Assembly: GCA_018401695.1 (NCBI GenBank)
Contig: JAGYKD010000001.1
Span: forward strand, 1-64,000
DNA length: 64,000 nt
Source: Flavobacteriales bacterium
GTDB lineage: Bacteria; Bacteroidota; Bacteroidia; CAIKAF01
Direction of reading: 5' to 3'
Part shown: one piece after another, positions 1 through 64,000 of the stretch
Numbering within the stretch: position 1 is the stretch's first letter
Layout: each line of letters opens with the position of its first letter
Position numbers and translations under genes: made by a program
Notes under the pieces: generated by a model
Told to the model about the DNA's origin: nothing
Seen by the model: the letters and a program-made list of their open reading frames with translations, nothing else
The model's database searches: none

Positions 1-344
1 TCCGGCAGCGAACATCCAAACTCCTTGAGCAGTGTTTCCCCTCCATAGCTTTTCCAAACCTCCAATAGGGGACGTTTGACCTTTCCTAACCAGTTTTTTT
101 GGGGAATTTCGAGTAGGGCATCCAAAAATGCTTGTTCATGGTTGCCTCGAATCACATCAATGGTGCACATTTGCATGAGCTCCTCGAGCAGCGAAAACAA
201 GCGAAGGTGTGTGGTCCCTCGATCAATCAGGTCGCCCAAAAAGGTAATCTGGTCTTCACTTCCCGGTTGAATTTGGTTGATAAGAGCTTCCAAAGTCTTA
301 CCACAACCGTGGACATCGCCAATAGCCCAATGCTTTTGGTTCAT
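1..344 (-). CDS. metallophosphoesterase, serine/threonine phosphatase-like (N-terminal part, cut by window edge)
   Basis: The minus strand is open from an ATG at 344 to the window edge, about 114 residues. It shows the three N-terminal metal-binding motifs of the calcineurin-like PPP fold in order: GDVHG near residue 10, GDLIDRG near 38 and GNHEQ near 67. These are typical of bacterial PrpA/PrpB-type protein phosphatases and related diadenosine tetraphosphatases. The start codon overlaps the gpmA stop as ATGA, so the gene is probably translationally coupled to gpmA. The C-terminal His motifs lie outside the window. The fold is clear; the substrate (phosphoprotein or nucleotide) cannot be told. 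Confidence 0.85.
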   Translation of the reverse strand, partial: MNQKHWAIGDVHGCGKTLEALINQIQPGSEDQITFLGDLIDRGTTHLRLFSLLEELMQMCTIDVIRGNHEQAFLDALLEIPQKNWLGKVKRPLLEVWKSYGGETLLKEFGCSLP

Positions 345-1093
345 GAACGCGTTTTTCCTTGGTTGGCTACTTCCTTAAGCCGGGCCTTAAGCTCCTGCTC
401 ATCTAGCAGATATCGGTCGCTCAGGTAATTTCCCTCGCCATCAAGTTCAAAAACATAAGGGACTCCGGTAGGGATATTTAATTTGAGGACCTCTTCATTA
501 CTTAGCCCTTTTATATGTTGCACTATAGCTCTTAGGCTATTTCCATGAGCAGCCACCACAATGGTTTTATGTTGCTTAAGGGAGGGAAGAATGTGCTTTT
601 CCCAAAAAGGCAAGAGACGATGTAAGGTATCTTTTAAGGACTCTGTAGAAGGCAACAGGGAGGGGTCAATATTACGGTACATTCCTTGGTTTGCCGGGTG
701 CTGTGGATCCATAGCATCTAAGGCCGGAGATTGGACCTCATAGCCTCTTCTCCAGAGCAAGACTTGCTCTTCTCCATATTTTGCCGCAGTTTCGGCTTTG
801 TCTAAGCCCTGCAAAGCGCCATAGTGTTTTTCGTTAAGTCGCCAAGATTTCTCGACAGGAATATGCATGCATTCGGCCTCTTCTAGGGCAAGCCATAAGG
901 TTTTTATAGCTCTTTGCAAATAAGAAGTAAAAGCTGCTTTTGGTATCAGGCCGGCCTCCTTTAGTATTCTACCGGCAGTAAGAGCCTCAGAAACTCCTTG
1001 CGCGCTAAGGGGAACATTCACCCAACCGGTAAATCGATTTTCCAGATTCCATTTGCTTTGTCCGTGCCTTAGTAAAATACAGGTATTGGCCAT
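341..1093 (-). CDS. gpmA: 2,3-bisphosphoglycerate-dependent phosphoglycerate mutase
   Basis: Interconverts 2- and 3-phosphoglycerate in glycolysis and gluconeogenesis through a phosphohistidine. The 250-residue product has the same length as E. coli GpmA. The catalytic motif LLRHGQSKWN lies at residues 7-16, FTGWVNVPLS follows, EKHYGALQG carries the acid/base glutamate, and the second histidine motif AAHGNSLRA lies near residue 180. It starts at ATG 1093, divergent from the outer-membrane protein gene, and its TGA overlaps the start of the downstream phosphatase gene. Enolase, the next glycolytic step, is also in this window at 55.5 kb. Confidence 0.97.
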   Translation of the reverse strand: MANTCILLRHGQSKWNLENRFTGWVNVPLSAQGVSEALTAGRILKEAGLIPKAAFTSYLQRAIKTLWLALEEAECMHIPVEKSWRLNEKHYGALQGLDKAETAAKYGEEQVLLWRRGYEVQSPALDAMDPQHPANQGMYRNIDPSLLPSTESLKDTLHRLLPFWEKHILPSLKQHKTIVVAAHGNSLRAIVQHIKGLSNEEVLKLNIPTGVPYVFELDGEGNYLSDRYLLDEQELKARLKEVANQGKTRS

Positions 1094-1187
1094 AAGGTTT
1101 GATGTTTATAATGCTTCTTTCTTAGCTTAATTATGGAAATCCATGCAAATGTCTCATTTTTGCAGAATCATTACCCGTTTTGAACCC

Positions 1188-1694
1188 ATGAAAAGGCATA
1201 TTTTATTTTTCGTTTTTCTTTTTGCTATTGGATTTAGCAACAAAATCAATGCACAACATGCCGTAGGCTTAAATTTTGGAGTCGGCCCAGCCCTTCAACG
1301 CGGCGGCACGACTTACTTGGCCACTACCGGTGAATATACCTACCATTTTTGGGAGAAATTAGGCGTAGGCGGCCGTGTTGCTCATTTGTACAATCAAGAA
1401 CTGCGAAATTTCGGAAGCGGAAATGTATTGGAACCTCTTCAAAGTTTATTGGTAAGTGCGCATGTTGAATACCAGCATGCTTTAGGAAATTTATATCCTT
1501 ATGTAGGAACAGACATTGGCGGTTCCATTTTTCAACGTGAAGGTTTCTACCTTCAGCCGCAAATTGGAACCCGCGCTATGATTACCGACAATTGGCTTAT
1601 TGATTTTAGTGTTAAAGCCCCCATGTTCTTTGCCGGCCCTCAAGATTACGGAATCCTTCTAAGTTTTGGGGCCAATTACAGGTTTACTAAATAA
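1188..1694 (+). CDS. small outer-membrane beta-barrel-like protein
   Basis: Predicted secreted protein of 168 residues, taking the ATG at 1188 because it gives a clean Sec signal peptide (MKRHILFFVFLFAIGF, cleavage after NAQ). An in-frame ATG 45 nt upstream would put unrelated residues before the signal. The mature part alternates short aromatic and glycine-rich strands and ends in a strand finishing with Phe-Thr-Lys (GILLSFGANYRFTK), as in small outer-membrane barrels. No catalytic motif is visible. It begins a rightward run with the lipoprotein gene 17 bp downstream. Function unknown. Confidence 0.75.
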   Translation: MKRHILFFVFLFAIGFSNKINAQHAVGLNFGVGPALQRGGTTYLATTGEYTYHFWEKLGVGGRVAHLYNQELRNFGSGNVLEPLQSLLVSAHVEYQHALGNLYPYVGTDIGGSIFQREGFYLQPQIGTRAMITDNWLIDFSVKAPMFFAGPQDYGILLSFGANYRFTK

Positions 1695-1711
1695 GGAATA
1701 CTCCTCCCCCT

Positions 1712-2317
1712 ATGATTTCCCTTTCTCCTAAACAGTCCGCATTTTTATTTACGGCAACAATAGTGCTTTCCATGCTATTTTTTGGCTGTGCTGGAAATAG
1801 AGAATATGCGCACTACGGTTGGAAGGGCAAATCTCCTCAAAAACATACCACAGAAGCAGAAGTCCCTGTAAAATTGGTCAAAACCTCTCAAGACCATAGG
1901 CTTACCATAGGTGAAGCATCCATGGCATGGGAGTCAACAAGCCCAAAGGCCGAACCAAGCGTTCAGATTCCAAATGCTTTAACACCAAAAGCAGCAAAAA
2001 AACGTCAAGTTCAATCTTTTACCGTACGCAGCTTTATGGGTCTTGAAGCCCATAGGTTTGAGAACCCTATGGATCTTTGGTTAAACAACCTGACCGATGA
2101 TCATATTTCAACACTAGAAGAAAAACAATTGGCTGAGGATAGTCTTTTGTGGTGGGGCTTAGTGCTTTGCGGCATTGGTCTTATTTTACTTCTATTGGCA
2201 GGGATACTTGGAGCAGGCAATGGCTTTGTTTTGGCTTGGCTCTTTTGGGCTTTAGGCGCTGTAGCACTAACGGCAGGCCTAATTATACTGTTAATATACC
2301 TCCTAAAAATGGTCTAA
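1712..2317 (+). CDS. putative lipoprotein with two C-terminal membrane helices
   Basis: Hypothetical protein of 201 residues. The N-terminus is a lipoprotein signal ending in the lipobox-like LFFGC near residue 26, so the mature protein would start at Cys. A polar, low-complexity middle of about 110 residues is followed by two closely spaced hydrophobic segments (about 145-168 and 172-198). A lipid anchor plus two helices is odd; the N-terminal hydrophobic stretch may instead be a third membrane helix. The stop codon directly abuts the pyrD start (TAA then ATG), which suggests co-transcription. No family recognised. Confidence 0.7.
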   Translation: MISLSPKQSAFLFTATIVLSMLFFGCAGNREYAHYGWKGKSPQKHTTEAEVPVKLVKTSQDHRLTIGEASMAWESTSPKAEPSVQIPNALTPKAAKKRQVQSFTVRSFMGLEAHRFENPMDLWLNNLTDDHISTLEEKQLAEDSLLWWGLVLCGIGLILLLLAGILGAGNGFVLAWLFWALGAVALTAGLIILLIYLLKMV

Positions 2318-3334
2318 ATGTGGTATCGGGGAGCAACAAGGCTTCTTTTTCTTTTACCAGCTGAGTTTGCCCACCGCCTGGTATTTTTTCTCTTATCTGC
2401 GGGTAAAGCCCTAGGCCTCATAAAGCCTTGGATTCCCAAATCTTTATTGGCGCCTGTAAAAATTGCCGGTTTATGTTTCCCTAACCGAGTTGGCCTAGCC
2501 GCAGGTATGGATAAAAACGCCGACTTATGCGAATACTGGAGTCATTTTGGTTTTGGCTTTGCCGAAATGGGTACCGTTACCCCTTTGCCCCAAAGCGGAA
2601 ACCCCAAACCCCGCTTGTTTAGACTCAAAAAAGAAAAGGCCCTTATTAACCGAATGGGCTTCAATAATGCAGGCCTTGAAAAAATGGCCCAAAAACTTAA
2701 AAATCGTAAAAGAAAAGGATGTCTTATTGGTGGAAATATTGGTAAAAACAAACAAACTCCAAACCAAGATGCCCAAAGCGATTACCTAAAAGGCCTCCAA
2801 ACGCTCCATCCCTACGTTGATTATTTTACCGTAAATGTGAGCTCCCCCAACACTCCCGAGCTAAGAGCCCTTCAAAACCCCGAAACGCTTCGCCATTTGC
2901 TGCTGCCGCTGTTGAAATTAAATGAAGAACTCCAGCCAAAAAGGCCCTTGTTTGTAAAGGTGGATCCCGACATGCCCTTAGAACAACTGGGAGAGGTTTT
3001 AAACGTTTTAATGGAGCTTAAAATAGATGGAATCATTGCCTCCAACACATCTAGCCTCAGGTCGAGTAATTCCAGCAAAAAAGCCATGAGGGTTCAAGGA
3101 GGCCTTAGTGGAGGCCCGCTTTTTAATAGAGCGTTGGAAAGAGTGCAGTTTATTCACCAAAAAACCAAAGGTGAACTCCCTATTATTGCTTGCGGTGGCA
3201 TTGATAGTTATAAAAAAGCCAGAATAATGTGCAAAGCCGGAGCAAGTTTGGTGCAAGTGTATACCGGATTCGTATACCAAGGCCCTAACCTCATCCAAAA
3301 ATTAGCCAAAGGTTTAGGTAACTTTGTACCCTAA
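2318..3334 (+). CDS. pyrD: dihydroorotate dehydrogenase (quinone), class 2
   Basis: Oxidises dihydroorotate to orotate in pyrimidine synthesis and passes electrons to membrane quinone through FMN. The 338-residue length matches E. coli PyrD (336). The amphipathic N-terminal membrane-binding region typical of class 2 is present (about residues 1-35), followed by GLAAGMDKNAD, the loop INRMGFNNAG, NVSSPNTPELR with the class 2 catalytic serine, and the FMN phosphate-binding ACGGI and VYTGFVYQGP segments. It abuts the lipoprotein gene and overlaps the next gene by one base (TAATG). Confidence 0.96.
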   Translation: MWYRGATRLLFLLPAEFAHRLVFFLLSAGKALGLIKPWIPKSLLAPVKIAGLCFPNRVGLAAGMDKNADLCEYWSHFGFGFAEMGTVTPLPQSGNPKPRLFRLKKEKALINRMGFNNAGLEKMAQKLKNRKRKGCLIGGNIGKNKQTPNQDAQSDYLKGLQTLHPYVDYFTVNVSSPNTPELRALQNPETLRHLLLPLLKLNEELQPKRPLFVKVDPDMPLEQLGEVLNVLMELKIDGIIASNTSSLRSSNSSKKAMRVQGGLSGGPLFNRALERVQFIHQKTKGELPIIACGGIDSYKKARIMCKAGASLVQVYTGFVYQGPNLIQKLAKGLGNFVP

Positions 3335-4191
3335 TGAGCAAGGTGCGCATAACCGAATGTCCACGTGATGCCATGCAAGGCATAGATACATTTATTGCTA
3401 CTCAGCAAAAAATTAAATACATAAAGGCCCTTTGTCGCTGTGGGTTTAACCGGATTGACTTTGGAAGCTTTGTGCACCCCAAAGCCATTCCACAAATGGC
3501 CGATACAGAAGAGGTCGCCAAAGCACTAGAGGACATAGACCATCCCGAACTACTAGCTATTGTTGGAAACCTAAAAGGGGTTGAACGAGCACTTCCCTTT
3601 GAACAGATAGGCTGGTTGGGCTTTCCCTTTTCCATTTCCAATACTTTTTTAGAACGAAACATAAAATCCAACCTTACGCAATCTTGGCAACGATTGCTTA
3701 GCATTCGGGATTTGGCCCATAAAAACAGAAAAAAAGTACAGGTGTATATTTCCATGGCCTTTGGGAACCCCTATGAAGACCTTTATCATGAAGACTTAGT
3801 CTTGGAATGGGTTGAAAAGTTAAGGAATGAAGAGCTCCTTTGGATTAGCTTATCGGACACCATTGGAGAAGCCCAACCAAAACAAATAAAATACCTCTGG
3901 AATCACTTAAATACACATTTTCCGGAAGTGCAGGCAGGAGCTCATTTTCATACCCGACCCGACAATTTAAGGCCCAATCTGGAGGCCGCCTGGGAAGCCG
4001 GCTGTATGCAATTTGAAGGTGCAATGCATGGTTTTGGAGGTTGCCCTATGGCCAAAGATGAACTCACCGGAAACTTACCTACCGAAGCACTTGTTGCCTT
4101 TTTGGAAGTGCAAAAAGCAGATTTGGACATCCATAAACCGGCTTTTGAAGAAGCTTGGCGAATGGCCTCAGAGGTTTTTCATCAACATTGA
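3334..4191 (+). CDS. hydroxymethylglutaryl-CoA lyase family enzyme
   Basis: Probable HMG-CoA lyase (HMG-CoA to acetyl-CoA and acetoacetate, end of leucine degradation), a TIM-barrel DRE-TIM metallolyase. Of its 285 residues, ECPRDAM at 8-14 carries the Arg-Asp pair, AGAHFHTR near 200 supplies the HxH metal ligands, and GFGGCPMA near 235 carries the cysteine of the family signature. PRDAMQ replaces the usual PRDGLQ, so the substrate could be a related acyl-CoA; HMG-CoA lyase remains the best call. It overlaps pyrD by one base and is probably co-transcribed, although the pathways differ. Confidence 0.88.
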   Translation: MSKVRITECPRDAMQGIDTFIATQQKIKYIKALCRCGFNRIDFGSFVHPKAIPQMADTEEVAKALEDIDHPELLAIVGNLKGVERALPFEQIGWLGFPFSISNTFLERNIKSNLTQSWQRLLSIRDLAHKNRKKVQVYISMAFGNPYEDLYHEDLVLEWVEKLRNEELLWISLSDTIGEAQPKQIKYLWNHLNTHFPEVQAGAHFHTRPDNLRPNLEAAWEAGCMQFEGAMHGFGGCPMAKDELTGNLPTEALVAFLEVQKADLDIHKPAFEEAWRMASEVFHQH

Positions 4192-4202
4192 AGCACTTTT
4201 TC

Positions 4203-4233
4203 TTGGGAAATTAGCTTCGCCCCATTATCTTTG
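4203..4233 (+). promoter_or_regulatory. Bacteroidota promoter for rpmB
   Basis: TTG at 4203-4205, a 20-nt spacer, then TATCTTTG at 4226-4233, matching the Bacteroidota -33/-7 consensus TTG...TAnnTTTG. It lies 33 nt before the rpmB ATG and just after the lyase gene ends, so rpmB has its own promoter. Confidence 0.8.
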
Positions 4234-4266
4234 CCCCTCCCTTAGAAGAAACAAGCAATTATTACC

Positions 4267-4503
4267 ATGGCGCGCGTTTGTCAAATAACAGGAAAAAAAA
4301 CCATCACCGGAAACAACGTTTCCCACTCCAACAGGAAGACACGCAGGGTATTTCGCCCCAACCTGTTTAAAAAGAAATTCTATTTGCCCGAAGAAGACCG
4401 TTGGATTGTCCTAAAGGTATCTGCCAAAGGCTTGCGCATAATAAATAAAGTGGGCATTCAAGAAGCGATGAAAAGAGCCAAGCTTAAAGGTTACTTGGAT
4501 TAA
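4267..4503 (+). CDS. rpmB: 50S ribosomal protein L28
   Basis: Large-subunit protein of 78 residues that opens with MARVCQITGKKTITGNNVSHS, cited here as its recognisable L28 N-terminus (first 20 residues diagnostic), followed by the basic segment NRKTRRVFRPNL and the C-terminal VSAKGLRIINKVG. Cysteine is present only at residue 5, so this is the form without a CxxC zinc site. It has its own promoter and an intrinsic terminator. In many Bacteroidota rpmB is followed by rpmG; here no rpmG follows and the transcript appears to stop directly after rpmB. Confidence 0.97.
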   Translation: MARVCQITGKKTITGNNVSHSNRKTRRVFRPNLFKKKFYLPEEDRWIVLKVSAKGLRIINKVGIQEAMKRAKLKGYLD

Positions 4504-4525
4504 TTCATACCAAATATCTATCGAT

Positions 4526-4556
4526 AAAGCCGTTTGTTTCAAACGGCTTTTTTATT
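4526..4556 (+). terminator. intrinsic terminator of rpmB
   Basis: Perfect 11-bp stem (AAAGCCGTTTG at 4526-4536, CAAACGGCTTT at 4540-4550) with a 3-nt loop, followed by a T-rich run. It ends only about 10 nt before the next start codon. Confidence 0.9.
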
Positions 4557-4564
4557 TTCACTAA

Positions 4565-6232
4565 ATGAAACAGGCAGTACTCCTACTCAGCATGCTCCTT
4601 TTTTCCCTAACCAATGCCAAGGCTCAAGGAAAAAATGGCCCCCTATTTTCACGGGCAGACACCCTTAAAGGATGGAACGCCAGCCCCAGAAGCTGTTACA
4701 ATGTCCGGCACTATTATCTGGATTTTGAAGTCCACATGAACCGAAAATTCATTGAGGGAACCAATACCATGGAGTTTGTAATGGTAGAAAACGCCAAAGT
4801 CTTACAAATTGACCTTGGACAAGGCATGGGACTAACCAACGTGGAGTGGAACGGAAAAAAAGTACCTGTTAAGCGCGAAGAAGGGGCCTACTTCCTCTAT
4901 TTCCCAGATACACTTTACGAAAGCACAAGACACTCCATTCAATTAAAATTTGCCGGACACCCTCCCATGGCCAAAGATGCCCCCTGGGACGGTGGTTTTG
5001 TATGGGACAACGACGCCAACGGAAATCCTTGGGTAGGCGTGGCCAATCAAAAAGAAGGTGCCTCGCTTTGGTGGCCTTGCAAAGACCAATGGCTCGATGA
5101 GCCCGACTCCATAACCGTAAGAATTACCGTGCCCGTAGGACTTACCGCCGTGTCTAATGGCCGGTTAAGAAACCAAGAAACCCTTGACGGTAAATCGCGC
5201 TTTGAATGGTTCGTTTCAAAACCCATTAACCACTATAATGTAACGCTCTACATTGGCAAATTCGCACACTTCTCCGACATTTACCCAGGTGTTGGAAGGC
5301 CCCTAGATTTAAACTATTACGTCCTAGAGTACAACGAAAGAAAAGCCAAAAAACACTTTGAACAAGTAAAAGGCATGTTTGCCTGTTATGACCAATTCCT
5401 TGGACCATACCCCTTTTACGAAGATGGCTACAAACTGGTAGAAGCTCCATACCTAGGCATGGAGCACCAATCTGCCATTGCTTACGGCAACGATTACCTT
5501 ATTGGCTATGCCGGCTACGATGCCACCGAACTCGGCCTTGAATTCGACTTTATCATTATTCATGAAACAGCCCACGAATATTGGGGAAACAGCGTAAGTG
5601 GCGCCGACCCCGCCGATATGTGGATCCACGAAGCATTTGCCACCTACATGGAAGCCATGTATGTAGAATGCAAATACGGCAAAGATATTGCCTACGAATA
5701 CATCGATACCTGGAGGGGAAGAATCAAAAACGACAAACCCATGATGGGTAAACGAGGATTGAACGACCACCCCTCTACCGACGTATACTACAAAGGAGCT
5801 TTTATGCTCCATACCTTAAGAAACCTTATTCAAGACGAACCCAAATGGATTGGCTTGCTCAAAGCCATTCAAACCGAATTCAAGCACCAAACCGTTACCA
5901 CCGAAGAGTTTGTAGACTTTATTGGCAAGTACCTGCATCAAGATTATAGCTGGTTCTTTTACCAATACTTAAAAATCAGTGGAGTGCCCGTCTTTGTTTA
6001 CAGTTACGACAACGAGGCTGCCGGAGGACCTGTTATTCGCTACCGTTGGGAAAACGTTATGAAGGACTTTAAAATGCCTGTATTTGTGAACGTGAACAGC
6101 GAAGGTTGGGTAAAACTCAGCCCTACGGCGGAATGGAAAGAATACAAACCCCAAGTCCGAAGCGTGGATTACATGGATTTGGACGAATTCAGTGGGTATT
6201 TTGTGATTCGCAACGCCTCCTCTAAATACTGA
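4565..6232 (+). CDS. secreted M1-family metallopeptidase
   Basis: Probable exported zinc aminopeptidase of 555 residues with a Sec signal peptide (MKQAVLLLSMLLFSLTNAKAQ, about 21 residues). The zinc site is HETAH near residue 333 with the third ligand 18 residues on in HEAFATY. The exopeptidase loop reads GMEHQ near 298 rather than the classical GAMEN, a variant common in Bacteroidota M1 proteins. It lacks the long C-terminal domain of E. coli PepN. Only 9 nt separate it from the rpmB terminator run, so no room for a separate promoter is visible. A second, unrelated-looking M1 enzyme sits at 57.1 kb. Confidence 0.93.
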   Translation: MKQAVLLLSMLLFSLTNAKAQGKNGPLFSRADTLKGWNASPRSCYNVRHYYLDFEVHMNRKFIEGTNTMEFVMVENAKVLQIDLGQGMGLTNVEWNGKKVPVKREEGAYFLYFPDTLYESTRHSIQLKFAGHPPMAKDAPWDGGFVWDNDANGNPWVGVANQKEGASLWWPCKDQWLDEPDSITVRITVPVGLTAVSNGRLRNQETLDGKSRFEWFVSKPINHYNVTLYIGKFAHFSDIYPGVGRPLDLNYYVLEYNERKAKKHFEQVKGMFACYDQFLGPYPFYEDGYKLVEAPYLGMEHQSAIAYGNDYLIGYAGYDATELGLEFDFIIIHETAHEYWGNSVSGADPADMWIHEAFATYMEAMYVECKYGKDIAYEYIDTWRGRIKNDKPMMGKRGLNDHPSTDVYYKGAFMLHTLRNLIQDEPKWIGLLKAIQTEFKHQTVTTEEFVDFIGKYLHQDYSWFFYQYLKISGVPVFVYSYDNEAAGGPVIRYRWENVMKDFKMPVFVNVNSEGWVKLSPTAEWKEYKPQVRSVDYMDLDEFSGYFVIRNASSKY

Positions 6233-6268
6233 ATAGCCTATCCAATAGCAAATCCTTTATTGGAAGAC

Positions 6269-6420
6269 CTGCGCCAGGGGGCGGCACGGATACCCCCAAG
6301 CCTGCAGAGGTTGGGGCGACAGGCCAGGCCGAGTGTAGCTTTGCGGAACTCCGGCCCGGCCTTGACGCCCCCCTCGGCAGGCTTGGGAGTAGCAGGGAGC
6401 ACCCGCTCGGGCGCCCAAAA
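6269..6420 (+). repeat. GC-rich long-hairpin intergenic element, copy A
   Basis: Between convergent genes. Starts TGCGCCAGGGGGCGGCACGG and ends GGGCGCCCAAAA. The centre is an imperfect hairpin: CCCAAGCCTGC from about 6295 pairs with GCAGGCTTGGG ending near 6388, with inner pairs GGGGCG/CGCCCC and AGGCCaGGCC/GGCCcGGCCT. The loop core reads GTGTAGCTTTGCGGAAC. The same ends and core recur at 31119-31270 and, inverted, at 56787-57087. No protein is supported here. Confidence 0.85.
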
Positions 6421-6472
6421 AATCAAACGGTTTAAAACCGGCTCGCTCTACAAATCAAGCACAAAGAGGTGC

Positions 6473-7255
6473 TTATAAGCTGTTTTTAAACACCTGGTAG
6501 GCCGACTCGAAGGTTTCCGTACCCGAACAACCAAGGCTTTGGTCTAAGGAGCGAATGTCCTCCACTCGATTCCCCGGATCAGGATGGGTGCTCAAAAAAG
6601 ATGGCGTTTGACCTGCTTGACCTTGGGCAATCAAAAGGGCAAAAAAATCAGAGGCGCCATCGGCCTGGTACACCGTAGGGCACAAATAACGAACGCTAAA
6701 CTCATCGGCTTGGCGCTCGTCGGAGCGGCTAAATTCCAAACCAATAAGGCCGGAGGCTATGCTGCTTATCGCTCCCTGGTTTTCGCCCAACACCACATCC
6801 AACAAAAACTGCAAGCCATAGGCCTGAGTTAGCTGACTGGTGGAATGCCGCTTATCGGCGTGTGCCATTTCGTGCCCAATTACTCCGGCCAATTGATCCT
6901 CGCTGTCTAAAAACTTAATAAGTCCGGTATACACAAAAATGTATCCGCCGGGGGCACAAAAGGCATTGAGGGTGGCATCGTCTTTGAGCAAATAAATTTC
7001 CCAGTCGAATTCCTGGGCATATTTCACCTCCCCCGAGGCCAAAACTCGATCTCGAATGCGTTCTACATAGCTGTAGGCCGAACCATGCAAACTAGGATCC
7101 ATTACCGGATATTCTTGGGGATTGGCCAATATTTCATCCCGCAATTGCCTGCCTAAGCTTATATCGTCTTGCAGCGTAAACAAATTGAACCCGTCCGAAC
7201 ATTGCCACTGCACGGCGGTTAACACAAACATAAGACCAACAAAAAAGCGACGCAT
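6473..7255 (-). CDS. M48-family metalloprotease, lipoprotein
   Basis: Exported zinc protease of the BepA/LoiP type, probably involved in periplasmic or outer-membrane protein quality control. HEMAH lies near residue 129, and the third-ligand region is in RSDERQADEF near 185. The start is placed at ATG 7255 because it gives a lipoprotein signal with Cys in LTAVQWQCSDG; an upstream in-frame ATG would add an unrelated stretch running into the fabH start. Length 260 residues, one domain, no TPR region. It diverges from fabH. Confidence 0.9.
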   Translation of the reverse strand: MRRFFVGLMFVLTAVQWQCSDGFNLFTLQDDISLGRQLRDEILANPQEYPVMDPSLHGSAYSYVERIRDRVLASGEVKYAQEFDWEIYLLKDDATLNAFCAPGGYIFVYTGLIKFLDSEDQLAGVIGHEMAHADKRHSTSQLTQAYGLQFLLDVVLGENQGAISSIASGLIGLEFSRSDERQADEFSVRYLCPTVYQADGASDFFALLIAQGQAGQTPSFLSTHPDPGNRVEDIRSLDQSLGCSGTETFESAYQVFKNSL

Positions 7256-7314
7256 AAGCCAAAACATTTGGTTATTGACAACAAAAATCCAAAAATTAGG
7301 CCGAAAATTAGCAT

Positions 7315-8313
7315 ATGGAGCAAAAAGCATACATCACCGGACTGGGGAAATACCTCCCGGAGGAAAAAGTAAGCAATGCCGACTTGGAAAAGCTCATGGA
7401 AACTACCGATGCCTGGATCCAAGAACGTACCGGTATTCAAGCGCGTAGATTCTTTACTCCAGGCAAGGAAAGTACAGCCACCATGGGCGCCGAAGCTGCC
7501 AAGCAAGCCTTGGAGCGCGCAGGACGCCGCCCCGAGGACATTGATTTATTGCTGTTTGCCACCTTAAGTCCGGACTATTATTTCCCGGGTTGTGGCGTTC
7601 TGTTGCAAGAGATGCTTGGACTCCAAAATATTGGCTGCATAGACCTTAGAGCGCAATGCAGTGGTTTCATTTATGGTTTGTCGGTGGCCCAAGCCTATAT
7701 CAAATCGGGCATGGCCAAGCGCATTCTGTTGGTGTGCAGCGAGGCCCAATCGACCTTAATGGAATTGAGCAATAGGGGCAGAAATGTGGCTGTTATTTTT
7801 GGAGACGGTGCCGGCGCAGCTGTTCTAGAAGCCAGCTCCGACCAACGGGGAATAGCCGACGTACAAATCCACAGCGAGGGGCAGCACGCCGAATTGCTCT
7901 ACCAGCCCCATCCCGGCACCCGCCTTAGGCCTAGACTAAGCACCGAAATGCTCCAAGATGGAAGCTTGCTGCCCATTATGAACGGAAACGCAGTGTTTAA
8001 ACACGCTGTTGTACGATTTGAGGAAGTAATCCGTGCCAACCTAAAAGAGGCAGGTATCGGGCTCGAAGCACTTAGCTTACTCATTCCGCACCAAGCCAAT
8101 TTGAGAATTTCAGAGTTCCTTAGAAAACAGTTGGGACTGGACGAAACTCAGGTATACCACAACATCCAACGCTACGGAAATACTACATCTGCTTCCATTC
8201 CCATAGCCCTCACCGAAGCATGGGAAGAAGGACGCCTGAACCCGGGCGATTGGATAGAAATGGCTGCTTTTGGCAGTGGATTTACGTGGGGAGGAGCTTT
8301 AATGCGCTGGTAA
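7315..8313 (+). CDS. 3-oxoacyl-ACP synthase III family (KAS III / FabH-like)
   Basis: Condenses an acyl-CoA starter with malonyl-ACP or does a related initiating condensation. All three catalytic residues are visible in 332 residues: Cys in AQCSGF near 115, His in PHQANLRI near 258 and Asn in YGNTTSASIP near 288. Bacteroidota often carry several KAS III paralogues; this one is not beside plsX or other fatty-acid genes, so a specialised role is possible and I give no gene symbol. Its last 15 bp overlap the convergent saccharopine dehydrogenase-like gene. Confidence 0.92.
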   Translation: MEQKAYITGLGKYLPEEKVSNADLEKLMETTDAWIQERTGIQARRFFTPGKESTATMGAEAAKQALERAGRRPEDIDLLLFATLSPDYYFPGCGVLLQEMLGLQNIGCIDLRAQCSGFIYGLSVAQAYIKSGMAKRILLVCSEAQSTLMELSNRGRNVAVIFGDGAGAAVLEASSDQRGIADVQIHSEGQHAELLYQPHPGTRLRPRLSTEMLQDGSLLPIMNGNAVFKHAVVRFEEVIRANLKEAGIGLEALSLLIPHQANLRISEFLRKQLGLDETQVYHNIQRYGNTTSASIPIALTEAWEEGRLNPGDWIEMAAFGSGFTWGGALMRW

Positions 8314-9660
8314 TCCGCCCTTGAGAAACGTTTCTTGCATCCCTATGCCGTGTACGGACAATTCGGACAATACAGGGGCATAGATTTCTTTATGCACAGG
8401 GATTCGGACACCCCGCATGGCTATGGTGCCATTTAAAATGTTCCGAATGGCAATGCCCATAGGTAGCCCAACGGTTTTGGCCATAGCTGTGGACTGGGCG
8501 TCGTCTCCTTCCACTACCAAATGGCTGCGCAAATGACAATGCACGCCGTCGCACTTATAATCAAATAGGTGCACCATCACAATCATATCTCGATCGTGGG
8601 GGGCCAAGCTCCATTTCTTTTGCAAAATGTGTTGCAACACCGTGGCCGGCGAGGCTTTTCCGCTAAGTCCAACCGGTTCTTCCTCAAACATGCCCAGCCA
8701 CTTAAGCCTACGCATGGGTTCGCTTTGCAAATCCAACCGCAGCATATGCGCCAATTTTAGCTCTACGCTATCGGAGGGGCTATAGTATAAGAAGCTGTTG
8801 ATAAACTCCCTGTGCGTCATCTCACCCACACCTTCCATCAAATAACTATCGTCGGTAGCTCCCAACTGCACAAAAACATCCCACGATTGGCAAAAACCGG
8901 GGCGGCGCAAGGTACCTCGGTACAGGGTATCCACGCCCTCCAGTCCATACATGCTTTGGTAGCGCAGGGAATCTCTGTTTCCATAAGCTTCAAACTCACC
9001 ATAGGCACCCAGGTCAATCAACTCTGTTCGTCTAAACACTTTGTGGTAAGGGATATATTTAAACTTACCTCCATGCAGAAATTTTACGGCTCCACCGGAG
9101 GCGGCCAACACAATATTTCTTGGATTCCAGGTGAATTTATACTTCCATGGACCTTCTTCGGAGCCTGGCGCCATTAACCCACCCGTAAAACTTTCAAAAC
9201 CAATAATTTCACCACCTTTTGCTTTAATCTTATCCATCACCTCCATGGCGGTCATGTGGTCAATTCCCGGGTCCACGCCCATTTCGTTGAGCAAAAGCAA
9301 ACCTTTAGCCTCGGCTTCTTCATGCAAGGCCTCCATCTCCGGGGACACATAGGAAGCCGTGACCATGTGTTTGCCAAATGCTACGCAATCCTGGGCCACT
9401 TCTATATGCTTATGGGCAGGCAACATACTCACAATCAAATCGTGTGCTTTAATCAAAGACTGCCGCAACGGCACATCGTCGATAGAAAGTGCACAGGCTT
9501 CCGCAAAGGGAGAACTACCCACCTTTTGTTGCGCAATCTCTCTATCCATATCGGCTACCGTAAGCTTCCAAGATTCCATGGATGCATGGTCTAGCAGGTA
9601 TTCTATTAGCGTGGTGGCAGACTTTCCTGCACCAATCAGCAGTATTTTCTTTGGTTCCAT
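8299..9660 (-). CDS. saccharopine dehydrogenase family protein (Lys9-like)
   Basis: Probable NADP-dependent saccharopine reductase/dehydrogenase (glutamate-forming), linked to lysine metabolism. The 453-residue product opens with a Rossmann fingerprint (ILLIGAGKSATTLIEYL), has NEMGVDPGIDHMTAM near 150 and FTGGLMAP near 185, and continues into the saccharopine C-terminal domain. The start is ATG 9660 because a TAAGTTTG -7 box at 9672-9679 lies inside the longer possible reading frame. No second lysine-pathway gene is adjacent. Related enzymes with other substrates (such as carboxynorspermidine dehydrogenase) are not excluded. Confidence 0.88.
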   Translation of the reverse strand: MEPKKILLIGAGKSATTLIEYLLDHASMESWKLTVADMDREIAQQKVGSSPFAEACALSIDDVPLRQSLIKAHDLIVSMLPAHKHIEVAQDCVAFGKHMVTASYVSPEMEALHEEAEAKGLLLLNEMGVDPGIDHMTAMEVMDKIKAKGGEIIGFESFTGGLMAPGSEEGPWKYKFTWNPRNIVLAASGGAVKFLHGGKFKYIPYHKVFRRTELIDLGAYGEFEAYGNRDSLRYQSMYGLEGVDTLYRGTLRRPGFCQSWDVFVQLGATDDSYLMEGVGEMTHREFINSFLYYSPSDSVELKLAHMLRLDLQSEPMRRLKWLGMFEEEPVGLSGKASPATVLQHILQKKWSLAPHDRDMIVMVHLFDYKCDGVHCHLRSHLVVEGDDAQSTAMAKTVGLPMGIAIRNILNGTIAMRGVRIPVHKEIYAPVLSELSVHGIGMQETFLKGGLPAH

Positions 9661-9671
9661 AATTCGCACTG

Positions 9672-9704
9672 CAAACTTAGGCAGCATTTACCAAACAAGC
9701 GCAA
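9672..9704 (-). promoter_or_regulatory. promoter of the saccharopine dehydrogenase-like gene
   Basis: On the minus strand TAAGTTTG (9679-9672) lies 11 nt before the ATG at 9660; a TTG 22 nt upstream (9704-9702) could be the -33 element. The short distance implies a very short leader. Confidence 0.65.
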
Positions 9705-9728
9705 TGGGTGGTGGAGGTAAAAGGTGTA

Positions 9729-9876
9729 TTGGGGGGCCAAACGGGCTCTCGCCCTCCGGGCCTGCGGCCAAAGGCTGCCCGGCTAAGCCTGTGGTGGTTC
9801 GCAAAAAGCTCCACCTCCTCGGCTAAGCCGGGCATGCCTTTGGCCGCAGGCCGCTCTCGGGCTCCATCCCTGGCCC
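9729..9876 (-). repeat. GC-rich long-hairpin intergenic element, copy B (inverted)
   Basis: Between divergent genes. GCCTGCGGCCAAAGGC near 9760 pairs with GCCTTTGGCCGCAGGC near 9836, extended by GCCCGGCTaAGCC/GGCTAAGCCGGGC. The loop, read on the minus strand, contains TGGAGCTTTTTGCGAACCACC-like sequence related to the core of copy A. Ends on the minus strand resemble copy A (GGCCAGGGA at one end, CCCCCCAA at the other). Confidence 0.75.
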
Positions 9877-9943
9877 AAATTATTTTCCCATTGGAATTTG
9901 AGAGATTTTAAAACCTTAAACTGCCAACCACAGGCGCTTGGTG

Positions 9944-9951
9944 TATATTTG
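9944..9951 (+). promoter_or_regulatory. -7 box of the DUF423-M32 operon
   Basis: TATATTTG ends 3 nt before the ATG at 9955. With the usual Bacteroidota spacing the transcript would begin at or next to the start codon, giving a leaderless or nearly leaderless mRNA. Confidence 0.7.
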
Positions 9952-9954
9952 TGC

Positions 9955-10353
9955 ATGGTACAATGGAAAAGAAGCACCGGACTTTGGGGAGCCCTTTTAG
10001 GCCTAAGCGGCATTTTGCTTGGCGCCTGGGCAGCTCATGGCTTAGAAAACCTGGTAGCTTCGGAAAGTATAGAAAGCTTTAAAACCGGGGTTTGGTACCA
10101 ACAACTGCATGCACTTGCACTGGTTGTGCTTGCTCTTGCCACTCCCCAAGCGCACCGCCTTATTCGATGGTCGGTGCGATTAATGCTTCTGGGTTGGTTC
10201 TTATTTTCGGTATCCATTTACGCCTTGGTGTTGGCTCCGGTCTGGGGTTTGAATCTTAGTTTTTTAGGGCCAGTAACTCCATTGGGAGGTATTAGTTTTA
10301 TGCTAGCTTGGGGGCTTATGGCTTGGTACTTTTTTAAAGCCCGAAATGTATGA
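9955..10353 (+). CDS. DUF423 family membrane protein
   Basis: Small integral membrane protein of 132 residues with four predicted helices; GALLGLSGILLGAWAAHGL at the N-terminus is the family hallmark (E. coli YgdD-like, function unknown). The ATG at 9955 is chosen because a TATATTTG promoter box lies immediately upstream, inside the longer reading frame. The stop overlaps the M32 carboxypeptidase start by four bases (ATGA), so the two are translationally coupled. Nothing in the sequence suggests a specific substrate. Confidence 0.88.
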   Translation: MVQWKRSTGLWGALLGLSGILLGAWAAHGLENLVASESIESFKTGVWYQQLHALALVVLALATPQAHRLIRWSVRLMLLGWFLFSVSIYALVLAPVWGLNLSFLGPVTPLGGISFMLAWGLMAWYFFKARNV

Positions 10354-11795
10354 GCAAAGCTTGGGAAGCACTTTGCACCTATGCCGGAACCACCGCACGG
10401 TGGAGAAATACAGCCGCATTACTGCAATGGGACCAAGAAACCGGCATGCCCTACCCTGCTGCCGGACTGCGCGCAGAACAATCGGCAGACTTGGCTCGCC
10501 TGCTTCATCAAAGGCAACACAACGGTGAGTGGGAAATCTTGCTGGAAGCCGCCAAAAATGAAACGGAGAAACTTTCGGCCCGAGAACAAAAAGCCTTGGC
10601 ATTTTGGGAAAAAGAGCAAGAAAAATCCAAACGCATACCCGAAAGTCATGTAATCGCTCTCTCCAGGCTTCAATCCAAGGCATTTATGGCTTGGAAAAAT
10701 GCCCGTGAAGGCAAAAATAAGGAGGCCTACCTAGCATGCCTTAGCGAGCTTGTTCAGCTCAAAAAAGAAGAATGTGCCTTGCAAGGGTTCACCGAAAATC
10801 CATACAATGGATTATTGGATCAATACGACCCCGGCTTATCCACCGATTTGGTAGATGGGATATTCGATAGCCTAAGCAAAGAACTACCCAAGCGTATCCT
10901 GACTTTAGAAAAAAACATGCCGGAAACGCCCTTTCCCATGTTGCTTTCTAAAGACAAGCAAATTGAACTTGGTCGTGAATTGTTGGAATGGATTGGTTTT
11001 GATTTGTCTAGGGGGCGATTGGACAAGGCTCCTCATCCTTTTTGCCTTTCTATGAGTCCCAACGACGTTAGACTCACCTATCAGCTTAAAAAGGACAAAC
11101 CCGGCGTTTTTATATGGGCGCTTTTGCACGAAGGCGGGCATGGTCTTTATGAGCAAGGCCTGGAAGCTGAACCTGCCGGAACTCCTTTAACCAGCGCAGT
11201 GAGCCTAACCATCCATGAATCCCAAAGCCGCTTTTGGGAAAACCATATGGGCCGTAGCTTTGTGTTTTGGCAAATGGTTTGCCAGGAAAAAGGTTGGAAC
11301 CCCAACCATGCCCAAAATATTTGGAAGCATGCCAATAAAGTTTCCAGAAGTCAAATCCGAATTTATGCCGATGAACTAAGCTACCATTTGCATATTTTAC
11401 TTAGATATCGCATAGAGAAAGGCCTGGTAGAAGGAAGCCTGGAAACCAAAGATGTGGAAACGGCATGGAATGATATGGCTTTGGACTTTTTTGGTGAGGC
11501 ACCCAAGCAGCCGGCAGAAGGATTTGTTCAGGACATTCATTGGGCCCACGGCTCCATGGGCTATTTCCCAACCTATACCATGGGCAGTTTATTGGCCGCT
11601 CACTTTGATGCACAAATTTTTAATGAGGCCGATTCCATGACCGTGCGTATTCAAAAAGCAAAGGCCTATTTTGCACAAAACGTGTTTTGCCATGGGGCTT
11701 TACTGCGCTCCGAGGAATTGCTGCCCAAGAAGCCCCAAGAAATTGTGGATTGTTTTTTGCAATATGTAGACTCTAAATACCAAGATTATTTATGA
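10350..11795 (+). CDS. M32-family carboxypeptidase
   Basis: Metal-dependent carboxypeptidase (Taq carboxypeptidase family), 481 residues, close to the family's usual 490-500. The zinc motif is HEGGH near residue 257 (LLHEGGHGLYEQG), followed by SLTIHESQSRFWENH with the third ligand, and IRIYADELSYHLHILLR, all family-typical. No signal peptide, so cytoplasmic peptide turnover is likely. Second gene of a three-gene operon with ATGA overlaps on both sides. Confidence 0.95.
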   Translation: MSKAWEALCTYAGTTARWRNTAALLQWDQETGMPYPAAGLRAEQSADLARLLHQRQHNGEWEILLEAAKNETEKLSAREQKALAFWEKEQEKSKRIPESHVIALSRLQSKAFMAWKNAREGKNKEAYLACLSELVQLKKEECALQGFTENPYNGLLDQYDPGLSTDLVDGIFDSLSKELPKRILTLEKNMPETPFPMLLSKDKQIELGRELLEWIGFDLSRGRLDKAPHPFCLSMSPNDVRLTYQLKKDKPGVFIWALLHEGGHGLYEQGLEAEPAGTPLTSAVSLTIHESQSRFWENHMGRSFVFWQMVCQEKGWNPNHAQNIWKHANKVSRSQIRIYADELSYHLHILLRYRIEKGLVEGSLETKDVETAWNDMALDFFGEAPKQPAEGFVQDIHWAHGSMGYFPTYTMGSLLAAHFDAQIFNEADSMTVRIQKAKAYFAQNVFCHGALLRSEELLPKKPQEIVDCFLQYVDSKYQDYL

Positions 11796-12196
11796 GAAAC
11801 CTAATTAGAGTGCTTTGCCTAATTACCGGCTTAAGTGCTTGCAAAAGCAACCGCCCTTTAGAGCCCTCTTCCGGCCCCAGTCAAACTACCCAAGTAGAAA
11901 TGGAGGCTACCCCCATACTTGTAATAAGCTTCTACTCCATTGCCTATGGTATTGACAGTGGAGCACGCTCGGCCCTTGATACCTATTTAAGTGAAAAAGG
12001 CCAAGACCTTAACGTAGAGAAAAAACCTTGGGGCAGGGAGGGCGAAATCGACTATTGCCTTTTTGCACCCACGCTTACTGAGGCACAAAAATCCGAACAT
12101 GTGCAGGCCATTCGAACATTACTAAGTACCGGAAAAAACCTGCATGTATATACCGACCAAGCATGCAGAAAGAGTACACCTGCCAGCGGCAAATAA
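11792..12196 (+). CDS. hypothetical lipoprotein
   Basis: Short protein of 134 residues with a lipoprotein signal (VLCLITGLSAC, Cys near 17). The mature part has a predicted strand ILVISFYSIAYGIDSG followed by mixed helix and strand, and no motif I recognise. Its start overlaps the M32 stop by four bases, so it belongs to the same operon. The sequence after its stop (12217-12300) is a dispersed repeat, not coding. Confidence 0.7.
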   Translation: MRNLIRVLCLITGLSACKSNRPLEPSSGPSQTTQVEMEATPILVISFYSIAYGIDSGARSALDTYLSEKGQDLNVEKKPWGREGEIDYCLFAPTLTEAQKSEHVQAIRTLLSTGKNLHVYTDQACRKSTPASGK

Positions 12197-12216
12197 ATTT
12201 TGAGGCTGGCAAGCAT

Positions 12217-12300
12217 GGCTATTCTAACGCCGACCCTGTCCTAAGGCTTTGGTCGGCATTCAAAAACCTTAAGAACACAACCCGTCAACAGTCTCATTTT
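12217..12300 (+). repeat. dispersed repeat family 2, copy 1
   Basis: Begins GGCTATTCTAACGCCGACCC, contains a small hairpin around CTTTGG, and ends ACAACCCGTCAACAGTCTC. Equivalent blocks occur at 31021-31100 and 41576-41662 (GCTATTC..GCGCCGATCCTG...CGTCAACRGTCTC). The rest of the gene-free stretch 12197-12594 holds only this repeat and the pckA promoter region; a 90-codon open frame there has no support. Confidence 0.7.
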
Positions 12301-12533
12301 CTTGGAATACGGTGCTCATGTTACCGATGCACGGCAAGTGATTTTTCAAACATTGTGGCAAAGGGGCTAGGAGCTGCCCCCGGCCAAGTGCTGGTTAATC
12401 CACTTAACACAAAGAAATTACAGGCATTAGGTTAAAAAAAATCAACTTAATTTACAGCAATTGCGCACAGAAATGTCGACCTAAGCTTCCCAAAGAGTGG
12501 CATAAATAAATTTTTCGTTGCACGGGAAATGCC

Positions 12534-12541
12534 TACTTTTG
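12534..12541 (+). promoter_or_regulatory. -7 box of pckA
   Basis: TACTTTTG, 53 nt before the ATG at 12595. It lies inside the longest possible open frame, whose first five codons would overlap it, which argues for the downstream start. No convincing TTG at the ideal distance. Confidence 0.65.
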
Positions 12542-12594
12542 CTGATTCAAAACCGTTTAAATCTTACACGGAACTAACATCGAATCCCAAACTC

Positions 12595-14211
12595 ATGAGC
12601 GAGCACGGATTTAAATCCACCAAAAGCAGCCTTGAACAACATGGCATTGAAGGCTACACTAAAGCATTTTGGAACCTTAGCCCTGCCGAATTGGTGGAGC
12701 ACAGCCTTGTCAAAGAAATGGGTGAACTTTCCCACACAGGAGCCTTAGCGGTGGAAACCGGTGCATTTACCGGAAGAAGCCCAAAGGACAGGTTCATTGT
12801 AAAAGATAAACACAGCGCAAACGAAGTATGGTGGGGAAACCACAATCTCTCTTTTGATGAAGAAAAGTTTAGCGCCTTGGAAACCAAGGTAAAAGCTTAT
12901 TTTAAAGGAAAAGAGGTATATGTGCGGGACGCATTTATTTGTGCCGACCCAAGCTACAAAATGAGCGTTCGGGTCATAAATGAATACCCTTGGAGCAACT
13001 TGTTTGTTTACAACATGTTTTTGAGGCCAAGCCTAGAAGATATGCTGAGTTTTGATCCGGAATGGACAGTGATAAATGCTCCTGGCTTTATGGCCAATCC
13101 GGAGCTAGACGGCACCAGACAAGCCAATTTTGCCATCCTCTCCTTCGAACGCAAAACCATTTTGATTGGTGGTACCGGCTACACCGGGGAAATCAAAAAA
13201 GGTATTTTTAGTGCCCTTAACTTTTTGCTTCCGGTACATCACGGTGTTTTGCCCATGCATTGCAGCGCCAATGTTGGAAAAAATGGAGATACCGCATTGT
13301 TTTTTGGACTTTCGGGTACTGGAAAAACAACGCTTTCTGCTGACCCCAGCCGAAAACTTATTGGCGATGACGAACACGGGTGGATTGGCGATAGCGTGTT
13401 CAACTTCGAGGGAGGTTGTTATGCTAAAACCATTGACTTAACCGAAGAAAAGGAGCCGGATATTTTTCGGGCCATTAAGTTTGGCGCCTTGCTCGAAAAT
13501 ATAGGCTTTGAAGCCAATAGCCGGGTACCGGACTATAAGTTCAAAGAAATTACGGAGAATACCCGAGTTTCGTATCCAATAGACCATATCGACAATATCC
13601 AGCCCGGCTCTTCGGGAGGGGCTCCAAAAAACATATTCTACCTTACCTGCGACGCCTACGGCATTTTGCCTCCGATTTCCAAATTAACTCCCGGGCAAAC
13701 CATGTATCATTTTATTTCTGGCTATACCGCCAAAGTAGCAGGAACCGAAGCAGGCATTACAGAGCCCCAAACTACCTTTTCTGCCTGCTTTGGAGCTCCC
13801 TTTATGCCTTTGCACCCTGCCCGCTATGCCGAAATGCTAGGCGCCAAAATTAAAGCACAAAACGTAAGGGTTTGGCTGGTAAATACCGGTTGGTCCGGAG
13901 GTCCGCATGGGGTAGGCGAACGGATTAAGCTAAGATATACCCGTGCCATGATTGCTGCTGCTTTAGAGGGTAAGCTAGATGGAGTGGAATTCCACCAACA
14001 TCCCATTTTTGGCTTGGCCATGCCCAAAAGCTGCCCCGATGTACCCAATGAGATTTTAAACCCCATAGATACTTGGGCAGACAAACATGCTTACACAGAA
14101 AAAGCTCAAAAATTGGCCAATCAATTCAATGCAAACTTTGAGATGTTTGCCGAAGAAGCTCCCGAAGAAATTCGTCAGGCGGCACCTAATGCCGCAGCTA
14201 AAGTAGAATAA
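12595..14211 (+). CDS. pckA: phosphoenolpyruvate carboxykinase (ATP)
   Basis: Converts oxaloacetate and ATP to PEP and CO2, the entry step of gluconeogenesis from TCA intermediates. From ATG 12595 the product has 538 residues (E. coli Pck has 540); an upstream in-frame ATG at 12529 would include the promoter box. Motifs: TGRSPKDRF near 60, FFGLSGTGKTT kinase-1a loop near 240, GDDEHGW near 260 and the adenine-binding NTGWSGG near 430. It has its own promoter and a strong terminator. Together with acnA, eno and gpmA it supports growth on amino acids. Confidence 0.97.
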   Translation: MSEHGFKSTKSSLEQHGIEGYTKAFWNLSPAELVEHSLVKEMGELSHTGALAVETGAFTGRSPKDRFIVKDKHSANEVWWGNHNLSFDEEKFSALETKVKAYFKGKEVYVRDAFICADPSYKMSVRVINEYPWSNLFVYNMFLRPSLEDMLSFDPEWTVINAPGFMANPELDGTRQANFAILSFERKTILIGGTGYTGEIKKGIFSALNFLLPVHHGVLPMHCSANVGKNGDTALFFGLSGTGKTTLSADPSRKLIGDDEHGWIGDSVFNFEGGCYAKTIDLTEEKEPDIFRAIKFGALLENIGFEANSRVPDYKFKEITENTRVSYPIDHIDNIQPGSSGGAPKNIFYLTCDAYGILPPISKLTPGQTMYHFISGYTAKVAGTEAGITEPQTTFSACFGAPFMPLHPARYAEMLGAKIKAQNVRVWLVNTGWSGGPHGVGERIKLRYTRAMIAAALEGKLDGVEFHQHPIFGLAMPKSCPDVPNEILNPIDTWADKHAYTEKAQKLANQFNANFEMFAEEAPEEIRQAAPNAAAKVE

Positions 14212-14241
14212 GCCTAGGCGGCCCCCCTTACCTCATAATTT

Positions 14242-14285
14242 AACACAGCCTTTAAGGGAAAAATCCTTAAAGGCTGTGTTTTTTT
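14242..14285 (+). terminator. intrinsic terminator of pckA
   Basis: Perfect 16-bp stem (AACACAGCCTTTAAGG, 14242-14257; CCTTAAAGGCTGTGTT, 14265-14280) with a 7-nt loop and a T run to 14285. Confidence 0.95.
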
Positions 14286-14311
14286 GGGGGTTCAGCCCTA
14301 CCTTAGTAGCC

Positions 14312-15073
14312 ATGAGGAAGGTATTATTTGGTGTGGTTGCTGCCTTTTTGCTACACGGCTGCTCCCGCCCCCTGCAGGTTCAAAGGCATGAGGGCAGTCT
14401 TGAGACTTTGCAAACGCTCAGCCCGGACCCTGAAGCACAAGCCCTAATTGCTCCTTATAAGAAGCAAATTGATGCCAAAATGAAAGAACCCTTGGGAACC
14501 TCAGCCATAGACATGCCTAAGGTTCGCGGAGAGGTAGAAACCTTATTGGGGAATTTTGTGGCCGACCTGGTCCTCCAAAGTACCCAACAAAGACTTCCTG
14601 AGCAGCCGGTAGATGCTTGCTTGCTAAATTCCGGGGGCTTGAGGGCATCCATTGCCAAAGGCCCCATTCTTTTGGAAGACGTATTTAGCTTAATGCCCTT
14701 CGACAACCTAGTGGTTTTGGTTAAGCTATCAGAAAACGATATGATGCGCATGTTTAACTACTTGGCCGAACACCCTGGCACTCCTATTGCAGGTATGCGC
14801 ATGGAAATTGAAGACGGAAATCCCGACGACATGGAAATTGCAGGAATCGATTGGGAAGACAACAAAGAAGCTAGGCGTCCTTGTTGGATTATTACCTCCG
14901 ATTTTTTGGCGGGTGGTGGCGACCATATGGATTTTTTGACGGAACCCATAGAACGTATTGAAACCGGTTGGCTTTTACGAGATATTATTGCGGATCATAT
15001 CCGCGAAAAAAACAGAAAGGGGCTGGCGGCGGAGTCGGCTTTGGACGGAAGAATGCGTTACGATAATGATTAA
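14312..15073 (+). CDS. 5'-nucleotidase C-terminal domain protein, lipoprotein
   Basis: Corresponds to the C-terminal substrate-binding domain of UshA-type 5'-nucleotidases. The ATG at 14312 gives a lipoprotein signal (VLFGVVAAFLLHGC). Family landmarks: NFVADLVL, LLNSGGLRASIAKG near 110, EDVFSLMPFDN and the C-terminal FLAGGGDHMDF near 215. It has no phosphoesterase domain of its own; that domain is encoded by the next gene, 8 bp downstream. Length 253 residues. The pair probably forms one enzyme or complex on the periplasmic side of a membrane. Confidence 0.9.
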   Translation: MRKVLFGVVAAFLLHGCSRPLQVQRHEGSLETLQTLSPDPEAQALIAPYKKQIDAKMKEPLGTSAIDMPKVRGEVETLLGNFVADLVLQSTQQRLPEQPVDACLLNSGGLRASIAKGPILLEDVFSLMPFDNLVVLVKLSENDMMRMFNYLAEHPGTPIAGMRMEIEDGNPDDMEIAGIDWEDNKEARRPCWIITSDFLAGGGDHMDFLTEPIERIETGWLLRDIIADHIREKNRKGLAAESALDGRMRYDND

Positions 15074-15081
15074 AGTGAGCA

Positions 15082-16017
15082 ATGAATAGAAAAGAGTTTT
15101 TGCGAGCATCGGCCCTTTTAGGCATAGGTATGTCCTGGGGTGGAGCACATGCCCAAAGCCTGCTTAGCGCAAGAAAGAGCAAACGCTTGGTGGTTTTGCA
15201 CACCAACGACATGCATAGCCATATAGAACCCTTTCCGGACGATGACCCTAAATACCCGGGACAGGGAGGAATGGCCAAAAGAGCAGCCTTGATTAAGCAA
15301 ATTCGTGCCGAAGGACACCCGGTGCTTTTGGTGGACGCAGGCGATGTCTTTCAAGGTACCCCCTATTTTAATTTGTTCAAAGGAGCCTTGGAGTTTAAGT
15401 TAATGAGTCAAATGGGCTACGATGCCGCCACCTTAGGGAACCATGATTTTGACAACGGAGTGCAAGGGCTGGCCACTATGTTGCCTTTGGCCAAATTTCC
15501 CTTTGTGAATAGCAACTATGCCTTAGAAAACACACCCATTCATAAGGAGATTAAACCACACCTTATTCTTAAAAAAGGTGGATTGAAGGTGGGAATTTAT
15601 GGATTGGGAGTTGACCTAAATGGACTGGTAAGTAGCGCCTTGACCGGCGAGGTTCGATACTTAGACCCGGTAGTTTCGGCCAACCGAACGGCCCGTTTTT
15701 TGCGCCATGAGGCGGGCTGCGACTTAGTGTTGTGTCTTTCCCACTTGGGTTTTGATTATAAGACAAAGAAAATTAGTGACTTAAGCATCTCCGCTTCACT
15801 AAATGATACAGACATAATCTTAGGAGGTCACACCCATACTTTTTTGCACAAGCCTGTGTTAACTAAAGATGCCACCGGCCGCCCTTTGGTTATTGGCCAA
15901 ACCGGATGGGCCGGCATACACCTAGGCCGCATTGATTTTTTCTTTAGCCCGGAAAACCAAATACTAGGCACAAAAACTAGTATGTATGAAATTTCAAAAA
16001 AAACAATACCGGGCTGA
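15082..16017 (+). CDS. 5'-nucleotidase metallophosphatase domain protein
   Basis: Corresponds to the N-terminal dimetal phosphoesterase domain of UshA-type nucleotidases. An export signal (NRKEFLRASALLGIGMSW) is Tat-like but lacks a twin arginine. Metal-site motifs appear in order: HTNDMHSHIEP near 37, DAGDVFQGTPYF near 85, LGNHDFDNG near 115, LCLSHLG near 222 and GGHTHTFL near 250. It ends where the C-terminal domain would begin, and that domain is encoded by the preceding gene. Length 311 residues. Confidence 0.92.
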   Translation: MNRKEFLRASALLGIGMSWGGAHAQSLLSARKSKRLVVLHTNDMHSHIEPFPDDDPKYPGQGGMAKRAALIKQIRAEGHPVLLVDAGDVFQGTPYFNLFKGALEFKLMSQMGYDAATLGNHDFDNGVQGLATMLPLAKFPFVNSNYALENTPIHKEIKPHLILKKGGLKVGIYGLGVDLNGLVSSALTGEVRYLDPVVSANRTARFLRHEAGCDLVLCLSHLGFDYKTKKISDLSISASLNDTDIILGGHTHTFLHKPVLTKDATGRPLVIGQTGWAGIHLGRIDFFFSPENQILGTKTSMYEISKKTIPG

Positions 16018-16154
16018 CTTTTTTTTACATTTTTTTCTCGCAATCTTTGTTCACTAGCTTGCAAAAGCTTGACCCAATAAGGGCTTTAGGAAAATGAGCG
16101 CATTCCTGCCCTACAGGAGTTTTAACGAAATATTAATTCTAACTCGAAGAGTTC

Positions 16155-17588
16155 ATGTCTGAAAATCTCAAGGAGGTATGGGAGCGGTGTCTGCACATCA
16201 TTCGCGACAATGTAAGCCCGCAAAGCTACCAAACCTGGTTTGAGCCCATCCGGCCTGTAAAGTTGGAAAAGCAGGTACTCACCATTCAAGTACCCTCGCA
16301 ATTTTTTTACGAGTGGTTAGAAGAGCATTACATTACCCTTCTTAAGCACACCGTTAAAAAGGAATTAGGCCCCGAAGGAAGGTTGGAATACTCCATAATA
16401 ATGGAAAATAGTTACCATGCTCAAAAACCATACACCATTAAGGTGCCCACCAGCGAACAGAAAGCCGTTAGGAATCCTCAGGTAAGCATGCCTTTGGACC
16501 TCACATCGGAGCATCCCATTAAAAATCCTTTTGTAATTCCCGGGCTCAAAAAGGTGCATATTGAATCAAATTTGAACCCCAATTACGCCTTTGACAATTT
16601 TATTGAAGGCGATTGCAACAGGCTTGCCAGATCTGCAGGTTATGCTGTTGCTCAAAACCCGGGTGGAACTTCCTTTAACCCATTATTGATTTATGGAAGC
16701 ACCGGCTTAGGCAAAACGCACCTTGCTCACGCCATTGGTATTGAAATCAAAAAGAACTTCCCAAACAAAACCGTCCTTTACGTTCCCGCTGAAAAATTTA
16801 CTACCCAGTTTGTAGATTCCATAAAAAATAACACTTCTTCTGACTTTGTAAATTTTTACCAACTTATTGATGTTCTCATTTTGGACGATGTCCATATCCT
16901 TGGTGGAAAAGAAAAAACACAAGATGTTTTCTTTCACATCTTTAATCACTTGCACCAAAGTGGAAAACAAATTATTCTCACCTCCGACAAACCTCCGGTA
17001 GACCTTCAGGGAATGGAACAACGCCTGCTCTCCAGGTTTAAGTGGGGCCTCTCTGCCGACTTGCAGGTTCCTGAGCTGGAAACCCGTATTGCCATTCTAC
17101 AAAAGAAACTTTACAACGACGGCATAGAACTGCCCGAAGAAGTAGTGGAATACTTGGCCTACTCCATTACTACCAACGTCCGAGAACTCGAAGGTGCTCT
17201 TATTTCTTTGATTGCCCAATCTTCCTTAAACCGCAAAGAAATCACGCTGGACTTAGCCCGCAAAATGATTGACAAGTTTGTCAAAAACAATGCCCGTGAG
17301 ATTTCTATAGAGTACATCCAAAAAATGGTATGCGACTACTTTGACATGCCCATGGATTTAATGAAATCCAAAAGCAGGAAGCGAGAAGTGGTGCAAGCAA
17401 GACAAATTGCCATGTACTTTGCCAAAGTCTTTACCAAGTCTTCTTTGGCTACCATTGGAGCACACTGTGGGGGCAAAGACCACGCTACGGTGCTGCATGC
17501 TTGCAAAACGGTAAACAACTTAATGGAAACCGACAAGCAGTTTAGAGCCTATGTAGACGACCTGGAGAAAAAAATAAGCCTTCACTGA
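16155..17588 (+). CDS. dnaA: chromosomal replication initiator protein DnaA
   Basis: AAA+ initiator that opens the replication origin. The 477-residue product shows the N-terminal domain (VSPQSYQTWFEPI), Walker A GSTGLGKTHLAHA near 180, Walker B LILDDVHIL near 240, sensor II region and the C-terminal DNA-binding signature GGKDHATVLHAC near 438. It ends in a strong terminator; dnaN and recF are not adjacent (recF is 15 kb away), which is usual for Bacteroidota. In the 137-bp upstream gap I see no DnaA boxes, so the origin is not evident here. Confidence 0.98.
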   Translation: MSENLKEVWERCLHIIRDNVSPQSYQTWFEPIRPVKLEKQVLTIQVPSQFFYEWLEEHYITLLKHTVKKELGPEGRLEYSIIMENSYHAQKPYTIKVPTSEQKAVRNPQVSMPLDLTSEHPIKNPFVIPGLKKVHIESNLNPNYAFDNFIEGDCNRLARSAGYAVAQNPGGTSFNPLLIYGSTGLGKTHLAHAIGIEIKKNFPNKTVLYVPAEKFTTQFVDSIKNNTSSDFVNFYQLIDVLILDDVHILGGKEKTQDVFFHIFNHLHQSGKQIILTSDKPPVDLQGMEQRLLSRFKWGLSADLQVPELETRIAILQKKLYNDGIELPEEVVEYLAYSITTNVRELEGALISLIAQSSLNRKEITLDLARKMIDKFVKNNAREISIEYIQKMVCDYFDMPMDLMKSKSRKREVVQARQIAMYFAKVFTKSSLATIGAHCGGKDHATVLHACKTVNNLMETDKQFRAYVDDLEKKISLH

Positions 17589-17608
17589 TATCAAGTTTGT
17601 TTAAAGCC

Positions 17609-17638
17609 AATAGCCCGAAAGTTTCGGGCTATTTTTTT
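17609..17638 (+). terminator. intrinsic terminator of dnaA
   Basis: AATAGCCCGAAA (17609-17620) pairs with TTTCGGGCTATT (17622-17633), followed by T residues. Confidence 0.9.
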
Positions 17639-17650
17639 GGAAGGCATTTT

Positions 17651-17800
17651 GGGCCCCCGATGGAGGCAACTAACCCACAAGTACCGGGGCCTTGGCTTTA
17701 CGGCCTTTGGGCGTGTGTAGCTTGGCGAAACGCCGCCCAAAGGCACGAAAGCCGGCCCCGGGACTGAGGATTAGTGCAGACAGCGGGATAAGGCCCCCAA
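17651..17800. repeat. GC-rich long-hairpin intergenic element, copy C
   Basis: Between convergent dnaA and the stress-protein gene. CCGGGGCCttGGCTTTacgGCCTTTGGGCG from about 17684 pairs imperfectly with the segment ending GCCGGCCCCGG near 17763; the loop is GTGTAGCTTGGCGAAACGCC, close to the core of copy A. Ends are GGGCCCCC and GGCCCCCAA. Confidence 0.75.
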
Positions 17801-17803
17801 CCA

Positions 17804-18640
17804 TTAAGCATTCCTTTCCTCAGGCACCATTAGCATGGGCAAACGGGCCTGCATGGCCAAGTTTCGGGTGGTGCTTCCTTCAAACAACCGATCGAGCCAG
17901 CTTTTGCGTTGTGGAACCATTACCAAAAGGTCGGCCGGATGGTCGAGCAAGTACAATTCCAAACCTTCGGAAGCTGAATCTGCGGTAATTTCGTGCAGCT
18001 TGAGTTGGGTTTGCGGAAACTCCTTTTGCAGGGCGTCCAAAAGCGGGGTATTGGCCTGTAGGTCAAGCTGTAAATTGGCATTCACATGCAGCAATTCCAC
18101 CTCAGCCTCAAAGGGCACCAGCAGTCCTAGCGCATGGGCCAAAGGCTTCCGGTCGTCGCGCTCCAACTGGGTAGCAAAAAGCACCTTTTGGGGAAGAAAT
18201 GCTCCGGATTTTTCGGGTATAAACAGCATGGGAATCTTGATTCTGTGCAGCAAATGCGTTGCATTAGAGCCAATAAGCCGTTCCAAAATTCCGCTGGCAC
18301 CGGTGGTTCCCATTACCAAAAGCTGAGCCTGACTTTCGTTTACCTGCTCCTCTATGGTGTCTGCCACAAAACCATCCAAAATTTTGTCTTCCACCTCAAT
18401 GCCGTGTTGTTTTACTAAAGCCACCCGTTTGTCCATGGCTTCCCTGGCCCCTTTAAACAAGGCCTGATGCGCATCGGCCGCATAGCCCAAAGGTCCTACC
18501 GCGTCTACCATTGGGACATGAACCACATGCACCAAAAGCAAGGACATGGTATGTGCCTTTGCAATGGAAATGGCAGCGTCGAGCGCTTTGTCGGCTGTTT
18601 GAGAAAAATCGAGGGGAACAATAATGGCTGCTTGATTCAT
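17804..18640 (-). CDS. universal stress protein, two UspA domains
   Basis: Cytoplasmic UspA-family protein of 278 residues with two tandem domains (about 1-145 and 150-278). Domain 1 keeps the ATP-binding pattern at GTTGASGILERLIGSNA near 115; in domain 2 the equivalent loop (VPQRKSWLDRLFEGSTT) is less canonical, so only one domain may bind nucleotide. It lies between dnaA and the LMW phosphatase gene, which are usually close neighbours in Bacteroidota, suggesting local insertion of this gene or of its flanking repeat. A TAATTTTG box lies 18 nt before the start. Confidence 0.92.
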   Translation of the reverse strand: MNQAAIIVPLDFSQTADKALDAAISIAKAHTMSLLLVHVVHVPMVDAVGPLGYAADAHQALFKGAREAMDKRVALVKQHGIEVEDKILDGFVADTIEEQVNESQAQLLVMGTTGASGILERLIGSNATHLLHRIKIPMLFIPEKSGAFLPQKVLFATQLERDDRKPLAHALGLLVPFEAEVELLHVNANLQLDLQANTPLLDALQKEFPQTQLKLHEITADSASEGLELYLLDHPADLLVMVPQRKSWLDRLFEGSTTRNLAMQARLPMLMVPEERNA

Positions 18641-18657
18641 GGCTGTTTGTTTTTTTG

Positions 18658-18665
18658 CAAAATTA
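18658..18665 (-). promoter_or_regulatory. -7 box of the universal stress protein gene
   Basis: TAATTTTG on the minus strand (18665-18658), 17 nt before the ATG at 18640. No well-spaced TTG element seen. Confidence 0.6.
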
Positions 18666-18736
18666 GCATGCCAAAAGATAAGAAATCATGACAATAGTCA
18701 GGGCATAATTCCCATGGAAGGTGCAGCTAAGGCTTG

Positions 18737-18744
18737 TATATTTG
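18737..18744 (+). promoter_or_regulatory. -7 box of the LMW phosphatase/methyltransferase operon
   Basis: TATATTTG ends 4 nt before the ATG at 18749; predicted transcription starts at about the start codon (leaderless type). Confidence 0.7.
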
Positions 18745-18748
18745 CCCT

Positions 18749-19207
18749 ATGAAGGTATTGATGGTTTGCTTGGGCAACATTTGCCGCTCCCCTATGGCAG
18801 AAGGACTGCTTAGGGATTTGGCCGCCCAAAAAGAAATAGGTTTAGAGATTGATTCGGCAGGAACCGGGGATTGGCACCAAGGAGAACCTCCCGACGAAAG
18901 AGCAGTGCGGCAAATGGAAATGCGGGGACACGATATTTCTCCGCTGAGGGCACGGCAAATCCAAACCGAGGACTTGAATCGATTTGACCTGATTTTTACC
19001 ATGGATGCCAGCAACTATCAAAACGTGTTGAAACTGGCTCAAACCGAAGCTCAAAAGCAAAAAATACGTATGTTTTTGAATGAAGCATGGCCGGATCAAA
19101 ACCGCCAGGTGCCCGACCCTTGGTTCGGAGGGGAGGAAGGCTTTGAGCAAGTCTATTTTCTATTGGAAAGAGCCTGCGAGGCCTTTTTGCAAAAATTAGA
19201 ACCGTGA
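18749..19207 (+). CDS. low-molecular-weight protein tyrosine phosphatase
   Basis: Cysteine phosphatase of 152 residues. The active-site P-loop VCLGNICRSP places the nucleophile at Cys7 and Arg13, and the general-acid Asp is in VPDPWFGG near 123. The ATG at 18749 is chosen because a -7 box lies inside the slightly longer frame. Its stop overlaps the next gene's GTG start by four bases. The dnaA-phosphatase-methyltransferase order is familiar from Flavobacteria. Confidence 0.95.
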   Translation: MKVLMVCLGNICRSPMAEGLLRDLAAQKEIGLEIDSAGTGDWHQGEPPDERAVRQMEMRGHDISPLRARQIQTEDLNRFDLIFTMDASNYQNVLKLAQTEAQKQKIRMFLNEAWPDQNRQVPDPWFGGEEGFEQVYFLLERACEAFLQKLEP

Positions 19208-19917
19208 ATACCGGACGACTCATACTGGTTCCCAGTCCTCTTGGACCGGAGCCGGGGCTTATGCCGCCCGAACACCTAGCCTTGGCCGCCACTATTGAGT
19301 TTTGGATAGTCGAAAACCCGGGGCCTTGCCTGCCGGTGATTGCAAAACTCACCGGTATTCGAAATCCCGAACATTGGGTACTGGAACGCGGAGGGCTGGA
19401 TATGCACCTGCTTCAAGACTTTAAAAAGGTGCTGATGCGTGGAAAAGATGTTGGCCTTATTTGCGATGCCGGCTTGCCTGCCGTGGCTGATCCCGGACAA
19501 ACACTGGTGGCCGCTGCCCAAAACTGGAATATTGAGGTGGTGCCGCTGGTAGGACCCTCCAGCATTATGCTCGGCTTAATGGCCAGCGGGCTTTCCGGAC
19601 AACATTTCCGCTTTTTGGGATACCTGGAGAAACACCCGGAAAAGCGTAAAAAACAGCTTTCAAGCCTTAGCAAACACCTTATGCAAACCGGCGAAACTCA
19701 AATTTTTATTGAAACACCCTACCGAAACCAACACCTTATGAAAGATTTGGTGGCTACGGGAGAGCCTAGCAGCATGCTTTGTCTGGCTCAACAGCTCCAA
19801 TACCCCACCCAATCCATCAAAACACAAAGTTTAGCACAATGGAAAAAACAAATGCCCGTTCTTCAAAAGCAGGAGGTGCTGTTTTTATGGGGAAAAAATC
19901 GTAAATCCAAACCCTAG
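19204..19917 (+). CDS. SAM-dependent methyltransferase, RsmI-like (tetrapyrrole methylase fold)
   Basis: A 237-residue member of the tetrapyrrole methylase superfamily related to RsmI (2'-O-methylation of 16S rRNA C1402). It keeps the N-terminal LILVPSPLG, the SAM-loop region GLICDAGLPAVADPG near 90 and VPLVGPSSIMLGLMASGL near 115. It is about 50 residues shorter than RsmI and lacks the usual GNLG start, so it is a divergent paralogue and its substrate is unproven. It starts with GTG overlapping the phosphatase stop (GTGA). Confidence 0.87.
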   Translation: MNTGRLILVPSPLGPEPGLMPPEHLALAATIEFWIVENPGPCLPVIAKLTGIRNPEHWVLERGGLDMHLLQDFKKVLMRGKDVGLICDAGLPAVADPGQTLVAAAQNWNIEVVPLVGPSSIMLGLMASGLSGQHFRFLGYLEKHPEKRKKQLSSLSKHLMQTGETQIFIETPYRNQHLMKDLVATGEPSSMLCLAQQLQYPTQSIKTQSLAQWKKQMPVLQKQEVLFLWGKNRKSKP

Positions 19918-19955
19918 CCTCCCCATTAGCCCTTGGCAATAGACCTCAATTCCAC

Positions 19956-19963
19956 TATATTTG
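19956..19963 (+). promoter_or_regulatory. -7 box of the small secreted protein gene
   Basis: TATATTTG, 4 nt before a possible ATG at 19968 and 19 nt before the preferred ATG at 19983. Confidence 0.65.
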
Positions 19964-19982
19964 AACTATGACCTGTAAGTCC

Positions 19983-20465
19983 ATGAAGTCACTTCTTTTC
20001 AGTTCTATTCTTGCCTTTTCGGTTTTGCTACCCCTTAATTCGTTGCATGCCCAAGAGGATTCCGTTAAAACCAACGCCTATGGCGAACCGAGCACCTACC
20101 GCGAAAGCTGTTACCGCAAGTGGTACAAAGCCTTTCAAATTCGAGGAGCCAAGGAGGTAGAAAACGGCACCCACGAAGACGTTATTGTAAGTCTTTCCAG
20201 GGGAATGGATGGAGATTGTTTCTATGGAAAAGTGGAAATACGCGGCGGAAGCGTGCGCCAAATTTTCATCAAAACTACCGAAGGCGACTACGAACAAGTG
20301 CCTTTTGAAGAAGAAGACGATATCCTAATCGAAAACGGTATTTCTGACCCGGTGGTTAGCAACCTCCGCACCCAAAGGCAAGTAGTGCACGTGATTTTCC
20401 CAAGTGCTCTGCGGCCTAAGGCAGCAGCCTATGAGCAAGCCCCCGAACCCGACATTGATTTTTAA
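19983..20465 (+). CDS. hypothetical secreted protein
   Basis: Predicted exported protein of 160 residues with signal peptide KSLLFSSILAFSVLLPLNSL, cut after HAQ. The mature part carries two Cys residues (in ESCYRKW and DGDCFYG), several charged segments and a tail EQAPEPDIDF. It could start 15 nt earlier (19968), but the downstream ATG gives the better signal and sits at a normal distance from the promoter box. Not recognised; single-gene transcript judging by its own promoter. Confidence 0.75.
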   Translation: MKSLLFSSILAFSVLLPLNSLHAQEDSVKTNAYGEPSTYRESCYRKWYKAFQIRGAKEVENGTHEDVIVSLSRGMDGDCFYGKVEIRGGSVRQIFIKTTEGDYEQVPFEEEDDILIENGISDPVVSNLRTQRQVVHVIFPSALRPKAAAYEQAPEPDIDF

Positions 20466-20482
20466 TTTGTTTTCCCTGCTTT

Positions 20483-20690
20483 TAGTTTTGCATTCCGGAA
20501 CTTGTTTGGGCATCGGTTTTTGCCAGGGATATTCAAACGCAACTAAGACCGGATGTTGCATAGGGTGGTGACTACCTGCATTTCACGAACCGACAGATAA
20601 AATGCCTGTTCGATGATTTACCTGCGACAGCCCAACGCAGTTACCTGTAAAAAGGAAAGGAGGCAACGCCTGAACGCTGCCTCCAAAACC
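20483..20690 (+). ncRNA. candidate structured small RNA with its own promoter
   Basis: The 364-bp gap between a plus-strand gene end and clpB's end has no credible gene but does have a -7 box TAGTTTTG (20483-20490) and three consecutive hairpins: GCATTT/AAATGC (20578-20605), CTGCG/CGCAG (20622-20640) and GGAGGCA/TGCCTCC (20659-20684). A 13-codon open frame from 20699 is too short to call. It could be a small regulatory RNA (a 6S-type RNA is one possibility) or a chance fold. Confidence 0.35.
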
Positions 20691-20829
20691 AACCTACTAT
20701 GAAAAACTGCTCAAAATCTATTGTACAAACACATAAATAGACCTGCGGGTTTTTGCCTTAACACTACTTAACAATGCGGCTGAGGCCTTTATTTTTTTAG
20801 GTATTTCTAAGCTCAGAATTCCTTAAAAC

Positions 20830-23457
20830 TTAATCCTTATTTTGTTCCTGAGCCTGCTCAGCTTCCGGATTTCGGAACACCATATGCCCTTCAAAAACAT
20901 CAACCAGCACCTCTTGGTTTCTGTCAATTTCTCCGGATAGAATTTTCTTGGCCAGCTCATTCAACACCTTACGCTGAATAACCCGCTTCAAGGGCCTAGC
21001 TCCGTATTGGGGATCATAGCCCAGGTTGCTCAACCAATCGGTGGCCTCCTCGGTCATGCGCAAACAAATTCCATTGTCGCGTTCCAAGTTTTGAGACAAT
21101 TGCCCCATTTGAATATGTACAATCTCCCTTAAATTCTCTCGGCTCAAAGGCAGGAACATCACTGTTTCGTCAATCCGGTTCAAGAACTCCGGCCTAAGGC
21201 TTTTGCGAAGCAACTCAAACAAGGCGGCTTGAGTTGAAGCTATGGTGGCGTCCTTGTCTTTCAGTTCCAAATTTTCTAATTTCTCCTGAATTAGCTCTGC
21301 GCCCAAATTAGAAGTAAGAATTACAAGGGTATTTCTAAAGTTAGCCGTCCGGCCCTTATTGTCGGTTAGCCTTCCCTCGTCCAATACCTGAAGAAGTATA
21401 TTAAAAACATCCGGGTGCGCCTTTTCCATTTCATCGAACAAAATCACCGAATAGGGTTTGTGGCGCACAGCTTCAGTAAGCTGTCCACCTTCTTCGTAGC
21501 CAATATATCCGGGAGGAGCACCCACCAAGCGCGACACGGTGTGCTTTTCTTGGTACTCGCTCATATCGATGCGGGTAATGGCCGATTCGTTGTCGAACAA
21601 ATATTCGGCTAAGGCGCGGGCCAGCTCGGTTTTTCCTACTCCGGTAGTCCCCAGGAAAATAAAGGAGCCAATAGGTCTGCGCGGGTCTTGCACGCCTGCC
21701 CTATTTCTCCGAACAGCATTTGACACGGCCTCAATAGCCTCCGTTTGTCCCACTACCCGCTTGGAGAGTTCTTCTTCGAGGTGGAGCAGTTTTTCGCGCT
21801 CGCTTTGCAACATACGATTTACCGGAATACCTGTCCACCGGCTAATGACCTCGGCAATATCCTCGGAATCGACCTCCTCTTTAATTAAGGCATTGCCGGA
21901 TTGAAAACGGGTAAGGTTTTCCTGAGCCTGTTCTAAGGCCTTTTGGGTTTCTGTCATGCGCCCGTAGCGTATTTCGGCTACTTTTCCGAAATCTCCGGAC
22001 CGTTCGGCTTGTTCGGCTTCCAATTTAAGTTCTTCAAGCCGAGATTTTGCCTTTTGGATTTGTTCTACCACCTCTTTTTCTTCTTTCCAACGGGCCATGA
22101 GTCCATCGCGCTGTTCGGAGAGGGTGGCAAGCTCTTTACCCAGGGTCTTTAGCTTTTCTTCGTCCTTTTCGCGCTTAATGGCCTCTCGCTCAATTTCAAG
22201 CTGCATTATTCGGCGCTCAATCATTTCCAACTCCTCTGGCTTGGAATTAATTTCCAACCTAAGCTTGGCGGCGGCTTCATCGATAAGGTCAATGGCTTTA
22301 TCGGGCAAGAATCGATCGTTGATATAGCGCTGACTCAACTCCACGGCAGCTATAATGGCATCGTCTTTAATACGGACTTTGTGGTGTGTTTCGTATTTCT
22401 CTTTAATGCCACGTAAAATAGAAATAGCATCTTCGGTATCAGGCTCGTCTACCAACACTTTTTGAAAACGCCGTTCAAGGGCCTTATCGCTTTCAAAATA
22501 CTTTTGATACTCATTCAGTGTAGTAGCACCCACAGCTCTGAGTTCTCCGCGAGCCAAAGCCGGTTTCAAAATATTGGCCGCATCCATGGCTCCCTGACCG
22601 CCTCCGGCACCAACCAAGGTGTGGATTTCGTCTATAAAGAGCACAATTTCCCCGGCAGCGTCTTGCACCTCCTTAACCACGGCCTTGAGCCGCTCTTCAA
22701 ACTCTCCTTTGTATTTAGCTCCGGCAATTAAAGCGCCCATGTCCAAGGAGAAAATAGTTTTGGATTTCAAATTTTCGGGCACGTCTCCGTTCACAATACG
22801 GTGCGCTAAGCCCTCGGCAATAGCCGTTTTACCCACCCCTGGTTCCCCAATCAGAATAGGATTGTTTTTGGTGCGGCGCGACAAAATATGCAGCACCCTG
22901 CGAATTTCTTCTTCGCGCCCAATAACGGGATCTAATTTCCCAAGGGAGGCCAACTCGTTTAAATTCCGGGCATATTTTCCGAGGGCGTCGTAGCTGGCCT
23001 CAGCCCCGGCATCTGTGGCCTTTTTTCCTTTGCGTAAATCGTTCATAGCTTGTTGAATAAATGCGGCGCTCAAACCGCAAGAGGTTAATGCTTCGGCAGC
23101 TCCCGTACCGCTTTTGGCAATAGACAGCAGCATATGCTCTAAGGTTACAAAGCTGTCTCCGTTGCCTTTAGCTTCCCTTTCGGCTTCTTTAAACACCGAT
23201 TCGGTATAGCGGCTCAAAAAAGGTTCTCCCCCCTGCACTTTAGGCAATTTGCTCAACGCAGCGTTGAGCTTTGCCGCCAAATCTGCCGCCGAATGCCCGG
23301 CACGTTGTAGCATCGCCGGCAAAATGTCCTTATCCGACAACTGAATTCCCAAAAGTATATGGTGCGGTTCCACCGCCTGATGCCCCAAAGATTTGGCCTG
23401 TTCAAAGCCCTCTTGAAGCGCCTCTCTGGATTTTATGGTAAACTGCTCAAAATTCAT
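20830..23457 (-). CDS. clpB: ATP-dependent chaperone ClpB
   Basis: Hexameric AAA+ disaggregase that works with DnaK to rescue aggregated proteins after stress. The 875-residue product has the N-terminal Clp-N repeats (about 1-150), a first AAA+ module with GEPGVGKT near 205, the long coiled-coil middle domain (about 410-530) that distinguishes ClpB from ClpA/ClpC, and a second module with GTTGVGKT near 604. The start is ATG 23457 (MNFEQFTIKSREAL, family-typical); a longer frame adds 31 residues unlike any ClpB. No heat-shock promoter element recognised. Confidence 0.97.
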   Translation of the reverse strand: MNFEQFTIKSREALQEGFEQAKSLGHQAVEPHHILLGIQLSDKDILPAMLQRAGHSAADLAAKLNAALSKLPKVQGGEPFLSRYTESVFKEAEREAKGNGDSFVTLEHMLLSIAKSGTGAAEALTSCGLSAAFIQQAMNDLRKGKKATDAGAEASYDALGKYARNLNELASLGKLDPVIGREEEIRRVLHILSRRTKNNPILIGEPGVGKTAIAEGLAHRIVNGDVPENLKSKTIFSLDMGALIAGAKYKGEFEERLKAVVKEVQDAAGEIVLFIDEIHTLVGAGGGQGAMDAANILKPALARGELRAVGATTLNEYQKYFESDKALERRFQKVLVDEPDTEDAISILRGIKEKYETHHKVRIKDDAIIAAVELSQRYINDRFLPDKAIDLIDEAAAKLRLEINSKPEELEMIERRIMQLEIEREAIKREKDEEKLKTLGKELATLSEQRDGLMARWKEEKEVVEQIQKAKSRLEELKLEAEQAERSGDFGKVAEIRYGRMTETQKALEQAQENLTRFQSGNALIKEEVDSEDIAEVISRWTGIPVNRMLQSEREKLLHLEEELSKRVVGQTEAIEAVSNAVRRNRAGVQDPRRPIGSFIFLGTTGVGKTELARALAEYLFDNESAITRIDMSEYQEKHTVSRLVGAPPGYIGYEEGGQLTEAVRHKPYSVILFDEMEKAHPDVFNILLQVLDEGRLTDNKGRTANFRNTLVILTSNLGAELIQEKLENLELKDKDATIASTQAALFELLRKSLRPEFLNRIDETVMFLPLSRENLREIVHIQMGQLSQNLERDNGICLRMTEEATDWLSNLGYDPQYGARPLKRVIQRKVLNELAKKILSGEIDRNQEVLVDVFEGHMVFRNPEAEQAQEQNKD

Positions 23458-23580
23458 GGATGTGTTTTGCCCTTCTATTGCAAAAAACTTTCCAAGCTTA
23501 AAAAACAGCCATTTTGGCGCATTTTTCCACCAAAACTGCCTTTTTGACATTTAAGTTTATATTGAGCGGTCATTTTTTCA

Positions 23581-23730
23581 GGGGCCTTTACCGGCCTTTG
23601 GCTTTACGTCCCTCCCGCAAGGCATGGGTGGCGCGGTTTCCGGGGTTTCCTCCTAAGGTCGGAACCTCCTCAACCTGCGCCTCCCAAAGCCTTGCGCTTC
23701 GGCACGGTACCGCCGCAGTCCGGGGCCCGC
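23581..23730. repeat. GC-rich long-hairpin intergenic element, copy D (diverged)
   Basis: Lies between divergent clpB and mpl. Ends GGGGCCTT and CGGGGCCCGC; CCGGCCTTTGGC near 23592 has complementary segments around CCCAAAGCC near 23683. The core is less well conserved than in copies A and C. The rest of the 23458-23803 gap holds the two gene starts' upstream regions and nothing coding. Confidence 0.55.
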
Positions 23731-23803
23731 GCAATGCATGCGTCACAAAAAAACATGCGTCTTCCGCGAACTCATTCCACTGGTCTTTCCGTATTTTGAG
23801 GCC

Positions 23804-25153
23804 ATGAACATTCACTTCATAGCTATTGGAGGAGCAGCCATGCACAATTTGGCCTTAGCCCTCCACCACCAAGGCCACCGCATTACCGGATCCGACGATC
23901 AAATTTTTGAACCTTCGCGCGCTCGATTGCAAGCGGCAGGACTTCTGCCCTTGCAGGAAGGCTGGAACCCTCAACACATACACAATCAAATAGATGCCGT
24001 AATTCTAGGCATGCATGCTAAGGCCAACAACCCCGAATTGCTTAAAGCAAAAGAGCTGCAAATACCCATCTATTCGTATCCTGCCTTTGTACGGCAACAA
24101 ACCGAACATAAAACACGGGTGGTCATTGGTGGAAGCCACGGAAAAACCACTACCACTTCCTTGCTCATGCATGGACTCAAAAGCCTAAATCAACCCTTCG
24201 ACTATTTGGTAGGTGCACAAATTCAAGGCTTTGAACGTATGGTAGACCTAAACCCGGAACACCCTCTTGCCATTTTGGAGGGAGACGAATATTTAGCCTC
24301 TGCCTTGGAACCTGTTCCTAAATTTCACCTCTACCAAGCTCATGTGGCCATGTTGACCGGCCTGGCTTGGGACCACGTTAATGTATTTCCAACCCAAGAA
24401 ATCTACCATCAACAATTCCACAACTTTATAGACACCCTTGCACCCCAGGCTAGCCTTATTTATGCCCAGGAAGATTTGGCATTAAACGCTTTGGTAGAGG
24501 CACACCCTCGCTCCGACATTAAAAAAATCCCCTACCACACACTGCCTTGGAATCCAACCGAAAAAGGCCTTATGCTACAGTTTGAAGAAAAAGCATACCA
24601 CCTTCCCCTCCGAGGTGCACACAACGTCCAAAATCTTTGTGGGGCGCTAAAGGTCATTCAAGCCCTAAACCTAAACCCGCATGCTTTTTTAAGTCAGCTG
24701 CATAATTTCAGCGGAGCCGCCAAAAGAATGGAGTGTCTTTTAGACCTTCCTGAGAAAAACTTCACCGTTTTCCGTGATTTTGCCCATAGTCCCTCTAAGG
24801 TTAAAGCTACCGTAGAAGCCATTAAGTCAAGTTACCCCAATAGAAGGTTTGTTGCCGCATTAGAATTGCATACCTATTCAAGCCTAAACCCCGACTTTAT
24901 TCCCGGCTATAAAGACAGTTTGGCTCCTGCCGATCAAAGTATGGTCTTTTACGACCCCAAGGCCTTAGCTATTAAGGGCCTCCCACCTTTATCTCCGGAG
25001 GCAATTGCCCGGGCATTTGCTTTACAAAATGGTCAAGTAGCCTCCGAAACCACGGAATTAGAAACTTGGAAAAACAACCTGAGTACCCAAGACTGCGTTT
25101 GGCTGCTTATGAGCAGTGGAAACTGGGGAGGAATGAGTTGGCTGGATTTATAG
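23804..25153 (+). CDS. mpl: UDP-N-acetylmuramate:L-alanyl-gamma-D-glutamyl-meso-diaminopimelate ligase
   Basis: Mur ligase family enzyme that re-attaches recovered murein tripeptide to UDP-MurNAc in cell-wall recycling. The 449 residues match Mpl (E. coli 457). The N-terminal motif HFIAIGGAAMHNLAL, GSHGKTTTTSL ATP loop near 110 and the EGDEY segment are diagnostic and distinguish it from MurC. Start ATG 23804 fits the conserved N-terminus; the longer frame runs into a repeat element. The last 6 bp overlap the convergent egtD gene. Confidence 0.93.
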   Translation: MNIHFIAIGGAAMHNLALALHHQGHRITGSDDQIFEPSRARLQAAGLLPLQEGWNPQHIHNQIDAVILGMHAKANNPELLKAKELQIPIYSYPAFVRQQTEHKTRVVIGGSHGKTTTTSLLMHGLKSLNQPFDYLVGAQIQGFERMVDLNPEHPLAILEGDEYLASALEPVPKFHLYQAHVAMLTGLAWDHVNVFPTQEIYHQQFHNFIDTLAPQASLIYAQEDLALNALVEAHPRSDIKKIPYHTLPWNPTEKGLMLQFEEKAYHLPLRGAHNVQNLCGALKVIQALNLNPHAFLSQLHNFSGAAKRMECLLDLPEKNFTVFRDFAHSPSKVKATVEAIKSSYPNRRFVAALELHTYSSLNPDFIPGYKDSLAPADQSMVFYDPKALAIKGLPPLSPEAIARAFALQNGQVASETTELETWKNNLSTQDCVWLLMSSGNWGGMSWLDL

Positions 25154-26098
25154 AGTCCAAAGCACATCCACAAACCAATGCCTACAATCATAATAGCATG
25201 CTCTTTTATCCAACCCCAAATGCTCCTGCATATATTTAAGATCGGAGGGGCTATACTTTCGTGAGATTTCTGTTTGTAGGGCTTCCCAAGCCGTAAAGGA
25301 AACACGCAGACCTAAGGATTCTATGTGTACCTCCTGATCCTTTGTACTCACCAAAAATGACCTGGCTTCCTGCGCTACAGGCTCATAATAAGCCACATGA
25401 TCAAAAGCATTTACGTCAAAATCTCCACCTAATTCCCGGTTGATTCTATGCAAAAGGTTCAAATTAAAGGCACGTGTAACCCCAGCGGCATCGCTGTATG
25501 CGGCCTTAATGGTATTGGGGTCCTTAACCAAATCAAGGCCCAAAAGCAGGCCATCCCCTTTCTGCATCAGTTTCCGAATAGAACTTAAAAAGTCTAAAGA
25601 GGCCTGCCAACCCATATTCCCCAAATTCGAACCTAAAAAAAGAAATAACCGTTTTCTGGGCCTGGGCAAAGTTTTCATGGCATTTAAGGCCTCTTGGTAT
25701 TCAGAAGCCATGGTATGCACCTTCAAATGCGGCAATTCTTCCCTTAATCTATCCTTTAGGTCCTGCAAAGCATGCGCCGAAATGTCAATGGGTACGTAGG
25801 ACCAGTCCTTACTGTGCGCCAAGGCAGCTTCCAACAAATGGCGCGTTTTAGTTCCATCTCCGGCACCAAGCTCCACCACATCAAAGGCTTCTCCTTTGCC
25901 AAATTCAGCAACAATTGCCTTAGATTGATGAACAAAAACGTCCATCTCTGAACGGCTTAAATAGTATTCCGGCAAATGCATGATGCGCACAAATAGCGCA
26001 TCTCCTTTGGCATCATAAAAAAAACGGGAAGGCAAGTGCTTAGGGCTTGATTGCAAGCCTTTTTGTACAGCTTCTGCAAAATCTGAGTGGGCATCCAT
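25148..26098 (-). CDS. egtD: L-histidine N-alpha-methyltransferase (ergothioneine biosynthesis)
   Basis: Trimethylates histidine to hercynine using SAM, the first step of ergothioneine synthesis. Family features over 316 residues: YFYDA-like SRFFYDAKGDALF near 28, LPEYYLSRSE, the SAM site VVELGAGDGTKTR near 75, LGSNLGNM near 155 and GLDLVKD near 185. Start ATG 26098 fits known EgtD N-termini. The partner egtB lies upstream on the same strand, separated by one small secreted-protein gene. Confidence 0.94.
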   Translation of the reverse strand: MDAHSDFAEAVQKGLQSSPKHLPSRFFYDAKGDALFVRIMHLPEYYLSRSEMDVFVHQSKAIVAEFGKGEAFDVVELGAGDGTKTRHLLEAALAHSKDWSYVPIDISAHALQDLKDRLREELPHLKVHTMASEYQEALNAMKTLPRPRKRLFLFLGSNLGNMGWQASLDFLSSIRKLMQKGDGLLLGLDLVKDPNTIKAAYSDAAGVTRAFNLNLLHRINRELGGDFDVNAFDHVAYYEPVAQEARSFLVSTKDQEVHIESLGLRVSFTAWEALQTEISRKYSPSDLKYMQEHLGLDKRACYYDCRHWFVDVLWTL

Positions 26099-26175
26099 GG
26101 CCTTAAAATACAATTCCCATGGAGGCCTACCACACTTTTTAGAGCATTTAACCCTCTTTTTATTCCTAGTAAAAA

Positions 26176-26598
26176 TTAGGGAACAACGGTAAACTCAATA
26201 ACACTCAAATAAAAGAGGCCGGTAGATGCTTCCAATGTAGTCCCGGTAGGCAGCCAAAAAGGAAACATATCGGTATTTAGGTTTTGGTAAACGGCAGATT
26301 GAGAACTTGAACTACCCGTTCGCCCTGTGGTAACTCCTGCATCTACCCGCGTTAAAGGCACCGTTTGGCCATTAATTAAGCATGCAAACACATTGCTTGT
26401 AGAAGGCGTGCTGTAACTTGTGGAGGTGCTTCTGGTTATGGTTTGGGCAGGAATGGCCTTCACCACTTTCCACACCTTTCCGGCAGGAACGGTTTCGGCG
26501 TTGGTTCCCACCAATCGAACCGTGCTGAACTCCAAGGTTTGAGCTGAAATACTTGTAATTAAAACTCCAAAAAACAAAAAACAAAGAAAAAGGCGCAT
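26176..26598 (-). CDS. hypothetical secreted protein between egtB and egtD
   Basis: Exported protein of 140 residues: signal LFLCFLFFGVLITSISAQ, then an all-beta mature part rich in Ser and Thr (TRSTSTSYSTPSTS) with VPAGKVWKV near the start and LSVIEFTVVP at the end. Small beta-sandwich proteins of this appearance are common in Bacteroidota, with no known function. Start ATG 26598 is set by a TAAATTTG box at 26627-26620 that covers an earlier in-frame ATG. It has its own promoter, so it may be unrelated to ergothioneine. Confidence 0.75.
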   Translation of the reverse strand: MRLFLCFLFFGVLITSISAQTLEFSTVRLVGTNAETVPAGKVWKVVKAIPAQTITRSTSTSYSTPSTSNVFACLINGQTVPLTRVDAGVTTGRTGSSSSQSAVYQNLNTDMFPFWLPTGTTLEASTGLFYLSVIEFTVVP

Positions 26599-26619
26599 GA
26601 TTTGGTCATTTTGAATGCC

Positions 26620-26627
26620 CAAATTTA
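26620..26627 (-). promoter_or_regulatory. -7 box of the small secreted protein gene
   Basis: TAAATTTG on the minus strand, 21 nt before the ATG at 26598 and overlapping an alternative in-frame ATG at 26622, which it therefore argues against. Confidence 0.65.
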
Positions 26628-26667
26628 AATTTTAAAACCAAAAAAAACAGAGAAAAAGTCACCCCAA

Positions 26668-27834
26668 TTATTGCGCCAACCTTAAGCCGCTAAACTGCCA
26701 TCTTAAGTGAGGATGGAAAAAGTTGCGGTAAGTAATGCGGCTATGCCCTTCTGGAGTGGCTGCCGATCCCCCACGCAACACCATTTGCCCACTCATGAAT
26801 TTTCCGTTATACTCTCCCAAAGCACCTGCATCTACCTCAAAACCGGGATAAGGCAAATAGGCAGATTGTGTCCATTCCCAAACCCAGCCATGCAAAGGAA
26901 AATGTTGTGGAAAAAGTCGGGCAGCGACCTCCCATTCCGCTTCCTTGGGTAACCTTCTTCCTGCCCAACGAGCATATGCTTCCGCCTCATAATAACTCAA
27001 ATGAGCTACCGGAGACTGAGCATTTAAAGGCATTAATCCCCCTAAACTGTAATACATCCACTTTTCTTCTTCTTTATTCCAATGCCAATGCATGGGAGCC
27101 TTTAGGCCTTGTTGCTGAACCAAGTCCCAACCTTCGGCAAGCCATAACCGATGATTCAAGTAGCCTCCATCTTCTATAAACGCTAAATATTCCAACTGAT
27201 GCACAGGCCTCTGAGCAATGGAAAATTCATTCAACCATACTTTATGGGCCTTTTTTTCATTATCGAATGCAAAGCCATCTCCTGCATGTCCAATGGTGTA
27301 TAAGCCTTCGGGAAGAGTTAACATTTCCTCTTTCCCAAATAAGGTTTGAAACTCCACAAAATCCTTGTGGTACACGGGTAAAAAAGGCTGATTCCCTAGA
27401 ATGAACTTTATGTCTGTAAGCAACAACTCCTGGTGCTGCTGCTCATGATTGAGGCCAATCCAAACCCTTCTTAAAGCCTCCTGCGGCAGGGTTCCTGAAT
27501 TTAAGGCCGCTTTCATCTGCTCATCAACATAAGCTCTGTAGGCCAAGACCTCTTCCACTCCGGGGCGTGACATGGTTCCTCTTTGCTCTCGACCAACCCG
27601 CTCTCCCATGCCTTCGTAATAGCTATTAAAAAGGTAAAAATACTGTGGGTTAAAGGGCTTGTATTCCTTAACAAAACCTTGAAGAACAAATGCCTCGAAA
27701 AACCAGGTGGTATGGGCCAAATGCCATTTGGGAGGACTTACATCCACCATAGGCTGCACCACATGATCTTCTTTGGTAAGTAAAGAACAAATGGCTTCGG
27801 TACGGTTGCGTATATCTACAAAGGCTTGTTTCAT
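26668..27834 (-). CDS. egtB: ergothioneine biosynthesis sulfoxide synthase EgtB
   Basis: Non-haem iron enzyme that joins a thiol donor to hercynine with oxygen. Two domains are seen: an N-terminal DinB-like iron-binding domain with HLAHTTWFFE near 41 and NHEQQHQELLLTD near 131, and a C-terminal formylglycine-enzyme-like domain ending VLRGGSAATP...FSGLRLA. No separate egtC glutamine amidotransferase is nearby; whether gamma-glutamylcysteine or cysteine is the donor cannot be told. Start ATG 27834 (388 residues) is preferred; an ATG at 27864 is possible, and one at 27906 overlaps the promoter box. Confidence 0.92.
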   Translation of the reverse strand: MKQAFVDIRNRTEAICSLLTKEDHVVQPMVDVSPPKWHLAHTTWFFEAFVLQGFVKEYKPFNPQYFYLFNSYYEGMGERVGREQRGTMSRPGVEEVLAYRAYVDEQMKAALNSGTLPQEALRRVWIGLNHEQQHQELLLTDIKFILGNQPFLPVYHKDFVEFQTLFGKEEMLTLPEGLYTIGHAGDGFAFDNEKKAHKVWLNEFSIAQRPVHQLEYLAFIEDGGYLNHRLWLAEGWDLVQQQGLKAPMHWHWNKEEEKWMYYSLGGLMPLNAQSPVAHLSYYEAEAYARWAGRRLPKEAEWEVAARLFPQHFPLHGWVWEWTQSAYLPYPGFEVDAGALGEYNGKFMSGQMVLRGGSAATPEGHSRITYRNFFHPHLRWQFSGLRLAQ

Positions 27835-27903
27835 CAATACAGATTTAATTCTTTCAAAAAGCATTAAAGCCTGACCATAATCCGGATATAATTGCCCGGT
27901 GAA

Positions 27904-27931
27904 CAAATGTATTGCAGAAATATACAGTCAA
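27904..27931 (-). promoter_or_regulatory. promoter of egtB
   Basis: TTG (27931-27929), 17-nt spacer, TACATTTG (27911-27904) on the minus strand. It overlaps the first in-frame ATG, so translation must begin downstream. Confidence 0.65.
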
Positions 27932-27983
27932 TTCCTCAGGAATGCACCAACCCTAAGGCTATACTTTAACAAAGAAAACCGGA

Positions 27984-28490
27984 TCAACGCAACCGTGATC
28001 GAACCAAACTCACCATGGCCAATCCGGAAATCAGGCCATAGGCCGTTAAGCCGGACATCGTAAACACCGTGCGTAGTTTAAGACTGTTCAACGTTTTAAG
28101 GTTGTCCATAAATTTGGCTCTATCCTCCAAGGAAAGCTCAGCGGGAAGCTCTGAAGCCGCCATATCCACCAAACCCGGCAAATATTCGGGGTCAATCCAA
28201 CCATAATACAACCAAACCGCTCCGGAGCATAGCACCGCTGTGAGCAAAGCTACTTTACCGGCCTCCTTAAATGCTTCAAATCCGCTTTTACCTTGCAAAA
28301 AGGCTTGGCGCGCCACCACAAACTGAAAAGGCAAAAGGGCCAAGAGCAAAGGGGCAGCAGGCATTCTTAAAAAGAAACCAAAATGTCCTTCACCGGCAAT
28401 CCAAGCATTCAAAAGTTCAGGCAAATGCAGCATTCGGTACAACAAATACCCAAGCCCTAAATAACAGCCGTAAAGTACCGCCCGATTCAT
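27984..28490 (-). CDS. small integral membrane protein downstream of rho (DUF4199-like)
   Basis: Membrane protein of 168 residues with hydrophobic segments near 3-22, 42-62, 78-98 and 142-162 and a polar loop rich in Glu/Asp between the last two. It resembles Bacteroidota DUF4199-type proteins, but I cannot confirm the family. It starts 4 nt after the rho stop and is probably co-transcribed with rho. Function unknown. Confidence 0.75.
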   Translation of the reverse strand: MNRAVLYGCYLGLGYLLYRMLHLPELLNAWIAGEGHFGFFLRMPAAPLLLALLPFQFVVARQAFLQGKSGFEAFKEAGKVALLTAVLCSGAVWLYYGWIDPEYLPGLVDMAASELPAELSLEDRAKFMDNLKTLNSLKLRTVFTMSGLTAYGLISGLAMVSLVRSRLR

Positions 28491-28494
28491 GTTT

Positions 28495-30246
<1,752 letters not shown>

Positions 30247-30419
30247 ATAATGTGTGTATAGGATACCCCATTCCGGACAACGAAATTTCAAAACTTGGAA
30301 TGGTGGTGTGGGGAGAAGGTTTCTTCGGTTGCAAGTTTACAATTTTTTTTCTGTATGCACACATTCCTATGCATTTTTTATAAAAATTCTGCTGCGGTAC
30401 GGTCTACCATTCCATTCCT

Positions 30420-30427
30420 TACCTTTG
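30420..30427 (+). promoter_or_regulatory. -7 box of the DUF4293 gene
   Basis: TACCTTTG ends 16 nt before the ATG at 30444, on the strand opposite to rho. Confidence 0.65.
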
Positions 30428-30443
30428 TGCAAAGCTTGGAAGC

Positions 30444-30905
30444 ATGATTCAACGCGTACAGACCCTTTGGCTATTAGCCGTGCTTATCCTTCAATCTCTT
30501 CTTTGGTTTTTGCCTTTCGCTTCCTTTTCCCGCGAATCCGGCCAAGACGTTAACGTGGCCCTTCATAGTTTGCCCCATACTGTAGAGGGCGCCTTTAGCG
30601 GATATTTAAGCCTTTATATTTGCTGGGCCATTGCTGCTTTGTCGGCATTAATTGGCATTTTCTTATTCAAAAAAAGAAAACAACAAATGAAACTTTGCGT
30701 CTACGGCATCATTTCCTCGGTGTTGTTTGCCGTATTTGCATGGATTACCGCATTCAAACTGGCGGAGGCGACTCAAACCGAACTCCACATGGGCACCTCC
30801 CTCAGCCTGTTTCTTCCGGTTTTAAGCCTAATTTGTTTCTTTTTGGCTTTACGCTATATCCGCAAAGACGAAGCCTTGGTTAAGTCACTAGATCGGATTC
30901 GTTAA
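30444..30905 (+). CDS. DUF4293 family membrane protein
   Basis: Four-helix integral membrane protein of 153 residues (helices near 7-25, 56-75, 86-106 and 116-136). The opening MIQRVQTLWLLAVLILQS and its position divergent from rho match the Bacteroidota DUF4293 family; function unknown. No signal cleavage site. The sequence after it (30906-31273) contains repeats only. Confidence 0.88.
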   Translation: MIQRVQTLWLLAVLILQSLLWFLPFASFSRESGQDVNVALHSLPHTVEGAFSGYLSLYICWAIAALSALIGIFLFKKRKQQMKLCVYGIISSVLFAVFAWITAFKLAEATQTELHMGTSLSLFLPVLSLICFFLALRYIRKDEALVKSLDRIR

Positions 30906-31020
30906 TCCATTTTTTGGAGGCAGCCGGGCGGTACAGACGCTTCGGTCAGGACCCAAGGCTTGCTGCAAATCCTCTGCCCCAAAAAATCTCTATTTTAAGA
31001 TCATCCCAAACAAAAAAAGA

Positions 31021-31100
31021 TTGAGCCCGTTGACGCCTTGCTATTCTAGCGCCGATCCTGCCCTGTTACTTCGGTCAGGAACTCTGTATTGAAAACACAA
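31021..31100 (+). repeat. dispersed repeat family 2, copy 2
   Basis: TTGACGCCTTGCTATTCTAG through GATCCTG, a small hairpin (CCTG..CAGG around TTACTTCGGT) and GAAAACACAAGG. It matches blocks at 12217-12300 and 41576-41662 and ends about 20 bp before the next repeat element, so the two families are tandem here. 30906-31020 shows no gene. Confidence 0.7.
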
Positions 31101-31118
31101 GGTATTAAAGGAGGAATC

Positions 31119-31270
31119 CTGCGCCAGGGACCGGCACGGAAAGCCCGGATGACCAAAGGCTTGCAAAGCCTAAGCTGGGCCGGGTGGAGCGCAGCAAACC
31201 CGAGCCGGCTTAGAGCTTTGCTGCCTTTGGGCAACGGACTTGCAGGGAGGGCCCGGTTTAGGCGCCCAAA
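31119..31270 (+). repeat. GC-rich long-hairpin intergenic element, copy E
   Basis: Starts TGCGCCAGGGACCGGCACGG and ends GGCGCCCAAA, the same ends and length as copy A. Arms CCAAAGGC..GCAAAGCcTAAGC (from about 31151) pair with GCTTAGaGCTTTGC..GCCTTTGG (to about 31229), with the loop GTGGAGCGCAGCAAACCCG. It lies between convergent genes and ends 4 bp from the peptidase stop codon. Confidence 0.85.
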
Positions 31271-31273
31271 CAC

Positions 31274-32065
31274 TTAATGATACCGAATGGCCAAATCCAG
31301 GGGCAAGATGTCGTTGGCCGACAAACCATTCAAATCGGCCAATTGCTGCACGTCCACCTTATATTTGTGGGCAATGGCGTAGAGGTCTTCGCCGGGATGC
31401 ACCACATGGAACTTTTCGCCGTTGGTGCAATCCAAATATCCACGTTTCATATACAGGTCAACGCATTCGAAACGAGGCTTACCATTTTCAAAATCAATAA
31501 CATGGGCAGGATTAAAGGGCAGGCCTAAGAAGCGCATTTCAAAATGTAAATGCGAACCATAGGATCGGCCGGTATTTCCTCCCAAACCCAAAACTTCGCC
31601 TGCTTGCAAATAATCGCCGGGTTGCACCTGAAGCTCCGACAGGTGCGCATAATAAGTTTCAAGGCCGTTGGGGTGCCTCAATATTACCAAATTGCCATAT
31701 GAGCCGTTGTAAGCGGCAAAACGAACCATGCCTTCGAAGGCCGCCACCACCTGATCACCGGTTTCAAGATCCAAATCGATGCCGAAGTGCATGCGGCGCC
31801 AGCGGCGACCAAAACCACTGGTGGTAGGCCCCTGGGCGGGGTTCACATAATCGCATTCCATGCGCACCAGGGAGAGGTTAACGGTGTCGTTTAAGGGAAA
31901 TTGGATGGGACCGCGGTAATGGATTTCGCTGGTATCCCAGGAAGCGTACCATTCAAAGGCGGGCAATTTGGCTTCGGCGGGCGCGCCGGATGGAGGAGCA
32001 GCTGCCCAGCCCAACCACCAGATACCGGCAAAGACCATGAATACATATGTACAAGCTTTCCTCAT
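31274..32065 (-). CDS. secreted M23 peptidase with C-terminal LysM domain
   Basis: Predicted exported murein endopeptidase of 263 residues. Signal peptide MRKACTYVFMVFAGIWWLGW; the M23 (LytM) core has HFGIDLDLE near 93 with the first His and Asp ligands and SHLHFEMRF near 165 with the HxH. A single LysM domain at about 215-263 (FHVVHPGEDLYAIAHKYKV) would bind peptidoglycan. All zinc ligands are present, so it is likely active rather than a degenerate activator. A TATTTTTG box lies 14 nt upstream of the ATG. Confidence 0.93.
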   Translation of the reverse strand: MRKACTYVFMVFAGIWWLGWAAAPPSGAPAEAKLPAFEWYASWDTSEIHYRGPIQFPLNDTVNLSLVRMECDYVNPAQGPTTSGFGRRWRRMHFGIDLDLETGDQVVAAFEGMVRFAAYNGSYGNLVILRHPNGLETYYAHLSELQVQPGDYLQAGEVLGLGGNTGRSYGSHLHFEMRFLGLPFNPAHVIDFENGKPRFECVDLYMKRGYLDCTNGEKFHVVHPGEDLYAIAHKYKVDVQQLADLNGLSANDILPLDLAIRYH

Positions 32066-32079
32066 AAATTTTCGGAAGC

Positions 32080-32087
32080 CAAAAATA
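32080..32087 (-). promoter_or_regulatory. -7 box of the M23 peptidase gene
   Basis: TATTTTTG on the minus strand (32087-32080), 14 nt before the ATG at 32065. Confidence 0.65.
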
Positions 32088-32215
32088 AAAGTTTATGGGA
32101 ACGATGCCGCAGAAAAAAGGTGAAAAACCTGTTAATAGCATAGTGTCCCGGCCCTAAAAAAGCTACAAAACATTGATTAGAAAGCAAATGATGATTAACA
32201 ATATTGTTTTGAAAA

Positions 32216-32503
32216 CTATTTTATACGTACCTCCGCAATGGTATCTTTTCCCAATTGGCGGTTCATTTGCTCTAGAATGGTAGAGCGACTCATGTGCAGT
32301 TCTTGCCTAAGCGCCGGCGATTCTACGGCAATGGTGAGTACTCCTTCTTTAAAATGAACATGGCGGGTTTTGGAGCTAATGAAAGGACCGGCCACCTCTT
32401 CCCAGCACTTTTTGGCTTTGTGAGCTGTCAACCCTTCTTGCAAGCGGTAGCGCTTCATTAAGGCTTCTATCGCTTCTTTAAGGGTATATTCGTTTCCTGC
32501 CAT
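32216..32503 (-). CDS. DUF721 family protein (DciA-like)
   Basis: Small basic protein of 95 residues with a predicted alpha/beta nucleic-acid-binding fold: WEEVAGPFISSKTRHVHFKEG and VESPALRQELHMSR are typical of DUF721. Family members include DciA, a helicase-loading factor, which would suit its place 3 bp downstream of recF in the same operon. Whether it loads DnaB here is inference. Confidence 0.85.
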   Translation of the reverse strand: MAGNEYTLKEAIEALMKRYRLQEGLTAHKAKKCWEEVAGPFISSKTRHVHFKEGVLTIAVESPALRQELHMSRSTILEQMNRQLGKDTIAEVRIK

Positions 32504-32506
32504 GAG

Positions 32507-33604
32507 TCAAAGTTCGAAAAACCTAGCTTCAATTGCGATTTTTTGGAGTACTTCTTGCAACTTTTGCTCCCCGGTGTCGGTCACAAGGGTTTGACCAAAT
32601 CCCGTCCCGGTGGCCAACTCCAACAAGCGTTGTACACGAAAAGGGTCAAGCTTATCAAAGACATCGTCGAGCAAGAGGAGCGGGGTACGACCGTTCTTTT
32701 CTTTTAGAAACTGGTGTTCGGCCAACTTTAACGCGGCCAAATACGATTTTTGCTGGCCTTGAGAGGCAAAGCGTTTTAGAGGATGATCGTCCAGTAAAAA
32801 CAGTAAATCATCGCGATGAGGACCAAGGCTGGTGTATTGCAGCAAAAAATCCTTTTGGCGTGCCTCTCTAAACTGAATGGAAGCCTGTTCTATATCCAAA
32901 CCGGCCTTGTACTCTAGTCCCGGTTGTTCGGCCTCCCCGCTAAGTCTGGCATAGAAATCCTCAAAAACCGGCAAAAACTGGGCAATAAACTCGACACGTT
33001 TTTGCAACAAACCGGGCAGCAGCAACATTAGTTGGTCGTCGAGCACGTCCAAGGTTTCGAGGCTTCCCTGCCGGTCGGCAAACTGTTTTAGCAAAGCATT
33101 TCGCTGACTAATTAGGCGGTTCCATTGCACCAAAGCCTGCAAATAGACCGCATCGTATTGGCCTATGAGTGCATCCAAAAACTTTCTGCGGTCTTCGGAA
33201 CCTCCCAGCACCAAAGTGGCGTCTTGCGGCGCAATAACCACCATTGGAAAACGGCCAATGTGGTCGCTAAGCCTTTCGTATGGCTTTTTGTTGTAGCGAA
33301 CAACTTTCTTTTGGCCCCTTCCTGCACTAACCTGCACCAAGCTTTCCTGACCCTGCACCTGAAACCGACCTTCGATTAAAAAAGCCGAAACCTTGGATTC
33401 CTCTTCGCTTTTGGACCAGCGAAGCGAGCTACCGTCCGGAAAGTTTAAAAAACTTTTGGTAAAACCCAAATAGTAGACCGCATCCAGCACGTTGGTTTTT
33501 CCTGCTCCATTGGGTCCGGTAATTACATTTACTCCGTCTTGAAACCGGAAATTAAGTTCGGCATGGTTCCGAAACTGAAACAAATGAAGAGACTGCAATA
33601 CCAC
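32507..33604 (-). CDS. recF: DNA replication and repair protein RecF
   Basis: SMC-like ATPase that binds gapped DNA and helps load RecA. The 365 residues show VITGPNGAGKTNVLDAVYY Walker A near 29, GRGQKKVVRYNKKPYERL, the signature QGQQKSYLAALKLAE near 285 and Walker B LLLLDDVFDKLD near 315. The start appears to be GTG at 33604; an imperfect box (TACTTTAG) lies a few bases upstream. Followed by the DUF721 gene. In this organism recF is separated from dnaA by about 15 kb. Confidence 0.96.
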   Translation of the reverse strand: MVLQSLHLFQFRNHAELNFRFQDGVNVITGPNGAGKTNVLDAVYYLGFTKSFLNFPDGSSLRWSKSEEESKVSAFLIEGRFQVQGQESLVQVSAGRGQKKVVRYNKKPYERLSDHIGRFPMVVIAPQDATLVLGGSEDRRKFLDALIGQYDAVYLQALVQWNRLISQRNALLKQFADRQGSLETLDVLDDQLMLLLPGLLQKRVEFIAQFLPVFEDFYARLSGEAEQPGLEYKAGLDIEQASIQFREARQKDFLLQYTSLGPHRDDLLFLLDDHPLKRFASQGQQKSYLAALKLAEHQFLKEKNGRTPLLLLDDVFDKLDPFRVQRLLELATGTGFGQTLVTDTGEQKLQEVLQKIAIEARFFEL

Positions 33605-33721
33605 CCCGCTAAAGTAATACTACCGCCTTTGAGAAAAAAAATATTTGGGATGCGGACTTGGTTTGAGAAAGACTTGGCCATCCTTTCTAAGGGAAAATGC
33701 CCTAAGGCCGGAAAAAAAATA

Positions 33722-33729
33722 TATTTTTG
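33722..33729 (+). promoter_or_regulatory. -7 box of the TPR-ribH operon
   Basis: TATTTTTG, 21 nt before the ATG at 33751; divergent from recF. Confidence 0.7.
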
Positions 33730-33750
33730 CACTCTTATTGAGCTGAATTT

Positions 33751-34428
33751 ATGGCCGAACAAACCGAACAACCGACCGAAAAAAAGGGTTTTGACACCGA
33801 AGCCTGGTTTGCTAAAAACCAAAAAAACATATTGATTGCAGCCGCCGTATTGGTAGCCATTGCCGGCTATTGGTACATGACGCGCAGCAATCCAAACAGT
33901 CCCGAGGAGGTGATTGCAGCAGAATCTCTGTTTAGGGCAGAGCATCTGTTTGGCCAAGACTCCTTGGAAACAGCCCTTAATGGAAGGCCCGGACAATTTG
34001 AGGGTTTTGCCGACATTGCGGCAAATTACCAAGGAACTTCCGCCGGAAACATAGCCCAATTATATGCCGGCCTTTGCCACCTAAATTTAGGACGCTTTCA
34101 GGAAGCCATTCCTTATTTAGAGGCCTATGAATCTGACGATAAAATCTTAGGCCCCATGGCCCAAGGATCCTTAGGCGATGCTTACTGGGAACTTGGAAAT
34201 CCGGAAGACGCTCTGGCTTGGTACCGTAAAGCCGCAGATGCTTCTGAAAATTTACTTACCACCCCCATGTATTTGCAAAAAGCAGCGGTAGTGCTCGAAT
34301 TCGAACTCAATAAGCCCAAAGAGGCCTTGGAACTGTACAAGCGTATCCGTAAAGACTTTTTCTATTCCAACGAAGGTCGTTCGGTCGAAAAAAGCATTGC
34401 CCGTCTGGAAGCAGCAGCCCAATCTTAA
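33751..34428 (+). CDS. membrane-anchored tetratricopeptide protein (YfgM-like)
   Basis: A 225-residue protein with one membrane helix near 28-47 (ILIAAAVLVAIAGYWYM) and an extracytoplasmic domain of about three TPR-like helix pairs (YAGLCHLNLGRFQEAIPYLEA, cited at 20 residues or fewer: LYAGLCHLNLGRFQEAIPY; AQGSLGDAYWELGNPEDALA). Architecture resembles YfgM, a translocon-associated chaperone-like protein, but sequence-level orthology is not shown. It is 9 bp upstream of ribH, a neighbourhood often seen in Bacteroidota. Confidence 0.87.
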   Translation: MAEQTEQPTEKKGFDTEAWFAKNQKNILIAAAVLVAIAGYWYMTRSNPNSPEEVIAAESLFRAEHLFGQDSLETALNGRPGQFEGFADIAANYQGTSAGNIAQLYAGLCHLNLGRFQEAIPYLEAYESDDKILGPMAQGSLGDAYWELGNPEDALAWYRKAADASENLLTTPMYLQKAAVVLEFELNKPKEALELYKRIRKDFFYSNEGRSVEKSIARLEAAAQS

Positions 34429-34437
34429 GAAGGAGCT

Positions 34438-34923
34438 ATGTCCACTGCCGATAAGCACTTAAGCGATATAGGTCATCTTTCTACCCAAGTAAAAAACATC
34501 CAAACCAAACGCATTGTGGTGGTTCGGGCCCTATGGAACGATGCCGTTACAGGCGCTTTGCTAACAGGTGCCGTAGATTTTCTCAAAAAAGCAGGTTTGC
34601 CCGATTCAGGTCTTGAGATTATAGAAGTTCCGGGAACCTTTGAATTGACCTATGCAGCAGCTAAAGCTTTAAAACAAAATGCCGACGGCATAATCGTTTT
34701 AGGCTGTGTGGTTCGCGGAGAAACCCCACACTTTGATTATATATGCCAAGGGGTAACTCAGGGAATTAGCTTGCTCAACACGCAAGGCTCAGCGCCTGTG
34801 ATTTTTGGGGTACTTACAACAGAAAACCAAGTTCAAGCACTAGATAGAGCAGGAGGAAAGTTCGGAAATAAAGGAGAAGAAGCAGCCGCCACCCTACTTC
34901 ATATGATGGCTGTTGTATCTTAA
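34438..34923 (+). CDS. ribH: 6,7-dimethyl-8-ribityllumazine synthase
   Basis: Penultimate enzyme of riboflavin synthesis, condensing the ribitylaminouracil with a four-carbon phosphate. The 161-residue product has RALWNDAVTGALL near 31, VPGTFELTYAAKAL-like substrate residues near 63, the catalytic GCVVRGETPHFDYIC near 84 with His, and VIFGVLTTEN near 120. It is co-transcribed with the TPR gene; no other rib gene is close. Confidence 0.96.
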   Translation: MSTADKHLSDIGHLSTQVKNIQTKRIVVVRALWNDAVTGALLTGAVDFLKKAGLPDSGLEIIEVPGTFELTYAAAKALKQNADGIIVLGCVVRGETPHFDYICQGVTQGISLLNTQGSAPVIFGVLTTENQVQALDRAGGKFGNKGEEAAATLLHMMAVVS

Positions 34924-35049
34924 CACATTTGCTGCGCGGTTGTGCATGGTAACATGCTTTACAGAGCATAAAAAGAGCTAAGCCTCAACTAGCCCGACCC
35001 TTTACTATTTGAGTCAAAAAGACACCGCCTTAGTTTTCCATAGCGCAGA

Positions 35050-35547
35050 CTACTTGCCCGCCTCTTGCATTTCCCTTTGAATATCTTTAAGGGTATCTAT
35101 CGCCTCTTGGACATGCTTTACGGCGTTGAATTGACTAGAGAACATGGAGCGAATGATTCCCCGGTGGTCAATTACAAAGGTCACCCTTCCCGGAATGAGC
35201 ATCATGGTATTAGCCACTCCATACATCTTTCGCACTTTCGATGCACTATCGCTAAGTAAGGTAAAGGGCAATTTATGCCTGTCGGCAAACCGCATGTGGG
35301 AAGAGATGGAATCTGAACTTAAGCCCACTACTTCTGCGTCTAAATCTATAAACACTTCGTAATTATCTCTAAAGCAGCGCGCTTCCATGGTACAACCTGG
35401 GGTGTCGTCTTTGGGATAGAAATAAAGAACCACGGCTTTGTTATGCCGGAATTCCGAAAATTTCACCAATTCGCCATGTTGATTTTTCAACACGAAATCG
35501 GGGGCGAAATCTCCTATTTTTAATGTTTTTGATGCGCTTGATGCCAT
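35050..35547 (-). CDS. bcp: peroxiredoxin, Bcp/PrxQ type
   Basis: Thioredoxin-dependent peroxidase of 165 residues that reduces hydroperoxides. The peroxidatic Cys lies in YPKDDTPGCTMEARCFRDN near 50. E. coli Bcp has its resolving Cys five residues after the peroxidatic one; here the second Cys is six residues after, so the usual resolving position is occupied by Arg. It may act as a 1-Cys enzyme or use a different partner. Start ATG 35547 is preferred over one 30 nt upstream by comparison with typical family N-termini. Confidence 0.93.
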   Translation of the reverse strand: MASSASKTLKIGDFAPDFVLKNQHGELVKFSEFRHNKAVVLYFYPKDDTPGCTMEARCFRDNYEVFIDLDAEVVGLSSDSISSHMRFADRHKLPFTLLSDSASKVRKMYGVANTMMLIPGRVTFVIDHRGIIRSMFSSQFNAVKHVQEAIDTLKDIQREMQEAGK

Positions 35548-35751
35548 GATTGGTATAACCTTCTTAGGTAAACGCAATAGTAGCTGCAGGTGTTCGGTAA
35601 GCGGCAGGAATTGTCGTTAAATCTTGTTAAGTGGTTTAACTTAATAGGAGTAAGAACAAGGGCATCAAGGGTTCATGTAAAATTTACCCAGAGAGCGTTA
35701 AATTGCCTTAAGCAGTGAAGAGAACAAGCCTAAAAGGTTGTACTTTTCCGC

Positions 35752-36981
35752 ATGCGTTGGTCGCTTTTACTCGAAAACCTCAACATTGCCTGGCGGTCGC
35801 TCCGTAGTCAGTTGCTGCGTACTATATTAACTATTTGCATTATTGGCTTCGGGATTTTTGCATTGGTGGGCATCCTCACCAGCCTGGATGCGCTAAGCCA
35901 AAGCGTTTCCAGCACCTTAGGAGACCTAGGTGCCAACTCCTTTACTATACGCAACCGCACCAATTGGGGTTTCAATACCCAGCGAAAAAATTATCCCCCT
36001 ATTCGTCTGTTTGAAGCCGAAGCCTTTAAAGAACAATTTTCATTTCCGGGGGCAGTGAGCATTTCCTCGCAGGTAACCAGTACAGGCGTGGTTAAGTTCC
36101 AAAATAAAAAAACCCACCCACGAATCACCATCATAGGTGTGGACGAACAATACTTGGGAGCTTCCGGTTTAAACTTAAGCACCGGCAGACCCTTCAACCC
36201 AAGCGAAGCCCACGACGGTGCACCATTAGCCATCATTGGCCAAGACATTTTCCGCGAGTTTTTCTCCGGAAAAGTAGCAGAAGAAGAAACCATTTGGTTG
36301 GGAAAAATTCGTTTGCGTATTGTAGGGGTTTTAGAACAAAAAGGCAGCGGCGGAGGCATAAACAACGATCGCCAACTGCTTATTCCTCTCAATTTGGTGC
36401 GCCGCTTTATTTCAGGCGACAACACCTCCTATACGCTAACGATTAGTGTTACAGACCCTGGACTCATGACCATTGCTTCTAGCGAAGCCGAGGGCTTATT
36501 TCGTAAAATCCGAAGGGACCAAGGTCCAAACGAAAGCTCTTTTGCCTTGGAACAAAGTACAGGTTTATTAAACCAATTGGATGAAATCGGGGGTATTTTA
36601 AGAACCGGAGCATTTGGCATAGCTACCATTATCTTGTTGGGGGCTTTGGTGGGTCTGCTTAACATTATGCTTGTTTCGGTAACAGAGCGCACGCGTGAAA
36701 TCGGTGTCCGCAAATCCATGGGCGCCACCTCAAATTCCATTGCTACGCAATTTCTTATTGAAGCGGTCCTCATTTGCCAATTGGGAGGAATTTTAGGCAT
36801 CTTTTTAGGCATAACCTTGGGCAACCTCATTGCCATTTTTCTGGGTGGAACTTTTATTGTGCCTTGGAATTGGATTATGGTGGCTGTATTTGTTTGTGTT
36901 TTGGTTGGGGTTTCTTCGGGCTTATATCCGGCGCTTAAAGCCTCGCGCCTGAATCCGGTGGATGCCCTGAGGTATGAGTAA
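35752..36981 (+). CDS. ABC transporter permease, MacB/FtsX type
   Basis: Permease of 409 residues with the MacB topology: one N-terminal helix (near 21-42), a large periplasmic MacB_PCD-like domain (about 45-270) and three C-terminal helices (near 285-310, 335-360 and 375-398). The C-terminus RTREIGVRKSMGATSNSIATQ and SGLYPALKASRLNPVDALRYE is the conserved coupling region. No ATPase gene is adjacent, so the partner lies elsewhere. Possible roles: peptide or lipoprotein export. A near-consensus box TACTTTTC lies 4 nt before the ATG. Confidence 0.93.
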   Translation: MRWSLLLENLNIAWRSLRSQLLRTILTICIIGFGIFALVGILTSLDALSQSVSSTLGDLGANSFTIRNRTNWGFNTQRKNYPPIRLFEAEAFKEQFSFPGAVSISSQVTSTGVVKFQNKKTHPRITIIGVDEQYLGASGLNLSTGRPFNPSEAHDGAPLAIIGQDIFREFFSGKVAEEETIWLGKIRLRIVGVLEQKGSGGGINNDRQLLIPLNLVRRFISGDNTSYTLTISVTDPGLMTIASSEAEGLFRKIRRDQGPNESSFALEQSTGLLNQLDEIGGILRTGAFGIATIILLGALVGLLNIMLVSVTERTREIGVRKSMGATSNSIATQFLIEAVLICQLGGILGIFLGITLGNLIAIFLGGTFIVPWNWIMVAVFVCVLVGVSSGLYPALKASRLNPVDALRYE

Positions 36982-36990
36982 TAATGAGGT

Positions 36991-37207
36991 AAAGACGGGA
37001 TGCCTCCCGTCTCTTGGGATGCCTCCCGTCTCTCGGTATGCCAAGAGTAAAGACGGGATGCCTCCCGTCTCTAGGGATGCCTCCCGTCTCTAGGGATGCC
37101 TCCCGTCTCTCGGGATGCCTCCCGTCTCTCGGGATGCCTCCCGTCTCTCGGTATGCCAAGAGTAAAGACGGGATGCCTCCCGTCTCTCGGGATGCCTCCC
37201 GTCTCTG
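36991..37207. repeat. tandem array of 11 palindromic 19-20 bp units
   Basis: Units start at 36997, 37016, 37035, 37055, 37074, 37093, 37112, 37131, 37150, 37170 and 37189. The main unit is GGGATGCCTCCCGTCTCTn (19 bp); two units are the variant GGTATGCCAAGAGTAAAGAC (20 bp), splitting the main units into groups of 2, 5 and 2. Each GACGGGATGCCTCCCGTC can fold as a hairpin. Open frames through it are repeats, not genes. Located between convergent genes. Confidence 0.92.
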
Positions 37208-37222
37208 TATAGTGCCAAAGGC

Positions 37223-37250
37223 AAAAAAAAAGCCCGGTTGCCCGGGCTAT
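37223..37250 (-). terminator. intrinsic terminator of the rpsF-rpsR-rplI operon
   Basis: On the minus strand AGCCCGG (37248-37242) pairs with CCGGGCT (37237-37231) around a 4-nt loop, followed by nine T. Confidence 0.92.
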
Positions 37251-37270
37251 AAAATAGATTATGCTTGTGC

Positions 37271-37717
37271 TTACTCAGCAACCACTTCAAATTCGAAATC
37301 GGCAGAAACCTCTTTGTGCAACAAAGCCGAAGCCTTGTAGGTACCAACCTCACGAATAGACTCATCGGCCAATTTAAGGCGGCGACGCTCCACGGTAATG
37401 CCTTCACCTGCTAAGGCTTCTGCAATCATTACGGTATTAATGGAACCAAAGATTTTTCCACTCTCGCCCACTTTTGCACCGATTTTGATTTTAACCCCAC
37501 CAATACGCTCCGCCAAACTCTTAGCCTCGTCGAGCATTTTCTCGGCTTTGTGCGCTTGTTGACGCATGTTCTCTTGGTGCACCTTAAGCGCGGAAGAAGT
37601 AGCCGCAACGGCCAATCCTTGAGGGATAAGGTAATTCCGAGCGTAGCCATTTTTCACTTCAACCACATCGTTGGCAAAGCCAAGGCTCTGTATGTCTTGT
37701 TTAAGAATAATTTTCAT
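37271..37717 (-). CDS. rplI: 50S ribosomal protein L9
   Basis: Elongated large-subunit protein of 148 residues. N-terminal domain MKIILKQDIQSLGFANDVVEV and the basic GYARNYLIPQGLA are followed by the long connecting helix and a C-terminal domain with GKIFGSINTVMIAEAL. Third gene of the S6-S18-L9 operon, ending in a strong terminator. Confidence 0.97.
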   Translation of the reverse strand: MKIILKQDIQSLGFANDVVEVKNGYARNYLIPQGLAVAATSSALKVHQENMRQQAHKAEKMLDEAKSLAERIGGVKIKIGAKVGESGKIFGSINTVMIAEALAGEGITVERRRLKLADESIREVGTYKASALLHKEVSADFEFEVVAE

Positions 37718-37730
37718 GACTCTCCCGGTT

Positions 37731-38027
37731 TTATTTCAACAAATCGGTTACGTAAGGCATCAAGGCCATATGACGGGCACGCTTTACTGCTTGTGCCACG
37801 CGCCCTTGGTATTTCATAGAAGTGCCGGTAATACGACGGGGCAAAATTTTGCCTTGTTCGTTCACCAACTTCAACAAATAATCGGGGTCTTTGTAATCGA
37901 TGTATTTGATACCGGCCTTTTTAAAGCGGCAATACTTCTCCTTTTTTACCTCAATGGGAGGAGGAGTCAAATAACGTATTTCTGACTGGTTGCCTTCTTT
38001 GGCATTTTGTTCGATAACGCTGCTCAT
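37731..38027 (-). CDS. rpsR: 30S ribosomal protein S18
   Basis: Small-subunit protein of 98 residues that pairs with S6. The conserved block is [21 protein letters not shown] followed (in separate view) by [19 protein letters not shown] and the C-terminal helix. It has about 20 extra N-terminal residues relative to E. coli S18 (75 residues), a common Bacteroidota feature. 13 bp upstream of rplI and 9 bp downstream of rpsF. Confidence 0.97.
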
Positions 38028-38036
38028 AATTCGTAA

Positions 38037-38378
38037 TTATTTGGATTTAGACGCCAATTTCTCGCGGCGCTTTTGATTGTACTCTACCGCATGCTTGTCC
38101 AAGCGGAAAGTTCCAAAACGGATAATCCGCTCGTCGCGACGGAAAGCCAATTCCCACTTATCTACGAAGGTTGGATCGGCTTTAAATTCGAACAAATGAT
38201 AAAAACCCGTTGATTTTTTCTGGATCGGGTAAGCCAGCTTGCGTAGGCCCCAAGACTCGTCGTTAACGACTTCGCAACCGTTTTCCTTCAACAGCTCTCT
38301 GTAGCGGTCAACGGCCTCTTGAAGCTGCTCATCGCTCAACACAGGGGTGAGGATGAACATCGATTCATACTGATGCAT
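38037..38378 (-). CDS. rpsF: 30S ribosomal protein S6
   Basis: Small-subunit protein of 113 residues ([18 protein letters not shown]), the usual S6 ferredoxin-like fold, with [20 protein letters not shown] in the middle. A much longer open frame runs upstream into the GC-rich hairpin, but the promoter at 38431-38402 fixes the start at ATG 38378. First gene of the rpsF-rpsR-rplI operon. Confidence 0.97.
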
Positions 38379-38401
38379 AATTTCAATTAAAATTAGGGCT
38401 G

Positions 38402-38431
38402 CAAAGATAGGGCTTTCCTTATAAAAATCAA
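38402..38431 (-). promoter_or_regulatory. promoter of the rpsF-rpsR-rplI operon
   Basis: On the minus strand TTG (38431-38429), 19-nt spacer, TATCTTTG (38409-38402): a full match to the Bacteroidota consensus, 23 nt before the rpsF ATG. Confidence 0.9.
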
Positions 38432-38474
38432 GGACTTTTTGTTTTGGGGGCCTATTCCGTCTCCGGGCTTTACT

Positions 38475-38566
38475 CCCGGCCATGGCAGGGGCGGTCTGTA
38501 GCCGGGCACAGGGGCTTGTTCCTCCGCCCTGTCCCCGGCACAGCCCGCAACCCTGCCATGGCCGGG
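38475..38566. repeat. long GC-rich inverted repeat, probable element copy F
   Basis: CCCGGCCATGGCAGGG (38475-38490) and CCCTGCCATGGCCGGG (38551-38566) are perfect 16-bp inverted arms. Inside, GCCGGGCACAGGG (38501-38513) pairs with CCCTGTCCCCGGC (38527-38539) with one mismatch. The flanks to about 38600 are also GC-rich. It sits between divergent rpsF and acnA, like the other long-hairpin elements, but the loop core is not clearly shared. 38567-38712 otherwise holds nothing I can identify. Confidence 0.85.
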
Positions 38567-38712
38567 CGGTATCGCCCTCCGCCGGGGCCCATGTTCCAAT
38601 GCAAATTTCCTGCCAAAGCAAGCCATATTAGCCAGTGGCTAATTACACAACAAAAAATGTGCCTTTCCCTTCATTTTAACGACCAAACACCCCATAAAAA
38701 GGGATAAATTGT

Positions 38713-38720
38713 TACTTTTG
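38713..38720 (+). promoter_or_regulatory. -7 box of acnA, with a palindrome in the leader
   Basis: TACTTTTG, 51 nt before the acnA ATG. The predicted leader contains the perfect 14-bp palindrome CCGCAGGCCTGCGG (38730-38743), a possible hairpin or regulator site. Confidence 0.65.
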
Positions 38721-38771
38721 CGCATGTAGCCGCAGGCCTGCGGTAATTAACGCAAAAATGCAATCCATCTT

Positions 38772-41477
38772 ATGAGCAACGACGTTTTCGGAACCCTGAA
38801 ATCGCTGGACACTCCCCAAGGAAAGGTTCAGTACCATAGCCTAAAATCTTTGCAAAGCCAAGGACATGCCATTAACAAACTCCCTTTCTCTATCCGGGTT
38901 TTGCTCGAAAATGCCCTGCGTAATTGCGATGGCCTAAGGGTAACTAAAGAAAATGTTGAAACCGTTTTAGGTTGGACTCCTGCTAAGTCCGATAAAGATA
39001 TTCCCTTTACGCCGGCAAGAGTATTATTGCAGGATTTTACAGGCGTTCCCTGCGTAGTCGACTTGGCTTCTCTTCGTGCCGAAGCGGGCCGTAAAGGCAA
39101 AGACGTTTCCAAAATCAACCCTCTTGTCCCTGTGGATTTGGTCATTGACCATTCGGTTCAAGTTGAATATTACGGCACCGATAGCGCCCTTCAACGCAAT
39201 GTTGCCCTCGAATATGAGCGCAATAGCGAACGTTATCAGTTACTTAAATGGGCGCAAAAGGCCTTCGATAATTTTACCGTGGTGCCTCCCGGAATGGGCA
39301 TTTGCCACCAAGTAAACCTAGAATTCCTTTCGAAAGGGATACTTGTTCGCGAAGGTATGGCCTTCCCCGACTCGTGTTTTGGCACCGACTCGCATACGCC
39401 CATGGTAAACGGCATTGGTGTTGTCGCTTGGGGCGTTGGAGGTATTGAGGCAGAAGCAGCCATGCTCGGACAGCCGTCCTATTTTATTATGCCCGAAGTG
39501 GTAGGACTCAAACTTACCGGCCAATTGCCTCCAGGCGGAACGGCTACCGATATGGTGCTTGCCATTACGGAGCTTTTGCGAAAACATGGAGTAGTAGGTA
39601 AGTTTGTAGAGGTTTACGGCGAGGGACTAAACAACCTTTCGGTGCCCGACCGTGCCACCATTTCTAACATGAGCCCTGAATTTGGTTGCACCATTACCTA
39701 TTTCCCCATAGACAACCAAACATTAGAATACATGCGTCGTACGGCGCGCCCCGAAGACCATGTAGCATTGGTAGAATCCTACTGCAAGGAAAACATGCTT
39801 TGGCGCGAAAACGAAGACCAAATTGAGTATTCCACTACCCTTGAATTAGACCTGGGGAGTTTAGAACCTGCCGTGGCAGGCCCAAAAAGGCCCCAAGACC
39901 GTATTTTGGTGCGGAACCTCGACCAACAAATCCGTCGCATTCTTAAAGAAAGCTATGCCAGAAATTATGTAGAAGCCGAAAATCGCTTAGACCTACCCGA
40001 ACATACAGACAATTTGCGCTCGGCTGAAGTAACCCAAGGCGATTTGAGGTATACCCTTTCCGATGCCAGTGTAGTCATTGCTGCCATAACCTCTTGCACC
40101 AATACCAGCAATCCAAGCGTTATGTTGGGCGCCGGTTTGGTTGCTAAAAAGGCCATTGAAAGAGGATTGGATGTGCGGCCATGGGTTAAAACTTCCTTGG
40201 CTCCCGGCTCCAAAGTGGTAACCCATTACCTAGAAAAAGCCGGCCTTTTGGAATACCTCGAAGCCCTCCGTTTTCATGTGGTGGGTTACGGTTGCACCAC
40301 CTGCATTGGAAACTCCGGTGCCTTGCCTCCCCACATTGCCAAAGCCATCGAAGAAAACGATTTGGTGGTCTCTTCAGTGCTCTCCGGCAACCGAAATTTT
40401 GAAGCACGGGTGCATCCGCAAGTTAAAATGAATTTCCTCGCTTCACCCATGCTGGTGGTGGTGTATGCCTTGGCAGGCCGCACCGATATAGACCTTACTA
40501 CAGAACCCATTGGAACCGATGCCAATGGCGATCCGGTGTTCATGAAGGACATATGGCCCAGCGATGCAGAAATTGCTGAACTCAGAAACGCGGTACTCGA
40601 TCCGGTTTCCTATAATGAGAACTACGCCACTGTGTTTGACGGAGACGAGGAATGGAAAAATCTTAAAGCACCGGAAGGACAACTTTTTCAATGGGACGAT
40701 TCCTCTACCTATGTCAAAGAAGCCCCTTTCTTTAAAGACCTCCCCGAATCATTGCCCACTCCAAAAAATATTGAAGGGGCAAAAGTGCTCCTTATGTTGG
40801 GAGATTCGGTAACCACTGACCACATCTCGCCCGCCGGCTCCTTCCGCGAAGATCACCCTGCCGGAGAATACCTTAAACAGCACGGAGTAGAACGTAAAGA
40901 TTTTAACTCTTACGGATCTCGCCGTGGAAACCACGAAGTAATGATGCGGGGCACCTTTGCCAACGTGCGCATTAAAAACCAATTGGTAGAAAAAGAAGGC
41001 GGCTACTCCCTTTACCAGCCGACAGGTGAAACCCTGACAGTATTTGAAACCAGTGCACGTTACCAAAATGACGGTACACCTATGGTGGTTTTGGGCGGCA
41101 AAGAATACGGGTCGGGATCCAGCCGCGACTGGGCTGCCAAAGGCCCTAACCTACTTGGAGTGCACGCCGTTATTGCCGAAAGTTACGAACGCATCCACCG
41201 CTCCAACTTAGTAGGCATGGGCATTTTACCGCTGCAATACAAAAAGGGTGAAAACGCCATGAGCTTGGGCTTATCGGGTACCGAAACCTTCCACATTAAA
41301 GGTATTAATGAAGGACTAAAGCCTCAACAAACCTTGCATGTAGAAGCCCTAAAACAAGATGGTTCCGTGATTTCATTCGAAGCAGACTCTCGCCTAGATT
41401 CGGAAATTGAAATAGCCTACTACCAAAATGGTGGCATTTTGCACTACGTTTTACGTCAATTGCTCAAAAAGGCTTAA
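38772..41477 (+). CDS. acnA: aconitate hydratase (AcnA type)
   Basis: Isomerises citrate to isocitrate in the TCA cycle through a 4Fe-4S cluster. The 901 residues match bacterial AcnA/IRP1-type enzymes (E. coli AcnA 891). Cluster cysteines are in ITSCTNTSNPSV near 438 and YGCTTCIGNSG near 505; active-site segments include DSHTPMVNGIGV near 210, SRRGNHEVMMRGTFANVR near 717 and GSGSSRDWAAKGP near 780. It has its own promoter and terminator. Confidence 0.97.
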   Translation: MSNDVFGTLKSLDTPQGKVQYHSLKSLQSQGHAINKLPFSIRVLLENALRNCDGLRVTKENVETVLGWTPAKSDKDIPFTPARVLLQDFTGVPCVVDLASLRAEAGRKGKDVSKINPLVPVDLVIDHSVQVEYYGTDSALQRNVALEYERNSERYQLLKWAQKAFDNFTVVPPGMGICHQVNLEFLSKGILVREGMAFPDSCFGTDSHTPMVNGIGVVAWGVGGIEAEAAMLGQPSYFIMPEVVGLKLTGQLPPGGTATDMVLAITELLRKHGVVGKFVEVYGEGLNNLSVPDRATISNMSPEFGCTITYFPIDNQTLEYMRRTARPEDHVALVESYCKENMLWRENEDQIEYSTTLELDLGSLEPAVAGPKRPQDRILVRNLDQQIRRILKESYARNYVEAENRLDLPEHTDNLRSAEVTQGDLRYTLSDASVVIAAITSCTNTSNPSVMLGAGLVAKKAIERGLDVRPWVKTSLAPGSKVVTHYLEKAGLLEYLEALRFHVVGYGCTTCIGNSGALPPHIAKAIEENDLVVSSVLSGNRNFEARVHPQVKMNFLASPMLVVVYALAGRTDIDLTTEPIGTDANGDPVFMKDIWPSDAEIAELRNAVLDPVSYNENYATVFDGDEEWKNLKAPEGQLFQWDDSSTYVKEAPFFKDLPESLPTPKNIEGAKVLLMLGDSVTTDHISPAGSFREDHPAGEYLKQHGVERKDFNSYGSRRGNHEVMMRGTFANVRIKNQLVEKEGGYSLYQPTGETLTVFETSARYQNDGTPMVVLGGKEYGSGSSRDWAAKGPNLLGVHAVIAESYERIHRSNLVGMGILPLQYKKGENAMSLGLSGTETFHIKGINEGLKPQQTLHVEALKQDGSVISFEADSRLDSEIEIAYYQNGGILHYVLRQLLKKA

Positions 41478-41503
41478 CGCACCGTTTTAAAGACTCAAAT
41501 TTC

Positions 41504-41534
41504 AAACGCCCCAAGATTTTTGGGGCGTTTTTTT
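41504..41534 (+). terminator. intrinsic terminator of acnA
   Basis: AAACGCCCCAA (41504-41514) pairs with TTGGGGCGTTT (41520-41530), followed by a T run. Confidence 0.93.
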
Positions 41535-41575
41535 ACGCCTACCCAAACCGCCACCGGATGCCCTGTTAGACCTTA

Positions 41576-41740
41576 GACGCGCTGCTATTCCGGCGGCGAT
41601 CCTGTCCTGACGCTTCGGTCAGGAACTAGGCCTTGAAAACACAACGCGTCAACGGTCTCTCTGTTTGCACCATAATAGCATCGCATCTAAAAGGGCAGCA
41701 TAGCCGCCAGAATAGCAACCCATCAACAGTCTCAAGGAGA
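41576..41740. repeat. dispersed repeat family 2, copy 3, with a partial inverted copy
   Basis: Main copy 41576-41662: GCTGCTATTCCGGCGGCGAT, hairpin TCCTGACgcttcGGTCAGGA, then ACAACGCGTCAACGGTCTC. A second block follows with GCCGCCAGAATAGC (41703-41716), the inverse of the first block's GCTATTC..GGCGGC, and CATCAACAGTCTC (41721-41733) in direct orientation. Together they fill most of the 357-bp gap between convergent acnA and the phosphotransferase gene. Confidence 0.75.
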
Positions 41741-41834
41741 AAACGGCCTTACGTCTGCGGTAAAGGTAAAGGCAGTAAAACACTAAGGGAGTTTTGAATA
41801 AACAGATGCCGGAAGTTTATCCCTCAAAAAAAAA

Positions 41835-44240
41835 TTATGGGTCAGAAGGCTCTTCTTGAGCGGTTGCCTTTTGAACCAAAACAATGGTTCCATTAAATGC
41901 ATCCAGTTCCACCAAATCGCCATTGGAAAGTGCATCCATAATTCCGGAAACGCCAACCACGGCAGGAAGTCCATACTCCCTGGCTACAACGGCCCCATGG
42001 GAAAGAGGACTACCCATTTCGGTTAGCAAAGCCGAGACAACGGTGTAGTAAGGTGTCCAACCTATATCGGTAAAACCACTGACCATAATTTCGCCGGGTT
42101 TTAATGAAGTGGCGTCTTGCATGGTTCTAACCAAACGCACCTGAGCCTTAATTTTTCCTGGACTAACAGGAACACCAAGCCATTGGCCCTCTTCACAATT
42201 TTTTCTTAGTTGGGGCAATTTAGGGAAAGGGCGCCCTTGAAACAGGTCCGGAAATTGAAACTTTCCTGCGGTATTATAGGCACGTCTTCTGCCTTCAACC
42301 CTAGCTTTTGCATCTGGTAGCCCTTGTTTAAACAACAAATTATGTTCTTCGGGCAACAGAAAGAAAATATCCTCGGCTTCCTTAAGGAGGCCCTGTTGTT
42401 TGGCCAAATTGCCTAAGTGTCGATATCCTTGACGCAAACGGTGAATGATACGAATGGCCAAAGCTTTTGATTTTTCACGTTTGAGCACAGCACCTCTTGA
42501 CAGTTTTGCTAAGAAGGACTCTCCCGCTTTTAACTTAGGGAGCTTAGAAGCCTTGGAAGTAAGGGCATCTGCTTTGCCTCCACTGCGCACCATTTGTTGC
42601 AACATTCCCAGCAAGCTTTCGGGGGCTTCTTCCCAGGTTGGTTCTAAAAACTCGGCCTCACGCACACCTCGGTGCCCATGCCTCTCCATAAACGCTGCAA
42701 ATTTATGGGTTACCGACTCTGGCGCATACCGTTCCAGCATAATGCGGGCTTCGCCTAAATCGGCTTGGGCAAAGGCTTGATCAAAACTGGGGTATTGCAA
42801 AATTTCGTCTGTCAAATCTCCGAGTCGGGCCAAGGGATCGGCGCTTTCAATGGTGCCAATGTTGGTAAGCAGTTGGTTGGCCAAACCTGTAGCTGTTCCT
42901 TGATCCGGGAACCGCTTTTCGAGCACTTGAAGTAGGGCTGCATAATAAGATCCCGATTGGCTGGAGGTAGCAAAATGGTGCATAAAAGCTTGCTCCATTC
43001 GCTTGGCTCCCTGGGCCAGTTGCTCCAGTAAGCGTTCTGGATTATCGGCCCAAATGGGTTGCCAATATTGGGCAGATTGTTCCAACCTGCGCAATCTACT
43101 TCCGGCAGACTGAATGTAACGCACTTGCCTTATAAAATTTAAGCTGCGCCGGAAGCCCTTGGTTTCCTTATCAACCTTAGGTGTACTAAGGGTTCTTCCC
43201 ACAATGGAGCGTTCAATATTTTCTTTTTGATTTAAAGCCGTATGCCTGGCAAAATCATATAAAGAACTAAGGTTAAAAAACAAGCGTCCATAAAAAACCT
43301 GCACGTATCTAGGATTAGGAGTATTGTTGGGTAGGGCACCGGACCTTTTGGCAAAATCCCTTAATCCGGCTTCAATAGCCCCCCCAAATAAACGTGCCGT
43401 TAAAGGACTTACGGCTCCCGGCATCATTTCTCCAATATTGCCTAAGGTAAACCAATCTTGAGCCTCACTATCGGGCCCAAGTTGGGTATCGAGTTCGTTT
43501 ACATGAAAGGGAGAAGTGGTGGTAACCGGACGGCATTGGAGCCACCATAGTTTACCTTGGTCGTCAATGGCCCATTCCAGGTCTTGGGGAGCACCCAACC
43601 GCTCCTCCATGGTTTTTGCGCCTTCAAAAAGCGCTTGAGTCCACTCGGGTTTCCAGGCGTTGTCCTCGGGCATACCCATGGCTTTTCCTTTATTGCTCCC
43701 CCATTTTGGAATGATGGAATCTAGGCTATTGGCCATGCCGGATACCAATTGTTCCCCTTGCCCCTGCACAGCGGATAGAAGCATTCGGTCGTACATATTC
43801 CTTACCGGATCAATGGTAAACAATACGCCAGCCCAAATGGGCTCTACCATTTGTTGGACAACCACCGAAAAGTCATTGGAATCATTCGGGCTATCCTGAT
43901 AGGCTTTTACCCTGTCGCTATCGGCAGATGCCTTGCATTTTAGAGCAGCAATCCAGACCTTCTCGGCCAGAGGTTTGACGTTTAAAATAGTCTCATATTG
44001 CCCCGCAAAGGATTGATCTTGACCGTCTTCGTTTTGAGCAGAAGATCGGACAGCTACCGGATTATCTGCAAAGGCCTTTAAAGCCTCCGACAATTCTCCG
44101 GGCATGTTGTCTGATTCCAAGTTTAGCGCAAAAAAAGGAGGTACATTCAATCCCGCCTTGGAGAGTTGAACTAAGCCCTTAAACTTTCCGCCGGCATTTA
44201 TGGGGGGTTCTTGAGAAACAGGTAAAATAATATGGCTCAT
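41835..44240 (-). CDS. PEP-utilising phosphotransferase (PEP synthase / rifampicin phosphotransferase-like)
   Basis: An 801-residue enzyme with the architecture of ATP-dependent PEP synthase relatives: an N-terminal ATP-grasp domain (about 1-240) with AVRSSAQNEDG and SFAGQYET and, near 227, DLEWAIDDQGKLWWLQCRP; a helical middle region (about 250-700); and the C-terminal swivelling phosphohistidine domain with SPLSHGAVVAREYGLPAVVG near 748. It lacks the C-terminal PEP/pyruvate-binding TIM barrel of true PEP synthase, as in rifampicin phosphotransferase, so the acceptor is probably not pyruvate. Its start overlaps the stop of the RDHS-motif gene (ATGA). Confidence 0.88.
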   Translation of the reverse strand: MSHIILPVSQEPPINAGGKFKGLVQLSKAGLNVPPFFALNLESDNMPGELSEALKAFADNPVAVRSSAQNEDGQDQSFAGQYETILNVKPLAEKVWIAALKCKASADSDRVKAYQDSPNDSNDFSVVVQQMVEPIWAGVLFTIDPVRNMYDRMLLSAVQGQGEQLVSGMANSLDSIIPKWGSNKGKAMGMPEDNAWKPEWTQALFEGAKTMEERLGAPQDLEWAIDDQGKLWWLQCRPVTTTSPFHVNELDTQLGPDSEAQDWFTLGNIGEMMPGAVSPLTARLFGGAIEAGLRDFAKRSGALPNNTPNPRYVQVFYGRLFFNLSSLYDFARHTALNQKENIERSIVGRTLSTPKVDKETKGFRRSLNFIRQVRYIQSAGSRLRRLEQSAQYWQPIWADNPERLLEQLAQGAKRMEQAFMHHFATSSQSGSYYAALLQVLEKRFPDQGTATGLANQLLTNIGTIESADPLARLGDLTDEILQYPSFDQAFAQADLGEARIMLERYAPESVTHKFAAFMERHGHRGVREAEFLEPTWEEAPESLLGMLQQMVRSGGKADALTSKASKLPKLKAGESFLAKLSRGAVLKREKSKALAIRIIHRLRQGYRHLGNLAKQQGLLKEAEDIFFLLPEEHNLLFKQGLPDAKARVEGRRRAYNTAGKFQFPDLFQGRPFPKLPQLRKNCEEGQWLGVPVSPGKIKAQVRLVRTMQDATSLKPGEIMVSGFTDIGWTPYYTVVSALLTEMGSPLSHGAVVAREYGLPAVVGVSGIMDALSNGDLVELDAFNGTIVLVQKATAQEEPSDP

Positions 44241-45226
44241 GAATTGCTATGATTCTTGCGGGCTCCGCGTTCCAAAATGCCCAAAAAACTTTGATTGCCC
44301 AAATGCAAGTGGCCCCAACCCTCTTCAATTTGATAATGTTTACCCATCTGAAAGGTAAATCTATCTAAGGTTTCGAATCTAAGGCTTAGTGGTTCTTGTT
44401 TGGGTCCGGTTTGCAGCAACAAATCTCCGAAAGCCTGTCGAATAGGTTGCGAGGGGCCAGAAATCCAAGGGCCTACAGAAGCTGAAGATGCCGCACAATA
44501 GCCGGCTCTCAGAACGGGCAAATCACTAAATTGCACTAAGGAGAGATTAAAACCCCTACCTTTAGTGTCAAACCCTGTAAACCAAGAGTGTGCGGTCCAT
44601 GCATCCCAATCTCTGTGCCCTGTACTGTGGTCGCGTGCACCATGGGCTTGCCATTTGTGGCTTTCGCCTGACAGTTCTAAGCGACAGGTGTAGTTTCCGG
44701 CCTGCTCTATATGGCTTGTTTTGAGAGATTTCAACTTTTCGAATTGGGCATTGTTCCAAGGCATGGAAGCTAAAGCACGGGCAATTTGTTCCTTATCGCG
44801 GAGTTGAGAAAAATCAAAGATGGGCGAGGATGGTTCAAAATCTGCTTCAAAGCGCACTGCGTCAGAGCCACCTTGGGGAGAGGGAAAGCTTCCTTCGAAC
44901 CGAATAAGCCAACCCGCTCCTTTCCGCTCAAAAGATAAGCCGTTAGCAGCAGGCCATTTGCCCGGTTCGGAGGGGAAAATCCCTTCCAATATCCATTTTT
45001 TGTGGTTGGGCATACGTAGCGCAAACCAAAGTTCGGATTGGTTACCACTGCGTGCTGCCAGGCGAGCTACCCAAACGAACCCTTGGGGTGACATGCCATA
45101 AAAATAGTAGCTGTCTGTAGCCAAAGGATGTTCAAGCGCTTTAAAGTTGAGGGCTTCGGCCGGAGGAAAAGTTGCCGTGTCTCGTTTGCCCAACATAAAA
45201 TTTTTGGCTAGCCAGTATTTAATCAT
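44237..45226 (-). CDS. RDHS-motif protein (CrtC/AttH-like, DUF7064/7065-like), partner of the PEP-utilising enzyme
   Basis: A 329-residue protein, mostly beta by appearance, with no signal peptide or membrane helix. The diagnostic stretch is GARDHSTGHRDWDAW near 195, resembling the RDHSWG motif of the hydroxyneurosporene-synthase/AttH-like beta-barrel superfamily; FALRMPNHKKWILEG near 70 and RFEADFEP are other framework pieces. Function unknown. Start ATG 45226 is chosen because a TAATTTTG box ends 6 nt upstream. It overlaps the phosphotransferase gene by four bases. Confidence 0.78.
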   Translation of the reverse strand: MIKYWLAKNFMLGKRDTATFPPAEALNFKALEHPLATDSYYFYGMSPQGFVWVARLAARSGNQSELWFALRMPNHKKWILEGIFPSEPGKWPAANGLSFERKGAGWLIRFEGSFPSPQGGSDAVRFEADFEPSSPIFDFSQLRDKEQIARALASMPWNNAQFEKLKSLKTSHIEQAGNYTCRLELSGESHKWQAHGARDHSTGHRDWDAWTAHSWFTGFDTKGRGFNLSLVQFSDLPVLRAGYCAASSASVGPWISGPSQPIRQAFGDLLLQTGPKQEPLSLRFETLDRFTFQMGKHYQIEEGWGHLHLGNQSFLGILERGARKNHSNS

Positions 45227-45232
45227 AGGGGT

Positions 45233-45240
45233 CAAAATTA
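45233..45240 (-). promoter_or_regulatory. -7 box of the RDHS/phosphotransferase operon
   Basis: TAATTTTG on the minus strand (45240-45233), 6 nt before the ATG at 45226 and overlapping an in-frame TTG that might otherwise be taken as the start. Confidence 0.65.
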
Positions 45241-45389
45241 AACAATGGGATTAAAATTTAAGAGCAGCAAGGTCAGAAGAAAACGAGGGCCTGGAAAGGG
45301 GAAAAAGGAGTGCCGGAAGAAAAAGGAAGGAAGATAGATTTTCCCAGGGACGCCCTGGCCGCGGCGGCAGCTGCCTAAAGCGATCCTTA

Positions 45390-45445
45390 CCTTTGGCGGC
45401 CTGAGGAAGCGACCATCGGAAGCTACCGCAAGGTCTTGCCAAAGG
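45390..45445. repeat. possible degenerate long-hairpin element, copy G
   Basis: CCTTTGGC (45390-45397) and GCCAAAGG (45438-45445) flank a loop that, on the minus strand, contains GCGGTAGCTTCC, similar to the loop core of the other copies. It sits between divergent genes. The ends are not recognisable, so this is the weakest copy; 45241-45520 otherwise holds no credible gene. Confidence 0.4.
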
Positions 45446-45520
45446 AAGGAGAGCAAAAGGCACTGAGAGCCAAGGACAGACATGGGCAATGCACCAAAAC
45501 TGGAAGAAGCGGCCAAAGCG

Positions 45521-45551
45521 TTGCCACAGAAATTGCGGAGTGGTATCTTTG
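45521..45551 (+). promoter_or_regulatory. promoter of the 45556 lipoprotein gene
   Basis: TTG (45521-45523), 20-nt spacer, TATCTTTG (45544-45551), 4 nt before the ATG. Leaderless-type spacing. Confidence 0.8.
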
Positions 45552-45555
45552 GGGC

Positions 45556-46440
45556 ATGAAGTATGTTATTTTGGCGGTGTGGGTGGTTTTTGCTTGCAGC
45601 CCAAATTTGGCGCCGGAACGCTATACGCCTCAGATTACTTGGGCTTTGACCGATACCTTGGATGTGGATGCTGCGGGTGCGGCTTGGATGCACGAGCAGG
45701 GGTATAGCTACTTAATGGTGGTGGAATCCGATGCTTTGGGCCGCTACGTTCGGGTGCTTGATGCCAAGGATCGAGAAAAAGACATGGCACAATTGAGTCG
45801 AGACAGCGTTTGGGTTAAAGTGGGCCGAAGTGCTCTTCCCAGCAAAAAGCTGCAAAATTTGGAAAGGACGGCGGGGCACGGCAAAAAGAGGAGGCTAATA
45901 AATGTCTTGAAACCCTGCACCTTATTCACCGCAGTTTATGCGCAAAAAAACGGATTGTGGAATCGCTGCAGTAACCAAAGTATACAGCTGATTGACAGCA
46001 GATTTGAGGAAATGACTTATGCCGACATCAGCCTTCGGTCGGCATATCATGCAAAAAGTGGGCGGATTATTGTTCAGGCGCGAAACCAAAGCAAAGTGTC
46101 CATTCCCATATTTGAGTCTGGGCAGCTTAGCCGGCTTAAATTTGAGGGACAAGGCAGAGGTAAGCATGGCATTCATGCATTCACCCCCAATGAGGCTTTT
46201 TTCACCACCTATTTGGCTCATGGCAGCCTATCGGTGGGGTCGGATTGGAAGACCCTATTGAATGTACCTGTAGATGCGGTACTTGGATCAAAAGCCCATG
46301 GAACCTGGAGTTTTAAAGGTAGTATGGAAGAACCTTGGAAAAAACGGGGAGGAAGTATTGTACCGGAAGTTAGGTTTTGGGTTCAAGTTTCCGTAAAGGG
46401 CAAGCGCAGGGTTGGTGCAGTAATGCTGTGGAAACCCTAA
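45556..46440 (+). CDS. hypothetical lipoprotein
   Basis: Protein of 294 residues with a short lipoprotein signal (YVILAVWVVFAC, Cys near 14). The mature region is unrecognised: mixed alpha/beta, with IIVQARNQSKVSIPIFESGQ suggesting a beta domain and a basic C-terminus. The promoter just before 45556 rules out the 40-residue-longer frame. It precedes the disrupted response-regulator gene, whose -7 box overlaps this gene's stop codon. Confidence 0.75.
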   Translation: MKYVILAVWVVFACSPNLAPERYTPQITWALTDTLDVDAAGAAWMHEQGYSYLMVVESDALGRYVRVLDAKDREKDMAQLSRDSVWVKVGRSALPSKKLQNLERTAGHGKKRRLINVLKPCTLFTAVYAQKNGLWNRCSNQSIQLIDSRFEEMTYADISLRSAYHAKSGRIIVQARNQSKVSIPIFESGQLSRLKFEGQGRGKHGIHAFTPNEAFFTTYLAHGSLSVGSDWKTLLNVPVDAVLGSKAHGTWSFKGSMEEPWKKRGGSIVPEVRFWVQVSVKGKRRVGAVMLWKP

Positions 46441-46445
46441 CTTTG
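46438..46445 (+). promoter_or_regulatory. -7 box of the disrupted response-regulator gene
   Basis: TAACTTTG overlaps the stop codon of the preceding lipoprotein gene and lies 25 nt before the ATG at 46471. Confidence 0.6.
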
Positions 46446-46470
46446 GGTGCTCCAATTAAAGTCCTTTTTT

Positions 46471-46876
46471 ATGTCATTGAGGACAAGCCCCTCCAAAGTT
46501 CTACGCTTATGGATTACCGACGACGACCCCATTTTATTTTTGGCATGCGGCGTCATTTGGAGGCCTTGAATTTTTTGGAAGGGCTTGTTTTCTTTACGGA
46601 TGGCGAAGGCTTAAAGAGGGCCTTGGAACAGCTGTCGGAGGAATTGTTCCCTGATTATATTTTTTAGATTTAAACATGCCCTGCATGAATGGTTGGGAGG
46701 TATTGGAAGCTCTGGAGCAAAAAACGAAGCCGCCTCATTGCACCTTGTATATTGTATCGTCTTCCATAAATCCCTGGGATCATGCCAAAGCGAAAGAATA
46801 CCGCTGGGTAGATGCTTTTGTAACCAAGCCTTTGGGAAATAAGGAGCTTAAGCGTCTATTGGCTATCTACGCCTGA
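46471..46876 (+). pseudogene. response-regulator receiver protein, broken by two frameshifts
   Basis: Reading three frames in turn gives a complete single receiver domain of about 135 residues. Frame 1 (from ATG 46471): LRLWITDDDPI, the acidic pocket. Frame 2: FIFGMRRHLEALNFLEG to FPDYIF. Frame 3 (from about 46667): LDLNMPCMNGWEVLEAL with the phosphoacceptor Asp, YIVSSS and VTKPL with the conserved Ser/Thr and Lys. Each shift is repaired by adding one T in a T-rich run (near 46532-46542 and 46660-46666). It is either a recent pseudogene, a homopolymer sequencing error, or slippage-regulated. No output domain or histidine kinase is adjacent. Confidence 0.85.
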
Positions 46877-46883
46877 ATTGGTG

Positions 46884-46891
46884 TACCTTTG
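46884..46891 (+). promoter_or_regulatory. -7 box of the ABC-F gene
   Basis: TACCTTTG ends 4 nt before the ATG at 46896; leaderless-type spacing. Confidence 0.7.
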
Positions 46892-46895
46892 AGCT

Positions 46896-48773
46896 ATGAA
46901 TGTTTTAACGGCTGAACAGCTGTCGAGGAGTTACGGCGAGCGTGAAATTTTTTCTGATTTAGGTTTTGGGATTCAACGCGGTCAAAAGGTTGGCCTAATT
47001 GCAAAAAACGGCACAGGAAAAACCAGTCTTATGCGCATACTTTCGGGGGAAGAAGCGCCCGATTCGGGGCAAGTTGTGGTCCGAGAAGGGTTTCGTTTGG
47101 GCTTTTTAGAACAAAGTCCGGAGCTGGAAGCGGGAAAAACCATATTGGAGTCTCTTTTGCCACGGCAACCGGAATTGTTGGAAACCTTGGGCGCGTACCG
47201 GGCCGCCACCGAGTCAGGAGACCTGCATGCACTGGAGCAAAGCATGAGCAAAATGGATGCCTTGCAAGCTTGGGATGCGGAAACCCGAATTCGAGAAATG
47301 ACCGGCAAATTGGGGCTTAGGGAAGTAAACATGCGGACCGACCAATTGTCGGGCGGACAAAAAAGGAGATTGGCCCTGGCAGGCTTGCTGTGTGAAGCGC
47401 CGGATATTCTACTGTTGGATGAACCAACCAACCATTTAGATATACCCATGATTGAATGGCTGGAAAACTATTTAAGCCAGAGCAACCTAAGCCTGTTGAT
47501 GGTGACCCACGACCGGTATTTTCTGGACCGAGTTTGCGACCATATTTGGGAGTTGGATCAAGGAAAGCTGCATCAATACCAAGGAAGTTTTGGATACTAC
47601 CTAGAAAAAAAGGCCCAGCGAGAGGCTTCCGAAGCCAGTAGTCAAGCCAGGGCAAAAAACCTGTATACCCGAGAGCTTGAGTGGGTTCGGAGGATGCCCA
47701 AAGCTAGAGGCACAAAATCCAAAAGCCGGTTAAAAGCATTTGAAGATGTAAAAGCAGAAGCCTTAAAGCGGCGAAGCCAAAGCAGATTGGAAGTAGATAT
47801 TCCCATGCAGCGTCTAGGAAGTAAAATTGTAGAGGCCATAAAAATTTCCAAAAGCTATGGTACCAAACCCTTATTTAATGATTTTCGGTATAGCTTTAGA
47901 AAAGGAGAACGTTTGGCCGTAGTTGGCCCCAACGGAAGCGGTAAGACCACTCTACTTAACCTACTTACCGGTCAATTGGAGCCAGATCAAGGAAAGGTGG
48001 TAGTGGGAGATACAGTAGCCTTTGGCTGGTATGCTCAAGAACTGGACCATTTGCCCGGAGACAAACGGGTAATTGAGTTCATTAAAGAAACGGCTGAGTA
48101 TTTTGAAACCGAACGAAGAGCCAGGGTTTCGGCTTCTTTTTTGCTGGATATGTTTGAGTTCCCCCCATCCATGCAATATCAATACATTCATTTATTGAGT
48201 GGGGGGGAAAAACGGCGGTTAAGTTTGCTTCATATGTTGCTAAAGCAACCCAACTTTTTAATTTTAGACGAACCGACCAACGACTTGGACATTGCCACCT
48301 TGCAAAGCCTGGAATGGTATTTAGAAGCCTTTGAAGGTTGCGTTTTGGTAGTTAGCCACGATAGGCACTTCGTAGATAAAGTGGCCGACCAGTTGATTGT
48401 ATTGGATGGCCAAGGGGGAATTGATGTGTTTGGAGGAAGCTATTCGGAGTGGCAGGCGTTCCAAGCAGAACAAAAAGAGGCTGAACATGTAAAAAAGAAG
48501 GAAAACCAAACTCCTATAACAGCCAAGCCAGACGGCCCTTCGGGGGTAGAAAAGCGCGGTAGGCTTTCGTATAATGAAGAACGTAAACTGGCAGCACTTC
48601 CCGATGAAATAGAAGCTTTGGAGCAAGAAAAGCTACGGTTGGAACAAGCCATATTGGAAACTCGAGAATATACCGAACAAATAAAATTGAGCGAGTCTTT
48701 GGGACAAGTCAGTAAACAGTTGCAAGAGGCTATGGAGCTTTGGCTGAGTTTAGAAGAAAAAAAGGAGGGCTAG
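46896..48773 (+). CDS. ABC-F family ATPase, Uup-like
   Basis: Soluble two-domain ABC ATPase of 625 residues, the size of E. coli Uup (635). Domain 1: Walker A LIAKNGTGKTSLMR near 33, signature LSGGQKRRLALA near 150, LLLDEPTNHLD. Domain 2: VVGPNGSGKTTLLN near 344, LLSGGEKRRLSL near 434, LILDEPTNDLD. A charged linker separates them, and a C-terminal coiled coil (about 560-625) points to Uup rather than EttA. No membrane segments; ABC-F proteins act on the ribosome, and Uup also binds DNA and branched intermediates. Confidence 0.92.
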   Translation: MNVLTAEQLSRSYGEREIFSDLGFGIQRGQKVGLIAKNGTGKTSLMRILSGEEAPDSGQVVVREGFRLGFLEQSPELEAGKTILESLLPRQPELLETLGAYRAATESGDLHALEQSMSKMDALQAWDAETRIREMTGKLGLREVNMRTDQLSGGQKRRLALAGLLCEAPDILLLDEPTNHLDIPMIEWLENYLSQSNLSLLMVTHDRYFLDRVCDHIWELDQGKLHQYQGSFGYYLEKKAQREASEASSQARAKNLYTRELEWVRRMPKARGTKSKSRLKAFEDVKAEALKRRSQSRLEVDIPMQRLGSKIVEAIKISKSYGTKPLFNDFRYSFRKGERLAVVGPNGSGKTTLLNLLTGQLEPDQGKVVVGDTVAFGWYAQELDHLPGDKRVIEFIKETAEYFETERRARVSASFLLDMFEFPPSMQYQYIHLLSGGEKRRLSLLHMLLKQPNFLILDEPTNDLDIATLQSLEWYLEAFEGCVLVVSHDRHFVDKVADQLIVLDGQGGIDVFGGSYSEWQAFQAEQKEAEHVKKKENQTPITAKPDGPSGVEKRGRLSYNEERKLAALPDEIEALEQEKLRLEQAILETREYTEQIKLSESLGQVSKQLQEAMELWLSLEEKKEG

Positions 48774-48829
48774 GCTTACTATTTTGCCTTGGTATTAGAC
48801 CCAGCGGATGCCTTCGATTTTTTTTACGG

Positions 48830-49891
48830 TTAGAGCTGCTTTTCCTGGAGCCGATAGATGGGGACTTCATTGGATTGTGCGGGCCAAAGATTTACTTCCG
48901 GTTCAAGCGCCACCCCAAACTTTTCCTGAACATCTTGGGCCACTAACTGAGCAAAACTCCAAAGCTCCTTTCCCGAAGCATCCCCATAATTGACCAAAAC
49001 CAAAGCTTGGTTTTTGTGCATTCCAACAGAGCCCAAGGATTTGCCTTTCCATCCGGCTTGATCGATGAGCCAACCGGCAGCTAGTTTTGCAAAACCTTCG
49101 GATACAGGGTATACAGGCATTTGTGGGAATCTTTGTTGCAAAGGTTCCACTCGATCTATAGGAACAATTGGATTTTTAAAAAAAGATCCTGCATTACCCA
49201 GCTCGTTGGGATCAGGGAGTTTAGAAGACCGGATATACATTACCGCCTCTGCCACCTGCAAAGGATTTGCCATGTCCGGATCAATATCTTTGGACATAAG
49301 GGTTTCGCGAATAGCTCCATAGTCGGTATTGGGCTTATGAAAGCCTACTTTGGGCAGCCGAAACCTCACCGAAGAGATAAGGAATTGATCTTTGGCCTCT
49401 GTCTTAAAAATACTGGAACGGTAGCCAAAGTTGCAGGCTTTAGCATCCAAAAACTGCGGCTTTAGTCCTTGGCGGTGAATCACATGTACACCAATACAAA
49501 ATTGGCGAAGCTCTACGCCATAGGCTCCAATATTTTGCATTGGGCCTGCTCCGGTAAGTCCCGGAATCAAAGCTAGGTTTTCTAGGCCATACCAACCGGA
49601 TTGTAGGGTTTGCATAACCAAAGGGTGCCAAGGGACCCCTGCGCCAACCTCAATTTCCACATAGGATTTGGTTTCCTTAAGCAATTCCAGCCCCAACATC
49701 CGAACAGCAAGCACCCGCGGAATTTCAGGCTGGGTAAATAATAGATTTGACCCCCCTCCCAAAATAAGGTATGGCACTCCGCTCCATTGTTTTAAGGCGC
49801 CAATTGCTTCAGAAATGGAGGACATTTCCCAATATTCCTTTGCTGCCACTGCGCAGCCGAAGGTGTGTTTATCCTTTAGACTTATGCTCAT
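48830..49891 (-). CDS. murB: UDP-N-acetylenolpyruvoylglucosamine reductase
   Basis: FAD/NADPH enzyme of peptidoglycan precursor synthesis. The 353 residues are of the type I (E. coli-like) form with a tyrosine loop: YLILGGGSNLLF near 41, PGLTGAGPMQNIGAYG near 110, FGYRSSIFK near 150, catalytic serine in GNAGSFFKNP near 235 and glutamate in EPEVNLW near the end. It overlaps the upstream hydroxylase gene by four bases (ATGA). Confidence 0.96.
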   Translation of the reverse strand: MSISLKDKHTFGCAVAAKEYWEMSSISEAIGALKQWSGVPYLILGGGSNLLFTQPEIPRVLAVRMLGLELLKETKSYVEIEVGAGVPWHPLVMQTLQSGWYGLENLALIPGLTGAGPMQNIGAYGVELRQFCIGVHVIHRQGLKPQFLDAKACNFGYRSSIFKTEAKDQFLISSVRFRLPKVGFHKPNTDYGAIRETLMSKDIDPDMANPLQVAEAVMYIRSSKLPDPNELGNAGSFFKNPIVPIDRVEPLQQRFPQMPVYPVSEGFAKLAAGWLIDQAGWKGKSLGSVGMHKNQALVLVNYGDASGKELWSFAQLVAQDVQEKFGVALEPEVNLWPAQSNEVPIYRLQEKQL

Positions 49892-50838
49892 TCTTCAAGG
49901 ACCTTCATTTGGGGTTTGGAAGGTTCTTTCTGCATAGATATTACATTTTGCTCGTGTAATTTTTCTTTAGCAATTCGAGCAGGGCTTCCAAAAACAAAAT
50001 AAAGTTTTCGTTTTAAACCTTTGGCATTTTGTACGTCTCTCCACATGTCGGCATATTCGTGGAAATTGATGAAAAAAGGATTGGCCTTGTTCGTAATTGG
50101 GGTTGTAAGCCCATAAACCACTTGTTCTTCCTCGGCTTGATAGGTGCCAAATATGCGGTCCCAAAGGATAAAAGTAGCCCCGTAGTTTTTGTCGAGGTAT
50201 TTATCCTGGCTGCCGTGGTGCACTCTATGATTGCTTGGAGTGGCAAAAATATATTCGATGAGGGGGTGCATCTTACGGATGTATTCGGTGTGGACCCAAA
50301 ACTGAAACAAAACAGCCACTTGATTGGTAACAAAGAAAATTATGGGATGGAACCCCATAAGCAATACGGGAATTAAAAAGACTATTTTAATATGTTGCAC
50401 CCAGCTCAGGCGAAAAGAAACGGCTAGGTTATAATAATCCCCTGAGTGATGCACCACATGGGTTGCCCACCAAAATCGTTGTTCGTGTGAGACTCGGTGC
50501 GCCCAATAGGAAAAGAAGTCATAAATGATATAACAGGGCAGCCAGGTCCACCAATTCAGTTCCATGCGCCATGGAAGCTGGTTATATGACCACACAATAA
50601 AATAAAGCAATACAAATTTTAAACCTGCAGAAACAACCAAATTCCCAAGACCAACGCCAATACTCCCGAGAAGCTCTTTGTTTTCGTAATATTTGCGGTG
50701 TTGATATAAAGAAATGCCGTATTCCAAAGCCGCAAAAAACAGCATAGCAGGCACTGCCCAAACAATTAGGTTTGGAGAGCTTTGCTCCAATTCCTGCAAG
50801 TTGTTTAAATCAATAACCGGAGCTCCGAATAATCCCAT
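49888..50838 (-). CDS. sterol desaturase / fatty acid hydroxylase family protein
   Basis: Integral membrane di-iron oxygenase of 316 residues with several helices in the first two thirds. Histidine boxes HRVSH near 114, HVVHH near 128 and HRVHH near 206 supply the iron ligands. Substrate could be a fatty acid, sterol-like lipid or carotenoid. It overlaps murB by four bases, which indicates co-transcription but not a shared pathway. A TATTTTTG box lies 17 nt before the ATG. Confidence 0.92.
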   Translation of the reverse strand: MGLFGAPVIDLNNLQELEQSSPNLIVWAVPAMLFFAALEYGISLYQHRKYYENKELLGSIGVGLGNLVVSAGLKFVLLYFIVWSYNQLPWRMELNWWTWLPCYIIYDFFSYWAHRVSHEQRFWWATHVVHHSGDYYNLAVSFRLSWVQHIKIVFLIPVLLMGFHPIIFFVTNQVAVLFQFWVHTEYIRKMHPLIEYIFATPSNHRVHHGSQDKYLDKNYGATFILWDRIFGTYQAEEEQVVYGLTTPITNKANPFFINFHEYADMWRDVQNAKGLKRKLYFVFGSPARIAKEKLHEQNVISMQKEPSKPQMKVLEE

Positions 50839-50854
50839 GCGTTTAATGTTGACT

Positions 50855-50881
50855 CAAAAATAAAGAAAAGCAAAAGAACAA
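50855..50881 (-). promoter_or_regulatory. promoter of the hydroxylase-murB operon
   Basis: TATTTTTG (50862-50855) on the minus strand with a TTG 16 nt upstream (50881-50879). Confidence 0.65.
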
Positions 50882-51036
50882 GAATTCACTTAAAGACTCG
50901 CCAATGGGGAAAAACTCGATTCCGGCAGGTCATTCGTTGCATCCTATCTCTTTGATAGCCTATCCAATTAGGAAAGCCGTGGTTAACTTACCTTGGACTT
51001 TCATTAAGTATCTAACCCAAACTATTCCCAATTGTT

Positions 51037-51075
51037 GAAAAAAAAGGGGGAGCCGCCTAAGCGATGCTCCCCCCT
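51037..51075 (-). terminator. intrinsic terminator of the large T9SS gene
   Basis: On the minus strand GGGGGAGC (51073-51066) pairs with GCTCCCCC (51053-51046) around a 12-nt loop, followed by eight T. Confidence 0.88.
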
Positions 51076-51098
51076 CTTCATTCATAAAACCACTTTAC

Positions 51099-54000
51099 TT
51101 AAGAGCGAATGAGCCTAAAGTAAGCCAATTCCCCATTTTTAGTTCTAATTTGAAGGGTGTATACCCCTTTGGCTAAATCACGGACATCCAGGCGTCCGGT
51201 TTCAGCTTCAAAAGCGATATGGAAACTTCTTCCTGAGGCGTCAAGCACCGAAACCGATTCTACAGAGATCTCAGCAGGTAAGCTAAGGAAAACAAAGTCA
51301 GTACTTGGATTGGGTGCAAGAACTACTTGCTCTACCCATGAAGAAGAACCAATTCCCATAACCGTGCCAATGGTAAAGCTAATGCTGTCCTTACAACCGT
51401 TTGCATCGTTTGCATATACCACATAAGCTCCGGGAAGCAATGCGTTGTCGGTAGCTCCACTACTGCCGTTGGACCAGTTCAACATAATGTTCCCTGTTCC
51501 ACCTGTGGCGGTTACCGTGGCAGACCCATCTGCATTGCCTGGGCCGGTAGCATCGCTAGTAACCACAGACAAGTTGATGGCAGGAGGATCGGTTAAGGTA
51601 TATGGACCAGCGTTTACCACGCAACCTGCCATATCCGTAACGACTACATTAAATGTGCCTGCGGGAAGGTTGGGGCTTTGGGCAGTACTGCCATTGTCCC
51701 AGGCATAGGTAAATCCGGGAGTACCACCATTTACAGTAAGCACTACTTGGCCGGAATCACCCGCACACAAAGGCTCAATTACCTGACCGTTTACGGTAGG
51801 TGCCCCGATGTTTGCGACTACCGCCGTATCAACCAAAGTACAGTTGTTGGCGTCGGTGATGGTAACTATGTAATTAGCTGCAGCCACCAAGCCTGAACTT
51901 GGCCCTTGATTGCCATTCGACCAACTGTAAGTAAACCCACCATTTCCACCGGAAGCGGAAGCAATCGCTTCCCCGTCGCTTGCGTTGCAGTTTGCGTCGG
52001 TTATATTGAAGTTGTTGGTAATGGCCGAAGGCTCATTAATGGTGGCTTGAGCCGTATCAGAACACCCAAGCGGATCACTCACAATCACTTGATATTGACC
52101 TTGACCAGCACTTAATGAGTCACCGTTAGCCCCATTGCTCCAAGTGTAGGTTAGGGTGCCATTGGAACCACTGGCATCAACCAATATATATCCATTTTGA
52201 CCAAAACAGTCGGCGTCGGTTGCTTGTATATTATTGATCACAGGAGGTGTAGCTGCTTGTACCACAACCGTATCGTTTAAGCTACAGTTGTTGGCGTCGG
52301 TAATGGTTACAATGTACTGACCGGGGCTTATGTTTTGAAGAGAAGCTCCAGAGCCCCCATTACTCCAAGTGTAGTTGAAGCCACCTGCACCACCGGCAGC
52401 GTTTACCGTGGCTGTTCCTGATGCTCCGGTACAACCTGAAGCTGTGCTGCTTATTTGGCTGGTGATGGCCGGTTGACTAGGAATGGCAATTGGCGGACTT
52501 GTGGTGGAGCAACCCACATTATCGGTTACAGTAACCGTGTAAGAGCCTGCTCCGGCTGTAAGGCTGCTGCCTGTAGAACCATCGGACCATAAATAATTGT
52601 ATCCGGGTTGGCCTCCACTAACGTTAATTTGAATGGAGCCATTATTGTCTCCATTACACAAGGGAGCACTTATGGTTCCCGGCACAATATTAGGGCTACC
52701 TGGACTAACCAAACTAGCCGTATCTATGGCGCTACAACCTCCACTGTCCGTTACTGTTATGATATAGGTGCCGGCATTCAAGTTTTGGATTCCGGCGGTA
52801 GTTGCCCCTGTACTCCAACTATAGGTGTACACATTATATCCACCATTGGCCGTAACGGTTGCATCTCCATTTGACTGTCCACAGGTAGGGTCGTTCTGAC
52901 TTATGCTTAGTGTCAATGGATTGCTAGGTCCTACAATTTGAACCGGTCCGGAAGTAACGCTACAGTTGCTGGCATCCGTAACGGTAAGGGTATAAGTACC
53001 GGGGCCGGCATTGAGTGTTGGGTTTTGACTTCCATTGCTCCAGGCGTAATTATAGCCCGGGGAACCACCGGTAACTGTGGGCGTAGCCGACCCGGTCTGT
53101 CCAAAGCAAACCAAGGGAGAGGTGGTTATGTTTTGAATAACTGGTGCAGCTGGATTACTCAACACCACAGTATCTGTAATGGAACAACCGCTGGTTGGAA
53201 GTGTTGCGGTCACAATATAGGTCCCTGCGGGCACATTTTGGATGGAAGCACCCGTACCTCCATTGCTCCAACTGTAGTTGTAGGGACCGGGATCGCCGGT
53301 AATGGTTACGGAAGCTGAACCGTTGGATTGGTTACAACCCGGAGGCGTAGTTTGAAAACTAGAGGATAAGTTAGGACAGGGAGGCTGCACATTCATACGT
53401 AATCCGTAGGCATCGGTTATGTTGAAATTCTCAAAGGGCTCCCATCCAACAGTCAACGCAGGAGCATTCACCCAAAAGGTGTTGGTATTAAAAATAAAAT
53501 TTGTGGTATTTACAGGTACGGGGGTGTTGCCTTCTACCATACAAATGGCGTAACGGCCTGGCTGTAGGTTAATTGGGCCATTCAGCACCGGTAAATTCAC
53601 CCAGTTATTAAATCCGGCTGGCACGGTAAAGCTGGCAGTAGTTCCAATTTGTGCACCCGGAATTCCGGTTTGGCTCGCTTGTCTAATAATCAAGTTAAAG
53701 GTGGTGCCTGTTGCATTGTTTTGGGAATTATTTACCCAAACATCCACGGTAGTTAAATCAACGGCGGTTTGCATCTGATAAACCGCCCCAATTTCTCCGG
53801 GATTAGGGTTGCCAACACTACCGATGGTCAATGACCCGGTAGCCACATTGTCGTCCCGAGCAAAGGTAGAATCGGTCACATGGAACAAATAAGAAACAGT
53901 GTCGTTGGTGGAGACCGTATTTATAGACGCTAAAGCCGTGTAACGAATACGGTAAATGCCTTGTTGGCTGGGAGTCCATGGACCCAATTGAAAGTTTTGA

Positions 54001-54638
54001 GATGCACCCGACGCTACGTTGTTGGACAAGGGGCTATTAAAGGTTTGCAACACGCTGTTGGTTTGCGCATCAATAACCTCAACACGCATGCCCATTCCGT
54101 TGGCAGTTTGGGAACCTACATTGGTTACATCCCCATCAAATGTTTGTGCTTGCACATGTTGCAAGGGCACACGCGTGTATTCCGAACCAAAAAGGGCCGA
54201 GGTTATGGAAACATCGTTAGGGTTGCTTGGAGAGATTGACCGGTAAGCAACCGTAGAGTTTAATTGGTTGGTCAAACACTGGAACTCGGTCAAAAGCAGC
54301 TGAAAAGTTCCTGAGCTTGGTGCCGTCCAGGTAATTTTGGACTGCAAACCGCAAAAATCGTCGTTATAGGCTACTGGTGTGCCTTGTGCATTCTGAATTG
54401 TCAATTCAGTATCAAAACTGGCCGAGCCCCCGTCGGTTGGACACATAGAAAACTCATAGGTCACTCCGGCGACCGCTGTAAAGGGAAGCAAATCACCGGC
54501 CCACACCGCAGCCTCTGTTTGCCAATTGGCCGTAGGGTTAAGGGTCACATAAACCGCCCCCCCTGAACATTGGGCATGGGCTTGTATACCAATACCACCC
54601 AAAAAAAATAAACTAAAAATAAAATAAAATTTCCGCAT
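51099..54638 (-). CDS. large secreted T9SS protein with nine SprB-type repeats
   Basis: Surface or secreted protein of 1179 residues. Signal peptide MRKFYFIFSLFFLGGIG to HAQ; an N-terminal prepeptidase-like domain (20-125) with SMCPTDGGSASFDTE; a CARDB-like region (to about 400); nine repeats of about 75 residues from about 415 to 1090, each with (N/T)YxWSNG, AGxYxVTVTD and paired Cys; and a C-terminal type A T9SS sorting domain (VLAPNPSTDFVFLSLPA to YFRLIRS). The ninth repeat has lost its first Cys. Start ATG 54638 gives the signal peptide; a longer frame does not. Such proteins are adhesins or gliding components, but binding is unknown. Confidence 0.93.
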   Translation of the reverse strand: MRKFYFIFSLFFLGGIGIQAHAQCSGGAVYVTLNPTANWQTEAAVWAGDLLPFTAVAGVTYEFSMCPTDGGSASFDTELTIQNAQGTPVAYNDDFCGLQSKITWTAPSSGTFQLLLTEFQCLTNQLNSTVAYRSISPSNPNDVSITSALFGSEYTRVPLQHVQAQTFDGDVTNVGSQTANGMGMRVEVIDAQTNSVLQTFNSPLSNNVASGASQNFQLGPWTPSQQGIYRIRYTALASINTVSTNDTVSYLFHVTDSTFARDDNVATGSLTIGSVGNPNPGEIGAVYQMQTAVDLTTVDVWVNNSQNNATGTTFNLIIRQASQTGIPGAQIGTTASFTVPAGFNNWVNLPVLNGPINLQPGRYAICMVEGNTPVPVNTTNFIFNTNTFWVNAPALTVGWEPFENFNITDAYGLRMNVQPPCPNLSSSFQTTPPGCNQSNGSASVTITGDPGPYNYSWSNGGTGASIQNVPAGTYIVTATLPTSGCSITDTVVLSNPAAPVIQNITTSPLVCFGQTGSATPTVTGGSPGYNYAWSNGSQNPTLNAGPGTYTLTVTDASNCSVTSGPVQIVGPSNPLTLSISQNDPTCGQSNGDATVTANGGYNVYTYSWSTGATTAGIQNLNAGTYIITVTDSGGCSAIDTASLVSPGSPNIVPGTISAPLCNGDNNGSIQINVSGGQPGYNYLWSDGSTGSSLTAGAGSYTVTVTDNVGCSTTSPPIAIPSQPAITSQISSTASGCTGASGTATVNAAGGAGGFNYTWSNGGSGASLQNISPGQYIVTITDANNCSLNDTVVVQAATPPVINNIQATDADCFGQNGYILVDASGSNGTLTYTWSNGANGDSLSAGQGQYQVIVSDPLGCSDTAQATINEPSAITNNFNITDANCNASDGEAIASASGGNGGFTYSWSNGNQGPSSGLVAAANYIVTITDANNCTLVDTAVVANIGAPTVNGQVIEPLCAGDSGQVVLTVNGGTPGFTYAWDNGSTAQSPNLPAGTFNVVVTDMAGCVVNAGPYTLTDPPAINLSVVTSDATGPGNADGSATVTATGGTGNIMLNWSNGSSGATDNALLPGAYVVYANDANGCKDSISFTIGTVMGIGSSSWVEQVVLAPNPSTDFVFLSLPAEISVESVSVLDASGRSFHIAFEAETGRLDVRDLAKGVYTLQIRTKNGELAYFRLIRS

Positions 54639-54711
54639 CTCCGTAATGTTTTTCGGAGTGAATTTAAGGCTTTTTTTGTCTGCAAAAACCAATTCAATAG
54701 ATATTTAGGCC

Positions 54712-54719
54712 CAAAAATA
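54712..54719 (-). promoter_or_regulatory. possible -7 box of the large T9SS gene
   Basis: TATTTTTG on the minus strand, 74 nt upstream of the ATG at 54638; no well-spaced TTG. Confidence 0.5.
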
Positions 54720-54876
54720 ACAAGTTGCTTACTTGCCTAATGGAATAAACAAGCAATCAAAACTTTTGACCTAAGGTTTTTCAATAAAGGGCTACAAATC
54801 AAACCCATATAATGGGTCGTAAAACGATTCCCTACTTCCGTCTTGGTGCTAGAGGAAAAATCCTGCGACCATTCCC

Positions 54877-54907
54877 AAAAAAAAACCACAGCCTTTGCCG
54901 TGGTTTC
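54877..54907 (-). terminator. intrinsic terminator of tRNA-Glu/rpsT
   Basis: On the minus strand AACCACGGC pairs with GCTGTGGTT (one mismatch) around a short A-rich loop, followed by a run of T. Confidence 0.88.
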
Positions 54908-54927
54908 CTGTTGTGTAAATTACATGC

Positions 54928-55179
54928 TTACAAAGAAGCAACGTGGCGTGTCAGTTGAGACTTCAAATGCGCTGCCTTGTTTTTGTGAATAACATTATTC
55001 TTGGCCAATTTATCTACCATAGAAGTCACTTTGGGGAGAAGGTCCTCTGCTTCCTTCTTGGACTCAGCAGTACGCAAGCGCTTAATGAAGGTCCTGGTAG
55101 TTTTCGCATAATACCTATTGCGCAACCTTTTAGTTTCGTTGCTTCTAATGCGCTTCTTTGCTGATTTAATGTTTGCCAT
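54928..55179 (-). CDS. rpsT: 30S ribosomal protein S20
   Basis: Helical 16S-binding protein of 83 residues (MANIKSAKKRIRSNETKRLR), of the expected length for S20. It lies 19 bp downstream of tRNA-Glu on the same strand and is probably co-transcribed from the tRNA promoter; a terminator follows. Confidence 0.97.
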   Translation of the reverse strand: MANIKSAKKRIRSNETKRLRNRYYAKTTRTFIKRLRTAESKKEAEDLLPKVTSMVDKLAKNNVIHKNKAAHLKSQLTRHVASL

Positions 55180-55198
55180 CTTCTTTTGCTAAGATAAG

Positions 55199-55270
55199 TA
55201 GCCCATAGGGGAATCGAACCCCTGTTTCAAGAATGAAAATCTTGCGTCCTAACCCCTAGACGAATGGGCC
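55199..55270 (-). tRNA. tRNA-Glu (anticodon TTC)
   Basis: 72 nt on the minus strand, beginning GGCCCATTCGTCTAGGGG. Acceptor stem GGCCCAT/ATGGGCT (one G-U pair), anticodon stem CAAGA/TCTTG with loop TTTTCAT, T-arm AGGGG-TTCGATT-CCCCT, discriminator A. CCA is not encoded. The match to Flavobacteria tRNA-Glu is close. Confidence 0.96.
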
Positions 55271-55289
55271 ATTTTTTTGTTTCGGGTGG

Positions 55290-55319
55290 CAAAAGTAACG
55301 AAAAAACCTTTTATTCCAA
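55290..55319 (-). promoter_or_regulatory. promoter of tRNA-Glu/rpsT
   Basis: On the minus strand TTG (55319-55317), 19-nt spacer, TACTTTTG (55297-55290), 20 nt before the tRNA 5' end. Full consensus. Confidence 0.9.
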
Positions 55320-55425
55320 ATTCTTTCTTCCATTTTTACCATCCGGGCAACAAAAATAGACATTTCCCCCAAACTTAAATGAACTAAGCCTAAATTTCTT
55401 TCCTCAGCCCCGCCGAAAAGATTAG

Positions 55426-56760
<1,335 letters not shown>

Positions 56761-56786
56761 GATGCAAGTCCCTTCGGGAATTTTGT

Positions 56787-57087
56787 TTTGGGGGCGCCCG
56801 GGCGGGTGCTTCCCCCTACTCCCCTCCCCAAAAGGCAGGCAAGGGCTCTATTTTATGAATTGTCCGTAAACTTAAACTGACCAAAGCTTCAGGCTATAAA
56901 CCCTAACCAACCTCAAAAAAGATTGCCGCCCAAATCGAAACGCATCAACAGTTTCCCATCGCTATCGTTTGCTTTTTGAAAAACCTCAAAAAAAGACAGG
57001 CAGGAAAGTTCCGCAAAGCTTCACTTCCCTGCCTGTCCTTGCCTAGCCTTTTGTTTTTGGGGGGTATTCCTCCGCCCCCTGGCGCAT
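56787..57087 (-). repeat. GC-rich long-hairpin intergenic element, copy H (inverted, interrupted)
   Basis: On the minus strand it starts AATGCGCCAGGGGGCGG (57087) and ends GGTGC..GGGCGCCCCCAAAA near 56787, the same ends as copy A. The core hairpin GACAGGCAGG/CCTGCCTGTC (56993-57037) carries the loop TCCGCAAAGC. Between ends and core sits about 150 bp extra, including AACGCATCAACAGTTTC, a fragment of repeat family 2. It fills most of the gap between convergent eno and the M1 lipoprotein gene. Confidence 0.8.
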
Positions 57088-57118
57088 TATTCTGTGGAAA
57101 TTTTTAGCCAAGTGGCGT

Positions 57119-59716
57119 TTAAAAATATTTCAGGATATCTTCGTTTCGTTCCCTGCTCAAGTATTCCCGAATCAGGTCAACAGCAGATTCGTACACTTCG
57201 GCTTCTGGTGTTCCCGGAGCCGGCTCTTCCATAGCTTCTAAGAACTGAATTATACCAAAATAGGCTCCCAAACGAGCAATCCACATGGGGTCCTTTTTAA
57301 GCACCTCTTCAAAAAAATCCAAATTTCTGCGCTTAGCCGCCAAAGGCTGATTGGCCAAATATGCTCCAAACGAAATCAAAAAATCGCTTTCTTCATTGGA
57401 ATCGCTCAGCCGCGTAAAGGCGCCTCTAAACCAGTTTTCATACTCCGCATCGGTTTGACGAGAAAAAATATCGGCAATAGCTGCAATTTCTGCCGAGTAT
57501 TCGGATTCCATGCTACTCTTTGCCAAACCCAAGGCCTTTAAAGAATCACCATAATCCATCCATTCCAAGGCATTGAGCCTTACCGAAAGGGCAGGGTCAT
57601 TTGTCCAAACTTCCTCTGCAAGGGCCATCCAGGCTTCGGTCTCTTGCATTTCGGCCAAGGCATCTAGGGCGGCATTCCTTACGACCGGTTCCTCATCCTT
57701 TAGTAAGCCTTTAAGCTGCCCTTTGGCCCAGGCAAACTCACGCTCCCCGCAAATATTGGCACACTTGGCCCGCACCTTATAATAGGGACTTTCAAAGCCA
57801 ATATTAAGCATGGAAGTCAATAGACTCTCATGCTCTTCGGAATTGCTGATGGCAGTCAATGCCTCCATTTGATCCATGAATAATGGGGCATTTCTAAATT
57901 GATACACGAACTGCTCCGGACTTTTCAAATCGGATTTTTCGCAAAGCAGCATTTTCGCTGCATCAAAGTTTACAAGCAAAGGTTTTTCGTCAAACTCAAA
58001 AGCAAAAGTATCCGCAACGGCATCAATGACCAGGTTGTATCGGATGGTGGTGTCTTCAAAATAAAAATCCACCTCCACCGGCATGGCATAAATGGGTGCT
58101 ACATCCAGGTCTTGCACTTGGTTTACAATCATGTATTGAATGCTCTTTTCCGGAATCCAACCTTGATTAATTTCCAGCTTTAAATGCCCGGCAGCCAAAA
58201 ACCATTGATTAAAAAACCAAGACAAATCACGCCCCGAATACTCTTCTAAGGCCAGCCGCAAATGGTGGACTTCTACCGGCTTAAACGCATTGGTTTTTAA
58301 ATAATGGCTCAAGCCACCAAAAAAAAGGGAATCTCCCATTACTTGACGCAACATGTGCAAAATACGTCCTCCTTTGTTGTAGGAGTGCGCATCAAACATA
58401 TCTTCTTTGCTTTTGTAATCGTAGCGAATTAAATCTACCTGCTTTCCGCCGTTAAACTCAGAAAAATAGCCTTGCATTTCGTCCATGTGGTGTTGATCTG
58501 CAGCAGCCCTTCCATACTTATGTTCCAGCCACAAGTACTCGCTGTAGTTGGCAAAGGCCTCGTTGAGGGGAATCTGTGCCCAAGATTCACAGGTAACCAA
58601 ATCGCCAAACCAATGGTGAAAAAGCTCATGGGCAACAATCAGTTCATGGTCATCGCCAAGCGTTTCGGTCTCCTTTTTTTGCACAAATTCCCCAAAAATT
58701 ACGGCGGTGGTATTTTCCATTGCCCCTGAGGTGTAATCGCGCACGCATATTTGATGGTATTTATTCCAAGGGTAAGGGTAATCCAACAGCTTGCTAAAAA
58801 AGGTGAGCATCTCTGGGGTCTTTCCAAAAATACGGTCGGCATCCTCTTTATATTCTGGTTCCACGTAATAGTGCACATCCATGCCATTCCAACGGTCCTT
58901 AATAATTTCAAACTCTCCGGCAGCCAACATGACCAAATATGGGGCATGAGGTTTATCCATGCGCCAAAAATGAAGCTCCCTATCGCTTCCTTTCACAGGC
59001 TCCACAGAAACCAAGTGTCCATTAGACAAACTGGTCATTCCCTTAGGCAGTTCAACCTTTAAGGTATGGGTAAACCTTTCGTTGGGAGCGTCATTGGTAG
59101 GAAACCAAACCGAAGCATCTTCGGGTTCGCCCTGAGTCCACAATTGCTTAGGCTTAGTGGGTGTAAATTCCCCGGGCTGCACAAAAAACATGCCCTGACT
59201 ATAGGGATCCAAACCGGGACAGTGCAAATACAATTCTGTTGGCCTTGCGATATATTCTATCACAATAGAAAAGGTATCCGTGGTTTGATAGGTGGTATCC
59301 AAATCAATATCGATGATATAGTCGTTGTATTCATAAGAAAGCGACTTAGGGCTTCCATTGGCATCTTGGCGCCGCACCGATTTAATGATCATCGCTTTCC
59401 CTTCCACTGCTACTGAGGAGAGTGGCCTGTTGTAAGGAGAAAAAAACAAGGTAGCATTGCCTTCAATTTGCTGCTTCTCCCAATCCGGCTTAATGGCCAA
59501 ATCCATATGAACGATATCGTCGCTCACCACTTCCGACATACGCCATAAAGGGCGCTTGGGGACTTCCAAGCCTATGGAATTGCTTTCCACTTCTATGGGT
59601 GCCAATTTTACCGTTTTTTGGGCTTGCTTCTGCTCCTTTTGGGTTTCACATCCAACAAGCAGAGGCACTGCTATACTAAAAACAATAAGCGAGGGAAGTC
59701 CAAAAAACTTGGTCAT
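57119..59716 (-). CDS. M1-family aminopeptidase, lipoprotein, with C-terminal HEAT-like region
   Basis: Zinc aminopeptidase of 865 residues anchored by lipid (signal LIVFSIAVPLLVGC, Cys near 23). The exopeptidase motif is canonical, GAMEN near 329, and the zinc site is HELFHHWFGDLVT near 360 with the third ligand in LNEAFANYSEYLW. The last 270 residues are alpha-helical with HEAT-type repeats (VVRNAALDALAEM). This is the PepN/leukotriene-hydrolase type and differs from the shorter M1 enzyme at 4.6 kb. A bidirectional-looking hairpin separates it from the S8 gene upstream. Confidence 0.94.
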   Translation of the reverse strand: MTKFFGLPSLIVFSIAVPLLVGCETQKEQKQAQKTVKLAPIEVESNSIGLEVPKRPLWRMSEVVSDDIVHMDLAIKPDWEKQQIEGNATLFFSPYNRPLSSVAVEGKAMIIKSVRRQDANGSPKSLSYEYNDYIIDIDLDTTYQTTDTFSIVIEYIARPTELYLHCPGLDPYSQGMFFVQPGEFTPTKPKQLWTQGEPEDASVWFPTNDAPNERFTHTLKVELPKGMTSLSNGHLVSVEPVKGSDRELHFWRMDKPHAPYLVMLAAGEFEIIKDRWNGMDVHYYVEPEYKEDADRIFGKTPEMLTFFSKLLDYPYPWNKYHQICVRDYTSGAMENTTAVIFGEFVQKKETETLGDDHELIVAHELFHHWFGDLVTCESWAQIPLNEAFANYSEYLWLEHKYGRAAADQHHMDEMQGYFSEFNGGKQVDLIRYDYKSKEDMFDAHSYNKGGRILHMLRQVMGDSLFFGGLSHYLKTNAFKPVEVHHLRLALEEYSGRDLSWFFNQWFLAAGHLKLEINQGWIPEKSIQYMIVNQVQDLDVAPIYAMPVEVDFYFEDTTIRYNLVIDAVADTFAFEFDEKPLLVNFDAAKMLLCEKSDLKSPEQFVYQFRNAPLFMDQMEALTAISNSEEHESLLTSMLNIGFESPYYKVRAKCANICGEREFAWAKGQLKGLLKDEEPVVRNAALDALAEMQETEAWMALAEEVWTNDPALSVRLNALEWMDYGDSLKALGLAKSSMESEYSAEIAAIADIFSRQTDAEYENWFRGAFTRLSDSNEESDFLISFGAYLANQPLAAKRRNLDFFEEVLKKDPMWIARLGAYFGIIQFLEAMEEPAPGTPEAEVYESAVDLIREYLSRERNEDILKYF

Positions 59717-59745
59717 AAACGTTGCATTACTTTGGGTATAAAAAT

Positions 59746-59780
59746 AAAAAAGGTTCGATGGAAACCATCGAACCTTTTTT
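59746..59780. terminator. intrinsic terminator of the S8 peptidase gene (possibly bidirectional)
   Basis: AAAAAAGGTTCGATGG (59746-59761) and CCATCGAACCTTTTTT (59765-59780) form a perfect 16-bp stem with AAA loop and T runs on both strands. Only the minus-strand gene at 59798 ends into it. Confidence 0.92.
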
Positions 59781-59797
59781 ATTTTTTCAATTTAATG

Positions 59798-62680
59798 TTA
59801 GCGCACTACTTGAACTTTTTCAGTGGCCAACCATTGCCCATCCGCGTAAATACGCAAGTAGTAAGTACCGGTGGCCAGTTTGTTTACTTCCATACTTAAG
59901 GTCCCCGCACTTTGACTCACTTCGGTCTTAATCAATCGTCCGACTTGATCCATAAGCATCACCTTCAACTCCTCGTAAGCCACACCTTCTAAAGCAACAT
60001 GCACCAATTCGGAGCTTGGGTTAGGATAAACCACCAAACTGGCTCCGATTTGGCCGGCTAGGCTCATGGTAAAGTTGTATGCCGGAGACATTCGACTGCA
60101 CCCCGCAGGGCTTGTTACCTCCACACTATAGTTTCCTCCTGCGGTTGGAGTATAAGTTGAAGCGGTAGCTCCGGGAATCATGTTTCCATTAAAATACCAT
60201 TGATAAACCATTCCGGCTGGGCTAGCTGTCAATTGCCCATTCGACAAACTTACAGAGGCCAATGGCGCAGGAGCAACAGCAATCGCATTACTTTCGCTGT
60301 AGGTGTCCGAGGCCCCGCCACTACCCGTTGCCACAAGGGTAACATCGTAGTTGCCAGCATTGCTGTAAGTAATGCTAGGATTCTGCTGGATTGAATTGGC
60401 AGGGGAGCCGCCTTGGAATGTCCAACTCCAGGAAACTGCATTTTGGGAATTATCGCTAAACTGCACCGTTTCCCCTTCGCAAATGGTATTGTCGTTGTAG
60501 TTAAAGTCGGCAGTAACGCCTCCGGGCAAGGCCCCGCAAATTCCGCGAATTTCTACATCGTCAATAAACATGTTGTTCCCGTAATCGTTGACCGTTTCAA
60601 AGGCAATACGCACGTTAGAGGCACCATCATAGGCACTTAAATCCAAAGTAAAACAAGTAGCACCAACATTCCCGCCAAAGCACCAATCCGAAGAGGTACT
60701 TGGATAAAATTCAGAGGTGAGGATGGAATTGGTGGCAAAAGTGCCCTGCCCCGATTCAGCATCGGCAAATTCAACATTCCACGTATTTCCGCCATCTGTG
60801 GATACAGAAATACGCAAAGAATCGCTAAAGGCCTGATCATACCTGCGGTGGGCATGAGAAAAGGACATCTCAATTTGAGAATTGTTGGAGAAATCCAATG
60901 GAGGGGAAATCAAAAAATCTCGTTCTCCGGGGGCATTGTCGTAAGTATACAAACGTATACCGGCAGAAATCGAACCTGAAATATTCCCGTTGGTTTGGTA
61001 CAAACTCCAAGTTACTCCATTGTCCGGATTGTTCACCGACCAACTTTGTTGGGTAGGACTGCTGCTTTCGAAAGTTTCTTTAAATATCACTTCCGTTGCA
61101 TTAGAACCAATACTGGCATAGCCATTTAGCACCAAGGTGTCGGCTCCAAAGGAATTGGTAGTAATTAAAGTGACGTCGTAATTGCCGGCAGCAGGGTAGC
61201 TTACTACAGGATTCTGTACTGTTGAGTTAGCAGGAGTCCCCCCTTGGAATGTCCAGTTGTAGCTGTTGGCAATACCTGCGGTGCTGCTACCAAAAAATTG
61301 AAGGGTTCCGCCGGGGCATGCCTGAGAAGCGTCTGAGCTAATATCAGAAATCGGTGGCGTATTAATGGTGGCTGCCACACACTGCATAGCAGCAAAAGCG
61401 TTTATACGACCTGCACCCATTTGGTTTTGATTGGATGTTACAGGGTCTGCGGTCGAGTAAAGGCAGTTTTCCACTTGTTGCTGAGTCATGTTGGGATTGA
61501 GCGACAACATAAGACCGCATAGTCCGGCAACAATAGGAGAGGCCATGGATGTACCCTGCAAATCGGCATAGGTATTAGACATGTTGCTGCCTATATAGGT
61601 GGCGCGGATACCGGTACCGGGCGAAGAAATGTCAATCCAGTTGCCGTAATTAGAAAAAGAGGCCTTTTGGTCGGACGTAGAGGTTGCTGCAACAGTAATT
61701 ACTCCATTATAACCGGCAGGATAAAATACCGAGGTTGAATTGTTGTTTCCTGCGGCAGCTACGGGAATACAACCGGCGTTTCTGGCGTAATCAATAATGT
61801 TTTGACCGGTTTGTCCACCACCTGTTCCTCCCCAAGACATATTAATTACATGCGCACCTGCATCGGCCGCATAAATAACTCCGGAATACCCATCAGTAAT
61901 GGTTTGCACCTGGTTGCTTGACCTTACAGGCAAAAGAGAAATGCCCCAACCAATAGAAGCCACCCCAATATTGTTGTCGGTGGCAGCACCTGCACAACCT
62001 GCAACGTGCGTACCATGGCTTTGGTTAGACACGTGAGGCATTGGGTTGTTGTCGTTGTCGGCAACATCAAAACCACTTACGTCATCTACGTAGCCATTGT
62101 TGTCGTCATCTATATTATTGTTGGGTATTTCACCGGGGTTAACCCATAAAACAGGTGCCAAGTCGGGGTGATCAACCTTTACTGCATCGTCTACAATGGC
62201 CACAATAATATTGGAAGACCCTACCGAAAGATTCCAAGCATTTTCTGCTTGAATGTTGTACAAAAACCACTGGTCGTTAGAACCTGACGCGGGGCCAATA
62301 TCGTTTGGAGTGAGTGTGGGACGCATGATAGGCACAGCCTCGGCATACTCCACAAAAGGTAGAGATTCCAACTCTTTTATGAGGGCTTCTATTTTTTGAC
62401 CCTCGCTAAAATACAGCTGGTAAATATGAGCAACGTTGGTGGTTTTGGCCCGAAAAAATGGCTTGCGTAACCTTTGAATGCCATAGGCGTTTATCGTGTT
62501 GGGGCTTAGAAACTCTGCTTCGCTTAGCGGCACATTTTCTTGAAAACCACCCAAATCCGGGTATTTCAGTAATTTCAAATAAATCTGTCCGTCCCAGTAG
62601 TCCGGATGCACGTTCTGAGCAGAAATTGCCGTAGAAAATGTAAGAACGAGCGCAAATAATGCAGAATAAAGAGCTCTCAT
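59798..62680 (-). CDS. subtilisin-like S8 peptidase with PKD domains and T9SS sorting domain
   Basis: Secreted serine peptidase of 960 residues. Signal peptide MRALYSALFALVLTFSTAIS, cleaved after AQ; propeptide to about 125; catalytic domain 135-430 with Asp in AIVDDAVKVDH (Asp164), His in SHGTHVAG (His222) and Ser in GTSMASP (Ser378). The catalytic Asp motif is DDA rather than the usual DTG/DSG. Then a PKD domain, a MAM/jelly-roll-like region ending in FIDDVEIRG near 715, a second PKD domain, and a T9SS type A tail (VVYPNPSSELVHVALEG). Likely degrades external proteins. Confidence 0.95.
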   Translation of the reverse strand: MRALYSALFALVLTFSTAISAQNVHPDYWDGQIYLKLLKYPDLGGFQENVPLSEAEFLSPNTINAYGIQRLRKPFFRAKTTNVAHIYQLYFSEGQKIEALIKELESLPFVEYAEAVPIMRPTLTPNDIGPASGSNDQWFLYNIQAENAWNLSVGSSNIIVAIVDDAVKVDHPDLAPVLWVNPGEIPNNNIDDDNNGYVDDVSGFDVADNDNNPMPHVSNQSHGTHVAGCAGAATDNNIGVASIGWGISLLPVRSSNQVQTITDGYSGVIYAADAGAHVINMSWGGTGGGQTGQNIIDYARNAGCIPVAAAGNNNSTSVFYPAGYNGVITVAATSTSDQKASFSNYGNWIDISSPGTGIRATYIGSNMSNTYADLQGTSMASPIVAGLCGLMLSLNPNMTQQQVENCLYSTADPVTSNQNQMGAGRINAFAAMQCVAATINTPPISDISSDASQACPGGTLQFFGSSTAGIANSYNWTFQGGTPANSTVQNPVVSYPAAGNYDVTLITTNSFGADTLVLNGYASIGSNATEVIFKETFESSSPTQQSWSVNNPDNGVTWSLYQTNGNISGSISAGIRLYTYDNAPGERDFLISPPLDFSNNSQIEMSFSHAHRRYDQAFSDSLRISVSTDGGNTWNVEFADAESGQGTFATNSILTSEFYPSTSSDWCFGGNVGATCFTLDLSAYDGASNVRIAFETVNDYGNNMFIDDVEIRGICGALPGGVTADFNYNDNTICEGETVQFSDNSQNAVSWSWTFQGGSPANSIQQNPSITYSNAGNYDVTLVATGSGGASDTYSESNAIAVAPAPLASVSLSNGQLTASPAGMVYQWYFNGNMIPGATASTYTPTAGGNYSVEVTSPAGCSRMSPAYNFTMSLAGQIGASLVVYPNPSSELVHVALEGVAYEELKVMLMDQVGRLIKTEVSQSAGTLSMEVNKLATGTYYLRIYADGQWLATEKVQVVR

Positions 62681-62700
62681 GTATTGTGGCTTTGTTTTAC

Positions 62701-62730
62701 CAAAAATATAAAATTACTAACATCTAACAA
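62701..62730 (-). promoter_or_regulatory. promoter of the S8 peptidase gene
   Basis: On the minus strand TTG (62730-62728), 19-nt spacer, TATTTTTG (62708-62701), 21 nt before the ATG. Full consensus. Confidence 0.88.
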
Positions 62731-62748
62731 TTCAGAAGTCCAACTTGT

Positions 62749-63627
62749 TTAGGCATTCACCTGCAGGACTTCGGCCATTTTTTTACCAATATCGGCAGGG
62801 GAACTAACCACATGGATTCCGCAAGCGGCCATAATTTTCATTTTGGCTTCGGCAGTATCGTCGGCTCCACCTACAATGGCTCCGGCATGCCCCATGCGGC
62901 GTCCGGGAGGCGCAGTTTGACCTGCAATAAAGCCAACCACAGGTTTGGTAGCATGGTTTTTAACCCACTCAGCTGCTTCGGCTTCCATAGAACCTCCAAT
63001 CTCTCCAATCATTATAATGCCATCGGTTTCAGGATCGTTCATCAACAGTTCTACGGCCTCTTTGGTGGTGGTACCAATGATGGGGTCACCGCCAATTCCA
63101 ATGGCTGTAGTAATGCCTAAGCCGGCTTTCACCACTTGATCGGCGGCTTCGTAAGTCAAGGTTCCAGATTTAGACACGATGCCTATGTTGCCTTTTTTAA
63201 ATACAAAACCGGGCATGATACCCACTTTGGCTTCATCGGCGGTAATAACTCCCGGACAGTTGGGTCCAACAAGTCTTGAGCTGCGTTGGCTCAAATAATT
63301 TTTTACTTCGATCATATCGGAGGTTGGGATGCCTTCGGTAATGCAAACAATAACCTCTATGCCTGCATCGGCCGCTTCCATAATGGCATCGGCGGCAAAA
63401 GCCGGCGGCACAAAAATGATGGAAACATTTGCTCCTGTGGCCTTAACCGCATCAGAAACGCAATTAAACACGGGCTTCTCCAAGTGTGTGGTTCCGCCCT
63501 TTCCGGGAGTGACTCCCCCCACCACCTGCGTTCCGTATTCCAACATTTGGGTGGCGTGAAAGGTTCCTTCATTGCCGGTGAAACCTTGTACAATAATTTT
63601 CGAGTTTTTATTTACCAGTACACTCAT
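62749..63627 (-). CDS. sucD: succinate-CoA ligase, alpha subunit
   Basis: TCA-cycle enzyme subunit that carries the phosphorylated histidine and the CoA site. 292 residues (E. coli 289): [12 protein letters not shown] near 14, [19 protein letters not shown] near 125, [10 protein letters not shown] near 150 and the phosphohistidine in [13 protein letters not shown] near 246. Start ATG 63627 matches the family; the longer frame runs through the promoter. The beta subunit gene sucC is not adjacent, as is common in Bacteroidota. Confidence 0.96.
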
Positions 63628-63646
63628 GGAGATATTTTTTAATGGC

Positions 63647-63676
63647 CAAATATAGGGGCTTTGCATTGTTCCACAA
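63647..63676 (-). promoter_or_regulatory. promoter of sucD
   Basis: On the minus strand TTG (63676-63674), 19-nt spacer, TATATTTG (63654-63647), 19 nt before the ATG. Full consensus. Confidence 0.9.
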
Positions 63677-63708
63677 AGCAATTGTGTTGGCTTGTGGCTG
63701 AATTTGTA

Positions 63709-64000
63709 TTAAGCTTCTGTTTCGCTGAGCACATACACCAAACCGTGCCGACTCGACCTAAAAGCCAATACCCCCCAGGAAGTTAACTTGGCTATAATTT
63801 GAACCGCTTTATACAAGGAAATGCCCGCCAATCGACTATATCTGCGGGGGGTAATGAACGTGTTTTCCTTCAAAAAACCCAGGAGCAATTGCTCAATCTC
63901 TGTAAATGCCAGCACCACCGGTCTGGGGTCTTGGGCAAATTTCCAAAGGTAGCGCACCACCTTATCGCTCAAACAGTCTTCGTCATCAATCCTTAAGTAC
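63709..64000 (-). CDS. hypothetical protein with C-terminal winged-helix-like region (5' end outside window)
   Basis: The minus strand is open from the window edge to a stop at 63709, at least 96 residues, without an ATG, so this is the C-terminal part of a gene extending beyond the window. The visible part reads FTEIEQLLLGFLKENTFITP then RRYSRLAGISLYKAVQIIAKL, the spacing of a helix-turn-helix followed by a wing (GVLAFRSSRHGLVYVLS). A transcription-factor or DNA-binding role is plausible but not shown. It reads toward sucD but sucD has its own promoter. Confidence 0.6.
   Translation of the reverse strand, partial: YLRIDDEDCLSDKVVRYLWKFAQDPRPVVLAFTEIEQLLLGFLKENTFITPRRYSRLAGISLYKAVQIIAKLTSWGVLAFRSSRHGLVYVLSETEA

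Follow-up and report, generated by a model that had tools for sequence, protein, structure and literature searches.

The window analysed here, 64,000 nucleotides of a Flavobacteriales bacterium genome, carries what we take to be a real and conserved two-gene module for the ATP-dependent dehydration of an alcohol. One gene would encode a kinase and the other a phospholyase (probability about 0.6), and the alcohol is probably hydrophobic, with a hydroxyl that is tertiary or otherwise unreactive. Dehydration of this kind is known from 25-hydroxysteroid kinase (25-HSK) and 25-phosphosteroid lyase (25-PSL); here, the kinase is of the PEP type. This reading is supported by a fold and motif shared with 25-PSL, by the company of kinases that the lyase family keeps in other bacteria, and by the start-stop overlap of the two genes.

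Organisation and conservation of the gene pair

The pair consists of a gene for a protein with an R-D-H-S motif (the RDHS protein) and a gene for a PEP-type phosphotransferase. Their features, together with a divergent neighbour, are as follows.

44237..45226, reverse strand: RDHS protein gene, 329 aa, predicted phospholyase (AttH/25-PSL-like double beta-barrel), from its ORF, orthologues, fold matches to 2ich, 7a0q and 9g4c, and a profile match to the DUF7065-like family
44696..44713, reverse strand: H172-x-E-Q-x-G177 motif, from alignments
44612..44635, reverse strand: R198-D-H-S-x-G-x-R205 motif, in which D199 is the counterpart of 25-PSL Asp176 (Asn in 9g4c), from alignments and the PDB entry
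44237..44240, reverse strand: ATGA, the four bases in which the RDHS stop and the kinase start overlap
41835..44240, reverse strand: PEP-type phosphotransferase gene, 801 aa, predicted kinase of the pair, from Pfam, NCBIfam and a PDB profile match
43509..44087, reverse strand: ATP-grasp (PPDK_N) domain, residues 52-244, with an N-lobe shorter than in rifampicin phosphotransferase, from Pfam (E 1e-39) and a PDB profile match
41997..41999, reverse strand: His748 codon in TEMGSPLSHGAVVAREYGLPAVVGV, the predicted phosphohistidine, without variation across the genus, from alignment and a PDB profile match
41889..42101, reverse strand: swivelling phosphohistidine domain (PEP-utilizers), residues 714-784, from Pfam (E 3e-18)
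45556..46440, forward strand: divergent gene, predicted lipoprotein (lipobox VFAC), beside the pair throughout the genus, from its ORF and genus comparison; no Pfam match

As originally predicted, the two genes overlap by four bases (ATGA at 44240-44237), and because they overlap they are probably co-transcribed. We place the start of the RDHS gene at the ATG at 45226, giving 329 aa; the alternative TTG at 45235 is less likely because a MIK/MLK start is common to the orthologues. The single promoter that had been proposed found no backing: a sigma-70 scan at the pair gave no signal above that of shuffled sequences, and all that was seen was one site resembling TAATTTTG, at a distance of 14 nt from the ATG.

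The two genes adjoin in 6/6 genomes of the genus, with protein identities of 42-88% (one genome close, at 87-88%, and four distant, at 42-47%), which argues that their pairing is beyond chance. GC and GC3 of the pair resemble those of neighbouring genes; this rules against recent foreign DNA and suggests that the pair is old in the genus. On one side, all genus genomes read have the lipoprotein gene, for which identity across the two sub-groups of the genus is only about 29%, and an ABC-F gene, which lies two genes from the pair; on the other side the window has an aconitase gene, the distant species a uvrA-like one. Further along the window (51102-54692, reverse strand) is a gene for a secreted 1197-aa protein that combines nine SprB repeats with a Por secretion tail, by these features a likely type IX secretion substrate.

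Outside the genus, no RDHS protein turned up in the Bacteroidota searched (two overlapping sets, of 395 genomes from the class and 296 from the phylum), and the Rv3169 family model had no match in 61 Bacteroidota genomes. Searches with the window protein itself gave no direct tblastn match among the plasmids and, among genome contigs, a sole match to a genus member. Three PEP-type relatives in other Bacteroidota (L035, L036 and L038) have no RDHS gene nearby and a different recurrent gene set, and that of the nearest family relative (G009) likewise has no RDHS neighbour. The gene set of these three loci is shared with a Roseinatronobacter plasmid (L018), where it includes a UbiA prenyltransferase, a DUF3419 protein and an AMP-binding protein, and is apparently another undescribed use of PEP-type enzymes.

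Fold and family of the RDHS protein

A structure model of the RDHS protein, built from a six-sequence alignment (pLDDT 75.7, pTM 0.75), has the double beta-barrel AttH-type fold, in keeping with the CrtC/AttH-like barrel of the original prediction. Its matches far above all others were AttH (2ich; Z 22.1, rmsd 3.5, 269 residues), kievitone hydratase (Z 19.5), 25-PSL (9g4c; Z 17.9, rmsd 4.3, 265 residues; Z 17-18 over 265-268 residues for 9g4c, 9fzn and 9g2i) and the fungal Diels-Alderases Fsa2, CghA and Phm7 (Z 15-16). CrtC, whose catalytic residue is Asp268 (PMC4717167), shares the double-barrel lipocalin-like fold according to the literature. AttH, kievitone hydratase and CrtC nevertheless have weak or no sequence similarity to the RDHS protein, which has no Pfam match to the CrtC family (PF07143) up to E 1.

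Profile comparisons point to another relative. We gathered DUF7065-like proteins from plasmids using the DUF7065 model and two tblastn searches, and aligned 22 of them. The genus profile of the RDHS protein aligns with these 22 (hhalign probability 97.6, E 4e-12) with the motifs H-x-[DE]-Q-x-G and D-[HR]-S-x-G-x-R in register, and the window protein has the same Gln-to-Asp spacing, 24 residues, as the first sequence of the alignment. The DUF7065-like profile in turn matches close orthologues of the window protein (hmmsearch, E about 1e-9 to 3e-10) and, in the PDB, 25-PSL (E 6.9e-10). The 25-PSL motif, GSRDRSWGVR (RDRSWG), aligns with the RDHS motif, in which D199, S201, G203 and R205 are invariant across the genus; the window protein lacks the motif Trp (STG/SRG versus SWG), and the H-x-E part of the first motif is absent from 25-PSL. 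The 25-PSL structure with phosphate and product (9g4c) is of a D176N variant; its depositors therefore regarded the motif Asp as important, and we presume this residue, D199 in the window protein, to be catalytic. With 15 bits against a cut-off of 27 for Pfam DUF7065 (PF23213) and 17.9 against 150 for the NCBIfam Rv3169 family, the window protein is, as judged from its sequence, a divergent relative of the DUF7065/Rv3169 family and not a curated member. In the literature searched, outside subscription journals, two papers name 25-PSL, as a proposed enzyme, and we found no mention of DUF7064 or DUF7065.

Elimination of phosphate, as a lyase, is the most likely activity of the RDHS protein. Against this assignment count the scores below the curated cut-offs, the missing motif Trp, the absence of H-x-E from 25-PSL and the fold, which lies nearer to AttH and to kievitone hydratase, a water-adding enzyme, than to 25-PSL, with the Diels-Alderases following. 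This ranking of structural matches would suit a hydratase or an isomerase/cyclase of the kievitone-hydratase, CrtC or Diels-Alderase type that works ahead of the phosphotransferase or after it, the product then being a phosphorylated secondary metabolite, not an alkene. We consider such an enzyme improbable: the profiles tie the RDHS family to 25-PSL and not to hydratases or Diels-Alderases, and the family-wide presence of kinases of unrelated folds fits a phosphorylated substrate, not hydration. The hydratases are not known to have a kinase partner.

Kinases beside RDHS homologues in other bacteria

The pairing of an RDHS homologue with a kinase recurs, unannotated, in many other bacteria. 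In 16 whole plasmids, picked for carrying RDHS homologues, two of the seed proteins having originally been found beside PEP-type kinases, we mapped 63 APH domains, 36 PEP-utilizer domains and 54 RDHS places (including a few near-duplicates, each counted once irrespective of relatedness); an APH or PEP-type kinase domain lay within 2.5 kb of 39 of the 54, as compared to a mean of 3.1 and a maximum of 13 expected from 2000 circular shifts. As a control, P450 genes of the same plasmids were near a kinase domain in 7/82 cases (Fisher p 8e-15). APH domains were within 2.5 kb of 31/54 RDHS places, and PEP-type domains of a minority (10/54).

Nearly all annotated regions that we read have a small-molecule kinase near the RDHS homologue; no kinase was present in the region around that of Sphingomonas paeninsulae (L067). 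The kinase is of the APH type in Methylobacterium, Rhodococcus ruber, R. aetherivorans, R. rhodochrous, Sphingopyxis and Sphingomonas MM-1, ecdysteroid-kinase-like (EcKL-type) in Diaphorobacter, and of the CPT type in M. branderi; the R. ruber APH gene matches 3ats/3att, which we take to be Rv3168. The original prediction had named a failure of the two families to co-occur elsewhere as its refutation, and RDHS homologues do have PEP-type phosphotransferases as neighbours in Rhodococcus, in Mycobacterium and in others; such partners include those of Rhodococcus ZPP, Rhodococcus sp. 008, M. branderi and M. avium, the last with three pairs. Start-stop overlaps of RDHS and kinase genes occur in three further loci (L065, L071 and L076), and no RDHS-kinase fusion was seen in the bacterial loci read. 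Where the partner is another kinase, the RDHS homologues sit among catabolic genes for acyl-CoA, alcohol and aldehyde dehydrogenases and P450s.

The partner kinases belong to unrelated folds. In a tree of 21 PEP-type enzymes, the label 'RDHS-partnered' changes at least three times; RDHS-partnered enzymes thus occupy at least three separate places, and the kinase did not have this pairing from its origin, a point against the kinase and phospholyase reading. Taken with the partners of the APH, CPT and EcKL types, the tree suggests that the lyase has repeatedly been paired with any kinase that accepts the substrate.

Some loci depart from the two-gene arrangement. Mycobacterium avium plasmid pP7a has three separate pairs of RDHS and PEP-utilising genes (L075 815-3318, 6761-9606 and 15662-18401); the PEP-utilising gene scanned there has no ATP-grasp domain, and another source may therefore supply the part that uses ATP. 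In Mycobacterium branderi (L041 2795-7779), the PEP-type parts are split over two proteins that flank the RDHS gene, one with ATP-grasp and swivel and the other with a long N-terminal (substrate-type) region and a swivel. Three more loci (L064 4893-10426, L073 1-8050 and L070 4911-10885) include RDHS homologues of Methylibium petroleiphilum PM1, Rhodococcus oxybenzonivorans and Paraburkholderia PGU19. Those of PM1 and R. oxybenzonivorans lie in bacterial microcompartment loci with an aldehyde dehydrogenase and a HAD hydrolase, in PM1 also with a PEP-type PPDK-like enzyme, and that of Paraburkholderia PGU19 has PEP-type domains nearby. In the microcompartment loci, ATP-driven alcohol dehydration possibly feeds an aldehyde into the compartment.

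The PEP-type phosphotransferase and the proposed reaction

The 801-aa kinase combines the ATP-grasp and phosphohistidine domains that had been predicted for it, and Pfam matched no C-terminal TIM barrel of the PEP-synthase/PPDK type; the swivel extends to residue 784 in a chain of 801. The phosphohistidine signature TEMGSPLSHGAVVAREYG is preserved and shows no variation across the genus. This is the layout of rifampicin phosphotransferase (Rph), with ATP-grasp, central substrate domain and swivel bearing the catalytic His in one chain, and Rph enzymes are its closest solved relatives (PDB profile; Listeria enzyme, E 6e-69). The window kinase differs from Rph in substrate, in its shortened N-lobe, in its genetic partner and in sequence (208 bits against the cut-off of 999 for the curated Rph model NF041857). 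Its own structure model (pLDDT 44) was too poor for use.

This kinship with Rph, and an ABC-F gene two genes away in all genus genomes read, would be expected of a detoxification or resistance module, in which phosphorylation, as carried out by Rph, would inactivate a natural product, with the RDHS protein binding or modifying this drug. Such a role is unlikely, given the low score against the curated Rph model, the catabolic rather than resistance genes around the RDHS partners of other kinases, and the presence of the pair in every genus member searched, beside housekeeping genes and not on a mobile element. A PigC-like ligase that phosphorylates a carbonyl or hydroxyl and drives the condensation of two small molecules, with the RDHS protein as substrate-holding or cyclising partner, is very unlikely, since the scores for PigC (236 bits) and RedH (222 bits) fall far under their cut-offs of 1300 and 1350 and no pyrrole or prodigiosin-type genes lie nearby.

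In the kinase and phospholyase reading, the ATP-grasp domain would take a phosphate off ATP and load it onto His748 in the swivel, as homology suggests, and the swivel would carry it to a hydroxyl of the substrate in the central domain, with ATP converted to AMP and Pi as in Rph. The phosphoester would then be handed to the RDHS double-barrel protein, a step to which family, motif and gene neighbourhood point, where D199 and the surrounding R/S/R residues would eliminate the phosphate and so create a C=C bond, in the manner of 25-PSL. The net scheme would be R-OH + ATP -> R-O-P, followed by R-O-P -> alkene + Pi. The original prediction of a two-part system is thereby retained as to the phosphorylation of a probably hydrophobic substrate; what changes is the net reaction, which, with an RDHS protein that most likely eliminates phosphate as a lyase, is ATP-driven dehydration and not phosphorylation or detoxification alone.

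Comparable division of labour is found in ACAD11, an acyl-CoA dehydrogenase whose kinase domain phosphorylates a hydroxyl and whose second domain eliminates the phosphate; it differs from the window pair in having an APH-type kinase, a flavin dehydrogenase fold and no RDHS protein. The nearest parallel is in Sterolibacterium denitrificans, where 25-HSK, a 43-kDa APH-like phosphotransferase, phosphorylates a tertiary alcohol and a separate lyase, for which no candidate was seen near the 25-HSK gene, then eliminates the phosphate to give an alkene (PMC8449060). This lyase carries the name 25-PSL in later PDB entries. It shares with the window RDHS protein the fold, the R-D-x-S-x-G-x-R motif and detectable profile similarity, and both pairs would perform a two-enzyme, ATP-dependent dehydration. 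With so close a functional parallel described, calling the window pair an undescribed system was too strong. The two systems differ in substrate (a 25-hydroxysteroid), in host (an anaerobic sterol degrader) and in kinase: 25-HSK, the characterised partner kinase, is of the APH type, whereas the window kinase (PPDK_N and PEP-utilizers) is not, which counts against the lyase reading. The Rv3168-Rv3169 operon of Mycobacterium tuberculosis likewise places a kinase-like gene beside a gene of the RDHS family (Rv3169 family) (PMC5340868), although that kinase is of the APH type and the window RDHS protein scores far below the curated Rv3169-family cut-off.

Neighbouring genes name no substrate, which also counts against the lyase reading. 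Hopanol (diplopterol) is disfavoured, as the squalene-hopene cyclase N domain is absent from 6/6 genus genomes (it is present in 7/7 other family genomes searched). A 1'-hydroxy-carotenoid is a weak lead: three genomes have a Caroten_synth (CruF-type) gene at about 8 kb from the pair, but this gene is on a separate contig from the pair in another (G000) and also occurs in relatives without the pair.

The family-wide association with kinases is the part that would surprise a specialist. We give about even odds to the broader proposal that RDHS/DUF7065-like proteins form a large unrecognised phospholyase family that supplies the shared second half of modules for ATP-driven dehydration, for which unrelated kinase folds (APH, ecdysteroid-kinase-like, CPT and PEP-type, the last also as split sets and in microcompartment loci) have repeatedly been recruited as the first half; the window pair would be its Bacteroidota branch, with a PEP-type kinase and probably an isoprenoid or lipid alcohol as substrate. 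If this is true, a large set of 'hypothetical' DUF7064/DUF7065 proteins, including that of the co-regulated Rv3168-Rv3169 operon of M. tuberculosis, would gain a testable function, and the PEP-type version would represent a new role for that enzyme class. Anaerobic sterol side-chain dehydration, so far one biochemical curiosity, would become a general bacterial strategy by which unreactive hydroxyls are removed at the cost of ATP.
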